From: Tilletia caries
Lineage: Eukaryota > Basidiomycota > Exobasidiomycetes > Tilletiales > Tilletiaceae
Assembly (NCBI GenBank): GCA_032718865.1
Contig: JALUTQ010000005.1
Coordinates: forward strand, 1,426,001 to 1,490,000
DNA: 64,000 nucleotides
Direction: 5' to 3'
The notes under the pieces: generated by a model
Told to the model about the DNA's origin: nothing
What the model saw: only the letters and a program-made list of their open reading frames with translations
The model's database searches: none
Position numbers and translations under genes: made by a program
In this document: positions 1 through 64,000 of the stretch, piece after piece
How the letters are laid out: each line of letters begins with the position of its first letter
Position numbering within the stretch: position 1 is the stretch's first letter

Positions 1-3000
1 CTCCACGAGCTCAGCGTCGAGGAATTGGAACTCGAGTTTCAAATCATGTCTCGACAGAATCGAATCGATCTCATCCGCCAAACTATCCTCCAGAAAAAAC
101 GTCAAAACAACCAAAACATTCAAAACATTCCGGTTCCTCAAGTGCCTGTTCTTGACCCTCCCGTCCGGCAGGCTCCAGTGAACCAACCCATCAGACAGTC
201 CGCTCTCCCTGACTCTGAATCAGTCCTTCGCGAACGACAGAACGATCGACTCCGCCGCGCCGGGCTCCTGCCGCCTCGTGCAAGTGAGGCGCGCCAGCAA
301 CCCCGAGCCTCGGCACCGGCGCCAGGCCGTATGTCGTTCCCCACGCAAACGATACGACACCAGAGTGTTCCCATGACCTCCATCCTCTACGGCGTCGACA
401 GAAAGATCTCGGAGATCATGAATTCAACCGGTCAAGACGACGACGACCTCCCCGGAGACAAGTCGGAGCTCACTCGCGCCGGGATCAAGATGACCTCTCC
501 AGAGAAATGGAAGGGAGACCGATCACTCCAGCTGTTCACCGACTGGGTTCACTCGGTAGCCCATTACTTTAAGGTTCACGCCCCGCTCTCAGAACGTCTC
601 AAGGTTAACTTGATTGGCGGGTACCTGCTAGCCGACCCGTTGGATTGGTACTGGCGCCACGTCGCTCCTCACGCTAAGTCGTGGACCGCGACGGACGTCA
701 TGGTCGCACTCCGTCGCAACTTCTTGGTCGATGAACTCTCACGACAAGCAGCGGACAAATTCGAAAGCGCGGACCAAGGATCGAAAGATATCCACGCTTT
801 CCAGGCATACATTCTCAAGCTCGCCGATCAGATGACCGAGTACCCCAGTCCAGTCGCTCTCAACCGTCGATTGCTCAAAGGTATGAAAAGCAATCTGAGC
901 GCGGCCATCATCGCCAACCGCGGCATAGATGCTGAGCTTTCGCCTTGGGAAGACATTGTGCAGGCTGCCATGGATCAAGAACGCGCCCAACGCTACGCTG
1001 GATCCATTACTAAAGCTGCACCGACTCGCACGGAAGACCGCAAGGACACTCCCCGCACTTCCCGGCTTAATCAGCCTAATCGTCCCTCGAATGGCCAGGG
1101 ATTCAATCGACCAAAAGGATCGGCTCCGGTATACCGACCGATGGTTCCGGTGAACCGCCCATCGGCCGCCAGCCCCATCCGTAACACGGCAGCTCCGGCT
1201 ATGAGGCCTACAGGCGCAAAGCCTACAGACCAATGCCGTACTTGCGGCGCCTTCGGCCACTGGTCGCCGGACTGCCCAAAGCGACTTCGCTCAAACATGC
1301 TTGACATGAAGGAATCTGAACCCGCCGATCAGGGTACAGATGACGCAGAAGAGTGCTCTGAGCCTGGCGTCATTCTCTTTCAAGAAGATGATGAAGCCCG
1401 TGATGAAGACGGGTGGCTTGACGAAGATGAAGACAGTGAGGGCCTGAACTCCAATAACATGACCGACGAGGATGATGAGACTCCTCTCATGTGCAATGGT
1501 GTCGCCCACAAAGCCCCTGCCGCCAAACCTATCGTTACGCGCGAGTCTAACGTCTCCAATGCCAAGGCTCCTTTCGGTGACGCATCGAAGGTCTCGAAGC
1601 ACCGGCCGCCGTTGGTTCATCCGATCGTAGCCAAGATCAAGATCAATGGATACGAGGCCAAAGCCTTGTTTGATTCCGGATCTACAGCAGATCTCATTTC
1701 GGCGTCTTTTGTCGATACGCATAAATTGCCTTCGTTCAAACTGGATGAGCCCTCGCCTTTGCAACTCGCCATCACAGGTTCCCGTGGCAAGATCAACCGC
1801 GCTTGTTTCGTCAAAGTGATTCACGGCGCGTGTTCGAACAAAGAACGCTATTTTGACATCCTGAACATCGATAGGTACGATGCCATTCTAGGCACCTCTT
1901 ATCAAAAAGACTTCGGTGTCTTGCTGGATGTTTCCGCCAACGAGTTCATCTACAAAACAAATCCTACCCAGTTGATCTTCAACACCAAAGAAATTCCGAC
2001 TCCAAAGAAGAAGCCGGCGCTCTTGGTCCGCAAGGCGCCTCTGTCGACTTACGGAATCTCTCACTCTAGATTCGTCAAGGATAAAGTCTTGGTCTCTCCC
2101 AAGATCGGACGCCTTGCAACAGTAAACTTTACGCGTGCAACTGAGCCTTCAGGCGTGAAGATTGTCAAGACGGTACATACCGAGATTTGTCAGGATGATC
2201 CACTGATGCCCGCTTCACTGGCAGTATCAGTACAGGACACGATCATTGACCGACTTCGCGATAAATGGATGACAAGCACGAAAGACCTGTGGGGTCCACG
2301 TCCGTTGAAGCTCCCCCCTTTTCGGGAGATCAACCATTCAATTCCACTTATCGACGAAAATTACCGACCTACCAGTCGACCGGCCAAATGTCCGGAACAA
2401 TTCCGACAAGCATACATCGACAAGATCAACACTTACACAGAAGCTGGCTGGTGGCAACGAGCCAGCGTTCCCGCTGCAATGCCAATGATGCCAATCCCCA
2501 AAAAGGATAACCGTATTCGTACGGTAGTCGACGCAAGGCAACGCAACGACAACACTCACAAGGACGTCACTCCGTTTCCCGATCAAGACGTGATTCGACG
2601 TGACGTAGCTCGAGCAAAGTTCCGCTCCAAGCTGGATCAAGCCGACTTCTTCGAGCAAATCCGTATCATCCCAGAGGATGTCGGAAAGACGGCGTTTGCT
2701 ACGCCATTCGGCACTTTTGTCAGCCTCGTGGCTCAGCAAGGAGACTGTAACGTCCCTAGTACAGCCCAGCAGCTGATGATGTTCCTCTTCCGAGAAATCA
2801 TCGGCAGGTTTGCCCACGCGTACTTGGACGATATCTTTATATTTTCCGACACTCTAGAAGAACATGAGGAGCACCTTGCCACCGTGTTCGACATACTCAG
2901 GCGGGCTGAGCTCTACCTCTCGAAGGACAAAATGGATCTATATTCGAAGTCCATGATTTGTCTAGGGCACGTTATTGATGATAACGGCCTACATGCGGAT

Positions 3001-5386
3001 GAGGATAAACTGAGCAAGATTATCGCCTGGAAGGAGATGAGTACAGTCAAAGAGGTTCAGCGTTTTTCTTGGACTGGTCCAGTACCTTGCCCAGTTCTTC
3101 CCAAACCTTTCCACAATGACGAGCCCCATCTCCAAGCTCACGCAGAAAGGACAGCCGTTCGAATGGGGTCCCTTACAGGTCGCGTGTCTGGCGCAACTAC
3201 AACGCGCTGCCGCCAACGCTCCCATTCTGAAACCAATCGATCCGGCACACAATAAAGAGCCTATCTTTGTTGTTACCGACGCCTCCACGTCTGGCGTCGG
3301 TGGCCTGTACGGCCAGGGCCAAACCTGGCAAACAATGCGGCCCGCTGGGTTCCACAGCCGCAAGTTCAACTCTGCGCAAATGAACTATCGAACGCATGAG
3401 CAAGAGCTGCTTGCCGTGCTTGAGGCGTTGATGAAATGGGAGGACCAACTGCTAGGACGGCAGTTCACAATCATCACGGACCACCGCAGCCTTGAGTATC
3501 TACAGACTCAGAAGACACTCAGCGGTCGACAAATTCGCTGGCTTGAATACCTCTCGCGTTTCACATATACCATTCAGTATGTAGCTGGTGAAACAAATGT
3601 GGTCGCAGACTACCTCTCCCGCTTCTGGGAAGACCCAAAGGTCCCTTCGGAGCCTCACGACTATGTCAACGCCGACGCGCGCCTCAGCGATGACGACGAC
3701 GGTCCTCCAAACTTGTATACTGCTGCGATCCGGCGCAACACAACGGGCGCCAACAACGGGCGTCGGCAAGTCTCGGCACCCAACGCCGCCGAACACACGC
3801 CGCCTACTCGACCATCTCTACCTGATGCGATCAAAACCGCCATCAACGTCAATGGTCTCGGCGACGACCTCTCTCCTGCCATCCAAGCCGGCTACGCTAG
3901 CGACATATTCTTCCGCATCATCTGATCCAAACCTGAAGACCACACCGTCCACTTCGAGGTCGAGGACGAGTTCCTGTGGCGCAAGCAAGATGATGGCAGT
4001 CGCACTCTTTGCATCCCAGGGGCCCTTTTTAAAGGTAGGAGGGTGACGGAGCTTCTGATCGACAGTACTCACAAAGGCCTTGGACACCTTGGTTCACTTA
4101 AGACTCTCACAGAACTCCGCAGATACTACTTCTGGCCTCGCATGGTCAAAGACGTTGAAGCGTTTGTCAAATCCTGTGGACCCTGCGCGGTTACCAAGAC
4201 ATCACCCACATCCCCTCAAGGCAAGCTCCATACCATTCGTGTCCCGGACACACCATGGAAAGGCATGGCCATCGACTTCGTCGGACCGTTGCCCTTGACG
4301 GAAGATGGCTTTGACTTCCTATTGGTTGTCATTTGTTTGTACAGTTCAATGGTACATCTCATTCCGACAACGACAACAGTCACCGCTTCGGGGTCTGCCA
4401 AGCTCATCTACGACGGGATCTACCGACTCCACGGTTTGCCAGAGAGCATCATCTCTGACCAAGACACACGCTGGAAGTCAACGTTCTGGCAAGAACTCCA
4501 CCGCCTTCAAGGAACAAGGTTGCGCTTCTCGACAGCGTACCATCCCGAGACTGACGGCGCCACCGAACGGGCCAACCGAACCGCCATCCAGATCCTGCGA
4601 TCCATGGTCAGCGCTGACCAGAAGGACTGGAAGGATCGGCTGACAGCTGCCGAGTTCGCAATGAACTCACAAACGAACCAGACCACTGGATTCAGCCCCT
4701 TCGAAATGCTTTACGGTTTCAACCCAGTCATGGTTCCGAACCCTGCATCCTCCAGCAAGATCAGCCCATTCAAAGGCATTCGACAGTACCACGAAAAGAT
4801 CAAGCTCAACATGATGGCTGCTCACGACAGCATCATCGCCTCTCGCACCCGACAGACCACGCAAGCTAATAAGCGTCGGTCAGTCACAGAACCGTACCAG
4901 GTAGGCGACTTGGTCTACTTGTCCACCAAGAATCTTAAGCTTCCAACAGGACGAGCATCTAAGTTACTGCCACGATACCTTGGCCCGTACAAGATCGCCA
5001 AGTGTCTTGTGGAGCAGGATGCATTCACCATTGAGTTACCTAAAGAACTAAAGGATCGCCGGATCCACCCAACGTTTCACAGTAGCCTCCTGAAGCCTCA
5101 CGTACCGAACGACGATAAGTTGTTTCCTGGTCGTGAACCAAAAGCATTTTATGACTTTGGTACAAATGAGGATGAAGAGTGGCAAGTGGAAGATGTCCTC
5201 GGTCATCGTTGGCTATCCGCCCGCCTTCAGCTGCTTGTACTATGGTCGACTGGAGAGAACACCTGGGAGCCAATTGAGAATTGCAACCGACTCTCTGTGC
5301 TGGACAAGTACTTGGAGCTTCATGGTGTACACCAGCCCGACATGCTACCTCAAGGTACTCACACCTCAGGCTTGGTCAGATCATAA
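1..5386 (+). pseudogene. gag-pol polyprotein of Ty3/gypsy element (one frameshift, one internal stop)
   Basis: The frame is open to the left edge; the first ATG in view is at 46, so gag may begin outside. Visible in order: a CCHC zinc knuckle (CRTCGAFGHWSPDCP, near nt 1235); a protease with the DSG active site (near 1672); reverse transcriptase with a YLDD catalytic box (near 2821); RNase H (TDAS, near 3280); integrase with an HHCC zinc region (near 4070-4190) and DDE residues near 4273, 4458 and 4567; and a chromodomain (about 5170-5320). The frame breaks in the T5 run at 3063-3067, where one extra T moves the RT end and RNase H into the next frame. That frame meets a TGA at 3923-3925 and continues open beyond it through integrase to TAA at 5384. 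Gag and pol appear to be one long frame rather than two overlapping ORFs. Confidence 0.9.
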
Positions 5387-5875
5387 ACGTGCAGCACGTG
5401 ACTACGATCTGACAGCGTTGAGTCCTTTACACAAAAAAACACAAAAGACCGAAAACCTCAATTAAACAAATACGCAGCACTTAGAGGCGTACCGTGCATG
5501 ACGCAGGAACGAGGGTCCCGTCGGAGTATCTGCACCTACATTCTAGACCTTTGAATATGTGCTGGGACCTGGGTACCTGCAGATAAATGGCAGTGCCTTG
5601 CATGGTCTAGAACCTCAAACGCCGAAAAAAAATCGGGACGGAGTTTTTAACCCGTTCCTGACCACACCTTCACTCAACACCGCTCAGCACTTCACCTCTA
5701 CGTTGCATCGGCATCGAGTTGAACACCACTCAAAGCAATCCAATCTTGCGCTCCTGAACGCTTGCTGCGGTGCGCAGCACACTGCTGATGGTCGCCGTGG
5801 ATGGGCAGAGAGAAAGCTATATAAGAGACAGTGTCGTGAGGGAGAATTGACTGATTCTACTCATCAAAACACACT

Positions 5876-5953
<78 letters not shown>

Positions 5954-6749
5954 TGACTTATACACACAGTCACACACTTCTGATCCTCGGATCCCTCCTC
6001 GCACTCCTCGCGACAACACTCCTCACCCTTCCTACTCTCCCAACGACTCTCTGGTCATCAAGGACGAACAAGAGGATCCGGTTCTGCAGTCTTTCGGTTT
6101 CTACACTCAAGAACGGCTCCCGAACGGCGAAACCGATTCCGAACAAGATGGCGACCCACTTCCATTTGCTCCTCAGTCACAGCACATTCAAACCGCCGTC
6201 GACACCGCCCTTCACTACGTATTTAGTACCTTCTCAATGATGTCAGCTAATACTAGGGCTTGTTACTTTATGTAAATGAAGCCGTTTCTCCGTCCTGAGC
6301 TGGAGGAAGCGGTTGCCCAAGCAACTGCTCAGCTCCAGGCTGAGAATGATCGACTTACGGCCGAGAACGAGCGCCTCGACCGACACCTTCGAGCCCGACT
6401 CCGACTCGCCGGCTCCCGGTTTTACTTTCTTCCGGAATCCCGGTGGTCTCAACAGTCGTGGTCTCGCCACTCACTCCGCCAACTCAACCACGCGGACGGG
6501 GTCAACATGGCGGCCCAACTTATTGTAGCTGCCGATGGTAACACTCACCACCCCTATCTCCTCCACAACCCCGCTTACCGCTACTGTCTCCGCCGCTTTG
6601 CCCCCTACTCCCACTCTCACCCTTAAAGTTTCTCACTGCTCCCTTTGTCTCTCCACTATGCTCCCTCCACAAAAGATTTCCCTCTTTCTTGACTTCTTCA
6701 AAAATTACACTTTGGTGAAAAAAAACTCTTTTGACTGACATGTCAGCCC
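5387..6749 (+). other. Extra non-canonical segment between integrase and 3' LTR, with TATA box and ORF remnant
   Basis: Chromoviruses usually have little between the integrase stop and the polypurine tract; here there are 1.36 kb. A TATA box (TATATAAG, 5818-5825) is followed about 50 bp later by a CA microsatellite and then by an open frame (about 5950-6626) interrupted once by TAA at 6273. The part after that stop begins at an ATG at 6276 and encodes a heptad-like, leucine-zipper-type stretch (motif LQAENDRLTAENERL). The part before it is rich in P, S, T, D and E. A short intron (possible acceptor ending at 6256) might remove the stop, but I could not close the frame. Alternatives are an accessory gene of the element, captured host sequence, or a decayed nested insertion. 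No known family recognised. Confidence 0.5.
5876..5949. repeat. (CA)n microsatellite, about 37 units
   Basis: An uninterrupted CA dinucleotide run lies inside the retrotransposon, between an internal TATA box and an open frame. Its Thr-His translation is a by-product of the repeat. Confidence 0.98.
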
Positions 6750-6761
6750 AGAAGGGGAGGA
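6750..6761 (+). other. Polypurine tract (plus-strand primer site)
   Basis: AGAAGGGGAGGA ends immediately before the TGTAAG start of the LTR, the usual place for plus-strand DNA priming in LTR retrotransposons. Confidence 0.85.
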
Positions 6762-7790
6762 TGTAAGGTGTCTGACATATGTAGGTGCCACGCGTACATT
6801 ATTCAGCACCTCACAAGTTAACATTTCTATCCTCTCACCCGTACCGACGCGTGGTGACCGACGCGTGGTGCGGATTGTTTTTCTCTGCGCGCGCGATATG
6901 TGGTGCGCGTTGTTTTTTTATTTTTCTCACCTGAGACGCGCCGCGCGTCGACAATTGTCACGTGGCGCGTGTGGTGTGCGACGCGTGGTGCGCGTTGGTT
7001 TCTCAGGCGCCCAACGCGTGGTGCGCGTCACGTGCCACATATGGTGCGTGTTGTTTACAATTTTTGGTGAAGTGTTGGTTCACGCGAATTTACCATCGAA
7101 ACACATTTTTCGCGTGGTGAACCAACGCTCACCATGCGCACCGCGCGCACCACTCACCACCGCTTCCTCTCACCTCACCTCGCCACACTCACACTTCCCC
7201 TTTGACTCGTCCCTGCTCCCATGATGACTGTATGACTGTGTATGTATTTAGCCCGTGTCAAAGGATGACTGTGTATTGACTGCTGGGTGATTTATGGTGA
7301 CTGTTGGATGACTACTATCTGACGCGTCAGTTGTCACGTGGCTGTGACTCTTGTGACTCACCAGCACACCGACGCATCCACATCACCACACCTCAGCGCA
7401 GCGCACACCACACAATGCGCTGCGCATCAGGGGCACCATGAAAGGTATAAAAGGAGCGCCCTCGCCGCCCTTCTTCCCTTCTGGTCCCCCAGCTCTTTCC
7501 TCTCACACTCCCAGACAACTAACTTAGCAATCACAGATCATTGCAGAGTTAAAGTCTACTGTGTGAAGTCTGAGTCTCATAAAGTTTCATCAAGTGATTG
7601 AGAGAGCCACTTTCACCCACACACCTGTAGGACCACTGGTATACTGGTTAGTTATCTAAACATAGTAGCATAGGCCAAAGTTCAGCAGCGCGTCACTTCT
7701 GTCTCTATACAACGAGCGGTACTACGCGTCCGACTGTCCAACACCAATTCTATTGTGTTTGCAACGACCTTATAACTAGGAAATCTTACA
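6762..7790 (+). repeat. 3' LTR (1029 bp)
   Basis: It begins TGTAAG after the polypurine tract and ends CTTACA, a 6-bp terminal inverted repeat of TG...CA form. It contains a TATA box at 7446-7453. The U3-like part (about 6790-7060) repeats a motif close to ACGCGTGGTGCGCG several times, and ACGCGT occurs seven times in the whole LTR. The 5' LTR is off-window, so the borders rest on structure alone and the target duplication cannot be checked. It is long for this class (several hundred bp is more common). Confidence 0.75.
7446..7453 (+). promoter_or_regulatory. LTR TATA box
   Basis: TATAAAAG inside the LTR, about 345 bp before its end, in the position of a U3 promoter. In the (off-window) 5' LTR the same box would start the genomic RNA. 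Confidence 0.65.
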
Positions 7791-8027
7791 CATAACGACG
7801 CCGATGTAGCCGCCGTTTCCACCTAGCAGCGGTCTCACCCGGATTTTCCATCTTGATCGCCTCACGTAGCCGCGCGCGAGGAACACGGACTTCCAGTGCA
7901 CGCAAAGCTCCTTGCAATGATCGTTCCCCCTCACTACCACTGCCCAACCGTCGACATGAACAATGATCTGCTCATCAGAAAACGAAGTGTTCAAGGTTAA
8001 TAGGTCTGAGGAATGAATATCGAAGGG

Positions 8028-8534
8028 TCAGAGATGTTGTGCGCTCTCAGGTTTCGAACTGACCCTGACGAGTTCATCGATGCTCATATGTCCGGAGCGA
8101 CGCTTCGTGATTCCAAGACTCTTCCGCCTTTTGATGACGGTGCGGGGATGCCACCCTAAGATTCGACCTATGAGATTGTCGGTGAAGCCTTGAGCGCAAA
8201 GAGACCGGAGAATGGCGGGCTCCACAGCAAACTGACGCTGCCCTCGGGCACCCTGTTCTAGACGAGGGAGAACGGGTTCTGCTTGAGACGCATCGGCCAC
8301 AGCTCGACGCAATCCAACAAGAGAATCCATTAGGACGTCGTAATCCACTGGTGCAATGATGCTGATGTTATGTTGAAGGCGAAAAATGAGCTCGTGCGCC
8401 AGCTCCAGTAAAGCCGCCGTTGGTGCTTGAACATCTTTGTTCGAAAACCATTCAAGTAACGGGGACGCCGAGCTGCTGATATCCTCGACGAAAGCCTGAG
8501 CCTTCCCTTCGGTTGTAGTCAAAGAAGGCCGCAT
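8028..8534 (-). pseudogene. Truncated helix-turn-helix protein, N-terminal part of an integrase-like family
   Basis: 168 codons from a true ATG. The last 60 residues contain a resolvase-like helix-turn-helix (GFTDNLIGRILGWHPRTVIKRR) followed by MSIDELVR. This arrangement is typical of the N-terminus of long basidiomycete proteins with a DDE integrase core domain, where the helix-turn-helix is followed by an ISDDELD-like segment. The integrase core is missing: the frame stops and the roughly 240 bp downstream to the LTR give no continuation. It lies next to the retrotransposon in a gene-poor stretch, so I read it as a transposon-derived remnant. The family assignment is from memory of the motif and is moderate. 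Confidence 0.4.
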
Positions 8535-9019
8535 TGGTTTGGCGATCCCTACGCTATCCTTGACTGGCGGAGGACGATGTGGACTGACTGGCAGGGGAAG
8601 AATGAGGAGGTAATGAGGCCTTCGAAGCGGAGTGAAAATCTATTGCGGGATATGAGGTGAAAATAATACGGGCATAACTGAAGAAGAAGGAAGCGTGAGA
8701 AAATCCCGGCTGCAGAATCTCAGCTATTCTGGAAGGCATGTTGAGACTTACAAGGTTATAAATAAACGTTGCGTTCCTCAAACCCGATCCGACCCCGTGT
8801 CTTGGTACCGAGCTCTGTGAGATTGTGGAGCTGGTGAGCTGATCTCGTTCACATGTGATTGATTTGGAGAGTCGAGAAGTAATTTCGGTTGAGAAGGCAA
8901 GGACATATTGACGGAGGCATGCAGCACCGACTCACCTTTCCCTACACTCTGATGGTGGTAAAGTCAGGCGCCATCTGTTATTCACGATGTTTGTTCAGCT
9001 TCGATTCAAATCAAAATAG

Positions 9020-9268
9020 CATGACTGGTGCACAGGGAATAGACGCACCACATCTCCAGGAAAGGTCATGGACCATGGCTTGATGGCCCTGGGATTTGAT
9101 CTCTTTTGCCAATTGCTGAACCTGCTTGGCCTCAAGATCCGATACCACAACGCGGGCTCCATGAGCTGCGAAGATGAATGATGATGACGGCCGACGCTGC
9201 GATGCCAAGCCCAGCGCCGGCGATGAGCGCGACGCGGTCCTTCAAAAGTTGGGTGGATGCAAAGATAA
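9020..9268 (-). pseudogene. Short-chain dehydrogenase/reductase N-terminal remnant
   Basis: Reading leftwards from about 9260, one frame gives a Rossmann start (LLKDRVALIAGAGLGIA, the GAGxGIG-type dinucleotide-binding turn). A second frame then continues with the next strand and helix (FAAHGARVVVSDLEAKQVQQ). Together they match the first 70 or so residues of a classical short-chain dehydrogenase, broken by a frameshift near 9180. After about 9060 the similarity ends, and there is no catalytic YxxxK region nearby. A relic. Confidence 0.55.
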
Positions 9269-9299
9269 ATGGTCGTGAGATCTACATACTCTCCTCTGT

Positions 9300-11094
9300 G
9301 CAACGCGGAGAACATGACTCACGACCAACATTCTCAAGACGTCCAACGATTTGACCTGCTCAAGTGGATTGTAACTGTAGAAATTTCAATAGTGGTGGAA
9401 AGAGAGGGTCAGAATGTCAGATTGAACATGAAGACAGCCAGGCCGAATGCAGGAGAAGAAACTCGCGCTTTGTAAGGAAAAGAACGAAGAAAAGAAGGCA
9501 AGTCAGATAGTCAGATCTCAACGACCACTGACCAGCGTCGTGGACTTGCGAACGTGAACGACGATCGAAGCTCGGGAGGTTTAGCATTCGTTTGTCGTGT
9601 GGCGTGAAATATGTCTATGATTCACCACGTACGCTCACCAGTCACCATATCACACACCTATTCACATCTTTCTCTTTTTTGGCACCATTGCGAGAACAAG
9701 GTCAAGCTGCAGGTCGCGCACCTACACCCGGATTACGTGCTTGCGGTGACACTGATTCCCTACTTCCTCGCCCCTTCTCATTTCGTCCGACTAACCCTTC
9801 TTCTTAACCCCCACCCTTCCTCCTTCTCCTCTCACCCTCTCTGTCACAGCAGCGCTTCTCTCCCTTTCACCCTCGCCGTTCCGCCCACCGCTGCTGCTGC
9901 TCTCCGTCTCTCGCCGCTGCTGGATCAGCTGCTCTCGGTGTCGTGCCCGCTCCGCCCGCTGCCGATACCCTCCTGCCGCTCCTGCTCCTCCGGCCCTGCT
10001 CTGTGAATCGCGCCGTCCGCCTCATGCTTCGTTGCAGCTCTGCGGCCGTTCAAGAGGGCGGTGAAGGGCAGGCTGCGTGTGTGAGGGCGGGAGGCTGAGA
10101 AGAGTCTGGAGAGGGATGCGAGGATGGACGGAACTATACTTCAGCACACTCATGCGATAATAACTCTGGCAGGTAGATACTCACTTGGATGTGCTTTGCA
10201 ACGATGGCAGAGATACCTGAAGAAGCTGTGAGAAGATGAGTGGAGAAACGGGAAGGCAAAGGTGACGAGGTCAGCGATGGGCGCTGGCGCCTAGTGAGCA
10301 ATCAGCGAGCGACAGGAAGAGGAGTGCAGGGGCGCTGGAGAAGCGGAAAGGTGTAGCAAGTATGCGCGAGGTGTCTCTTGTAGCTTTTCCATATGCGGAT
10401 GGGTGTGATGCAGTGGGCAGCGGGGCAGCGGTGGTGGGGGGAGGAGGTGGTCCTATAGCAAATGTCAAATGTCAAATGTCATTTGTCAAAAGTCATTTGT
10501 CAAAAATAGGTGTATCAAAACGGCGCGTCATACGACTGCCTTTCCCCGCACTTCACTTCACTCCACCTCCACTTGGTTTCAAAGTGAGGAGTGAGAATTA
10601 GCCAGTGATACATCTCATAAGACCGGATGAGAGCCGCTGGGATCCGGATGACCTCTCCTTGGAGCTGGATCGAGCTGGGCAGAGTCAGGCGGACAACCAT
10701 AGGAACCAAGCTGCGCTTCTGTAGCCAGTAGCCACTCGCCTTCGTTGGACCGCGTTGCTGAGGGAGACTCTCTTCCGCGCGCCCCGCATCGTATCATCGA
10801 AGCAGGTGCAGCACTCACTCAGCAAGAAGGCCGCTCGTCGCCCGTGCGGGGAATCCAGAGGCCGGCCTCCAGCCACAGCCCACAGCGCAGGTCTCGGCGC
10901 ATCGCCCTCTCATCCCGGATCCCAGCTTCCCACGACGAGACCGGGCAGAGGAAACCGCGGACGAGTACGCACGAGCTGCCCTGCCCTGCCCTTCCCTTTC
11001 TTACGACCCTCACATCTCCACACGCGGAGGGTCCGCAGCTTAGGCATCGTCCATCTCTCGCTCTCCCCCTCCTATCAATCACTCCTCTCTCCTC
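9300..11094. other. Intergenic stretch without a recognisable gene
   Basis: Several short frames occur, but they are pyrimidine-rich (Ser/Pro/Leu) or overlap on both strands, and none shows a family signature. About 10980-11090 is CT-rich and is probably the promoter or 5'UTR of the gene that starts at 11095. Confidence 0.6.
10458..10507. repeat. Short tandem/inverted array of TGTCAAA and ATTTGTCA
   Basis: Three overlapping AAATGTC units are followed by two CATTTGTCAAAA units. The two halves are partly inverted relative to each other. It lies in non-coding DNA about 600 bp before the gene at 11095. Confidence 0.8.
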
Positions 11095-13254
11095 ATGACG
11101 GGACATCTACGCCACGAGGGCAGCAGCAGCGGCAGCGGTGTCGGCTCTGGCACACATCCTAGTGCTGGTCGTATGTCCCGCAATGGGCAGCAACACATGG
11201 GGAACCAACACCGCAACAAGTCCGGCACGGCCCTGTCCAAAACTCAACGCTCTGGATCGCGTACCAACATCTGCCCACCAACTATGACCAGTCTCACTCC
11301 GGCGGTACCTCCGACGCGCCGAGGCCTCCCTCCTCCCAAGAAGCCCGTCAAGTTCACCATGGGTGCCGACGATGAGGACGAAGAGACCGAGAGCGATGAG
11401 TGGTCGGAGGATGACAAGTCCGGCACCGTCGATCGAATCGTCGCCTCTCCAGAGGACGCTCCACGAATACCGGGCAAGTCCCCATTGTCAAAGGGAGACG
11501 GTGGTCCCGATCGCAGAGCGGACGGATCTCAGGACGGTGGCGACAATGATGACGAGGATGAATGGTCATCGGACGAGCCTACTGAGGAGGAACTTCGACG
11601 TGAAGCGCAAGCGAAAGCCGTGGCGGAGCGGGAGCGTAGGCGAAACGAAGAGGAGAAGCGACAGCGAGAACTCTTCCAGAAAGTCGAGGTACCCATTCGC
11701 AGTGCGAGTGCTGCCGATTTTACCCAACTGGGTCGATTCGGGATGTCCAGCTATTCCAACAACGCAAATCAACACCCGGTGGGAACCATGGGCCCACCTC
11801 TGGCTCCCCCCACTCGGAGCTTGCTCAGCAGCGTCTTTAACAGCGAAGAGGAGTACCAGATTCGCGCCTTTCATCGGGCTCGCATGATGGGCGGCCATGC
11901 CGAGGCGGAGCAAATGCGCAAAGCTCAGATTGCCGCGCATGCATCTCAGCCGCATCTACCCCAACATGCGCATGAGCAGGCCCGAGTGCATGCCCAGGCT
12001 CGCATTCAGGCTCAAGAACAGCCGCAAGCACGGTCTGGAGCGAGAACGCAATCTCCAGCGCCTTCTCTCACACAAGCTCGGACACAGTCGCGCTCGGGAG
12101 AACGGCAGCAACGGACGCCGACTGATCGTGATCAGCCCCGCCGACCCTCGTCTATCATTAGTAATTCGGGCATGGATCGCGGGATTCTCCGGCCAAGCAA
12201 AAGCGCGGTCGCTCTGCCCTTGCTCACACAGCTCGAACTGAAGAGCAGTACATCTCAAGGGAGTGGGACCGGGGCCAGCACTAGCTATCTCCGTCGCACA
12301 CCTTCGGATGCCGGATCTGGCTCGGTGGAGAGCGGATCGGTGACGCTGGGCGAGAAGGGGGCGGATCCGATTCTTCGTCTCGAGTCTGCCGTCACTGACG
12401 AACAGATCAGCGAGTCGTTGTCGAATCGGAGTTTACGGAAGAATGGGCAAATACCCAACGGGAATGGCGCGGGTCAAAAAGCAGGGACGGGATCACCGGC
12501 GAATGCGCCTGCTCAGTCGGGGCCCGCGGCTGCAATGCTGGAGAGAAGCAAGTCGATGGATCGGCGAGGCAGTGCTGGGCCCATGCCCGCGCCCTCGGTG
12601 GCCTCACATCGCCATTCGTCCACCGCGTTGAACCTATTGACCGACGGCAACGACTATCAAAGTGGCTACGAGGTCATGCTTCCCGCTGGAGCGTTTGCTC
12701 AGACTCCTCGAACGACGCGTCGTAACATGTTGCGGGACGAGTTGAGCGAAAGTGTGCGTGCCAATCTGTTATGGGAGCGACAGAGTCGGAGTAGGCGGAT
12801 GGGCAGTACGAGTGGGCCTAGTGGGACGGCTGCTCCGGGGTACTTTGCGAACCAGCCTTCTGGACAAGCTTCGCGGCCGTCGAGTACTGGTGCGATTGGT
12901 AGGACTGGGAATGGTGCTGGAGGTGGAGGTGGTGTTCCGAGTGCGCCTGCAGAAGGGCCGCCTGCGCCGAATCGGAAGGCGGGCGTTCGGCCTGGTCAGA
13001 AGAATACGGTCCTGAGCGGGGACCGTCTCCGGCCACTGACGACGAGCACGAGCTCGTCGTTCACCCAGTCGCCGACGGAGCAATTCCCGCGTCGACCTGG
13101 GCTTGGTCCCGTCGGTGTGACCACGTCTCGGACGAGCAGCGACAATGGGCCGGGGAGTGGAGCGAACAGTAGCGACGAGGAGCTACATGCGGACAACGCT
13201 GGGCGACGGCATACGTACGACTACAACAATTCGTTTCATCACAAGGGCTGGTAA
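11095..13254 (+). CDS. DUF3295 / Mks1-like low-complexity regulatory protein
   Basis: 719 residues in one exon from ATG at 11095, after a CT-rich leader. Most of it is low-complexity (Ser, Gly, Gln, Arg), but it keeps ordered blocks typical of fungal DUF3295 proteins. These are an acidic SDEWSEDD-type patch after a PPPKKPVKF segment (about residues 80-105), a charged helix leading to LFQKVEVP (about 160-205), RSLLSSVFNSEEEY (about 242-255), and RRNMLRDELSESVRANLLWERQ (about 541-562). Related fungal proteins (Mks1 type) have been tied to TOR and nitrogen signalling and often begin with a GATA-like DUF1752 domain; I do not see that domain here or in an upstream exon. Role inferred from the family only. 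Confidence 0.6.
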   Translation: MTGHLRHEGSSSGSGVGSGTHPSAGRMSRNGQQHMGNQHRNKSGTALSKTQRSGSRTNICPPTMTSLTPAVPPTRRGLPPPKKPVKFTMGADDEDEETESDEWSEDDKSGTVDRIVASPEDAPRIPGKSPLSKGDGGPDRRADGSQDGGDNDDEDEWSSDEPTEEELRREAQAKAVAERERRRNEEEKRQRELFQKVEVPIRSASAADFTQLGRFGMSSYSNNANQHPVGTMGPPLAPPTRSLLSSVFNSEEEYQIRAFHRARMMGGHAEAEQMRKAQIAAHASQPHLPQHAHEQARVHAQARIQAQEQPQARSGARTQSPAPSLTQARTQSRSGERQQRTPTDRDQPRRPSSIISNSGMDRGILRPSKSAVALPLLTQLELKSSTSQGSGTGASTSYLRRTPSDAGSGSVESGSVTLGEKGADPILRLESAVTDEQISESLSNRSLRKNGQIPNGNGAGQKAGTGSPANAPAQSGPAAAMLERSKSMDRRGSAGPMPAPSVASHRHSSTALNLLTDGNDYQSGYEVMLPAGAFAQTPRTTRRNMLRDELSESVRANLLWERQSRSRRMGSTSGPSGTAAPGYFANQPSGQASRPSSTGAIGRTGNGAGGGGGVPSAPAEGPPAPNRKAGVRPGQKNTVLSGDRLRPLTTSTSSSFTQSPTEQFPRRPGLGPVGVTTSRTSSDNGPGSGANSSDEELHADNAGRRHTYDYNNSFHHKGW

Positions 13255-13984
13255 TCTTTTCCTTTCTCTCTTCGCGCGTCTTTTTAGGATATCTTCGACT
13301 GCGGGGGGTTCATTTGCGTCCCTTCGACTCCTTCTGGTTCTTACCTTTGCTTCCCCTTCCTGAGGTGCCTTCGGTGCCTTCGGTGCCTTCGGTGCCCCCC
13401 CCCCCCTCTCTCGCAACCCATTTCCCCTGCGGCATATCAACCAACCAAAACGACCGATCTCCAAGCAATTTCTCCCTCGCCTCCCCAGCCTTCCTTCGCC
13501 TTCGAGCTTCCCCTTCCCCCCCTTTCGTCCCGCGATCTGTTCCTTTGCTCCTGCCTTCTCTTCCTTCTTCCTTACCCTTTCTCATTGACATGGTCTGTAA
13601 TCTTACCCGCGTTCCCCTTCGTCGCCTTTTCCCTTTGTTCTCCCGCAATGAGTCCATGATCGACATGATCACCTGAGAGAAGAAACCAACTCGTCTGACT
13701 GGGAGACTGGCGCAGTGCCCGCGGAGAACAGCATCATCGCCCGTCCGCATCACTCACTCGCTCGCTCATCTTCACCGACAATAACTTCGCATTCGAATCG
13801 ACAGCGACGTTCTCAGTTCTCTGTTCTTTTCCACGCCGCCGTTCTTCTCCCCCTTTCTCCCGTAGACATCTGGCTCGTTGCGGCGTGAGAGGCCCCGACG
13901 AGCTCACCTCCAGGTTCACTCCCCAAAAAATATCCAGGACTTCTTTCTTTCCATAAGACCAACACAACAACAACAACACCAGAC
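13255..13984. other. Intergenic region with CT-rich tracts and a short tandem repeat
   Basis: 3' flank of the DUF3295 gene and promoter of LOS1. It is strongly pyrimidine-rich on the plus strand. Four copies of a 9-bp unit (GGTGCCTTC) at 13363-13396 run into a poly-C tract. No gene seen. Confidence 0.7.
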
Positions 13985-16900
13985 ATGGCCAGCACAGAAG
14001 AACAGATCGTCTCCGCGGCCGAGATCGCCTCCGACCCGCGCCAGGACCCGTCCATCGTGCAGCAGGCGCTGAGCTTCCTCGAGAACGTCAAGGCCAACAC
14101 GGGCGAAACTTGGGCGGCCGGGTGGAACGTCTTTGCGAGTGCGCAGCCTAGGCATGGCACCCAGCCCCGGATCTTCGGTCTGAACCTCACTGATGACTTC
14201 CTCACATACAGGTGCGTTCTCCTTGCGGGTGCTTCCTATTCATGAGGGGCTCAAGGAGAAAGTTCTCATTATGTGTGTCTCCGTTTCCTTCCCTTGTGAG
14301 CAGCATTTCGAATCACCAGGACCCCGTGGCTGCGGTCGGCTTCCTTCAAGAAGAGGCGATGCGCTACATTCAGCGCGAATTCGTCGAAGGCGCTGGCGAG
14401 ATGGACGCAGGTGGAGCCTGTGAGTTTCCTGCCTCATCACACACATTCATGCCGGCACGCACGCTAGGTTGACATTTACCTTCTCTGCCTTGGGTTTTTC
14501 TCTTGCAGTCATTAAGAACAAGGTCGCTCAGACTCTCACCGTTCTGATCCTCCAGACCTTCAACCTGCCCTCGTCCACCTCGATCTTGCCCGCCTTGTTC
14601 GACGTGATCCGCTCCCACCCGGCGCAGTCCCCAGCGCTGTCCGCCCAAGGCGCCGGCCAAACGCCGCCCATGAACCCGTGCACGACCGACCTGGTCATGC
14701 GCATATTGCACGACCTCTCCCTCTCCCTCGGCTCAGATGTGAATTTGCGCCAGATCAGGAGCAAGGACCGTCTGCAGCGCGATGCTGTCATTCGCGATGA
14801 GTTCCGCGCCAAGTATGCGGCCCAGCTCGCTGAGACGGTCTGGAAGGTGCTGGAGGAGTGCGCCCGTCGGTTGGACGGGACCGTCCCGGCTTCTTCTGGT
14901 TCGGGACCGCGCGCGCTTACTGAAGCTGCCGCTGCGGAGATCGCATGCTTGGCTCTCCAGCTTGTGGGCGACTACGTCAGTGAGTGCACTCCCGTCTGCA
15001 TGTCACGTCACTTCCGACTTTGAGCTGATGACTTTTCGCCGATTGGCAATTTTTCGTGTTCAGCGTGGATCGACATCAGCCTCATGGTGCAGCCCGACAC
15101 AGTGGCGCTGCTGTACCGCCTCCTTGGCCACAATGTGCCCAACATTCGCATCGCAGCTGCCGACGCTCTGAGCGAGATCATTGCAAAGGGAACCAAGCCC
15201 GTGGACAAGATCCAGCTCCTGGCATCGTTGAACCCATACCAGCTCTTGACTGACTACGAAGCCAACACCCGAACCGTCTCCCCCGATTCGGACGAGTATG
15301 ACGCCGTGGAGACATTCAGGGAACGACTCTCCAGATTAGCGGGGGCCGTGGCTATGGAGTATGCACGAGTGGCGGGGTCTAGCGAAGCGGAAGATGCTAC
15401 CAAGGAGGAAGCGGAGCGGCAGTATTTGCGCTATGCCGGCTTGCTGTTGGCGTTCCTCACCGACAGGTCAGATATGGTCACAGATCAGGTAGGCCCTGCC
15501 ATCAAACAAATCCTAGACATTGTGAGTTCGAACCCCCGTCAGTGCGATTTCCGAAACCTCTGTGAGTTGACTGATGTTTGCCTTGTCAATAACTCTCGTT
15601 GCTGCTTCAGTACAAGAAGCAGTCGAAACGCGCAGCGGCGGGAACGTACCCTCCTCCGGAAAAGGCAGAATTCATCCGCGCTCTTATGGGCGCAATCATT
15701 TCCAAGATGCAGTACAGGGAAACGCTCGATTGGAGCGGCCTGGGCATGATGACGCAGAACTCCGACGACGGCTCTGTTGACGAGGAGGAGGGCAGGTTCG
15801 AGGAGACGAGACGGGTATGTCTACGGATTCTACCTCGCATTTTGTGTGTGTTGGCTGCTGATCTTTTGTTGCTGCCATGCAGAACTTGCAAATGCTCATG
15901 CGCGCGATTGCTGCGATCGATGAGAGCCTCTTCACTGCGCCTGTGGTCCAGTTCATTACGACGACGTTCTCGACCTACGCGTCTGCTGCGGCCTCCGGCA
16001 ACGCATCCGCTGCGATCTCGTGGCAACCCATCGAACTGGCGCTGTCCTTGCTCTACCAGTTCGGCGAGATCCTCATTCAAGCGCAAGGGTCGGTCAAGTC
16101 GGGTTTGACTCCCAACACTTTCGTACAGCTTCCCGCTGGTGCGATCCCCGCTGGCAAGACGTTACGACTGAAGCTTTCGAGCGACGAGTACGCAGCCATG
16201 CCTCTGAGCTCATTAGGCGAACTCGTCCAGCTCTTGGTCACTTCGCAAGTATCTGGGTTCCCCCATCCCTCGGCGCAGCTGATCACCTTTGAGTGTCTGG
16301 TCCGCTACTCCGCCTTCTTCACTACCCGGCCCAATCACATTGGCAACGTCTTGCCTTCTTTCTTGGATGCTCGCGGCATTCACCATCCCGAGGAGAAGAT
16401 CAGATTACGAGTCTTCTACCACTTCAGTCGCTTCATCAAGGACACCCGGACCTTCATTCCTCCATCTTATGTGGAGCAGATGGTGCAGAGCATGCAAGAT
16501 CTGCTCAATGTGAACGCAGTTCTGCCGAGCGTTGGACCGGACGAGGACCCGCTGGAGCGAGCGAACGAAACTGCGGGCATGTTCGACAGTCAGCTGAACC
16601 TGTTCGAGCTCGTGGGTGTACTGATCACGCTCCCGGGCACGGGTCAGGAAGCCAAGGTCTCGATGCTCAAGTCGGTCACAGAACAGCAGCTGGTCGAGCT
16701 TCGCGCCCAGACAGAAGCCTACAACACGTCGACGCCGAACCCGCAGACCATCTTGCAGATCCATCATCTCATGCTGGCGCTGTCGTCCTTGGCGAAGGGA
16801 TTCGACGGCCACGAGCAGGCCAAGGCGACGGAGGAGCCGGCTTGGGTGGGCGTGCTGAAGGCGGTGGCCGAGCAGATTTTGGTCAGTCTGAGCACGCTTC

Positions 16901-18130
16901 GGCGGTTTGTGATCATTCGAAATGCGGCGAGGGGTGCGTTTTCGAGGATTGTGCCTACGATGGGACGGTCGTTCCTTCCGTATGTGCCTACGATGATTGA
17001 GGCGCTGTTGAATGAGATGGGCGAGTTGGAACTGTCGGATTTCATCCAGTTTGTGACGCTGTTCGTCAACAAATTCCCTGTGAGTCGAGCCTTGTTGTGG
17101 ATGGTGGGTGTCCATACTATCCGACGAGTTGAAGACTGACCTCGTCTTGGTCGTGAAACAGGCAGAGGTGTCGGAAACTCTCAACGCGCTCTGGACAGAC
17201 TTGGTGATGCGGATCTTCCATTTTATCAATCAACCAATCACTGGCACTGACGATTACATCGAGCGAGGCGAGCTGCAAAGATCGTATCTCAACCTCATCA
17301 ACTCTTTCGTTGGCCACGGCGTCATCGGCCTGCTGCGGACAGAAAGTGAGTAGTATGCTCTGCCTTTTGATATTGACCAATCTATATGCTGACAGATTTG
17401 CGGTTTTTTTTTGGGATTGTGTCAGAAAACCTGCCCCTCTTCGACACGATACTCGAGAGCATCACCTTCTGTGCGCGGCAAGAAAACGATTCGGTACAGA
17501 AGTTGGCATTTGCCCTCCTTTCCCGCCTCGTCATCGTCTACACCGGCGGGTCAGATACTGGTACCTCGCCAACGACGAACGGGGGCAAAGTTGACGGTGG
17601 GTCGAGTGGTGCGGCGGCGGCTGCGGCGAACGGATCTGCAGAGAATGGGCAGGCTACGGGCACGATGGCGATCCCTGGATTTGAGCAGTTCATCTACGAG
17701 CGACTCGTGTCACTCTGCTTTGAGGTTTCTGGGTCGCCGACTTTCAGGCTGATCGATGCGTTGGCGCAAGTGGTGGGTTTTCGTCTTTTGTCGTCGCTCC
17801 TGTTGTGATTCAGTCTGACCTACTCTCTTTCTCCGTCTCAGACTCTCGGCGAGATTGCTGTGCTGTTGAAGACGATCTATGAGCGACGAGGGGACGAGGC
17901 GCTGCGCTACCTCTCAGAAGTCTATCTTCCGAGTGTTCAATGTCCCCCTGAGATGGCATCCGAATTGGCCACGGCGCTCAAGGCTCAGGAGGCCAAACCG
18001 TTCAAGCGCACCCTTGATGTGAGTTGCATTTCGCGCTGGGTTCGTTTATATAACCTCGGGTTGCTAACCTGTCTGTATTTCTGTGTTTACTCTGCAGGCC
18101 TTCCTGAAGCAGCTCATGAAGGGTCAATAG
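13985..18130 (+). CDS. LOS1: Exportin-T / LOS1, nuclear tRNA exporter
   Basis: Ten-exon model: 13985-14211, 14304-14419, 14509-14979, 15064-15521, 15611-15814, 15883-17079, 17162-17345, 17426-17769, 17842-18018, 18098-18130. All introns are GT-AG and the frame closes at 1136 residues. The protein is an alpha-helical HEAT-repeat karyopherin of the importin-beta superfamily that exports mature tRNA from the nucleus with Ran-GTP. Recognition rests on length, the helical-repeat pattern, the N-terminal AxxxxSDPRQ...ALSFLENVK segment, an acidic insert near DDGSVDEEEGRFEETR followed by LQMLMRAI (usual in Xpo-t proteins), and the conserved NLPLFDTILESITFCARQ block near the C-terminus. Initiation at 13985 is the first ATG after a CA-rich leader. 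Confidence 0.87.
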
Positions 18131-18873
18131 GTGTCACATCGTCTTTGATTCACAACGAAAGCTGTCGACGTACGCCGTCCTTCGTTCCTTCGCCTTCCAA
18201 GATCGACTCGGCACCAGCCTGGGTCAAACCCCCTCGATTCGCATCGGCGCACTTCGTAGATACAACATGCCATCCCATCGTTTCCGACTCACCCCAGTCG
18301 TCCTAATTCACGGGCTTTAACGCGTCCAGCCGGTTGCGTCCTCTCCGTCCCTCCCGACGGCCCAGGCTCTCGGCCAACGACATCCTGAAGGCTTTGGTCG
18401 TCCCCCCCCCCCTTCTTTCTTTCAAAATGAATTTCCTCAATTCTGCCAGGCAACACAACAGAACCTTCCTCAATCCCCGCCTCTCTCCTACCAAAAGTTA
18501 CCCTCCATTACTTTCCGTCGCAAGTCACTCACTATTCATCCTCTTTGACCGGCTTGTCCTTACCCGCACCCGCACCACGCCTTGCGGGCCTTGACAAGGA
18601 GAAGGTGAACGTGTCTTTGCGTGCGGGCCCTCGATCTGAGGAGGACCAACACGTGATGACGCCATTTTGGACCGTTCCTTCACTTGGGCAGTGTGTGCAC
18701 GGACCACTGTGGAAGAACTCGTTGGAAGCTGCTGTTTTTCTCCGTGTGACGCGAAGGCGAGGGGGGGTGGAAGCCAAAAGGAGCCTGCGGCAGATCATCT
18801 TCCGTTGTGTTGCACCACCACCACATTCGCATCTTACCCAACCCTTCAACTCACACACTCATTATTAGACATC
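18131..18873. other. Intergenic: LOS1 3' flank and cyclophilin promoter
   Basis: No coding frame with recognisable content. The last 60 bases before 18874 are CA-rich, as in leaders of other highly expressed genes here. Confidence 0.6.
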
Positions 18874-20045
18874 ATGTGAGTTCCCTCTTTGTGCTTCCTG
18901 TCCGTCGGCGCGCTGCAACGCGGAGAATGCTCTGCTGCCTCGAGCGTGCGGCTGGCGACTTGATACTTCGAACATGGCCGGCTCATGCTCTGTACCACCA
19001 ACTTCTGCAGGTCCAACGTCTTCTTCGACATCACCAAGAACGGCAGCCCCTTCGGTGAGTGAACCCAGCATGCTTCAGCTCGCCATGTTGATCGTTGAAT
19101 TGAACGCTGACTTCAATTGCTCGCTCCTTGATCCCTCATCCATAGGCCGCATCGTCTTCAAGCTCTACGACGACGCTGTCCCTAAGACCGCCCGTAACTT
19201 CCGTGAGCTCTGCACTGGTATGTATTCTTCCGTCCTGAGCGCGCCCACACTGTTCTTTGGCTTGCTAGGGTGTTCACGTCTTGTTGGGACTCGCTTCTTT
19301 CTCATGCAGGCCAGAACGGCTACGGCTACGCCAACTCTGGCTTCCACCGTATCATTCCCGACGTGAGTTCCTGTCCAATATTATGTTCTTAGGCTGCAGA
19401 TACACTGGCTGAACAGTCCTTTTTCCTCTCTTCACAGTTCATGCTCCAGGGTGGTGACTTCACCCGCCACAACGGCACTGGTGGTCGCTCCATCGTAAGT
19501 TGCAGCTCTCAGATTACGCGCGAGTTTGACAAGATTCTGACGCGTTCACTTCCTTCCGCTGCAGTACGGCGAGAAGTGAGGAGTCAAAATCTCAAAGATA
19601 GAAATGCATCTGGCATTGAAGCTGACCTATTCCTTGTTTCAACCACACAGGTTCGATGACGAGAACTTCTCCTTGAAGCACACCCGCCCCGGTCTCCTCT
19701 CCATGGTGAGTTAGCACTTTTCACAGCTGTCACCCTGGCTCGCCATGCTCACCGTGTGCAACGTCTTGCTCTCATTTGATAGGCCAACGCCGGTCCCAAC
19801 ACCAACGGCTCCCAGGTAAGAAACCTGTAACACTTAGACACGCTGGCTCTATTATGAGACTCACATGTGTGTCTCTCTCATAGTTCTTCATCACCACCGT
19901 TGTCACCAACTGGCTCGACGGCAAGCACGTCGTCTTCGGCGAGGTCGTCGAGGGTCTCGACATTGTCAAGGCTCTCGAGAAGGAGGGCAGCTCGTCCGGC
20001 AAGGTCAAGTCCGACATCAAGATCGCCTCGAGCGGCACTGTTTAA
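18874..20045 (+). CDS. CPR1: Cyclophilin A-type peptidyl-prolyl cis-trans isomerase
   Basis: Nine-exon model: 18874-18875, 19011-19054, 19146-19217, 19310-19362, 19438-19494, 19565-19575, 19651-19705, 19783-19815, 19884-20045, giving 162 residues, the standard size of single-domain cytosolic cyclophilins. Family landmarks are present: FFDIT at the start, [26 protein letters not shown] (active-site Arg), [24 protein letters not shown], and [12 protein letters not shown] with the cyclosporin-site Trp. The initiator ATG appears to be split: AT at 18874-18875, then an intron (GTGAGT...CTGCAG, 135 nt), then G. One internal exon is only 11 nt. Very intron-dense for a half-kilobase coding sequence. 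Confidence 0.93.
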
Positions 20046-20785
20046 ATGACCCGACGGATTGACATCGATCAGACGGCTTGACCAAGTTGGACTTGTCGTC
20101 GGTTCTTTGACCCTCACATTAACGCGCGGTCAGCTCATCGGCCCGATGTGGACGACATCCATCTGAAAAAGAATCGCGACGAACATTTGTTAACCCTGCC
20201 AACCCTGCTGTTCCGCGTGATGCATTGACTTGGCGTGATCAGAGGTACCTGTTGGGTTCAACTTGCAGCGTCCAAAAGGTAAAGATTTGAATTCGTGCCT
20301 GCCCAAGCTGTCGGTGATTCGGTCGGTATTCCATGGCAGAGGTCTTTCACTGTCAGTGCCTGCTCAAGCTCTCCGTCTGCCTGTCCTCGGAAGCAGTCCA
20401 GGATAGTTGCAGGTGGTCGCGAGAGGATGCTGGCTTGCTGAATAGTGAATGTTGTTGCACAGGTTGAGCGTTGAGCGCCTGAGAGCGGTCTCCGAGGAGG
20501 AGCGAGCGTGGGAAATTTGTGCCAGCCCGATTGTGACTGTTGCTATGAGGACGTGCCACAAATGACACTGTTGTGATGCTGGGATGAGTGACGCGTCGTC
20601 GCCTGAGCGCGCGCCAGTCTCCCAAGGAAGTAACAAAGCTGAGTCACGCCCACCGCCCTCCCGCCTCACCCCTTTTCGCGCACCCTTCTCTTCCCACCTG
20701 TTTTTCACTCCCTCTCGCCCTTTTCATCCTTTCTATTGCGAAAGGGCCGGGAACACATTCGTCTCTGTACGCAAGCAATGCAGGC
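20046..20785. other. Intergenic between cyclophilin and EPL1
   Basis: No gene recognised. The region from about 20640 is CT-rich and likely holds the EPL1 promoter and leader. Confidence 0.55.
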
Positions 20786-23700
20786 ATGCCTGCGATACCG
20801 ACGGGCGTCCTATCTGCGCGTCGCCTCAAGAAGATCGGGTACAGAAGTAGGGTGAGTCCCGGGTGGCAAATCCCCCTTTTGCCTTTCCTTTGACTGCGCG
20901 CACCCGCTGGCGCGCACCTGAGTTCCGTGACCAGACCCTCCCTGCCGCACGAAGTCTCGCGTTTGGGTCATTTTGCTCCACTTCAGCACTGGCATGTGAC
21001 CCCAGACCCTCTACCCCATGACCCTGCATGGAAAAGTTTTTTCACCACTGCTGACACGTCGACTTTTCTCTCGGTCCCGACCGGCGCGCACCCTGCTCTG
21101 CCATCCACCTCAAATCTCATACCAACATCGCATTTACAACACCAGCTCGGCGTCAGTCGTGCTCTGCTAGGTTCGGATGCCCTCATCGAGGGTGCCGAAC
21201 ATGAGGGACCCGAAGAGGCTGATCGCTCTTTGGGTGTGGACAGGTCCGAAGTCTCAGGTGCGCAGCTCGCCTACCCCTCTTGAGACTTTTTGAGACTCCC
21301 GCTGACAGACCTCCCCTCTTCCTCACCTGTGCTGGCTTCTTGCCTCGTCTTACCCCTAATTTTTCTTTGATCTTCTCGCCCTCCTTCCTGCTCTTATGTT
21401 TCTGTTGACCTTCTCCTTCTTCAGAACATCATCTTCAGGCCGCGCTGTCGTCCACCCACTTGGCAGCTTCGGAGCCGGTCAAAGGCAACACCAATGGGAA
21501 GTCCAAGGTCTACCACATTCCCACGCCGGAGACCAAGACCGTCCTCACCAAGGAGGAACTGCACGAGTTATACCCGCCCGGATCGTACTCTGATCCCGTC
21601 TCTTACGTACGGTCATCGGACACGGTCGAGGAATCGCTTCGTGGCCCAACGTACACTCTGGACGAGGATGACGGTCTGTGGCTCGAAGAGCACAATGACA
21701 CTGCTCGCAAAGAGCTAGAAGCGGCCTTGGCCAGCCGCCCACTCCCACCTTCCAAAGGCAAGTCCAAGGAGCGGAAAAGGCAAGAGGCACTGGCGGCGCT
21801 TCTGGTTGAACGCCCTGAATTGAACACCATGACCGAGGATCAGTTTGAAATGGTCATGACTGTGTTCGAGAAGGTCACGAGCGATCGATGCCCAATGCTG
21901 CACCTCAACTTGACCACTCTGCCCACACTCGAAAGCCTCCTGCCATCCTTCGACAACGACTCTCCTCTCGCCGCGATGGCTAAGCCCCAGCTTCCAAGCT
22001 TGCCATTTGATGTCATCATACCGCACAGTGGCTCGACATCGTCAGCATCAACATCAAAAGCCGCCATGGTGTCAGCCGCATCAGCAGCGAATAGCTCTGA
22101 TTGGAGTCCATCAGATCCCTGGCGCAATCTGGCCGCACTCAAGCGGCTGGCCTCTACCGTGTATCCGTGGTGGAAGGAACGGCGGGAAGAGCGGCAGGGG
22201 AAACCGATCGTACCTCCGCTCAACTTTGACGAGTCTGACGACACAGATCCATACGTCTGCTTCCGAAGACGAGAGGTCAAGATCAAGCGAGTCACGCGCA
22301 AAGCTGATCTTCTTCACATCGAAAAGCTAATCCGACTTCAAAGCGAGCTCGAGAGCGCGGTCTCCCTCGTGGCTCTGGTTGCCCAACGTGAACGAGTCAA
22401 GCTGGCGGGAATCATGCACGACCGCAAGTCATGGGAGACCATGCGCGAGTTCATCGATCTCAAGCGGGCTTGGGCCATCTCGGGGCCAGCGGGTGGCAAC
22501 GAGGATGATGAACTACTCGGCAGTTATCGGAAGGAGAAGGATACGCTCCATTCGGCAAACAGCACGATCTCTTCCGTGCCAAAGAAGAAGCGGAGATTGG
22601 ACGAGCCGACTTCCCTCAAGACCTCGCTGGCTCGTCGCATGCGTTCCAGTGCAGAGCCTTCTCCAGCGACCGCCACGAGCGGAACAACGTCATCTCACCA
22701 CAATGGATCCGCTTCGACCGCCTCCGGCGGTATGGCAGGCATGGGCGCCGCCGTTTTGGAACGTATCGCGCAGGTGCAAAACTATGTCGAGCGGGAATGT
22801 TCGAGGAAGAAGGAGGCGGATCTCGGCTGGGAAGAAGCAAGCGATACCGCTTTCCTGATGCAACCGTCGAGTGCTGCGCTGAAGGCCTATCGGCCGATCG
22901 AGTCAGATGCGCACTACTGTGCAACGCATGGGTCATCGCCTTTCGCATGTCCACCATCTTGCATCTCTCGATCAGGTCGCCCGGCCTCCTTTCGCAAGCG
23001 AGTCGGGCGTGGTGGGCGAATGGTCCTGGACCGTCGCTTGCCTGCTCCGAGCTCTGTGCCCAACAGACTCGCCGAGTGGCCGAATCGACATACCTCACAG
23101 AAGCGGACGGACCCAGAAAAGAATGGCGACAAGCTTTCACAAACCAAAAATAATGAACAACACAACGCGGCGCAGAAAACCCCTTCTGGAAACCAGCACC
23201 AGTCCACCACTTCGTTGGCGGAGAAGAGTGCGGATCCAGAAAACCCACACCATAATCCACATCGCCTTTCAGCCCCTCCCCTCACCGGGCCATTTGCCTT
23301 CTCGCCCAATCTGCGGCCAGAAGTCCTTGTGCAACGAGGGCACATTGCCCACTATACATCTGGACCCTTCTCGAAGCGGTGCCTTAAAGCAGAGGTCTGT
23401 GAAGCTGAGAGCTCCTCACCGCCGTCTCCTGTTGCGAAGGAGTCGACACAAGTCCCGATCGAGATCGACACAGAAGACACCGAACCAGTGGACGATCACG
23501 ATGGCGGCGATCATCCATCACCGGATCGGATGTCAAATGCGTCCTCCGATCTGACAGAGCTCTCCAAGTCGAGCTCACAAACAGCAGAGAGCGTGACGGC
23601 GAGTACTCAGGCGACAGACCTCGAGATGGAGCTGGCAGAACCTTTGGAGGCGGAGGTCAAGCCGAGCAGACCTGGTCGGTTATGCGATCTGGACAAGTTC

Positions 23701-25338
23701 GCACAGGCAGTGTCATGGAACTTGAATGAGTCGGACGAGGAAGGTGTCGAGAATGAAGCTGAGGGCGAACTTCGGTTCGCTCAGCTCAGGGAACAGTGGC
23801 GGTATGACGATGAGGCGGGTCGATGGGCTGGCTTGGGCCTTTGTGGTCTGGGAGGGATGGAAGAGGATGAGGAAGCAGTGATGGACGACTTCGACCAGCG
23901 ATTCCTTCGCTTCAGAATGTCTCTCCTTGAGGAAGCCGATCTGTGCAAGTTGTCGACGGACTTGACGCACATAATGCAAGCTCAGGTTGCGGCGGAGCAG
24001 CCTCCGCCCTTGCCTGTGGGGTACGTCGGTTCGAGTACCTCTACAGGTGCGAATGCCTCGGCAAATTCTGCCTCGCCCGCAAGAAGCGCTCGATCTGCGT
24101 CCCTCATCCCGGCCGGGGCGATTGCACCAGCTCCACAGGTGACCAACATGGGAACATCGGTCATGTCGAACATACCCACATCGACACCGAACAGGCCCGC
24201 TGCATTTGCAGCCTCGGCATTTCAGCAACTGACACCCCTGCAGCAACAGCAATTGCTGCAACAACAGCAAATCCAGCTGCGGTTGGCACAGGCTCAAGCA
24301 CAAGCTCAGGCACAGGCAGCGCAACAAGTTCACGCTCACGCTCAGGCGCAGGCAGCCCAAGCGCAGGCACAGGCTCAGGCACAAGCTCAAGCCCAACGGA
24401 ACTCAAACGGACAGCTGAAAGTGTCTGGGCTGCAACAGCGCCGAGGGCCGGGCAACTTTCCGAACAGCCCTTTGAACCCCTCCCCGCAGCCTCAGTACCA
24501 GCAGACACCGCACCCTCTGTCACAGTCGCATTCCTTCAATAGTTCGGGGACCCCGAGTATGCAAGGAACCCCCGGTATGCAGGGTGGAGGTATGCCACAA
24601 GGCATGCAAGGCTCTCAGTCAGGCGGACCTGGAATGCAAGGACCGTCAGGGCCGCACTCGTCGCCGTTTATGAACGGCCAGGGATTCCCATCAGCGATGC
24701 CTAGTCCCCAGTTGCAGGCGCAATACCGGACCTCATCTTCTCCGATTCCGAACGGACCTGGTTCACCGCATTTTGTCCAGCAACAGCAGGCCCAGATGCG
24801 GATGGGGAATGGGCAAGTCCATTCGCCGGACCTGGCGAGTCACCAAGCTAGCCAGTTCCAGCAACAGCAGCATCAAGCACAGCAACAGCAGCAACAAGCT
24901 CAAATGCTGGCGGCCGCCGCTGCGGCCAACCCGCAGCTGAATGGTATGATGCCTGCGAATGCGAGTGTGCAGCAACTGTTGGCGATGAAGGCTGCGCTGA
25001 GTCAGAATCCTCAGCTCCAGCTGAAACTCCCGCCACAGCGAGCGCTCGCGGTGCAGATGGCTGGGCAGACGGGTCCCGGTGGCGTCTCGTACTCCAATGT
25101 TCAATCGAGCCCGCTCCTGGTCCAGCAGCAGCTTGGCTTAGGTCCGGGTGGGATGGGACGGATGTCTGCTTCTCCCGTCCCTGTTCCTGCCACGATCCCT
25201 CAGCAAGGCGGCCCCCAAGGTCAAGGTCAGCATGGGTCTCCTCTGCTGTCGGCTCACGGAGGACAGAACGGTCATTCGCCTTCGCCGGTGCCAACGTCTG
25301 CTCAGGCCCAGTACATCGGTGCTGGGTTTGGCCATTGA
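20786..25338 (+). CDS. EPL1: Enhancer of polycomb-like protein EPL1, NuA4 acetyltransferase subunit
   Basis: Model 20786-20851, 20987-21257, 21425-25338 (1416 residues); the last exon is certain and the first two are inferred. The family core is clear: GVDRSEVSEHHLQAAL across the second splice junction, IPTPE, a YxWWKERRE block, DPYVCFRRREVK near residue 385, LLHIEKLIRLQ, and FRKRVGRGGR near residue 635. EPL1 scaffolds the Esa1/Yng2/Eaf6 catalytic module of NuA4 on chromatin. The C-terminal 400 residues are glutamine-rich, with alternating Gln-Ala runs (about 1050-1105) and Met-Gln-Gly repeats, and the frame is unbroken. The distal N-terminal exons could differ, since the first exon has only a weak RRLKK match. 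Confidence 0.85.
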
Positions 25339-25762
25339 AAGGCCATTGGAGGAGCTTTCCTGTTCGAAGTGGCTCACGACGCCAACGACCCCCTCAACCC
25401 TCATGTCGACCCCACCTTTTATGCATCGCGTCTTTCCCCACCATCTCGGCCTCCGACAGACATTTCCTCTTGCTGATCTGTTGTACTCCCTTGTATACCG
25501 TCGGACACAGCGAAAACATACCTCAGCACCAGCTGCACTAGTGGGCGTTTCCCAGTATTTTCCCGTTATATTTCAGGCCTCCTTTGTGAATGGCTGCGCA
25601 TACATACACGAGGGACTTGGGAGATCTCGAACAGGCGTGTCCATGGAAGCGACGTGAGGCAATGCACTGCTTCTTTGTTCTTGGAACCATGCGCTGCATT
25701 TCAAGCCTGTACTATATACAGACTAGTGCAATGGCCGAAGCCAAAGGGGTGCAGCTCCCAAA
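25339..25762. other. Intergenic between EPL1 and the Fanzor locus
   Basis: EPL1 3' flank. No coding frame of note. The right end runs into the Fanzor-associated hairpin. Confidence 0.6.
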
Positions 25763-25784
25763 CGCCGATCACGTGTGATCGGCG
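25763..25784 (-). ncRNA. GC-rich hairpin downstream of Fanzor, candidate guide-RNA scaffold or element end
   Basis: Two perfect 10-bp arms (CGCCGATCAC and GTGATCGGCG) flank a 2-nt centre, about 135 bp past the Fanzor stop. In TnpB and Fanzor systems the guide RNA scaffold lies at the 3' end of the gene and ends at the element boundary. Position and structure fit that, but a rho-independent-like hairpin or chance palindrome is possible. Typed as ncRNA on inference only. Confidence 0.35.
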
Positions 25785-25795
25785 GCATTTTTCCG

Positions 25796-25912
25796 GAAAG
25801 AAAAGGCAAAAAGGGAAAAAGAAAGCGAGAAGAGCGCAAGGAAAAAAGCGCAAGAAAAAGAAAGTGAAAAGAAAATGTAGAGGAAAAGGAAAAAGAAAAA
25901 GAGAATATGTCG
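25796..25912 (-). other. Pyrimidine-rich tract in the Fanzor 3' flank
   Basis: About 115 bases that are nearly all T and C in the sense of the Fanzor gene (purines on the plus strand), right after the stop codon. A similar tract fills the gene's first intron (about 27400-27660). Confidence 0.75.
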
Positions 25913-25918
25913 CTGTCA

Positions 25919-27341
25919 CTAGTTGAGAAAATCATATTTCCAGTGGAGGAAAATGTTTTTCGCGCCATTGACGTCTCGATCCGAGACTGTGAGACATCCG
26001 GGGCAGCGGTGGATTTCGCTGCCTCCAAGTCTGTAATTGACCGTGCCGCACGTTGAGCAGACCTTGGATGTCCAGTCCTCCACCACCTCGACGACCTCCA
26101 TAGCTTCATTTAATCGGCTTCTGAAGCGACCGTGCGCCCACGTCATCATGGCTCTGACTGTCTTTGACCCGATCCGCCTTTGACCTCGCCGAGACATCTG
26201 GTGCGCGTTGAATGTTGGCAGCAACACAGTGTCAAAATTTTGCTTGAGGTAGCCACGCAGCTTCCAATGAAGCTCGTCGACCAGATGCCGGATTCTTGCA
26301 CGCAGTCGATTTGCGGCGCGGCGCATACGGTAACGCTTTTTTGCTGTAGCTTGGGTTGATCGCGAGATCAACTGATCCAGGTGCGTACCGAGGCGGAAAA
26401 GACGCTTGTGGTCTCCATCGCCAAATTTTGCCGCCATTCCCCGCAAAGGGTCGTAAATCGTGGCAAATGTCCGAACGCCGGGGTCAATGACGCACATTTG
26501 TGGCCCACGTGCTGCAGGAACCCGCATCTTCTCTTCCCCCATGTCCTTCTGCCAAAGCAGGAACCATGATCGGTTCTCCTGCTTGATGCATGCCCCATCA
26601 TGCTCCAGCGATGGAACGTCGATCCCCGTCTGAATCTTGGTCTGGTGCTGACCTGGACCCAGACCGAAATTTGAGATCTTGAGGCATCCTCCAACCCAGT
26701 CACGGGTCCGAATTCGGAAGGAGGAGAAGAGCGCCCGCTTTTTCCGGAACTTCAGCTCGAAGTTCGGAATTTTGCCGTCCCGAACGTCCGCCAAGCCATT
26801 CTGAAGCGCTGTACGGGCCTCAAGGCACGCCTGCTCCCTGATGCTGTATGGCACCGGAGTCACCCATGACAGGTTCATGAGGGGAAGGCCATCCTCTGTG
26901 ACTGAATGTTCCCGGACGTCGTTTAAAGAGGCGTTTGGGTGAGCCTTGAGGTACGCCACCGCCCGGTTGTATGTCCACCTGAATATTCCAGCCGTTTTTC
27001 GAAGTGCCTCCTTTTGCTGTGTATTCGGCCGAAGCCGGGTGCGATACGTCTTCAATCGCGAATTGTTTTTGGCGCTCTCCAGGCCTGGTCCTACGAGACG
27101 GCGGTGGTGGAGGCACAGCGTCGAGGCGCTGCCGGAGTGTAGCGCTCAGCTCCGTGAGCATCCCACCGATATCTTCATCCGGCACGACTGGATGCGGCAG
27201 GAAGGCGTATTTCGGTAGAAACCAAGTATCGATGGGCGCATTATGCCACTCCGCCGCCTGTTGTGTGCCTTCTACGCCAGGCCACAGCACCGATTCTGGT
27301 GCTACTGACCCAATCCAGGGCGGAGGCGGAGGGTCGGCCAT
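25919..27341 (-). CDS. Fanzor: eukaryotic TnpB-like RNA-guided endonuclease
   Basis: The large exon encodes a TnpB-type protein: an N-terminal KTYRTRLRPNTQQKEALR start with FRWTYNRAV (the wedge/OrfB helix-turn-helix start), a RuvC-I Asp in VIDPGVRTFATI, an Arg-rich bridge-like helix, a TSKVCSTCG...HRCPGC zinc finger, and a RuvC-III Asp in SDRDVNGAKNI. The canonical RuvC-II Glu is absent (VLLPTFN), but Glu residues sit just before the zinc finger (VVEVVEDWTSK), the relocated position known from Fanzors. The open frame lacks an ATG; 27055 is TTG. Best model: ATG at 27341, exon 27341-27167, a 76-nt intron (GTGGGA...GTAG, 27166-27091), exon 27090-25919. This gives about 448 residues with a proline-rich N-terminus. 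A frameshift instead of the coding intron is the alternative. No transposase or serine recombinase lies nearby, so it may be a solo or host-retained copy. Confidence 0.88.
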
Positions 27342-27347
27342 GGTGAT

Positions 27348-27666
27348 CTGTATATAACAAATAAGAGAAAAAATAGGAGCGGTGCTGGTCAGTCTCTTGA
27401 TCTAACGATGATGACGCAAAAATGAAAAAAAAAGAAAAGAAAAGGAAAGAAAAGAATGAAAAAAGGAGCGGTGCTGGTCACGTGGTTGGTCTTTTAATCT
27501 AATAATGATAAGGAGAAAAGAAGAAGAAAAAGATAAAAGAAAACGGAAAAAAAAGAAAAAAAGAATGGCCACGAACAAAAACTACAGAACGAAAAACGGC
27601 AGAAAACAATACACAAAAATACAGAAAAACAAATAAAAAACGAAAAAAAACATGAAAAACACTCAC
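27348..27666 (-). other. 5'UTR intron of the Fanzor gene (319 nt, pyrimidine-rich)
   Basis: Donor CAAG/GTGAGT at 27666 and acceptor TATACAG at 27348 lie just before the ATG at 27341. The upstream exon (about 27790-27667) has no ATG in the sense strand, so it would be an untranslated leader. The intron is long for this genome and is mostly T and C in the sense direction. Confidence 0.6.
27375..27480. repeat. Duplicated 17-mer within the Fanzor 5' intron
   Basis: AGGAGCGGTGCTGGTCA occurs at 27375-27391 and again at 27464-27480. Related flanks follow each copy (a CTTGATCTAACGATGAT-like stretch and a TTTTAATCTAATAATGAT stretch). This is an imperfect direct duplication of about 89 bp. Confidence 0.85.
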
Positions 27667-27813
27667 CTTGAACTTTCACCGAGGCACGGATGTTAACGCC
27701 GAAGAGGATGTTCGACAGACAGTCACGTGGCAAAAGCAAACTATGAGTCGACAAGAGGGCGAAGAGCCGAAAGGGGGGGGAAGAGGACGGTTGCTGGTGG
27801 CGGGAGGTGGCTT

Positions 27814-27821
27814 CTTATATA
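27814..27821 (-). promoter_or_regulatory. TATA box of the Fanzor gene
   Basis: TATATAAG on the minus strand, about 150 bp before the GTGAGT donor of the inferred leader exon. It gives a plausible transcription start near 27785. Confidence 0.5.
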
Positions 27822-28705
27822 GCTTCGTGGCTGTATAAGTGACGTAATGCACACTGGTCACCAATGCACAGACATCGAATACCATGGAAGCCCGTGGAAG
27901 CGAGTGTTTAGCTCAGACCGCCTTCGCTTCGGATTCCATCATCAAATAATGGGAGCCCCGCGACAACGCGACGACTATAAGCAGATACATAGAGAAACGT
28001 CGCAGTTGCCAACAAAGCTCGCCAAGCGATGCGCCTTTCATGGGACGATCTGATAAAGCCGCATCGTCACTCCTGCCTGCGGCTTGCATGCGATGATACT
28101 GACACTGCATCTTGTATCACTCTGCAGAATGCCGACTGAATTCTGTTCTTCAGCAAGGGGCAAATCAGTGCATCAGGCAAGCACGCGGAGCTCATGGCCG
28201 TTAACAACGATTACAGAGCCATGGTCCTCCATCAACAGTTGCCGGTATGAGTGGGAACGGGGTTAAAGCGGTTAAGATCTTGCGACACTCTCCTGGAGCA
28301 GAGGACTTGCAACAAAATCACGAAGCATTCTTCGTACTTAATTTGCCACTGTAGATACATCGAATGGACTCTCTACGTTTCCCTATCGGATTTTGTTGTC
28401 ACCTACCTGGGTCTCTGGTCTCGCAGCAGACAACATTCAAGGTGACCTGCTCTTCGCTTGCAACGTATCACCGATCCAGGCGTAAAGAAGAAGTATTTTT
28501 GCATTGCTTTGAGGCGGGTCCGGTCGCTGTTGCGGACGTCCGTTGGATAGGGTAAAAGAGGGCATGCGTCGTCCATCGTCCGTCCCCTGCTACTCGTGCT
28601 TGGACCACGACGACGAAGGGAGCATTCAGCGCTGCTTCCACCAACACCGCATCAGCATACTTTAGTCAAGAGGATCCTGTTCGCATCCCGTCGCATTCAC
28701 TACCA
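27822..28705. other. Intergenic between Fanzor promoter and YSC84-like gene
   Basis: Only short frames without family features. The last 150 bases hold the promoter and leader of the gene starting at 28706. Confidence 0.55.
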
Positions 28706-30183
28706 TGTCCATGCTCGACCGTTTCCGCAGCGCTGCGCAGAAAGCAGGCACTCAGGTGAGTTTCCTCAAAGGCTAGGGCATCAGAAACTGCGCTGACATT
28801 CACTTGTATCTCTGCCTCTCTTCATGTCATTGTCTTTCGACCCCCTTCCCCCTTGCGAATGAACGATCTCGTCTTTCTTTGACGGCGCGCCAATCCGCAT
28901 CTGCCGTGCGTTCCGCCGGAAAACAGGCTTCAGCATTTGCTCAGAACGCAGGTCGGCAGGCCCAGGAGCAGGCTCGCGTTGCCCAGGCTGGATTCAGCCT
29001 GCCAAAGGAGTGCGAGCGAGCTGCTAAGATTCTGCAGAGCTTTCTCGGTGAGCACTTTACGAGCGGGCGAAAAGGGCACCTGGGGCGCTCTGACCGGCCC
29101 CACGCGCGCGCTCAGTTTTTCAAGAGATAAGACCTGTGATCTGACTCGCTTTCCCTTTCTCTACTAGCGGACCCTGAACATCCTGAGTCGGCGCTGAACT
29201 CGATTCCCAAGGCGGTACTGCAGCAGGCCAAGGGTGAGCGTCGTCTGCACGCGCCTTCAATCTCTCAGCATTGCGCTCTACTGACTTATAATTGGCATAC
29301 ATTCTGGCAGGTCTTGCGGTCTTCAGCGTGGTCAAGGCCGGCTTCGTGTGGTCCGCCCGTGCCGGCAGTGGTGTAGTCATCGCCCGGCTTCCCGACGGCT
29401 CCTGGTCCGCCCCGAGTTGCCTGGCAACCGGTGGGGTAGGGATCGGCTTGCAGATCGGAGCCGATCTGTCCGAGTTTGTCGTGGTGATGAACAGCGAGGA
29501 GGCTGTACACTCCTTTGCGCTGACGGGAAATCTGACGCTGGGCGGGTCGTTGTCTGCGACGGCGGGTCCTATCGGGACGGGTGGGGCGATTCAAACTGCG
29601 ATTGCCCACCCTGCGCCGATGTTCTCGTACTCCCGATCGAAAGGTGTGTTGCTACGTTCTGGCCACGATGCGCTGACGAACTTGAGTGCTGATAGTGTAT
29701 ATGTCCCCCCCCCTCACCAACTAAGGTCTTTTCGCGGGTGTGTCGTTGGAGGGTACGGTACTCGTCGAACGCAAGAACACGAATGCAGAATTTTACGGTC
29801 AGGCAATCCCTGCACTGGATCTGCTCACGGGCAAGGTTCCAGCACCTGAGGCTGCATCGCCCATCTACGAAGTGGTTGAGATGGTGAGTTTCTAACGTCG
29901 ACCTACAGTGCCCCTCAAACTTACGCTGATGTGCATACATATGTTGTTCCAGGCCGAGTCAATCGACGAGGCTGGCATCCCGGAACAGGCATACATCCCC
30001 GGTGCGCAACCAGGGTCAGCCGCTCGTGAGTCTCTTCAAGATGCATCATGCCTGCGTACAAAGCAGAGTCGCTCATATATGATTTCCTTCACTCGTTTCC
30101 GTTTGTGTGTTGTGAGAACAGCATACGACGTGGGTGGGCCACAGAATCCCGCCCTGTTCGATGCGGGAACGCACCATCCCTGA
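28706..30183 (+). CDS. YSC84: Ysc84/SH3YL1-family lipid-binding actin regulator, without SH3 domain
   Basis: Model 28706-28756, 28927-29047, 29168-29233, 29311-29643, 29726-29883, 29953-30025, 30122-30183 (287 residues; the first donor could be off by one base). The SYLF domain is clear: SLPKECERAAKILQSFL, SIPKAVLQQAKGLAVFSVVKAGF, GSGVVIARLPDGSWSAPS, GVGIGLQIGADLSEFVVVM, and GLFAGVSLEGTVLVERKN. This domain binds phosphoinositides and, in yeast Ysc84/Lsb3, actin at endocytic sites. Yeast homologues add a C-terminal SH3 domain; here the protein ends in a short Pro/Gly tail, so it is the SYLF-only form. All splice sites are GT-AG. Confidence 0.9.
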
Positions 30184-31325
30184 AAACGCACGGTTGACGG
30201 TGACGACGGACAAGAGGCTCCTGCGCTGTGGTGTTCCCGGCCTGTTCGACCAGACCCACTTCGACCTCCGACTGAGTTCTTGACACTTTTGCTTCGTTTC
30301 TCGCGCGCGCTCCGGTTCGTGCATCTTGTTGTACCGTCTCAACCCAATCGAATGGCCTTGCTTTGAAGCGCCTGAGGACTCCTGTCCTCTCACCTTGCTC
30401 TGGTCTCCCTCACACGCAGCGCTTGGCGAAACCGAGTTCTGGTTGCTTTCACAAGTGAGCCCAGGCACAGGGGAAGGGTTGCAGATGACCCGAGCACCCC
30501 ATGAATCAGGCACTGCTGCCGAAGGTCGCCTCACCGCACACGGTCCTCATGCTCACAGTGGACAAGTTGCCTGAGACGACGGTGAAGGGCTCCGACATGC
30601 TGACGCCCTATAAGGTGGCAAAAGAGCGGACACGCCGGTCATGTGGTGGTCGTGCTAGCGGTCAGTAGTCAGTGAGTTTGCTCATCTGCTCTGAGCAGAC
30701 TGTTAGCGTGTTAGCGACCGTGCTGCACGGGAGTGGTGAGGAAGGGGTCAAGAAGTCAGCGAGTCCGCGGTCCGCGAGTCAGCTCGAAGCTCAGTGCGGT
30801 TGCTACTGTAGATGTTATGGCTGCGGCTGCGGCTACCTTGTCTGGCGGCTGACTGCGAGCAAGGGTCAGGCTTTGCACCAGCGGTGTAGGATTCGGGACG
30901 TCTGAGATCTGAGAGGGAGGGTTAGATACTGTAACGGTCAGGCAGCAGACGTTGGGAGATGGAGCGATGGAGAGCGTTGGTCAGCGTGAGGATGAGCGAG
31001 AATTGCACTTTGCAGCGACGCCGCTGCTACACCCATGCTTCTGTTGCCTGTGCCTGTCCCACCACTGTCGCTGCACCCTTCGCGCCGAACGCCCATGCAC
31101 AGCCTGTCCTTGCTTTTAATAGTGCTGTTCACACGTAGCCCTTATTCTCGCTGCGCCTCCCCGCGCCGCGCCTAAATTCCTGAGTTCGCCTCATTCTTGT
31201 AACAGTTTGTATGCCTTGCCCTACGCTCAATACAACACAGCGTCCAATACAACAGAGCTCACAACTTGGCCATTTCGCGCATCCGTCCTCACTTTGGCTA
31301 CGTGCAACCACAACGTTGACCAGCC
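30184..31325. other. Intergenic, left flank of Harbinger element
   Basis: No gene. It contains repetitive GTCAGT/GTTAGCG/GCGAGTC motifs (30660-30800) that could belong to the left end of the DNA transposon. I found no matching inverted partner on the right. Confidence 0.45.
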
Positions 31326-32774
31326 ATGCGACCGCGTACAGATCGAGCTCGACTCATACAAGAAGCAGAAGGCCTCACTGCTTTCCTCGTGCTGGACGAA
31401 GCGCAGTCATTCCCCAACACAGACAGCGACACAGAGTCATCTGTGTCCTTTCCTTCTCTCTCAACAATCTCAATGATCATGCTTGCGGAACTCTACGAAA
31501 CTCGATATCTTGAGGATCGATTGCCTGTTCCAAAGGCGCGTGCCTGGGTGGATATGGTGCTGCCAGAGCTCGATGATTCTCGATTCCGGACCTGGGTCAG
31601 GATGGACCGTGCGACGTTCGGCCTAGTCCACGATCTCATCGCCAGCAATCCCATCTTTGGCACGTCGGCGACTGCGAGGTCTCCTCAATCTTCCGTAGCG
31701 GAACAGTTGGCAATCGCGCTGCACAAATTTGGTATGAGTGGCTCGGGAAGTGGGATTCGGATCGAGGCGGGGCACTGGGCCACATCGGAGGGACATATTG
31801 TCAAGTGCATGAAGCGGGTGACACGAGCTCTCAGCGATATCATGCAGGATTGGATTCAGTGGCCAGACGCTGACGACAGAGCAGCAGAATCAAAAGACTC
31901 CTACAACAGGGCGGGCTTAAGGGGGGGCGATCGGGAAGCTGGACGGTACGGATGTTGTTCTTTACGAGAAACCAGGTTTGTCATGTTATGCGTCGATGGT
32001 TGAATCATGCTCATGTATGGCAGCGCTGATGTAGACTTATCATCTTTCTAATCAGGCGGTACGATGACAGGCGAAGAATTCTTCACACGCAAGAAGAAGT
32101 ATGCTATCAACCTGACTGCAGTCTGCAACAGGAAGAAGCAATTCACTTTTATCAGTACGGGATGGCCGGCCTCTGTTCATGACAGTCGAGTGTGGTCGAA
32201 TACAGATGTAGCGATGCGACCTGATGAGTATTTTTCCCCTCACGAATACCTCATCGCCGACTCGTCATACCCCTGTGGCGATCACTTGGTGGCCCCATAC
32301 AAGCGTCCTCTATCTCGGCTCCCCGACAATCGCAACTTCAATCGCGCGCTGTCTTCATTGCGCATCGATATTGAGCACGCGTTTGGACTGCTGAAGAATC
32401 GATGGTCCAGTCTGAGAGGATTGCGATTGCGGGTGCTGAACGACGACAGTATGGAACTCGTATGCCGATGGGTCAGCGCCTGCTGCGTCCTCCACAACAT
32501 AATGCTGTGGGCCAAGGACGATTGGGAGGACGAACGCCTTGAAGAGGGGGGGAGAATGAAGAGGGGGAAGAGGGTGCCAATGTTGTTGAGGACAGAGCAC
32601 AGGATCGGCGACGGAAAAAAAACGTTCAAAGGGAGGTGCTGCAGTTTCAACGTCGTTTGGATTGATGGCGAAGAGGGAGGCGAAAAAGGAACCACGACAA
32701 ACAACGGATGGGCTTTGATTCACTGCAATTCAAAAATGTTGTCAGCTTTTGAATTCAGTCTCTGCAGCCTGTAG
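31326..32774 (+). pseudogene. Harbinger (HARBI1-like) DDE transposase with homopolymer frameshift
   Basis: It starts at ATG 31326. Exon 1 runs to 31975 and an 80-nt intron precedes exon 2 at 32056. Exon 2 carries the DDE_Tnp_4 core: KKKYAINLTAVCN, STGWPASVHDSRVW with a catalytic Asp, YLIADSSYP, NFNRALSSLRIDIEHAFGLLKNRW with the terminal acidic residue, and VSACCVLHNIM. The first catalytic block (AIGKLDGTDVVLYEKPG) is in a different frame from the N-terminal part. One extra G in the G7 run at 31921-31927 accounts for the shift. A second G run near 32546-32552 probably changes frame again, since the alternative frame gives a more natural acidic-then-basic tail ending near 32670. This copy is therefore likely inactive unless the runs are sequencing errors. 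Confidence 0.8.
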
Positions 32775-32829
32775 ATGGACATTGGAAGTTTGTAATGTTT
32801 GACCGACCTTATCCCTCGGGCCTCGACGC

Positions 32830-32925
32830 ACCGAGCGTTGCTCCTGGTTCTGTCCGAGACGACGACAACGTGCTCGACGGATCAATCCTTGCTCCTGGTT
32901 CTGGTCGAGACGACGACATCGAACC
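32830..32925. repeat. Imperfect tandem repeat (about 50-bp unit, two copies)
   Basis: A unit beginning GTTGCTCCTGGTTCTG and containing CGAGACGACGACA occurs at about 32838 and again at about 32887, between the two transposon genes. Confidence 0.7.
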
Positions 32926-33075
32926 TTGCCCTGGGTTCGAAAGCGCTGACTGCCATTGCGGTGGGCCCCCAGACAGAACCTGAGCCAACCAGGGCGGAGG
33001 AGGTCCCCACTGCTGCTGAGGACCGGCAGAACCTAAGGAATAGTGTCAGAACGTAGAGAATCAGTAACCTAATTC

Positions 33076-34740
33076 TCAGCTGAGATGTGGAACCGAGCTC
33101 GTACCATGTGCTCCAAAAGGGTTGACGAGAGGCGCGTTGGTGGCCGATTGTGCCCTGAACATCTCCAGTCTGAGCCTCTCTCGTTCCAACGCCCTTTCTT
33201 CTGCTCGCTCCTTATCTTGCTGACGCCTTTCCTCCCTTCGTTCCTCCCTCTCTTCCCTTCGCTCCTCCTTCTCCTCCTCTCTACGCGCCTTCTGATCTTC
33301 CCGTTCCTCCTCTCTTCGCAGCCGATCAGCCTCCCGCTGCTCATCACGTCGATGTCGCTCCCATCGCATTTCTGTTTCCCTTCTGGTCTCTTTGGCCTCT
33401 AGCTCCATCCTCCTGTCCTCGCGCTCCTTCTCCCTCTCCTTCTTTTCGGCCTCATGTTCCGCCCATCGCAAGGCCTGGTCCCCAGACCATTTGGTCTTTT
33501 CCACAGCTTCAGCCGCCTTCTTGGCTTCGGCTGCCTCCAACAACGCAGCCCGATCGCGGTCCATTGCAACTCGTTCGCGTTCTTGCTGGTTTTTGGTTCT
33601 GTTGGCATCGAGAGACACGATAACGTCCGCTATGCTGGAGGACTTGCTTGGCGTAGAAAGGGGGTTGGGACCGGGCCTTTTGTTGAGAACGGGCCCGCGC
33701 GAAGAGCTTTGGGTTTTGATCGTTGGACCTTTCTGGCTCTCTTGACCATCTTGGCTTTTTTCGGGGTGCTGACTGCCACTGATCTCCCGTTCCTTTCCTT
33801 TCTGCTGTGGTTGGCCACGCTCCTCTCCAGCAGCAGCTGGACTACCAAGAGCCTCGTCTCCTTGTTCCAGATCGCCTCCTTGATCCGGAACAGGAAAATC
33901 TGCGTCCAAGATCCGCTGCGCAGAATTGGCATCCCCATACGCCTCTAGATCGGCGTCCGAATTCTCGGGGACCGCCCGAGGCTGCTGCGCGAGACCTGCA
34001 CTGCTGGCTATCACGGGCGGACGGACGTTGGACTTCGTGGCCATAACATCTTCAAGGGTATAGTACCAATGGCAGGTCCTTTCGACGTAGGCTTTAAATT
34101 CCAGCATCTCAGCGATCTAGTTCCTCTGATAGCGCGGTGGGAATAAGTATAGGACTGACCTTGAATCGTCTCCCCCTTTCTTCCATTCGCACCTTTGAAC
34201 AGGGCGTTTTTCTTCATCCTCCTCTACCCCTCCGATGCCACCTCCAGTTGTGCTTAGCTGCTGCACAACGGAGTTGTAGCGCTCAATCATCTTGCTGACC
34301 TTGTCTCCGACCCTCTTTGCAGCGAGTTTCTGCTGACCCTTCAGCAGTTCGGCGAGCGTGGGGTGCTGATCCGCCAGACGAATTTTCTTTATCATGCGCA
34401 GGCAGGCATCGTTCTTGTGCGAGATAAACAGAGCCAGATTCCTTGCTAATCCAGACTTGTCTCTCTTGCAGAGCCATTCCGCCAAGTTTTCCTCGTCTAC
34501 GCGCGTCCAGCGCATTTTGGAGGCGCCTTCTTCGATCTCGGCCGGTGCCGGAGCTGCATCGGCACCACCACCAGCGGCAGGACCCAGAGCCCCACTCAAG
34601 ATCCCAGCGGCAGCTGTGGAGGGCTGTCCCGTTGCCTGAGGTGCGGGAGCGTTTGCGGCCACCTTCCGGGGTGATGTGCGGGACGGAGCGACCTGACGAG
34701 GACGAGCCCGAGCGGGACCGGGGCCGGGAGGAACGGACAT
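33076..34740 (-). CDS. Myb/SANT-like DNA-binding protein of the Harbinger element
   Basis: ATG at 34740. The N-terminal exon (to about 34160) has a Pro/Ala-rich leader, then a trihelix/SANT-like domain with WTRVDEENLAEWLC, ADQHPTLAELLKGQQ and VGDKVSKMIERYNSVV. The second exon (34107-33076) carries HWYYTLEDVM, a disordered middle and a long Glu/Arg coiled coil (RREEEREDQKARREEEKE-like). Harbinger elements need such a protein to bind the ends and bring the transposase into the nucleus. The exon junction near 34100-34160 is not resolved: the obvious GTCAGT donor is out of phase with the best acceptor, and a 39-nt intron with a GTCCTA donor would fit. Either a small error or unusual splicing is involved. 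Confidence 0.7.
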
Positions 34741-36582
34741 GTGGGACAGAGAGGGAGGAGCGGGGAGGAGCACCGCACAGAGGTGAGCTGAAAGGTGAGT
34801 TCTCAATGCTGCTGCAGACGTTGGTGACAGCTGACACCTGCTCTTCTCTATTGCAGGACAACCCCGACACTCGGCACTACGGACCTTCTCTGCCGACTGC
34901 TGACTGCCGGGGTGCACGTGTCGCCCTTTTTTCTTCCCCTCCACAGGTCGTCTTTTTCTTCTCTCCCGACCACACCCTTCACGCATCCGCCTACCACCAC
35001 ACGTCCACACTCCACACAGCCAGTGAGCCGTACTCCCACTCTCTCCCAACTGTGAACTGTTCCTGACACATGTTCAGCACCTCTCCTCCCCTCCCTCGCC
35101 CCCCTTGCCGCTCAACAGCAGCATCGCACCACAGAACACAGCACGGCAACACAGCCCCGACAGCTGCCGACTTCCCCCACCACTCGCTCCGGAAGTCAGC
35201 ACCAGGCCACCAGCACCGTCGAGTATCAAACCCAGTCACTACTCTCTCCATGTGCGATGCTAATGCTGACCAGTCCCCTGCCACGACTTGCTTCCATGCT
35301 CTCACTCCTCAGACCGCGGAGATAACCTGGCTTCGATTTGAAGATGAGTGACTGCTGCGCCGTGACGCTTGGCCGGCTGACAATGACTGACTGAACTTGA
35401 CCGTGAGATCTTCCACAGTGTCTGGCAAGTGGCGCGGTTCAACATATCTTATTAAGTATTATGTCACCACCACCAGTCATCACAGATCACCCCTGCCTCT
35501 TCCTCAGACCCCTCCACACGTCTCCAGAAGGCTGACGATCCTCAACCCTGCCCCACGCCCCACCTATTTGGTTCATGCAGCTTTTCCTTCTTCTGTTTCG
35601 ATCTCCCCAGTCCTCCGCACCCCCCACTGCGCATCGCCTACCATGGGTCGGTAGGGGATTACAGCTCCTCACCAAGATCGAGCAAAAGTCAAAACACAAA
35701 ATGTGAGTATGAACCGTAGCGCGCCGCTTGCTCATACTGAGTCTCAGAGGATAAACTGTTTTTGCTGAACCTGTTGCTCCATTGCTGCGCCTGTCTTCCG
35801 TCAGGTACATTCATGCCCAAGTTCTGCGTCGTGCGCACTAGCTGTACGTGATTGACCCTTCTGAAATCTGACCTGGCTTGTTGTTCCACTCACTTTTTCT
35901 CTATCCGGAACCCGCCTGCTCATACAAGAAGAGACCACCACCCCCCTTATTGCATCTGGTACCGCATCGATCGATCGGCTCCGTCTAGCAAACACTACTG
36001 CGAGAGGTGTCGGGAACTCGGGTCTCGGGGTCACTGATCACTGCGAGGTGAACAGTTAACCGCTCCCAACTGCTCCCAACTGTTGACGCTTGAGCTCATG
36101 TTTCCCCTTTTTTTCTGCTGACATTGTGCATTGTGCATTTGATGTCTTCCACCTTGCTGGCTGGCTGAAGTGCAAGGGTCAAGGAACGAGGCACACCGCA
36201 CAACGTCTTTTTGATGCCGACTCAGCTAACCTTTTCGCTTCACTTCAACACAGGTTCTTCACAGTTCACACGCTCTCCTTTTTTGGCGGAAGAGGTTTGA
36301 GGTTTCAGCGTCGTCGAGGACAGTTTAGCTAAACGTAATCTGTCTACAGCGTGGTGCAACATTCGAGGGGGGGGGTATCCGAATGCGTCCTTCGGAAAGC
36401 CATAAAAGGCCGCGGTCAATGTGCCAACTTCACTTTTTGCTGTATCCTCGTCATCTAACCACTCCTTCCTCACTTTACACTTCTGCTTCCTTCTCAAAGA
36501 CAGGCTTAACCCGCCTTTACCCCCCAAGCTTTACCCTTCTTCACATTCAAATTCAAATCACCCATACTCTCATTCTTCAGGA
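34741..36582. other. Intergenic, right flank of Harbinger element
   Basis: No recognisable gene. It is rich in short CAC/CTG-containing tracts. A CATAAAA box at 36401-36407 precedes the secreted-protein remnant. Confidence 0.5.
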
Positions 36583-36790
36583 TGCAGTTCTTTCACATTT
36601 CACAACCTCGTTGCACTTCTCTCCCTGGCTACCGTCGCCATAGCCGACTACGCCTCCCTGTCCAGTAACATCAAGGCCATCGACACGGCTGTGGTCTCGC
36701 TCAACATCTAGCTTTGGAGTTCGAGCGTGAATATCTTCTACTCGGGCGAGCTCAACGTCCAGACCATCCCGTTTGCTTCACTACCATTTT
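36583..36790 (+). pseudogene. Remnant of a small secreted protein (HsbA-like start)
   Basis: ATG at 36583 gives MQFF and then shifts. The next frame reads NLVALLSLATVAIADYASLSS (a signal-peptide-like core) followed by NIKAIDTAVVSLNI and a stop at 36709. The spacing of hydrophobic residues after the signal resembles the start of fungal hydrophobic surface-binding (HsbA-type) proteins. A frameshift and an early stop make it a relic. A TATA-like box lies about 180 bp upstream. Family call tentative. Confidence 0.3.
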
Positions 36791-36972
36791 TCCCCTCGAT
36801 TTCAGCTTCTTTCCCAATCGGTTATGCGCCAGCAGTCGAAGTGCGCTTGCTTCCAGACTGTATCTGTACCAGTTCGGTCTGATTGTGCATCTATCTAGGA
36901 TTCTGTAATGCAAGTGTGCTTGAGCGAGCCTAGGTGATTTGTGGTGAGGCGGAGCGAGGCGAGGCGAGAACA

Positions 36973-37021
36973 GGAGGACCTTTTGAGGTCCTCCAGGTTT
37001 CGCGTCGCGCAGCGAAACTGA
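36973..37021. repeat. Two adjacent hairpins flanked by GCGAGAACA direct repeats
   Basis: A perfect 9-bp stem (GGAGGACCT/AGGTCCTCC, 4-nt loop, 36973-36994) is followed at once by a second inverted repeat (GTTTCGC/GCGAAAC, 36997-37019). Both sides carry a related GAGCGAGGCGAGGCGAGAACA-like unit. No coding content. It could be a small non-autonomous element or a structured transcript. Confidence 0.55.
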
Positions 37022-37333
37022 GCGAGCGTAGGCGAGAACAAGAGAGGGTGGGCGAGACTAAGGTCTACGTGTGAACAGCACTAATAATGTTCGCTGTGAG
37101 GAACACGGCCCATGCTGAATGCATGTCAACATTGCCAATCATAACCCCTGGCCCGCTCCTCTGACTGACTACCACCACGACCTCGCTCCCTGACCTTGCA
37201 CTCTTGTCCCGTTGCTTGTCGCTCTTTCCACCAAGCAGCAATCAATTGTCAATCCCCAAGCTTCTGCCCGCCCAACCTCAGCAACGCACAGTCCCACCTA
37301 GGGTCATACAGCTCAAGGACAGCAACAAACGCA

Positions 37334-40300
37334 ATGGCATACGACCCATACGGCCAAGACGGCCAGCACGGTCGCCATGGCTCCAATCAGAGGGATCATG
37401 CCCCTCCTCCCGGCGGCTTTGGCCCAGGTTACCCTCCCTCCCAACCCTACGCACATCACCCTGGCGGGCCCGGAGACAGTGAAGGCCCAAGGAATCCGTT
37501 CTATGGCGCGGGAGAACAGCACAACCAGAGCTTCACGTCCTCGCACGTCAACCTCAATCAGAGCACCGCGGACACCCTCTATACCGGCCAGAATGCTAGC
37601 TTTGTCGAGGACGACGAGGCCAAGATTCCTCTTACCGACAACCAGGAGAAGTACGGCTATGCTCCGCCGCCAGGCAGCTATCCGTGAGTCGCGGTCCCGA
37701 TGTTCGGGAAGAAGCTGTCCTGTTAGATCTTGTCTCATTGACGCTACTGGTATGTTGCGCCTATTCACAGTCAAGGCCCTCAGGCTCCGCCTACGCCATT
37801 CAGCGGTGCTATGGGGGGTCCGCATGGAATGCCTCATTCCAGTTCCGTGTCCACCTTTGCAACTGGAGATGCTGCTTGGGCAAAGCGCCAGCAGGGCCCC
37901 AAGCGCGGCGCTACTCGAAGAGTCAAACTTACGCGGGGAAACTGGATCGTGGACCATCGCGTACCCACTGCTGTTTCCAACAGTGCCGAGATCAAGTGGA
38001 GTCAAGGTGAGGAGCAGTCAACCTTACATGCGCACGGCGTTTTTCAAGTCCAGTGCTGATTTGCATTCGTGGATATCCTAGGCACCAAGACGAACGAATT
38101 CACGCATATGCGGTACACCGCCGCAACATGCGACCCGGACGAGTTCACTTCCCAGAACGGCTGGTCACTACGAACATCCTCACAGTACAACCGCGACACA
38201 GAGCTTCTGATTGCAATCACCTACTACAATGAAGATCGCATTCTGCTCGCGCGGACGCTGCACGGTGTCATGCTCAACATCCGTGACATCTGCAAATCGA
38301 AGCAGTCCAAGTTCTGGCGACGATCGGCAGAAGAAGGTCGGCCCGGCTGGCAGCGTATCGTCGTAGCGCTCATTTTCGACGGCATTGATCCCTGCGACAA
38401 GGAGGTGCTTGATCTGCTGGCGACCGTGGGTGTCTATCAAGACGGTGTGATGAAGCGAAATGTCGACGGCAAGGATACCGAAGCCCACATCTTCGAATAC
38501 ACAACACAGCTCTCCGTCGATCCAACTCCGGCTCTTGTACAACCGCACGGCGACGACGTCAACAATCTCGTGCCAGTCCAGATGATCTTCTGTCTGAAGC
38601 AGAAGAACGCGAAGAAGATCAACTCCCATCGCTGGCTGTTCAATGCTCTGGGACGACAGCTGCAACCCGAGATCTGCATCTTGATCGACGCGGGAACCAA
38701 GCCAGGCCACAAGAGTCTGTACTATCTGTGGGAGGCCTTCTACAACAACGCCAATCTGGGCGGCGCGTGTGGAGAGATCCATGCCATGCTGAAGAGCGGG
38801 AAAAAGCTTATCAATCCCTTGGTTGCGGCCCAGAACTTTGAGTACAAGATGAGCGTGAGTCATTTCTTTCCTGCGCTCCCGCCTTTGGTCATCGACTGAC
38901 AACGTCTCAATATGACAACTTCGTGCCTTCGCCCACCTCCGCATCATCTGCCTCTTTTTTGCTGCCGCCCCATAGAAGTGAGTCACTCTCGAGGTTGAGA
39001 TAACGTAGTGCGCAACAACAAGGCTGATATCCACTGTCTTCAACAGCATTCTTGACAAGCCACTGGAGTCCTCGTTCGGATACGTCAGTGTATTGCCAGG
39101 CGCTTTCTCCGCGTACCGCTTTAGGGCCATCCAGGGAAGGCCGCTGCAGCAGTATTTCCGTAAGTGCACTCAATCGCGGGGCAACGTAGGAGCTCTGCTG
39201 ACGCGCCTTTTATCAACTGCAGATGGCGACCACACTATGGCGGACCGATTGGGAAAGAAGGGTGTCCATGGGATGAACATTTTTACAAAGAACATGTTCT
39301 TGGCCGAGGATCGAATCCTCTGCTTCGAGTTGGTGGCCAAAGCCGGCGACAAGTGGACGCTGTCCTATGTGAAGCCGTCCAAGGGCGAGACAGACGTGCC
39401 GGAAGGTGCTGCGGAGTTGATTTCGCAGCGAAGACGATGGCTGAACGGTTCCTTCGCCGCGTCTATCTACTCCCTCGTGCACTTCTTCCGGATCTACAAG
39501 TCAAACCACGGCATCGTCCGGCTGTTCTTCTTCCATCTGCAGGCACTGTACAACGCGTTCCAGCTCTTCTTCAGTTGGTTCGCCTTGGCCAACTTGTGGC
39601 TCACATTCACGATCATCATCGAGTTCTTGCCGGAGATCCTCCTCAAAGACTCGTCGAACACGGTACTTGACGTTGTCCACTGGGTCAACGCAGCCTCTCG
39701 GTGGATCTACATCGCCTTCATCGTCTTGCAGTTCATTCTCGCACTCGGCAATCGACCGAAGGGCGAAAAGGTCACGTACTACGTCTCCTTTATCGTCTTT
39801 GCCATCCTGGGCACCTATCTCATGGTGATCTCGCTCTGGCTTACCGTCAAATCACTCACGTCGACAGCCGTCTCAAGCAAGGGCATCGTGGACACGATCT
39901 TCAACTCGCAGACGACGGTGCTTATCGCGGCGTTGGCGGCTACGTTCGGAATATACCTGATCGCCTCGATCCTGTATGCGGACCCTTGGCACATGATCAC
40001 CTCGTTCCCGCAGTACTTGATGATCGCGCCTTCCTTCACCAACATCCTGAATGTCTACGCCTTCTGCAACCTGCATGACGTCTCGTGGGGTACCAAGGGT
40101 TCGGACAAGGCCGATGTGCTTCCCAGTGTCGACACAAAGAAGGACAAGCCCGGCCAGGAGGCGGGAACGGTCGAGGAAATCGAGCGGGAGCAGGCGGATA
40201 TTGACAACAACTTCAAGCAAGTCGTTTCTCGTGCTGTGGCACCGATGAAGAAGCAGGAAGAGAACGAAATGCCTACAGCAGGTACGTACAAAACAGCATT

Positions 40301-40872
40301 TCCGTATGCAATAGATTGGACTCCAGGACTGATCATTTCTCTGACTCCTTTCACGTATCGCACGCTCATAGATGACAGCAACAAAACGTTCCGAACTCGG
40401 CTTGTTGCATTCTGGCTGTTGACGAACGGAGCTTTGGCTATCGCCATTGAGAATGTGAACGGTATCAACCGCGGCCAGAGCGCTGCGGAGGTAGAGAAGG
40501 CACAGAATACGAAGCAATCTGTGAGTTGACATCGTGCTTTTGTTTTGTAAAGGCGTTTGGGCGGCCATTTCTGACTGTGATACTTCTGCGGACACCGCCT
40601 TTCCTTTAATCATTACTGTCATCCAGTATTACTTGTGAGTCTAAACAGACAGCGTTGATCTGCAATCTTTTCGCTCACAATACTCTATGCTCTTCACAGC
40701 CAAGCCATCCTCTGGACTACCTTCGGTCTGTCGGCATTCCGCTTCATCGGCGCATTGGTAGGTTCACTTGATCCTTGGTCTGACAGTCAGCTGGTCATGC
40801 TGACTCTTCTTTTGTCCCTCACAGGTCTTCTGGGTCAAGCGCCAGTCGACACGCTTCTTCCGACGGACATAG
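37334..40872 (+). CDS. CHS1: Chitin synthase (division 1 type, plasma membrane)
   Basis: Ten-exon model: 37334-37683, 37771-38006, 38082-38854, 38976-38977, 39047-39159, 39223-40281, 40372-40520, 40627-40634, 40700-40757, 40825-40872 (931 residues). It polymerises UDP-GlcNAc into chitin. The N-terminus is Pro/Gly/Tyr-rich. The GT2 core has [58 protein letters not shown] (given in parts across exons), YFHGDH, EDRILC (about residue 520) and QRRRWLNG (about 560). Multiple membrane segments follow. Two exons are tiny: 2 nt (AA) and 8 nt. Both are needed to keep the frame and conserved sequence, and both have GT-AG neighbours. Confidence 0.92.
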
Positions 40873-41557
40873 TTCCTGCGATCGGCCGACATCAAAGACG
40901 AGAGTACCTGTACTCAATATCAAAACGCCCCTGTGGCCAGCGACTCTCTATTTCAGCACCCCAAACGGAACTCGGATACATGTTACTTCTAGGATCTCTC
41001 TCGACTTTAGCTCGGCGGCCTTCGGATCTCTTTCTCAATCCTCTCCTGATATTCACGGACAAACAACTCTTTCTGACTTCAAGGACGCCTTCTTCGATCG
41101 GGCTCAAGTTCCTCTCTCGCTCTCTCTCCATTGATTCCTTCGCGCAGCGCGCCTCCTCTGACTCAACCAGATCTCCCGGAAGTTCTCCTTCCTCCAATTA
41201 TCGGGCATCAGGAACTGCGCCGCTTGGACTTGATCACTCATTCTCGCAACATCACGCACCACCTTCCCTTCTGTTCTTATGCGCTCTCGTCTCGTAAATG
41301 TACGTTGGGTGTCTCTTCTCGCCTCCGCCTGCCTGAAAGGAGGACTTGTGAGCTGGGGAAGGTGGTGATCGGCGTTTGAGACCGATACCTCGGAGTTTGA
41401 ACCAGACGGTCTGAGAAAATCGCGACGTGACGAGTTTCTCGGCCGATAGAGATTCGATTTGGGAAGCGCTTTTCACTTCTTCCTTCGCGGGCTGCTTCCA
41501 TCGACCACCACCGACCACCATCGTCTCCAGACTCGCCCTCACCCTCAAGACACCAAC
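40873..41557. other. Intergenic: CHS 3' flank and eS4 promoter
   Basis: No recognisable gene. It is CT-rich on the plus strand with a CAC-rich leader right before the ribosomal protein start. Confidence 0.6.
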
Positions 41558-42855
41558 ATGGCCCGTGGACCCCGCAAGCACATGAAGAGGCTGGCTGCCC
41601 CCAGCAGCTGGCTCCTCGACAAGCTCTCCGGCACATACGCCCCCCGCCCGTCTCCCGGTCCCCACAAGCTCCGCGAGTCCCTCCCCCTGGTCATCCTCCT
41701 CCGCAACCGGTTGAAGTACGCCCTCAACAACCGGGAGGTTACTGCCATCACCGCCCAGCGTCTCATCAAGATCGACGGCAAGGTCCGCACCGATGCGACC
41801 TACCCCACCGGTTTCATGGACGTCATCTCCATCGAGAAGTCCGGCGAGCACTTCCGCATCCTGTACGACATCAAGGGTCGTTTCATTGTCCACCGCATCA
41901 CCGCTGAGGAGGCCCAGTTCAAGCTCCTCAAGGTCCGCAAGGTCGCACTCGGCGCCGCTGGCGTTCCCCACATCGTCACACATGACGGCCGGACCATTCG
42001 ATACCCCGACCCGCTCATCAAGGTCAACGACACCGTCAAGTTCGACATTGAGAACAACAAGCTGGCGGAGTTCATCAAGTTTGACACTGGTGCCAACGTT
42101 CTCGTAACCGGTGGTCGTAACCAGGGCCGTGCTGGTGTTATCCTCGGTCGCGAAAAGCACCCCGGTGGCTTCGACGTGAGTTGTTTGGTCCCGCCTTGTG
42201 GCTGAGGATGCGGGGGTCGTCCTGTCTTTGGGTGCTCGAAGGGAACGTATGTGTAGGGTCGGTTGTAGCTGTGGTTACCATGGCTCCCTACCTACACTGC
42301 GGCACCTTTTGACCTCAGGGATGGGATATGAATTCCTGCTCCGATGACGCCCATTGCCCCAACGCCGACCGCGTGCGCAAGCACGCAGGTCATCCACGCT
42401 CGACGCCAAGGACAAGGTTTACTCATCGTACGTGCTCTCTTTTTTTTCCCTCGCCCATTTGTTTTGCTGCTTCACTCTCTGGTTGGTTTCACGCTCTCGT
42501 CGTCGATCATCCATCACATCTTCGACTGTGGTTGCTGGATACCTTCTGGATGGGTGTTTGCGCTGCGAATGTTGTTCTGCTACCCCCCACATTCCCCGCT
42601 CTAGATTGTCCACGTCCGTGACCCCATCGGCCGTGACTTCTCCACACGTCTCAGCAACATTTTCGTCATCGGCGACGGCGGCAAGCCCTGGATCTCCATG
42701 CCCAAGGGTGGCGGTGTCAAGCTCACCATCACTGAGGAGCGTGACCAGGTGAGTAGCTACTGCTGTCCGCAAAACCTATCTCTCAGCATTGCTGATCATC
42801 TCCCTTTTTTACTGTTCCACAGCGCCGCAAGCAGCGCGAGATCGCCGGCCAATAA
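41558..42855 (+). CDS. RPS4: 40S ribosomal protein S4 (eS4)
   Basis: Exons 41558-42175, 42605-42748 and 42823-42855 give 264 residues, the usual length. It begins [14 protein letters not shown] and continues with [81 protein letters not shown] and [19 protein letters not shown]. It is a structural protein of the small ribosomal subunit with S4-like, central and KOW domains. The first intron is 429 nt, much longer than most here, and holds an exon-like stretch near 42390-42430. Confidence 0.95.
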
Positions 42856-43285
42856 GCGTCTCGCTTGGCCAACGGTATCGTCTGTTTTCCATGCATTGTT
42901 CTCCCCCTGCAGCCCTTATGTGTACAGGTTCGATTGGCTGGCGACAGCACCTGTACAAGCCCCGGACACGGGCGTCCCACATGCATTTTCAATCTCACAT
43001 CTCCTTTGTCGCCATGTAAAACTGCAATCACACCCCAGACGCCATCACAGCATTGACATTAAGCACCGAGTGAGAACGACAGGGAGACCATCTTTCAAAG
43101 ATCTACCCAAGCTCCCTTGGAAAGAAGAAAAGTGGGAGCAAAAGACGAGGAAAGCAGCAGAACAGATGCGAATTGCGATGGACAGAACTGACGCCGGGGA
43201 AGGCGCAAAAGGGAACATGGCTTGGATATTGGAAGTGGTGTTGGGAGGTAAAATCTTCGGATGAGGCACAAAAGAAGCAAAAAAG
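42856..43285. other. Intergenic between eS4 and tRNA-Asn
   Basis: A frame ending at 43264 reads plausibly for about 65 codons ([18 protein letters not shown]...) but has no start, partner exon or recognisable family. I leave it unannotated. Confidence 0.5.
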
Positions 43286-43359
43286 CGACCACGGACAGGT
43301 TTGAACTGTCGACCTCCCGATTAACAGTCGGACGCTCTAACCAACTGAGCTACGCAGTC
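43286..43359 (-). tRNA. tRNA-Asn (anticodon GTT), no intron
   Basis: A complete 74-nt cloverleaf: 7-bp acceptor stem (GACTGCG with CGTGGTC, two G-U pairs), D arm GCTC/GAGC, anticodon stem TCCGA/TCGGG with loop CTGTTAA (anticodon GTT), a 5-nt variable loop, T arm GACAG/CTGTC, and discriminator G. An oligo-T tract on the minus strand follows within 2 bases as the RNA polymerase III terminator. CCA is not encoded. Confidence 0.97.
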
Positions 43360-43488
43360 CAAATTGGATGTCACCAAAACCGCTGCGCAAAATATAAACC
43401 ACACTTTTACCTCAACCAAAGATAGCTCAATTCCACCCAACTTCTCAACCCGTCCACCAACAACTCCAAAGGAAGAAGCATCCTGAAA

Positions 43489-44336
43489 ATGTCCAGCGCC
43501 AACGTTGGCGGGCTCACAGGCCCTCTACCGCCGCCGCCGCCCTTCAGACATACGTTCACCTCCTCCCCAGCAGTCTACCTCCAAGCCTTCTTTTCGATCA
43601 CGTCCACCGCCCCGACAGCAGGCCACTCATCGCCGCAGCCACAATTACCTTCACCATTAGCGATCTCTCAGGCTGTTCAAGCGGCGGCGACGCCGCTGCA
43701 TGGGATTTGGGGAGGAGGGGTTCCTTTTGATGTTGTTGATGTGCGGTGGGTTCGCGGGCCTCCGGGTGGGAGTGTGGGTGGGGCTTCTTCTGTTCAGGCT
43801 TTGTTCCGAGTGGAGAGCGAGTGAGTTTTTTTCCTGGACATCCTGGCTTCAGAATGTGAACTTGCGTACCGACTCCGTCCTTTCTTTTCTCTTTCTGGGT
43901 GGTCGGGAGGGAACTCGTGGGATCGCTGACTACCTTTTTGTTTGTCTCCTTCCTTCCTTCCTTCCTTCCTTCCTTCCTTCCTTCCTTCCTTCCTTCCTTC
44001 CTTCCTTCCTTCCTTCCTTCCTTCCTTCCTTCCTTCCTTCCTTCCTTCCTTCCTTCCTTCCTTCCCCTCTCTTCACCCTCGTTCCCGCCCTCCTCCCTCA
44101 CGCGTCTCCCCTCCAACAGCAACGTCGACATCCTCAGCACCACCCTCCTCGCAACCGACTCCAACTTCTGGGCCCGAACCCTCTTCTCCGCTTCCCCTAC
44201 CTCTTCGTCAAACACGAACGGTCCAAATCCCGCCGCCGCTTTCATGGTCCGCTGTTCCGTGGCCAACGCATCGCCAAGCTTACCGAGATGTCTGTCCCAT
44301 TCGAACGCTTGGATGAAGGACATTCTGCATCATTGA
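43489..44336 (+). CDS. Unrecognised small protein, two exons
   Basis: ATG at 43489 after an AT-rich leader. Exon 1 runs to 43820 (donor GTGAGT) and exon 2 spans 44120-44336 (acceptor CCAACAG). The joined frame gives 182 residues: a Pro-rich start (GPLPPPPPF), a hydrophobic-aromatic stretch (AVYLQAFFSIT), a Gly-rich middle (HGIWGGGVPFDVVDVRWVRG), and an exon-2 part with DNVDILSTTLLATDSNFWARTLFS and a C-terminal AWMKDILHH. I do not recognise the family. The intron contains a 120-bp TTCC microsatellite. The model is supported by clean phase and splice sites only. Confidence 0.55.
43947..44066. repeat. (TTCC)n microsatellite, about 29 units, inside an intron
   Basis: An uninterrupted TTCC tetranucleotide run fills the 3' half of the intron and acts as an extended pyrimidine tract upstream of the acceptor at 44119. 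Confidence 0.97.
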
Positions 44337-44754
44337 TTTCTGTTTTGTTCTCTTGACGGGGGTTTCGTTTCGGACGGGTTCGAACGTGAGGGTAGAGAAG
44401 AGCGTGTATAGAATAGAAAAAAGGCGAGAAAGGAGGATGTGGAAAGAGAAGGGGGGGGGTCGGAAAGTCCAAGAGAGACTGAGAGGGGGAAAGAGTTCCC
44501 TCGTCAGTGTGTAGCAAAATCTAGAACTTCTTTATGCATGCCCTTAGGATCAACAGGAGAAAGGAAGGCGGAGGGGAAAGAGATGTTTTGAAAAAAGGGG
44601 ACAGCAGAACAGCGGGACGCCGCGCGGTGTCCCAGCAGATCTCAGGAGCGTAAGGTAGTGGGGAGACTGGAAGGGGAAAGGTACGGGTTGCAGCTCCGAA
44701 GATTTGTGAGAGCACGAGTCATGGCCTGCCTTTTGCTGCGTACTTGGAGTCCGT
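44337..44754. other. Intergenic, convergent 3' flanks
   Basis: This lies between the unknown gene (plus) and the methyltransferase (minus), which end toward each other. Purine-rich; no gene. Confidence 0.6.
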
Positions 44755-47309
44755 TTACTTGTACACCGACACAAACTCGCGCGGGGGCTTGGGGTGGATG
44801 CCCTGTTGTAGTAAAAGAAGTGTAGGCAGGGTCAGGAACAGCGTTCAAGCAAGCCTTTGAGAGAACGTCACAATCATGCGGGAAGGACTAAACATACCGC
44901 GTGAGTGAGCACACCCTCGACACGGTGGAAGGCGTTGAGGTTCTTGTGCAGGGTGATCTGGAACAGAGACGAGCCACCCTCGCGGGCGATAATGACTGAC
45001 GACGCCAGGAAGTACACTATCGCAAAATGCGCAGAAAGAGAAGGGCTCAGCTCCAGAACGCAAAGCAAAGCACAGACAGGAGTCAAAACAAGCCCGACAA
45101 AGCAACTCACGCCAGACGCGCCACCACTTCTCGCCGTACTTGCCCTTGACCTTGTCCTCGTTGGCCTTCCAGTTCTTGAGCCAGCGGTCAATTGTGGCGG
45201 AGTAGTGAACACCAAGGACGTCGCACGAGCGGACCTCGAACCCGGCCTTTTCCAGTTGCGTGATGACCCAGCCGACGTGGAGGGAGGCTAGTTGTATGGT
45301 ATGGGAGGATGGATCTCGTCAGCCTACATGCGCGCGGTATTGAGGTCGAAGTTGACACTTACCATCGGCACCAGGGAAGACCTAGCGTATGCAGAGACAA
45401 AGTAGGGGTCGTCAGTGAATATTCAAGCGCGGAAGTTGGTAATCGAACGGGAAACGCGGCATAGAATGAATGCTCACGTATTTGTTCACTATAAGAAGGA
45501 AGTGTGAGATTTTGGGGTCAGTACTTCTTGAAATATGTGGGAGGGTCATGCCTGTCGCATACACAAACCCAACTCACTGAATAGGCCCCAGATCACGTCC
45601 CAGAATCTTTGAGACGCGAAGAACGCAATAAGGAACATAGTGTGTGAGACACAAATCTGAATCGAGCATCGACGAAGGCGCACGGCCGAGGAACTCACTG
45701 CCACTGGGGACGAAGACCGGCGACCTGGAAGAGCAAGAGTCCATCGTCCTCAAGCAAGTCGTACACGTTGGCCAAGAACTTGCCATAGTGCCGCACACCG
45801 ACGTGCTCAGCCATCTCAAGCGTGACAATCTTGTTGTATTTACCCTTCGCCTGCGGGATGTCACGGTAGTCAAGGCAGAGGATCCGAGCCTTGGAAGGGC
45901 CAACGCCCGCCTTCTTGATGCGCTCGTTGCCGAAGGCAGCTTGTTCCTTGGCGAGCGTGACACCGGTGACGTCGCAGCCGAAGTTCTTGGCGGCAAAGGC
46001 GGTGAAGGTGCCCCAGCCGCAACCGATGTCGAGAACCGTGTCCGAGGGCTTGAGAGCGAGCTTGGCGCAGACGAGAGCAAGCTTGTTGTCCTGGAGCTGC
46101 TCGAGCGTCTCCTCGCGCTCGATGTCGGTGATGATGCCGGAGGTGTAGATCATCTGCGGGCCGAGGAACCACTCGTAGAAGTCATTTCCGCGGTCGTAGG
46201 TGTCCCGGACCTGAGTCTCGTCCTGACGGGCGGTGTGCATGAGAACGTCGGGGATGAAGTTGAAGAAGACGTAGCGGAAGAGCTCCGGGGTGAACTGCAT
46301 GGAGGCCCAGTCCCAACGGAACTCGAGCACGTCCATGATGTCGTGTTTGAGATCGATCTTCTGCTCAAAGTACGCGTCGTAGAAGATCTGCATGGGGATC
46401 TTGTTGTTGCCGTGGTACTTCTTCTTGAGCCCGGGGTCCTTGATGTCCATGTAGTACTCGATCGGTCCTGAAAAACAGACGAGAGGACGAACGAGCGAGG
46501 CCAGCAAGCATACATGCGGTCAGATCATGGGTCAGCACACTGAGGCGCGTGCGCGCGCGCGCGCATACAGGAAGGAATTCCCATCGACTCTCTCAAAACA
46601 CTCACGACCAGGCAGGTTAACCTTCTCGTTCTTGCGGGGTCCAATCGTGCTCATGATGGTCCAGTACGCGATCGTGACGGGGATACCGGTGAGCAAGACG
46701 AGGACGAAGTAGAGCCACCAGGGCACCCAGGACGCCTTGACGAAGGGGATTACGCGAAGGAGGATGGCAGGGGTGAAGAGATAGGCCAGGGCGAGGTGGA
46801 GGTTGGAGAACGAGCCGCTGCCCTCGTAGGGCAGGGGTGCATTCCTGATAGCGGGCTGTTTTGGAAGGAGGAAAGAGGCGCGACGTGGAAGAGAGCGGAA
46901 AGTTCAGGGTTGGAACCCGCTACAGGCGCGGGAAGAACAGAAGGAGGAGGAGAAAGCAGGCAGGGGCGAGCGCAGAAGAACTCACGTAGTTCGTCAGACG
47001 GACTTTGCCGCCAGGCGCAACACCCGCATACGCATTCGGCGAGTCCGGACCCTCCGTCTTGATCTGTGCATAAATAGGGTCACTCTTGTTCGCCTTCGCA
47101 CCACCGCTAGCACCAGCGCCACTGCTTCCTCCCGCCGCTGCTGCAGGAGTGGAACCGGGGAGCGGGGCGGAGATGGAGATGGAGATGTTGGGAGCGGGGG
47201 TGGGAGCGGGCACGGGTGCGGGTACGTGCGCTGAGGGAGCTGGGACAGGTGCCGGGTCGGCAGAGTCTGTGAGCGAGGGGGCGTGGACGGTTTCGAAGTC
47301 GTCGCTCAT
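44755..47309 (-). CDS. MTS1: Sphingolipid C9-methyltransferase
   Basis: Nine-exon model (minus): 47309-46986, 46855-46606, 46467-45699, 45606-45578, 45488-45478, 45381-45363, 45287-45111, 45016-44898, 44802-44755; 581 residues. It transfers a methyl group from SAM to C9 of the 8-unsaturated sphingoid base of ceramide for fungal glucosylceramide. The N-terminus is Pro/Ala-rich. Two membrane segments follow (about residues 120-180). Then comes the cyclopropane-synthase-like domain with RDTYDRGNDFYEWFLG, VLDIGCGWGTFTAFAAK (SAM loop), VTLAKEQ and VTLEMAEHVG. A PGADASLHVGWV segment spans several tiny exons (29, 11 and 19 nt), and WLKNWKAN follows. It is directly followed upstream by the delta-8 desaturase gene on the same strand. 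Confidence 0.92.
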
Positions 47310-47691
47310 CTTGGGCGATGCTGACTGGAACCTTGTGGACACGGACGCTTGGAGTTGAGTTCTCGTCGTCGTCGTCGAGGACAAGGCCGGGAACGCGCAT
47401 GGGCATTGGGGGTCAAGAATTTCTTCCGATCTTCCGATTCACGCATGAATCAGTGCATGAGGCATGAGCCACCCACGTCCCACACTCTCCCTCTCCTGTC
47501 TCGCTCGATGGAGGCTTAGCATGCGTCTAGGAAGGAGCATTCCGTCATTAAAGAAACTGACAGAGAGGCTTGGTATGAGATGGATCTTCATGATCGTCGC
47601 CCCCGCGTCATTACGGACGCGATATGAGAGAAGAGGGAAGCCAGGTCGATTCCTATGCGATAGATACGGGGGATCTGCATGAACTCTGCCC
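47310..47691. other. Short intergenic space between methyltransferase and desaturase genes
   Basis: 382 bp between the start of the C9-methyltransferase gene and the stop of the desaturase gene, so it must hold both a terminator and a promoter. No TATA box stands out. Confidence 0.6.
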
Positions 47692-50276
47692 TCAATCCGA
47701 TTCCGTCCCACTCCCACTCCCACTGCTGCCGTTTTCCTCCCCACCGCCCACAGCCCGGTACTTCTCCCCGCCAGGCTGGCCCGTAGCCGCGGTAGTAGCC
47801 CCTCCAGGCCGATGATGATGAAGCGTCCCCTTCGCCTGGGCCTCCGCAACCTCCCCCAACACCCTCACCTGCCTCGCCACCTCCGCCAAAACACCCAACA
47901 CCCGTCGATTCCCCTCCCCAAACGTAAACTCCGAATACAAACTCGTTCCCCCTTCCCCCTTCCCTTCGTCTTCCTTCTGCGTGCGAGAGCGCGGGTGCGT
48001 GGCGCCCCAGAGATCGGCAAAGTCCCGCACGTACCGGTCCCGCACCGCGCGCAAGTTGTGTCGCGGGATGCGCGGGAAGAGGTGGTGCGTTACTTGCATG
48101 TGGAGGCCGCCGTGGAGGAAGTCGAGCCAGGGCGGGCAGAGGACGTCCATGGTTGTCCGCAGTTGGCGGGAGGGGAAGGACTCGTACAAACCTAGGTCGG
48201 CTGAACACTGAGCGAAGTGCGAGAGCACGATCTGTGGGGAGTGATTTGGAAGAGGTCATCAGTCACTGTGAGGATAAAGAGGGAGAAAGGAAGACTAGAA
48301 GGGAAACATACCTGGACATGCAGCGGACTCGTCACAATGTGGCTCACGAGCACATACATCAGCCGCATCCCCCACCCACGGATCGAACCCAGCACTCCGA
48401 CGCCAAACCAAGACCAGAACAAGACCAGACAGCTGACCTCAACAATGAGGTGGAACAGCTTCGCGCCATCCCTCGCTCCATTCGCTGAGCCGGAAGATCC
48501 TCGAGCTCGCTTCACTCCCCTCGGCCGGAGAATCTTCGAAACAACACTCGCGTCCGCGTCCTCCAAGCCCGCGCATACATCCAGTCCCCCAGCTCCACCA
48601 AGTACCTTACCATCCCCTCCCAACGCGCCCCCATTCTGACCAGGAAATGCCAATCGCCAAGCACGCTTCGCCAAGAAGCCGTAGCTGTTCGCATACAGGT
48701 TGAAGCGGCCGAGACTCATGACGACGTAGTACAGCTGGTGCTGGTATTTGAGGAAGACGCGGGCGGGCGCGTCGAAGAGTAGGACGCGGCGGTAGTATGT
48801 CGACCAGAGTCCCTCGGGCGCGATCGTCATGGTACGACGCTTGCTCTGTCCATCTTCATCTCCATCACTGCTGGTGGTGGTGGACTCCGATTCAGGTTCG
48901 ACAAAGCGCGGGTTAATGGCGAAGAAGGGCATGTGCTGAATGTCCGGGTCGTGCTCGGGATGGTTGGTCACCAAGTGATGTACGTCGTGACTGTCGCACC
49001 ACCACCCGATACTCAACCCGCCGATGAGATCAGCAATGAAGGACCCGATGAGCCGGTCGACGATGGGCGAATGTGTGATGCCGTGATGGCCGGCATCGTG
49101 GGCGGTAAACGTGAGCTGATGCCAGAGGAGGCCGAGGCAGATGGAGGATAGTAAGAGACGGAGTGGCGATTGGCCGTCTTGACCCGTTCCTGTGCCTGTA
49201 CCCGTGTAGAGGAGATAGAACGCGAGCGCACCCAACATGACATACCGCGCACACTCGCGCGCATACCCCGCCGGACGAAGGACGTACCAGCCGTCCTTGG
49301 CGATAGTCCGGTGCAGTTCCCGAAAGGCCTGACTCATCTCGCGTTCTCGCGCAAAATCGATTGCGGACGCTGGTGGTGGCGGAGGCTCCAGCATGTCCGG
49401 GGGCAGAGGGAACGTTTGTGGCCGGGCGGAGTCAGGAGAATGGGCGGGTAGATGGGAAAGGGCGGCTGCTTGGGCGTGGGGAGCTTCGAGGACGCCGGCG
49501 CGGTATCCGAGTTGGACAGGCGGTACGAGCGGAACATACCCGCCCCTCTCCAGCTGTTCCCTGGTAAGGACCTTGTTCTGGGCCCCGAAAGCCGACTGAG
49601 ACGAGGTTCCCATCCAGTCGTCCTCGTCAAGGACGCCGACGACCCAGGTGGCCATCTGCCGGAGCGCTGCGTCGGAATGGTAGGCCTCGATCTCATCTTG
49701 TGCGTCTCGGCCGACGAAGTGGAGGAAGGCGAGTTCGCCACCCGGGTGGGAGGGCAGGAAGTCGGACGGGTTGAGGATGAGGCGGTTGAAGAGGATGAGG
49801 ACGCCACCGCCGCCTCGTGGGGCAGCAGAAGAAGGGATCTGAGGGGTGGAGGCGATGATTGTGCGGAGCTGGTTGCGGGTGATGATCGGTTTGAAGTCGA
49901 GTGTGGGTTGCACTGCCTTTGCGAGTGGGCGGGGGAGGGAGTTGAGGAGGACGTCGCGTGCGGTGGGGGACAGCTTTGAGGTTGTGTTGGAGATGTTGCT
50001 TAGTGCTGCCACATGGGAGTTGTTCTGCCAGCGTGGCTGCTGCCTGGAGCGACTGCGCAGTGCGTCTGCGTGCGAGTCTGCTGTCATTGTTGGTCCCACC
50101 GTTCGTGCCATCGTTGAGCTCGCTGTGGAGCTGATCATGAAGGAAGCAAGGAGGAAGGAAGCCAGGCACGGACAGCACTCACCAGCGAAGGCCGAAGCAA
50201 GCAAGCAGAACCAAGGCACGGAGGACAGAACCTTAATTACGACCAAACGCCGACGGTTAGGGTCAAAGGCTTCCAT
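47692..50276 (-). CDS. SLD1: Delta-8 sphingolipid desaturase, cytochrome b5 fusion
   Basis: Model (minus): 50276-50183, 50122-48312, 48231-47692 (814 residues). The N-terminal cytochrome b5 domain has LILNPSDFLPSHPGGELAFL (haem HPGG) after ITRNQLR. The desaturase has three His boxes: HDAGHHGITH, then HDVHHLVTNHPEHD, then QVTHHLFPRIPRHNLR, with membrane segments between. It introduces the 8(E) double bond in ceramide sphingoid bases in the ER, the step before C9 methylation. The protein is long for the family because of an N-terminal extension, an insert after the second His box and a Gly/Ser-rich tail. The start is uncertain: a GTGAGT donor inside the leader suggests a 60-nt intron (50182-50123), and an in-frame ATG at 50111 could also serve. 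Confidence 0.88.
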
Positions 50277-50485
50277 TTATCCGAGACATCTCTCGGCTCC
50301 GGTCCCGTTCTAGAGCTGTTCGCGCTACGAAGTCTCAACTTTTTGGACTTGGCTGACCCAACCTTCTGAGTTCCGGCTGGCCAGAGCCATCAGTGCAGAT
50401 AGAGAGGTTCAGCGTTCAGCTGCTTTGTTCGCTCGTTACCTCGACCGTGTGCCTCGTCCTTACTTGTAGTTTCTGGCCGCGCTTC
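50277..50485. promoter_or_regulatory. Compact divergent promoter (desaturase / ADCK kinase)
   Basis: Only about 209 bp separate the two outward-facing start codons, so both promoters share this space. No TATA box or obvious operator recognised. Confidence 0.5.
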
Positions 50486-53483
50486 ATGCCTGGTCGCGCT
50501 CTGATGCTGCGTCGTCCGCTGTCCTCGTCTCTCGCAAGGCAGAGCGCCTTTGCTGGGGCTCGCTTCCCGCCATCATCAGCATCAGCATCAGCATCAGCAT
50601 CAGCATCAGCATCAGCGTCGGCATGCCATCAGCTGCGAAGAATCTCAGCCAAGGCAGAGTCAGCCATCTCCAGATCGCCCCTTCGCACCCAGTCTGGCCA
50701 GCATCCGGCTTCGCGCTCCTTCCTCCCTCTGTCATGTAGCAGATCTCTCGCCACCGCTGCTCCTACGCCCATCGCTCCCAAGGATGCCGGCAGCGGAGCG
50801 GTCCAAAAAGCAGAACGACGAACGAGAAGAAGGAGACGTCTCCGCAACACCCTCGCCGTCCTCGCCGTCCTCCTCTCGGCCCTCTATGTCGTAGACACCT
50901 ACGTCAACGCAAGCGTCCTCCAACGTCTCTTCCGCACTCTCCGCGTCAGCATCGCCGTCGCCGTCGACTACAAGCTCAACTTCCCCACAAGAGACAACCC
51001 CTCCGCGCTCAGCGAGGCGGAGAGGGAGACGGACATGAAGGCAATCAACGCCCTTCATGAGCGCTGTGCACAGCGTCTTCTCGAACTCTGCGAGCGCAAC
51101 CAGGGCCTCTATATCAAGGTCGGACAGGCCATCGCGAACCAGGCCGCCATCTTGCCCAAACCTTACCTCGCCCTCTCCAAGATGTTTGACGACGCGACCC
51201 AGCTCACCATGGCGCAGGTACGACGCGTCATCGAGACAGAACTACGCGTCAAAGCGGCCGAGCAGCAATCTGATACTACAGGAGTGGTCAACACAATCGA
51301 TCTCTCGCGTTCGACCCGGATCGAGGACGTCTTCGTTGAATTCGACCAAACCCCAATCGCAGCAGCCTCCATAGCACAAGTACACCGCGGCGTCATCCGC
51401 GTGCCCACTTCCGTGCCGGGAAACATCTTCCACCCAACCAACCCGCTCACCCTCTCCAAACTCGAACAGGAACCGCTCGAACCGGGCACGAAACTGGTCG
51501 AATGTGCCATCAAGGTTCAACGGCCCGAGATCCGCAAATATGCCCATTACGACTTGCTCGCGTTGAGGCTTTGGATGAGGGCCTATGAGTGGGCCTTTGA
51601 GATGCCGGCGCTCAGCTTTGCGGGAGAGTACATCTCCAATCAGATCGAGCAGGAGTGTCATTTCGATATCGAGCTGCAGAACTCGGAGCGGGCAAGGTGG
51701 AACATCATGCATGATTCCGATCGGCTCGTTCGCGAGACTTGCTATGTCCCGTGAGTCTATCCATTCAGTCAGATCCGAACCTTTTCCTTACGCCTCTTTG
51801 ACGCTGAACGGGGAATCTTTGGGTTCATTCAGAGCGGTCTATTCTGCCCTTTCGACCTCGAGATTACTCCTGATGGAGTACATCCCAAACGCGGTCCGGC
51901 TGACGGACATCGACGGACTGAAGAAGAACAACTTTAGCATCAAAGAGGTCGCCCGCAGCGCATGCGAGATATCGTCCGCACAGATCTTCCAGTACGGACA
52001 CGTCCAGGCTGATGGTCACGGTGAGTGAATGCTGCCTTTTTTTTCTTTACATTCGTTGACGTCGGTCGCTGATTATGGCAAGCGATTCACAGCGGGTAAC
52101 TTGTTGGTGAGGAAGCACCCTTCTGCGAAGAGACAGTCCAATTGGGCTGGGAAACTGTTCGGACGAGGACCAGGCCCAACTCCCCATCAGCTCGTACTCA
52201 TCGACCACGGCGTGAGTCTTCTGTTAAGTCTGCATACACCCCCGCATGTGCTGTTCGCTAACGCGTTTGGTTTCCGCATCCGAACTTTGCGCGCAGCTCT
52301 ACGTTAGTCTTAATGATAATTTTAGGAGGGAGTACGCGCGACTTTGGCGGGCCATTTACGAGATTGACTTTACTGAACTCAGGAGAATCGTCAAGTGAGT
52401 GCAGGCTGGATCATGTTGTGCCCGAATGGTCTTTATGGCGCTGTATGCTCATGCTCTGCTCCTGTTTGCGCGTACAGGCTCTGGGGACTGGCTGAGGACA
52501 GCTCCGAACTGCTAGCAGTAAGTCGCGTGGCATTGATCTGCGTTCACATCTCCTCCCATCTGACAACTGCTTTCTCTTGCAACCACCAGTCGGCGACCCT
52601 GCTCCGACCCTGGAATCCCAACCGCGGCAAGGACAAAGACGGCACCCCGACCCCGCGCAAGACCGACCTCGAGCTCCAACGGGACATCAAAGACAAGATC
52701 AAGAACTTCCTCCAACACGTCGAGCTCCTCCCGCTCGAGCTGATCTTCGTCGGCCGCTGCGGCCGCATCATGCAGGCGAACAACCAGTGTCTGGGCTCGC
52801 CTGTGAATCGGCTGAATATTCTGGCGAAACATGCGAGTACGGCGCTGTTGGAGACGTTGGAGACGCCTACGTTGGGGAGTGTCTTTTTCCCGCGCAAGGG
52901 GAGGAACGTGGGAGAGGTTGAGATGAGGGAGGACTTGTTTGCGAATGCGCATTCGGAGCCGGAGCGGTATCGGGATGCGAAGGATGGGAAGGCTTCGTCC
53001 TCCGGTCCCGGCGCGGCGAGTAGTAGTCATGACTCACAAGACGGACAGCTACAACAACAGCCCATCCCAGCCTTCCCAACCCGACTGCGCACGTACCTCG
53101 GCACCGTCGGCATGTTCCTCCGCTTCCGCACCACCCTCCTCATCCTCGACCTCGCCTTCTGGACCTCCGGCCTCCGGTACGCGCTCCGGGTCATCTTTGT
53201 CGATGAGGGGATGTGGAAGATCGTGAGTGGGCGGGCGGATGGGGCCCGGTTGAGGAATGCGATTGCGGCGGGGACGGGGAAGGGTGGGGGGAATGGTGGG
53301 TTTGAGGCGGAGTTGCAGGAATCTATGAAACGGCTTGCGTGAGTTCTTTTGCTTCTGGCCCACACGCGTCCAGCTTGCCCCTTCCTTCGCTTTCGTTCCT
53401 TTTTTACTGATCTTCATCCTCGACCCTTGACCCACAGCCGGGACGAGTTGGGAGTAGAGCTTGGCGACGAAGCATTTGCATAG
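50486..53483 (+). CDS. ABC1/ADCK (UbiB) family atypical kinase, mitochondrial
   Basis: Model 50486-51750, 51833-52020, 52093-52211, 52297-52394, 52478-52517, 52590-53338, 53438-53483; 834 residues. The N-terminus is Arg/Ser-rich without acidic residues, like a mitochondrial presequence, followed by a Ser-Ala repeat and one membrane segment (NTLAVLAVLLSALYVVDTYV). UbiB hallmarks: KVGQAIANQAAILP (KxGQ), AAASIAQVHRG (Ala-rich loop), CAIKVQRP (Lys), EQECHFDIELQNSER (ExD/ExN), QADGHAGNLLV (catalytic Asp and Asn) and LVLIDHGLYV (metal Asp). It resembles yeast Mcp2/Cqd2 and animal ADCK1 more than Coq8. Those proteins act in inner-membrane lipid and coenzyme Q distribution. The C-terminal 250 residues contain a disordered Ser-rich insert. 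Confidence 0.88.
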
Positions 53484-53824
53484 AGATCTAGACCTACACA
53501 TCGACTCGCCATCATCACCACCCCGGCCCCTTGCTTTCCAGTCATTTACCACCTTTCAACACACTCTCGTTCGGACCTGTTTATGCCAGCCAGTGTATAC
53601 AAATGTTCATATTGCAGTAAAGAGATGCCCTAATGTAGGCGCAGAGGCCTAGGACCAAATGGAGAGGGGTGACGAAGTTGCGAAGGTGGGAGGGGGGAAA
53701 ATGGTTTGCAGACTGTGGCTCCTGATCGGAAGGAGCTGATGTATGCGTATATGTGCGTGAGGAAGGAAAGACTTTCCTGATTTTGGTGAGGTATGAGACC
53801 CTCTTTATACACGACCCTGCGCGC
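53484..53824. other. Intergenic, convergent 3' flanks
   Basis: 341 bp between the stop of the kinase gene and the stop of PYM. No gene. Confidence 0.65.
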
Positions 53825-54712
53825 TCAGTCGTCATTGACGTTCAACTCCGCTAGCTCGGCCGTGAGCGCATCGAGAGAGTCTACCTTGGCTTGTTGTTCC
53901 GGTAAGAGCGTCTCCCCGCTGCCCGCTTTGTCCCGAAGCGCCTCGGCCGCGCGGATCTTCTTTGCCAGTGCCTTTGCGCGCTTCGCTGGGTCGATGGGCT
54001 CGCTTGCTGTTGTTGAGTCGTCCGCGGCGGGTGTGGTAGTCGCCGTGCTCCCGTTCGCTGTCGGAGGTTGTGAGGCTGTATTTGGTTGGGGGGTTGTACT
54101 TGATGATGGGCCTGCTGATGATGATGATGGAGGTTGAGGTGGGGATCGTGCGCTTTTGCTACCAGCACCAGTCGAGCCTTCCGCATCATCCTCATCCCAT
54201 GCATCCGGAATATCCTCCTCTTCCTCCTCGTCATCATCATCCTCATCATCAAAAGCGGCCGTGTCCCCAGCGCCAGAGGCTACCCTCGCCGCTCTCCGCT
54301 TCGCATTCTTCTTAGCCGCTTTGCTCAGCCCTGCCGTTGAGCTCGTGGAAGCGGGCAGATCGATCCGCGTGCTCGAGCCAGGCCCGCCGGGAATCCCACT
54401 TCCGGGAACGATACGGCGGGAGTTTGAGGCGGCGAGCTGTCTGGCTGATCGGAAGCGAGTGACGTCCTCCTGCGGTGTGAAGCCGGGCTTGATCCTTCGC
54501 TCCTTGCGGACTCTGGTGTGACAGATGGTAAAGAAGCGCAAGTCGGTCAGTGGGTCGTTGGGCGCAGATAGTTCGCTGCAGCCCTGTGAGCTGAGCAGGG
54601 AAACTCACGAGCCATCTGGACGGACCGAGGCTGGGATGACGCGCTGCTGAGTGTTAGGGTCTTCGATGATGCCTGCAGCGGACGCGACCGGGAACAGTGG
54701 TGGCCTCGACAT
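53825..54712 (-). CDS. PYM1: PYM, partner of Y14-Mago (exon junction complex disassembly factor)
   Basis: Exons 54712-54609 and 54512-53825 give 263 residues. The N-terminal WIBG/Mago-binding motif is clear across the junction: RVIPASVRPDGS, then VRKERRIKPGFTPQEDV. The middle is acidic and Ser/Pro-rich, with KKNAKRRAARVA. The C-terminus has the conserved helical part with AKALAKKIRAAEALRDKA and AKVDSLDALTAELAEL. PYM binds the Mago-Y14 dimer through its N-terminus and removes exon junction complexes from mRNA at ribosomes. Its presence fits an intron-rich genome that keeps the exon junction complex. Confidence 0.88.
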
Positions 54713-55170
54713 CTCCCAGGCTGCGGTAGGGTGTTACTTTATATAGGTCTGCGGTTGAAGCCTTGCAGGTATTGATTCGGAAGGGCAATGGTCGAGGATC
54801 GTGTGAGTTGGACAGGACAGGACAAAAGGAAGGTTGGGGAGAGAGAAAGCGCTTTTGAAAAGTGGCGCTGTTCAAAAACCTGGCTCACTAACGAAGGCAC
54901 CCAAGTTTTTCGGGAGCTAGATGAGCAAGGCAGAAAGAAGAACGTTACGCTCCAGAAGAGGTTCGTATGCTGCTGGGACGCGTTTGCTCCCGCCACTTCC
55001 TTCTCGCCTTTCCCGTGTCTCTCTCCCTGTCCTCGAAGTCCTGTCTGAAATCGGTTTCCGATCCCTGTCGGTTGCAGCCCAGCCGTAGCTCCGTCTCCTC
55101 GTCCTCAAGAAGCTGTATAAACGGTAGCACGAGAAGAAGAGTATGGACGACGGCAACCCATACCAGCGAC
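54713..55170. other. Divergent intergenic region between PYM and the SIM/AT-hook gene
   Basis: It holds the shared promoters. A frame is open from ATG 54967 into the next gene, so part of this may be coding (see the next entry). Confidence 0.5.
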
Positions 55171-56277
55171 ATGTCAGCAGGACCTTCAAGCGCTCGGATG
55201 GTCATCGACTTGACCGAATCTTCCAGCGATGAGGAGGAACGAAGATCCGGCTCGGCGGTCCCGTGTGCGGATGAAAGCATCGAATTCATATCCGCCACTC
55301 GAAGACATTTCGATCCCTCGATCCCAAATGCGGCTGCGAGCCTCCCATCAGGTTTTATACGTCCCCAATCGCTGCTCGACTTGCGCCATGATTCGAGTCT
55401 GGAATCGCCTGTCCGAGAGTCCGCCCTCGAAGCGCCGGATTCCGACATGGGAGACGAGACCCGCCAACTTCTCGCAGAAATGGAGGACGACGACGACTCC
55501 AATTCGATGAGCTCTCTCGATGAGGATGCACCGCTAGCATCTCTCTCGCTCCTGAGCCCCGCCAAACGTTCTCCACCTAAGCGGCCGCGGGGTCGACCTC
55601 GGAAACTGGCCTCCGCGGGAGGTGGCGGTGATGATGAGCACGGCGACGGCGACGACGATGAAGATAGCAACGAGGAACGTGATGAATACGACGAAAACGA
55701 TGACGATGACGAGGAGCATGAAGCTGAGCCAGACTCGCTGTTCCTATCCTCGGCCCTGTCGCATGTTCTCGCCGAATCGGTCAAAGCGGACAGTCAACTC
55801 TGGCTCCGTATCCTCCGCTTCGAACCGATCCCGATCGAGGAACTCGCAAGTTGTGCGACCCGAAGCGCTGCTGCACACACCAAGGAGTCCTCCTCCCGGA
55901 GCAAAAAGGCGATCGCTACCTCATATGCTTCATCATCATCACTGAGACCCGACACGGTGAACCAGGATACAGCGTGGAAGGAATGGAATGTCCTCCTCAC
56001 AGGTTTACAGAAACGACTCGAACTCGCGATTCAGTCCTGGGCCGACGAGCAGGGTATCTGTTCCTTTGCGGAAGAGGGGAGAAATGAGAAACGAAATGCT
56101 CGTAAAGCGACACGGAGCAGGAAGGCGGCGACGGCGGCAGATCATGAAGATGACGATCAGCACGGCTCGGGCGGGGAATCCTCTCCTTCTCCTTCGAAGC
56201 GGAGGCGGAAGGGTGGGCCATCGGCAGCGAGGGGCAAAGCAAAAGGGAAAGGGATAGCCGTTCCAAGACGCTCCTAG
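55171..56277 (+). CDS. Acidic nuclear protein with SUMO-interaction motif and AT-hook, family unknown
   Basis: 368 residues from ATG 55171; an in-frame ATG at 54967 would add 68. The start MSAGPSSARMVIDLTESSSDEEE is a textbook SUMO-interaction motif (VIDLT followed by acidic and Ser residues). KRPRGRPRK (about residues 140-148) is an AT-hook, followed by a long Asp/Glu run. A folded-looking part follows (SLFLSSALSHVLAESVKADSQLWLRILRFEPIPIEEL, and AWKEWNVLLTGLQKRLELAIQSWADEQGI), and the tail is Lys/Arg-rich. This suggests a chromatin or DNA-repair role, but I cannot name the family. Confidence 0.6.
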   Translation: MSAGPSSARMVIDLTESSSDEEERRSGSAVPCADESIEFISATRRHFDPSIPNAAASLPSGFIRPQSLLDLRHDSSLESPVRESALEAPDSDMGDETRQLLAEMEDDDDSNSMSSLDEDAPLASLSLLSPAKRSPPKRPRGRPRKLASAGGGGDDEHGDGDDDEDSNEERDEYDENDDDDEEHEAEPDSLFLSSALSHVLAESVKADSQLWLRILRFEPIPIEELASCATRSAAAHTKESSSRSKKAIATSYASSSSLRPDTVNQDTAWKEWNVLLTGLQKRLELAIQSWADEQGICSFAEEGRNEKRNARKATRSRKAATAADHEDDDQHGSGGESSPSPSKRRRKGGPSAARGKAKGKGIAVPRRS

Positions 56278-56520
56278 TTAGTGTGTATTCCGCCTCCCAT
56301 CGTTTACTTATATTGCATCGTGTCACCCGCTGGAATTGGACTCTCGCACGCAGTTTCAAGGCCCACAAACAGCTGTCATGACGCTCTTGAGAGAAGGAAG
56401 GATCGAGGCAAGTGATCGTTCGTTACGCAAATTGCAAAGGCAGTGCCCATAAGTTACAGAACAAAAGAAAGGAACGTGACTTCAAAGTGAATGAATGAAT
56501 GACTGATGACATGCGGCCGA

Positions 56521-58716
56521 TCAGGCCTTCTGGTAGCACGTGAACGCGTCCTGGCCCTGCTGCTCTTCCCATCCAACGCCCTTCCAGACGATGAACATGT
56601 TGTTGGGGTCGTACTTCTGCTTGATCGACAGAAGCTTGGCGTAGTTGGCTCCGAAGAAAGCAGTCTTCCAGTCCTCCTCAAGGACGTCCGCCTCGTTGTA
56701 GTCTGTCACGTATCATCCAAGGGGGAAGAAAGGGGAAACATTGTCAGGGACGGAATAAGTGTGATCAGAGGAAGAGGGTTCCCAAACTCACAGCATCCTC
56801 CGCCGGGTGTAAGGGCACGGAGTGGGTCGACAGCAACATGGGCGTCCTGAGCATACTGGTCCTTGAGCGCCTGCGAATCAGCAGTGCTGAACTCGTTGGC
56901 CAAAATGACCTCCCACAGACTGCTGCGCCAGGCGGTGTTCACACCTGTGTCCTTGCCGCTGATCCGGGCTGGCGGACCTGTCGAGTAGAACTGCACCGTC
57001 TTCTTCGAACTTGAGAGCGCCTTGTAACCGGCGACAATGGCCTTGGCCACTGCGGCGCGGTCGGAATCTGTCTGGAACAGAGCGCGAGGTACGAGTCGGC
57101 CGGAGATACGCTGTGCGCTGCCAACAGCTAAGGAGACGAGAACATGAGGAGGAGCGAGCGTTAGTGCGTTGATGCATTGATGTGTCAAAATAGAAACATC
57201 CTAATGGACATCAGCAAGTCGGGTCTATAAGGTACTCACGGGTGGATTGAGAAGCGGGCTTCAGGATCTTCGTGTTGAACTGGTTCAAGTTGGCTTGTGT
57301 GTCGAACAAGTTGACCAACAGCTTGAGGTCGGTCCGCTTAGCAGCCCAGTCGACGAGAGGCTGGACGAGGGCCTTGATCTCCGAGGCGTTGTTGGACGGC
57401 AAGCCTTGCACAGCGCCAACGGTTCCATTGGCTATGAGGAAGCTGTTAAAGTTGAAGGGATGGCAGAGTTAAGAACGATTAGTTGTCGACAATGTATAGG
57501 CGAGCCTACTCGAATTATACGCACTATCCAGCCATCTTTGCGTCGTACCAAGCCGGCTGCAGGAGGGCGATCTCTGCGACAATAGCCTCAACAGCATCGT
57601 CATTGGTCGCTGAGAAGAGCAGGGTTGAGCTCTGCCACTTCGATTCGGGATACACGCGGTAGGTGACCTCAGTGACCACACCGAAAGTGCCACCTCCGCC
57701 GCCCCGGAGAGCCCAGAAGAGATCAGAGTTCTGGCATGCGTTTGCGATCCGGAACTCGCCATCGGCAGTGACGACCTTGAGTTGCAGGATGTTGTCGACG
57801 GCCAATCCAGCTGAGGGCCCCATCGGTCCATGACCCCCTCCGAGGGCGAACCCACCGGCGACACCAACTGTACCGACAGCACCGTGTGTGATACTGTACT
57901 TGTTTGTCTCAGAGAAGGCGAGGGAGTCTTGGGCGAGGACTCCGGCACCCAACGTGGCTGCCGCGAACGTTCCGGCGGAGGCACAGGAGTCGGGAGTGAA
58001 GGATGCAGAGTAGGACATGGAGTTGAGTTTGTGGGTCCAGATCATCAGGCTGTCCTTGCTCGCACTGCGGCCCAAGTAGTCGTGTCTGTAGACGAAACAT
58101 GCAGCAAAGCGTGAGTATCAGTATGAGTATGATGAGGAGTTAGCACACGGAATTTCCAATGCTGGTAGCTTGGCACGCACCCAGTGTTCTTGATCACGAC
58201 CCGGATGTTCTTGGCCTTGGCGAATGCCAGCGCAGCCTGGACATCAGCTCCAGACTGGGCCTGAACACCGTAAGGAGCAATCCTGCCTTGCTTGCAGACC
58301 TTGTCCACCGTGCTCAGCACACCCAGCACTGGCGGGGCTCGGGTGTCCAGGCTGCAGTCCTCAAAGCCATCAGCGTTGGAGTTGCAGTATCCCCAGTTGT
58401 CCAACTGGACGGCCCCGATCTGGTCGGCGCGGAAGGTGCCGTCCTTGTAGTTGGCACTGACACCGACGCAGGTCAGGGTCCCCATGAGGTTGAGGAGCGT
58501 GTTGTTGGCCCCGTAGCAGGGGATCGACATCGGCTTGACTGCGACCAGACGACCGCCGACGGTGTGGTTGAGGATGGCAAAGTCGGCAGCGATAGGCCAG
58601 CATGGCTGCGAGGGCTTGCAGTACGAGTTCACGGCGCGTGGTCGGGATGTCGTGCTGGCCTCGGTGGCGGGGGCTGCGAGAGCCAGGGCCAGGGCGGCGA
58701 CGGCGAAGCTCTTCAT
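56521..58716 (-). CDS. Secreted BBE-like FAD-linked oxidase (VAO family)
   Basis: Model (minus): 58716-58181, 58085-57525, 57442-57240, 57127-56792, 56702-56521 (605 residues). A signal peptide (MKSFAVAALALALAAPATEA) is followed by the PCMH-type FAD domain with VVIKNTGHDYLGRS (the His that links FAD covalently) and GGFALGGGHGPMGPSAGLAVDNI. The middle is the substrate domain with GGGGGTFGVVTEVTYRVYP. The C-terminal BBE motif is YYNEAD plus FGANYAKLLSIKQKYDPNNMFIVWKGVGWE. It oxidises carbohydrates or alcohol groups with H2O2 release; substrate unknown. The Cys that makes the second FAD bond in GOOX/BBE enzymes is not seen near HGAVGTVGVAGG, so FAD is probably linked by His only. Confidence 0.9.
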
Positions 58717-60093
58717 TTTCGATTGGAATCTCGTCGGGATGGGTACGGGATTTACCAGACTTCGGAAAATCTGTGAGGAGAGAGGGGTGAGGATGGAAAG
58801 AAGTCAAGAGGGGGAGGAAACAGATGAGCTTGCGAGAACGCACTGAGCAGCCTTGCTTTTGTACCTTTTGCGAGCCGAACAGGTTGTGCAGACAATCGGC
58901 GGTCAGGAGGAGAGGTCAGATGGTAGAAGGCAGGCAGCCGGTCAGAGGACCATGCTGCAAACTACTCCTCTCGCCTGTTCAAGCACCCTGCGCGGATGGT
59001 GAGTTGGTGAGTCCTACAGTGCTCGTCTCCTCCGCCCATCGCCCATCGCCCATCTAACCTCGCATGATTTGGAAACTGCATGGAACACATAGAGTGCGGC
59101 GCACCGCGCGAGGTGGCGGCGACTGGCACAGGCAAAAGCTGAATAAAAGTCAGAGGCGACACCGGCAACCCTCCCCTTCGCTTAAACAGACCACAAGAAG
59201 GGCTGTCAGCTGTCAGATGAGCGGTCAGGCGGTCAGGTCACACAGGTCGAGCATGCTGGACTCTATCTGGAGGACGAGGACTCATTATACACAGACCCAC
59301 TTTTTACATAGCCAGCCGCCGCGCCGCCGTTGCTGAACTGCCTGAAAGCCAAGGCATTTCGACTTCCCACTTGGAAGCTGCGGCGTGCCTGACGGTACCG
59401 CAGCGGCGAGTGGCGACGCCAGGATTCGTGCGTGGCGGGAGGGGGTCGGAATCAGAAAGTCAGGAACATCCCCACAAAGGAACACCAGGCACGAGGGGAG
59501 AGAACACAAACACTCTACCGTATTGCAGGTCGCACTCAGGAACAGATGGACAAGACCCTTCCAGGATTACCCGGACGCGGTACGGCTCTTTAAATAATCG
59601 AGGACGAGCACAGCTCGCCGCCTCCTTTCTGCTCATCGCTTCAGCGCTTCAGCTTCCATCAGCGCAACAGCTACGACCGGGTATGTGCTGACCGCTGACC
59701 GGGCGGCCGGTCTGCTGAAGTCCTGCCGATTCTCTGAGGGCTGTTCATCGCGAGCGGTGATGGGCTTGACCGGGTCCAAAATGTCATGGCAGGCGTTATT
59801 CAGGACGTGGACACCTTGCACCCGAGAATTGAGAAAAGAACTTGTGGATTTGGATGACAGATAGAGGGGGCGCCCAGGGAGAGATTGCAGAGGCAATAGA
59901 TGATTGATGTTTCGTCGTCTTATTGAATGTTGTGTTGCACAGGGATGGTTTTGCAGGTCGATGTATAGAGTGATACGAAGAGGATTACGAGTTGGGTGTA
60001 TGTTGACCAGCGGAGGGGTGGAGAGGGATGACCGCACATGAGGTCGTGAAGATCTCAGCGGACGCAGTGGCAAGGTCATCGATTCCAAAACGC
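58717..60093. other. Intergenic between the oxidase promoter and ULP2-like gene end
   Basis: 1.4 kb without a recognisable gene. A TTTAAATA box lies near 59589. Frames on either strand are short and lack family signals. Confidence 0.55.
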
Positions 60094-63000
60094 TCAGTCA
60101 TCCGACAGGTACGTCAGATCGATAGGTTCCGCGTCGGCTTTCGTAGACGACCGTGTCGATCGCTTGACGCTGGCTGCCGCGTCGCCTTTGCGGCTCGATC
60201 CTGCTGCAACGCCGCCCTTCGCCGGAGTGGCCGCCGTCTTTCTGCTTCCCGTTTCTGTGGCCGCGGGCGTTCCCTTACCTGCACTGGTACCGGCCTTGGC
60301 AGGAGCACTTGCGCGAGGTCGCAGACCCTTCGCAAAGAGCTGCGCTGTATTAGGATCCAGCGCGTTCGGATCCTCAGCAACCGCTACGTCCTCGCTCCTA
60401 TTCTTCGAGGGGCCACCAGCAGAAGCCCCCTCGCCGCTCTCCGCCGCTGCAGCTTCCGCAGCACGCTTCGTCTGCTTTCGCAGCTCTGCCGCCTCTTCCT
60501 CAATCTTGTGCTGCTCTGTCCAGGCACCCTTATGCGAGTCGATCGTGTCTTGCCAGAAGCGTCGCTGCTTCGGGCCTTCGGAGGCGTTCCATTCCGGACT
60601 GGCGAAATTTTCGCGCAACGGGTCCCCGTCCTTGTATTGCTCCTGAGAAGGAGAAAATGTCATCGCATAAACAAGTCAGCTTAACACGACGCAACGTAGA
60701 GGGATGAAGACACCAGGCATTCTGGGTACTCACTGCGATCAGTTTTTCGAAACGGAGAGGGTCTGAGAAGAAGCGACGGACGAAGTAAAGAAGGTAGACA
60801 CCACAGTCGCATGAATTTGGCTGCTCCGGAACGATGGCGTTGATCAGGTTGCAGTCCGGAAGCTCTTCGAGCACTTTCTTCTTGCTGTCCGGGTCGTCGT
60901 CCTCCCACGTGAGGCCGACCTCTGCCAGTGCGTCTCGTTTCTTGTCCATCGCCTCGTACTTGAGATACCTTGTCAGCACGATGCCTGCAGGTCGATGCGG
61001 GTTCAACAAGGAATCGAAGAAAATGATCGTGGGCACAGTCTCGTCATATTCTCGTCTCTTGCCACTATGACTTCGGGTCCTTGTGGTTGTTGTTGTCGAA
61101 GTCCCTGCCTTGCTGTTGCTTTCCGAGCCTGATTGCAAAGGTCGAGCGCGAGGTCGGCGGTGCTCCTCTGTCCCTGCCATCGTTGAATTTTGTGCAGAAG
61201 GAGGCTTCAAGATGCCACTGGCATCACCAGGACTTCGATCCCGCCCTCGACCGTCGACCCCTGAGGACCGGCGGTGGTGTAACATTTCACCCGGGCGAAT
61301 ACCGACAGGAACGCGCCCGGTTGGGGTTGACCCAGAACCAGAACCACCAACAAGCTTCCCTCTGCCAGGATTGTTGATGCAGGACGAGGTGTCGACGTTG
61401 GCGTCCTGGTTCCTTCCAAACGCTTGCCGCGCCGATGGAGACAAGTACGGACCCTTTTGACCGACGAAAGAGAACTCCTCCTCCATATCCTGATCCATAG
61501 GCTCGCCTGAATCGGGCTTCGGCGAATCGATATCCATCCCAGTGCCGAGATCTGCTTCGACCTCTCCCGCGTCCTCGTCGTCGGACAGCTGCAGAGACGT
61601 CATTGTGATGGTGGTGGGCTTGATGTTGAGCTCAGCAGGTTCCGCCCCGTCGCGGGTTTGACTTGGCCCCAAACGGCCAAAAAGGCTGCCTTGTGCACTA
61701 TGGTCTCCAACCTTCGTATTTGCAGGCCGCGGAGTGGAACTGCTGTTCAATAGATGTTCTGCCCGCACGCGGGTCTGCTGCGGTGGCGTACTGGCGAGAG
61801 GGGCGCTCCGACCGGCCTGGAACAGGTTCGTCGCAGCCGACGTTGGCTGGTTCTGACTTGGTTGGAAAAATCCTTTCAAATCGGGATGACTGAACTGCGA
61901 GAGCAATCCTGTGAAGGGCTGCCTCCGAGGACCTTCATCGTCCGTAGCCGCTGAACCGCCGTCCTGACTTGTGCCTATCGCCGCGTCCGAGCTCATCTTG
62001 GTGAGTTCCTCAACGCTGTCGACCATCGTTGCCTTCTTCGCAATCCCGTCTTCAGCGCGACCGATGCCGTGCTCCATGTCCACCAAAACGTTCTCCTCGG
62101 ACCCCTGCGATATCTCATCCACCGACATGGCGCGGCTCCGTTGCGCGGATGTCTCCGGAGCAGCCGACGAAACACTGTCGGAAGAAGATTCTGTACCGGC
62201 AACTCCAGGATCGGGCGTCTTCCTTCCACTGTTGCCGACTCTTTTCGGTACGATGATTGGCTCCGATTCGTCGTCGTCGTCCAACTGGTACTCCTCCTCC
62301 GAGTCCGGCACAGTGGTGCTGTGCCGCTTTGACCGGCGCACAACGCTGTTTTTCTGCTCCTGCTCTTGCTGTGCTTTGCGCTTGAGGATGAGGCGAGGGT
62401 GAACGATGATGGCGAGGTACCAGTGCAAGTGCTCGTTGATCGGAACGATGAGGTAGTCCTTTTGGAAGATGTCCACCCTGCTCGTCCACTTCCGCACGTT
62501 CTCGTACAGCTTGAGGTGGTCCTTGCCTTCACTCAGCCTCTTGTAGAAGAAGGAGCTGTAGAGGTACATCGCCTCCGCAAGTCGGGCTCCAGCCTCACCC
62601 TCGTCCCGCTTCTGATCGAGGATGTATTTGAGACCGAATTCGATCAAAGTGTCGTTGAGGAACTCGCCTTCGTCCAGCTTGGCGAAGTCTGAAGGGAATA
62701 GAGATATGGCGCCTGGCCCGCCTCGTATTGGCCATCTCAAGATTTGCGTGTCATCCGCCTCGGTGATGCGAGCTTTGCCCCTGACTGCCCTGGCCACTCT
62801 CGCATCTGCGCTCGCCTTCGCAGTGGATGCCGAAACGAGGTCATTGATGTCCATGTCGCTATCCTCGCTCTCTTGGCGACGTGTTTGAATGCGGGCGCTT
62901 GATCTCGGCGGCTGGATGTATTCGGACACGGAGCGCGCGTCGACCTTCTTCCTGTGACTTGGAACGTTCGACACGGAGCGCGTGTCGCCCTTCTTCGGGA

Positions 63001-64000
63001 TGTCTGGAAGCGGCTGCTGTCTGGCCCTCTCCATAAGAATGGATCTCGAATCCTTGACCGATTTGACGAAGAAGTGGTCGGCGGCGATTGGCTCCTGCAC
63101 TGAGCTTGAAGCAGGAGGCATGGGCTTCGCACGCTTCATCGGGAGCGTCTTCATCTTCGTCTGCGACTCGTATTGGCCCTTGAGAGTGTTGATTGCAGCC
63201 CGGTCCAAATATTCGAAGTGCGGGTGATGTATGGATGATTTGTTTGACTTGGCCGACTTGAAGAACCCGGAATTGCACCATTTTTCCCACTCGACGGCGA
63301 AGGCTTGCAGGTTGTCGGGCCTGATGAGACCACAGAGCGATCTGGCGCTTTTCTCGGACGCCACTGCTCGTATTCAACAGACAGGAGGTGAGACAGCGAT
63401 AAATCAAGAACATACACAACGTGGTTCTCCATACTCACTGGTATCGAACTGACCGTTCATGGAGAGCTTTTTGACAAGGTGGAGCATCGGCGACTCCTCC
63501 AACCATTCGACATGGAAGAAAGGAATTTCTGGGGTGCTAGAGCGGTTTTCGGATTTGGCCCGCTGCGGCAACGTTCGAGCGTCGTTGGGCAAATCAGCAC
63601 AAATATCGTAACAGCGGGGATTTTGAGAGAGAAGCTCACCGTGACTGTACTGAGCTGACTGGGGTCAAAATTGAGACTCGAGTCACCGTCCGACGACTTC
63701 GATTGTTTCAACTTCAGTTGGACGTGGGCATGTTGTTCGAAGGCGATCTTGTGTGGACCCGGAATGTACTCTTCTCCGACGAAAAAGTGATCAAACGTGA
63801 ACGTCGTGGCGGTCGCCGATCCAGCCTCGTCCTTTGGATTTGCTCGCTTCGAGTTCTTCAGCCGTGTCGTGTTCCCAGTATCGGAGTCGTATTGAACGTA
63901 GTCATCTTGCGCTCTTTGCTTCTGCCGAGTGTCCTGTTGCCGCCGCTCTACGTTCTTCATCATCCCACGCCCACCGTTCAATTGGAGCCGTTCAATGAGC
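60094..64000 (-). CDS. ULP2: Ulp2/SENP6-7-type SUMO protease, 5' end outside window
   Basis: Model (minus): open from the right edge to 63640, then 63562-63439, 63366-60734 and 60642-60094; about 1220 residues are visible. The Ulp1-type (C48) domain begins with GPGAISLFPSDFAKLDEGEFLNDTLIEFGLKYIL, quoted here in its parts: GEFLNDTLIEFGLKY and FFYKRL. It has the catalytic His in NEHLHWYLAIIVHP, then a roughly 390-residue disordered insert, then Asp in TIIFFDSLLNPH, and Gln and Cys in EQPNSCDCGVYLLY. An insert inside the protease fold is typical of Ulp2/SENP6/SENP7, which trim poly-SUMO chains in the nucleus. The C-terminus ends in EPIDLTYLSDD, a SUMO-interaction motif. A PH-like N-terminal region (FFVGEEYIPGPHKIAFE) is at the window edge. 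Confidence 0.9.

What the first reader, a model, noticed from the sequence alone, without database searches (positions are those of the whole stretch)
25919..27341. Intact, intron-containing Fanzor (RNA-guided nuclease) gene in a fungal chromosome
Sequence: a TnpB-type protein with the RuvC-I Asp (VIDPGVRTF), a C4 zinc finger (CSTCG...CPGC) and the RuvC-III Asp (SDRDVNG), uninterrupted over 378 codons and extended to about 448 by an upstream exon. Established: Fanzors are eukaryotic TnpB homologues that cut DNA with a guide RNA. Inference: the clean frame, spliced structure and absence of a transposase suggest selection to keep it in a basidiomycete. It is the strongest candidate for an undescribed active system here.
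Basis: partly seen in the sequence, partly recalled or inferred. Interest (0 to 1): 0.95.

Follow-up and report, generated by a model that had tools for sequence, protein, structure and literature searches.

The report
Jumping Fanzor gene carrying host-DNA scraps
This is one damaged copy of a mobile RNA-guided DNA-cutting enzyme gene that has spread through what is probably a wheat-bunt fungus genome, keeping the same guide-RNA-like tail while pieces of the fungus's own DNA are joined to its other end.

Summary
The protein is real and Fanzor2-type: both published Fanzor active-site fingerprints are present, and its best solved match by profile and fold is mimivirus Fanzor2. Unbroken copies are one frame of 473 or more codons; the window copy alone of 19 compared has a net length change there that breaks the frame. 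A leader intron (27666-27348) is plausible. It is not a lone host gene: the genome (Tilletia, inferred) holds 18 copies of its right end, 50 coding matches or fragments, and a second Fanzor family. The right end (25692) is sharp, with nearly always different flanks. It closes a predicted guide-RNA scaffold that varies far less than third codon positions and whose predicted pseudoknot recurs, with changed bases, in the second family. Left borders differ: copies carry stitched genomic fragments upstream (two proteasome-subunit pieces identified), including two in the window copy. No serine recombinase domain was found. I read it as a Fanzor2 that left IS607 for one-ended, DNA-capturing, Helitron-like spread; the mobilizing enzyme is inferred, not shown.

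The parts
25919..27341 (-). Fanzor2-type nuclease coding region; start codon at 27341, stop at 25919-25921. In this copy the frame from the ATG ends early (frame listed to 26820) and the catalytic part lies in another frame (open 27145-25919)
25922..27052 (-). Catalytic core (377 aa): TnpB-type HTH, RuvC-I IDPG, E six residues ahead of the zinc finger, C4 finger, RuvC-III RD
   Evidence: the 473-aa unbroken copy
27348..27666 (-). Probable T-rich intron in the 5' leader, GT...AG
   Evidence: donor pattern in 14 of 21 loci, acceptor pattern in 16 of 21; not seen in RNA
27809..27824 (-). TATA-box-like motif (AGCTATATAAGAAGCC)
   Evidence: read; motif pattern matched in 11 of 21 loci
25692..25800 (-). 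Predicted guide-RNA (omegaRNA/reRNA) scaffold: hairpin 25784-25763; hairpin 25759-25747 whose loop GCUGCA (25755-25750) can pair with the terminal UGCAGC (25698-25693) as a pseudoknot; hairpin 25724-25704
   Evidence: the MFE folds of 47 and 48 show the terminal pairing as a closing helix; the small hairpin is the pseudoknot reading
25692..25692 (-). Sharp right end shared by the copies; flanks differ beyond it
25672..25691 (-). Predicted guide of this copy (first 20 bases of flank); occurs once in the genome at up to 2 mismatches
   Evidence: position; uniqueness; guide role inferred
25801..25918 (-). Pyrimidine-rich stretch between stop codon and scaffold; insertions in several copies fall at its start
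25692..27905 (-). Core shared with other copies (12 of the 19 other Fanzor loci fetched reach 27905; 13 of 19 reach the right end within 10 bases)
27919..28087 (-). Joined genomic fragment, 87% or 90% identical to C23:1117381-1117554; 13 unassigned bases (27906-27918) before the core
28087..28566 (-). Joined genomic fragment, 99% identical to C23:1122569-1123048; no other match was listed upstream to 29600

Best explanation
The window holds one frame-broken copy of a multicopy mobile element, probably of a Tilletia fungus, that encodes a Fanzor2-type RNA-guided nuclease. Shown: a single-frame protein of 473 or more codons in unbroken copies; a D-E-D active site with the Fanzor fingerprints; a fixed right end with nearly always different flanks; a non-coding tail at that end that is more conserved than the coding region; left borders that differ between copies and carry stitched genomic fragments; no serine recombinase domain found in one six-frame Pfam search. 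Predicted: the tail folds into a pseudoknotted scaffold. Inferred: the tail is transcribed as the guide-RNA scaffold and the bases past the right end are the guide, so each insertion is reprogrammed to its own site; the enzyme would cut the matching empty site and so favour keeping the element (TnpB-type model). Also inferred: spread is one-ended and replicative, anchored at the right end, with read-through or template switching at the left that adds host DNA, most like Helitron/IS91 rolling-circle transposition in trans.
For: Family; Tilletia rows one group, 100/99 (57). Copies and right end: (18 sites, 16 exact and 2 with one mismatch; backward control 0). Tail: z -3.13/-3.34; 3 of 106 variable columns against 82 of 473 third positions in 14 copies (62; Fisher p 2.7e-5, 98). 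Pseudoknot possible in both families, the feature reported for IS607 TnpB and predicted for Fanzor2s. Joined fragments: L014 from C30, C32 and C22 loci, L010/L012 from C32:924032-925229, L020/L028 from C3 and C5, window from C23; Pfam names proteasome pieces in L010 and L020. No PF00239; 60 Helitron_like_N matches. Precedent: Fanzor1 families CRe-1/2/3 on Helitron2, 5' truncated with intact 3' ends and some captured 5' sequence.
Against: The right end does not look like a canonical Helitron end (recalled features). No other element with the same terminal 22 bases was found at up to 3 mismatches (69). Left ends of most copies and the ends of this genome's Helitrons were not seen, so the rolling-circle step is not shown. 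Some left borders are shared by a pair (L010/L012, L025/L026), so they are not always new. The pseudoknot register and helix length were chosen after seeing the sequences (139 and 206 of 20000 shuffles do as well, 89); the 85-base family-2 fold alone is unremarkable (z -0.86, 59). No RNA data, no empty site. The recombinase search could miss an intron-split gene. The window copy itself is broken.
Confidence: 0.75

Rival explanations
1. Single host gene kept by selection, with an upstream coding exon.
For: Open 408-codon frame; pN/pS 0.41 across 19 copies.
Against: Net indel unique to the window copy (0 in 18 of 19); 18 right ends with nearly always different flanks; the proposed intron is coding elsewhere.
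Confidence: 0.04
2. IS607-type Fanzor2 element whose serine recombinase was lost, missed or acts from elsewhere; differing left borders are later rearrangements.
For: Fanzor2 kinship; no TIR or TSD found; the base after GCAGC is G in 16 of 17 right ends, like the fixed flanking base of IS607.
Against: No PF00239 match in the genome while 10 of 14 control genomes gave one; IS607 elements have two precise ends, here left borders differ.
Confidence: 0.15
3. Spread by reverse transcription (LINE-like, fixed 3' end, 5' truncation and template jumps).
For: Fixed right end with differing, chimeric left borders.
Against: Copies keep the probable leader intron and TATA-like motif; joined pieces appear by eye to keep introns; no poly-A at the right end.
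Confidence: 0.15
4. Segmental duplication and ectopic recombination in a repeat-rich genome rather than transposition.
For: Two copies share one right flank in inverted order (L024/L027); L020 and L028 share about 2 kb upstream at 99.2%.
Against: Flanks diverge at the same base in all but that pair of the 17 right ends seen; three copies of a second family behave alike at their own end.
Confidence: 0.08

Closest known systems
Fanzor2 of IS607-type elements (mimivirus L79, PDB 9b0l)
   Different: No serine recombinase domain found in the genome; differing left borders with joined genomic DNA
Fanzor2* (Fanzor2 in non-IS607 transposons, Chloropicon and molluscs; NAR 2023 gkad1053: abstract, sections 23-26 and passages seen)
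   Same: Fanzor2-type protein apparently outside IS607; pseudoknotted guide RNA predicted
   Different: Those sit in cut-and-paste elements with TIRs and TSDs; none found here
Chlamydomonas CRe-1/2/3 Fanzor1 elements on Helitron2 (Bao and Jurka 2013: abstract, sections 5, 8, 13 seen)
   Same: Intact 3' end, frequent 5' truncation, some captured sequence at the 5' end, likened there to one-ended IS91 transposition
   Different: Fanzor1; they share ends with known Helitrons and often have TSDs; no mosaics of several host fragments are described in the sections seen
Pro-Fanzor TnpBs of cyanobacteria
   Same: Same DPG clade; cyanobacterial and Chloroflexota proteins are among the hits
   Different: The seven named bacterial rows form a group (100/100) apart from the nine Tilletia rows (drawing root only)

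Membership tests
Fanzor (any) | DPG in RuvC-I | tested here: met
   IDPG in the window; D286 and P287 in 66 of 66 aligned rows, G288 in 65 of 66
Fanzor (any) | Alternative Glu six residues ahead of the zinc finger | tested here: met
   E-DWTSKV-C in the window; E421 in 64 of 64 rows with a letter there, 2 rows gapped. By a strict text pattern over 121 stored proteins, 86 have both marks, 33 DPG only, 2 the Glu mark only
Fanzor2 | Closest to Fanzor2 by profile and fold | tested here: met
Fanzor2 | Guide RNA on the 3' side with pseudoknot | tested here: inconclusive
   predicted in both families; no RNA data
Fanzor2 | RNA-guided DNA cleavage | not testable with these tools
   needs bench work (referred)
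IS607 element | Serine recombinase TnpA | tested here: not met
   0 PF00239 matches in the genome; control rings in 10 of 14 genomes; an intron-split gene could be missed
IS607 element | Two precise ends | tested here: not met
   right end precise, left borders differ between copies; true left ends mostly not seen
Fanzor1 | Sequence or fold kinship closest to Fanzor1 | tested here: inconclusive
   no chain named Fanzor1 listed, which does not exclude kinship
Helitron | Rep/helicase encoded in the element | tested here: not met
   the core holds only the Fanzor frame; Helitron_like_N occurs elsewhere, 60 matches, so it would be non-autonomous
Helitron | Canonical ends 5'-TC / CTRR-3' (recalled) | tested here: not met
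   right end reads ...AATGCAGCG; left end not determined
Helitron-like one-ended element (works-like claim) | One fixed end, differing other end, joined host sequence | tested here: met

The most novel reading that the evidence does not exclude
A Fanzor2 lineage that left IS607 and now spreads in a fungus by a one-ended, DNA-capturing process in which the only fixed end is the 3' edge of the guide-RNA scaffold. Each move both acquires a new guide and stitches host gene heads, promoters perhaps included, to the other end, so that an RNA-guided nuclease element acts as a shuffler of host sequence. In the boldest form, the guide-RNA end itself defines the fixed end of mobilization.
Probability: 0.3. 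Interest if true: 0.8.

Novelty: new variant of a known kind. Interest (0 to 1): 0.58.

Why it matters
The non-IS607 Fanzor2s named in the section I read sit in cut-and-paste elements. This would be a different association, in a genome with no serine recombinase domain found. Two Fanzor families there show sharp right ends; joined host DNA was shown only for the first. Eighteen right ends in one assembly give a natural series for defining a Fanzor2 guide-RNA boundary, and the system would link an RNA-guided nuclease to capture and rearrangement of host sequence in a fungal genome.

Tried and rejected
Intron 27166/27091: rejected, coding in other copies. Target-site duplications: a search of the flank of 17 right ends against the fetched sequence upstream gave only 7-8-base repeats, but most true left ends may lie outside the fetched stretches; a short CATG at both borders of the window copy (read) is too short to claim. 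Terminal inverted repeats: none noticed. C5:897500-907400 (L049) as an autonomous partner: it has the right end and the upstream host piece but no coding match to the Fanzor region; three of its open pieces gave no Pfam match. I thought one piece MULE-like by eye; unsupported. Insertions at like places in several copies: by eye nested transposons with their own repeats. Rfam on 25000-28500: two matches far below their cut-offs, neither at the right end. An empty site for this copy's guide: only its own flank found. The lineages behind L052, L053 and L055 showed no right end I could define. Gene names QCR6, ERG6, SPT5 and an ABC transporter were read by eye; of five upstream pieces given to Pfam, three matched (proteasome in L010 and L020, NADH-ubiquinone oxidoreductase in L015) and two did not (L014, L013). 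The L015 and L013 pieces were not searched in the genome and may be neighbouring genes rather than joined fragments.

Full report
WHAT IS THERE. On the minus strand a frame is open from 27145 to 25919. Its 377-residue core matches Cas12f1-like_TNB (3.7e-12) and HTH_OrfB_IS605 (4.6e-10) in Pfam.

GENE STRUCTURE. The genome G000 (38.1 Mb, 40 contigs) gave 50 protein matches, fragments included and a lower bound; 11 of the 50 rows cover at least 375 of 377 residues. I fetched 20 Fanzor loci and one locus with the right end but no Fanzor match. In 18 of these 21 loci the start-codon context was found. In 5 of the 18 the frame runs at least 473 codons; in the window copy it stops after 173; the other 12 break elsewhere. 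Over 93 bases around codons 80-110 (three rows cover 91 or 92), 18 of 19 copies show no net indel and the window copy alone does. Database proteins of T. caries (P0004) and T. laevis (P0001) read through the supposed coding intron. Hence no coding intron: the window copy is frame-broken, or misassembled. The leader intron 27666-27348 is supported by donor patterns in 14 of 21 loci and acceptor patterns in 16 of 21; no transcript was seen.

A MOBILE FAMILY WITH ONE FIXED END. Of the 19 other Fanzor loci fetched, 12 match the window from 27905 and 13 reach the right end. At 25692 they stop together (...GAAATGCAGCG). Seventeen right ends were seen in the fetched loci; their flanks differ except in one pair (L024/L027), and the base after GCAGC is G in 16 of 17. 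I aligned 15 of the 17; L017 and L020, whose tails are interrupted, fell to my filter (G in 14 of 15). The terminal 22-mer occurs 18 times at up to 3 mismatches (16 exact, 2 with one, none with two or three); its backward control gave 0. A second Fanzor family (P0007-like) has three copies on C34 with their own common right end (...CTAATGTAGCCG) and three different flanks.

A GUIDE-RNA-LIKE TAIL. The 109 or 149 bases up to the right end fold better than dinucleotide shuffles (z -3.34 and -3.13). In 14 copies with both parts, 3 of 106 tail columns vary against 82 of 473 third positions and 172 of 1419 coding columns (Fisher p 2.7e-5 and 0.002; copies are related, some are decayed, so p is only a guide). 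Mean pairwise difference is 0.53% in the tail, 3.1% in the coding region and 4.5% at third positions. In family 1 the loop GCUGCA of a small three-pair hairpin can pair with the terminal UGCAGC; in family 2 the loop GCUAC of a six-pair hairpin can pair with the terminal GUAGC. Such arrangements arise in 139 of 20000 and 206 of 20000 shuffles, with helix length and offset chosen by me after seeing the sequences. A pseudoknot of this kind is reported as needed in an IS607 TnpB and predicted for Fanzor2s (gkad1053 section 26). The 103-base family-2 fold has z -2.77, its 85-base core only -0.86. For the protein pN/pS is 0.41 over 19 rows and 0.40 over five unbroken ones: moderate constraint.

JOINED GENOMIC DNA AT THE LEFT. 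Upstream of the core the copies carry stitched pieces. L014 joins sequence matching C30:867193-867560, C32:915230-915878, a piece matching C32:1110128-1110287 (and, in part, C32:916112-916243), and C22:535945-536366 (the C22 border). Part of that mosaic recurs at C40:607627-608225, C7:1593829-1594453 and C23:542103-542583, on contigs and near places where other copies lie. L010 and L012 share 1.2 kb matching C32:924032-925229 (93%). L020 and L028 match C3:1056646-1058380 (95-96%) and C5:1340386-1340879 (95%). Pfam names proteasome pieces in L010 and L020, and an NADH-ubiquinone oxidoreductase piece upstream in L015 that was not searched in the genome and may be a neighbouring gene; two other pieces gave no match (five tested). 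Which locus is the native source was inferred from the absence of a Fanzor match there, not proved. The window copy carries two pieces: 28087-28566 (99% to C23:1122569-1123048) and 27919-28087 (87%, 90%, to C23:1117381-1117554), with 13 unassigned bases before the core. Left borders differ between copies, by eye often with a few shared bases at the joints, but L010/L012 and L025/L026 each share one.

HOW IT LIKELY WORKS. Shown: fixed right end, differing left borders, copies that keep the probable leader intron. No serine recombinase domain was detected (0 matches; control in 10 of 14 genomes); Helitron-type Rep domains are abundant (60 matches). Bao and Jurka describe Chlamydomonas Fanzor1 elements on Helitron2 that are 5' truncated with intact 3' ends, liken this to one-ended IS91 transposition and mention captured 5' sequence (section 8). 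I infer the same logic here for a Fanzor2: replication anchored at the guide-RNA end, open-ended on the other side. Against it, the right end is not a canonical Helitron end (recalled) and no partner element with the same end was found. My confidence is about 0.9 for a Fanzor2-type mobile family, 0.75 for the whole description, and about 0.4 for the Helitron-like step alone.

NOVELTY. Searches of the held open-access library for Fanzor with Tilletia, Tilletia with TnpB, Fanzor with basidiomycete and Fanzor with gene capture returned 0 papers. Fanzor with TnpB and fungi gave 17, Fanzor2 with Helitron 4; I read parts of three of these (Bao and Jurka 2013; gkad1053; passages of Saito 2023, which says Fanzor2 is found broadly in fungi). 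Tilletia with transposable elements and Helitron gave 2; passages of one, on bunt genomes, list helitron ORFs and in those passages no Fanzor. Supplementary tables, subscription papers and preprints were not searched, so Tilletia Fanzors may be listed there. I call it a new variant of a known kind.

Noticed in passing
L024 and L027 (G000:C5:1949178-1956520): Two Fanzor copies lie tail-outward with the same right flank, suggesting an inverted duplication of element plus flank.
   Followed up: no
P0003 and P0006 (Tilletia indica database proteins): Two different Fanzor lineages carry a near-identical N-terminal stretch, which in P0003 follows and overlaps the end of a BET domain: possibly a captured host gene piece fused in frame, or a gene-prediction effect.
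   Followed up: partly
L011, L015, L020, L026 interiors: Inserts with inverted-repeat-like ends interrupt several Fanzor copies, some close after the stop codon (by eye).
   Followed up: partly
G000:C34, C28, C4: Further Fanzor relatives at about 35-55% identity, many with stops: at least one more lineage besides the second family.
   Followed up: partly
L049 (G000:C5:897500-907400): Right end and upstream host piece of the family flank about 9 kb without a match to the Fanzor coding region.
   Followed up: partly
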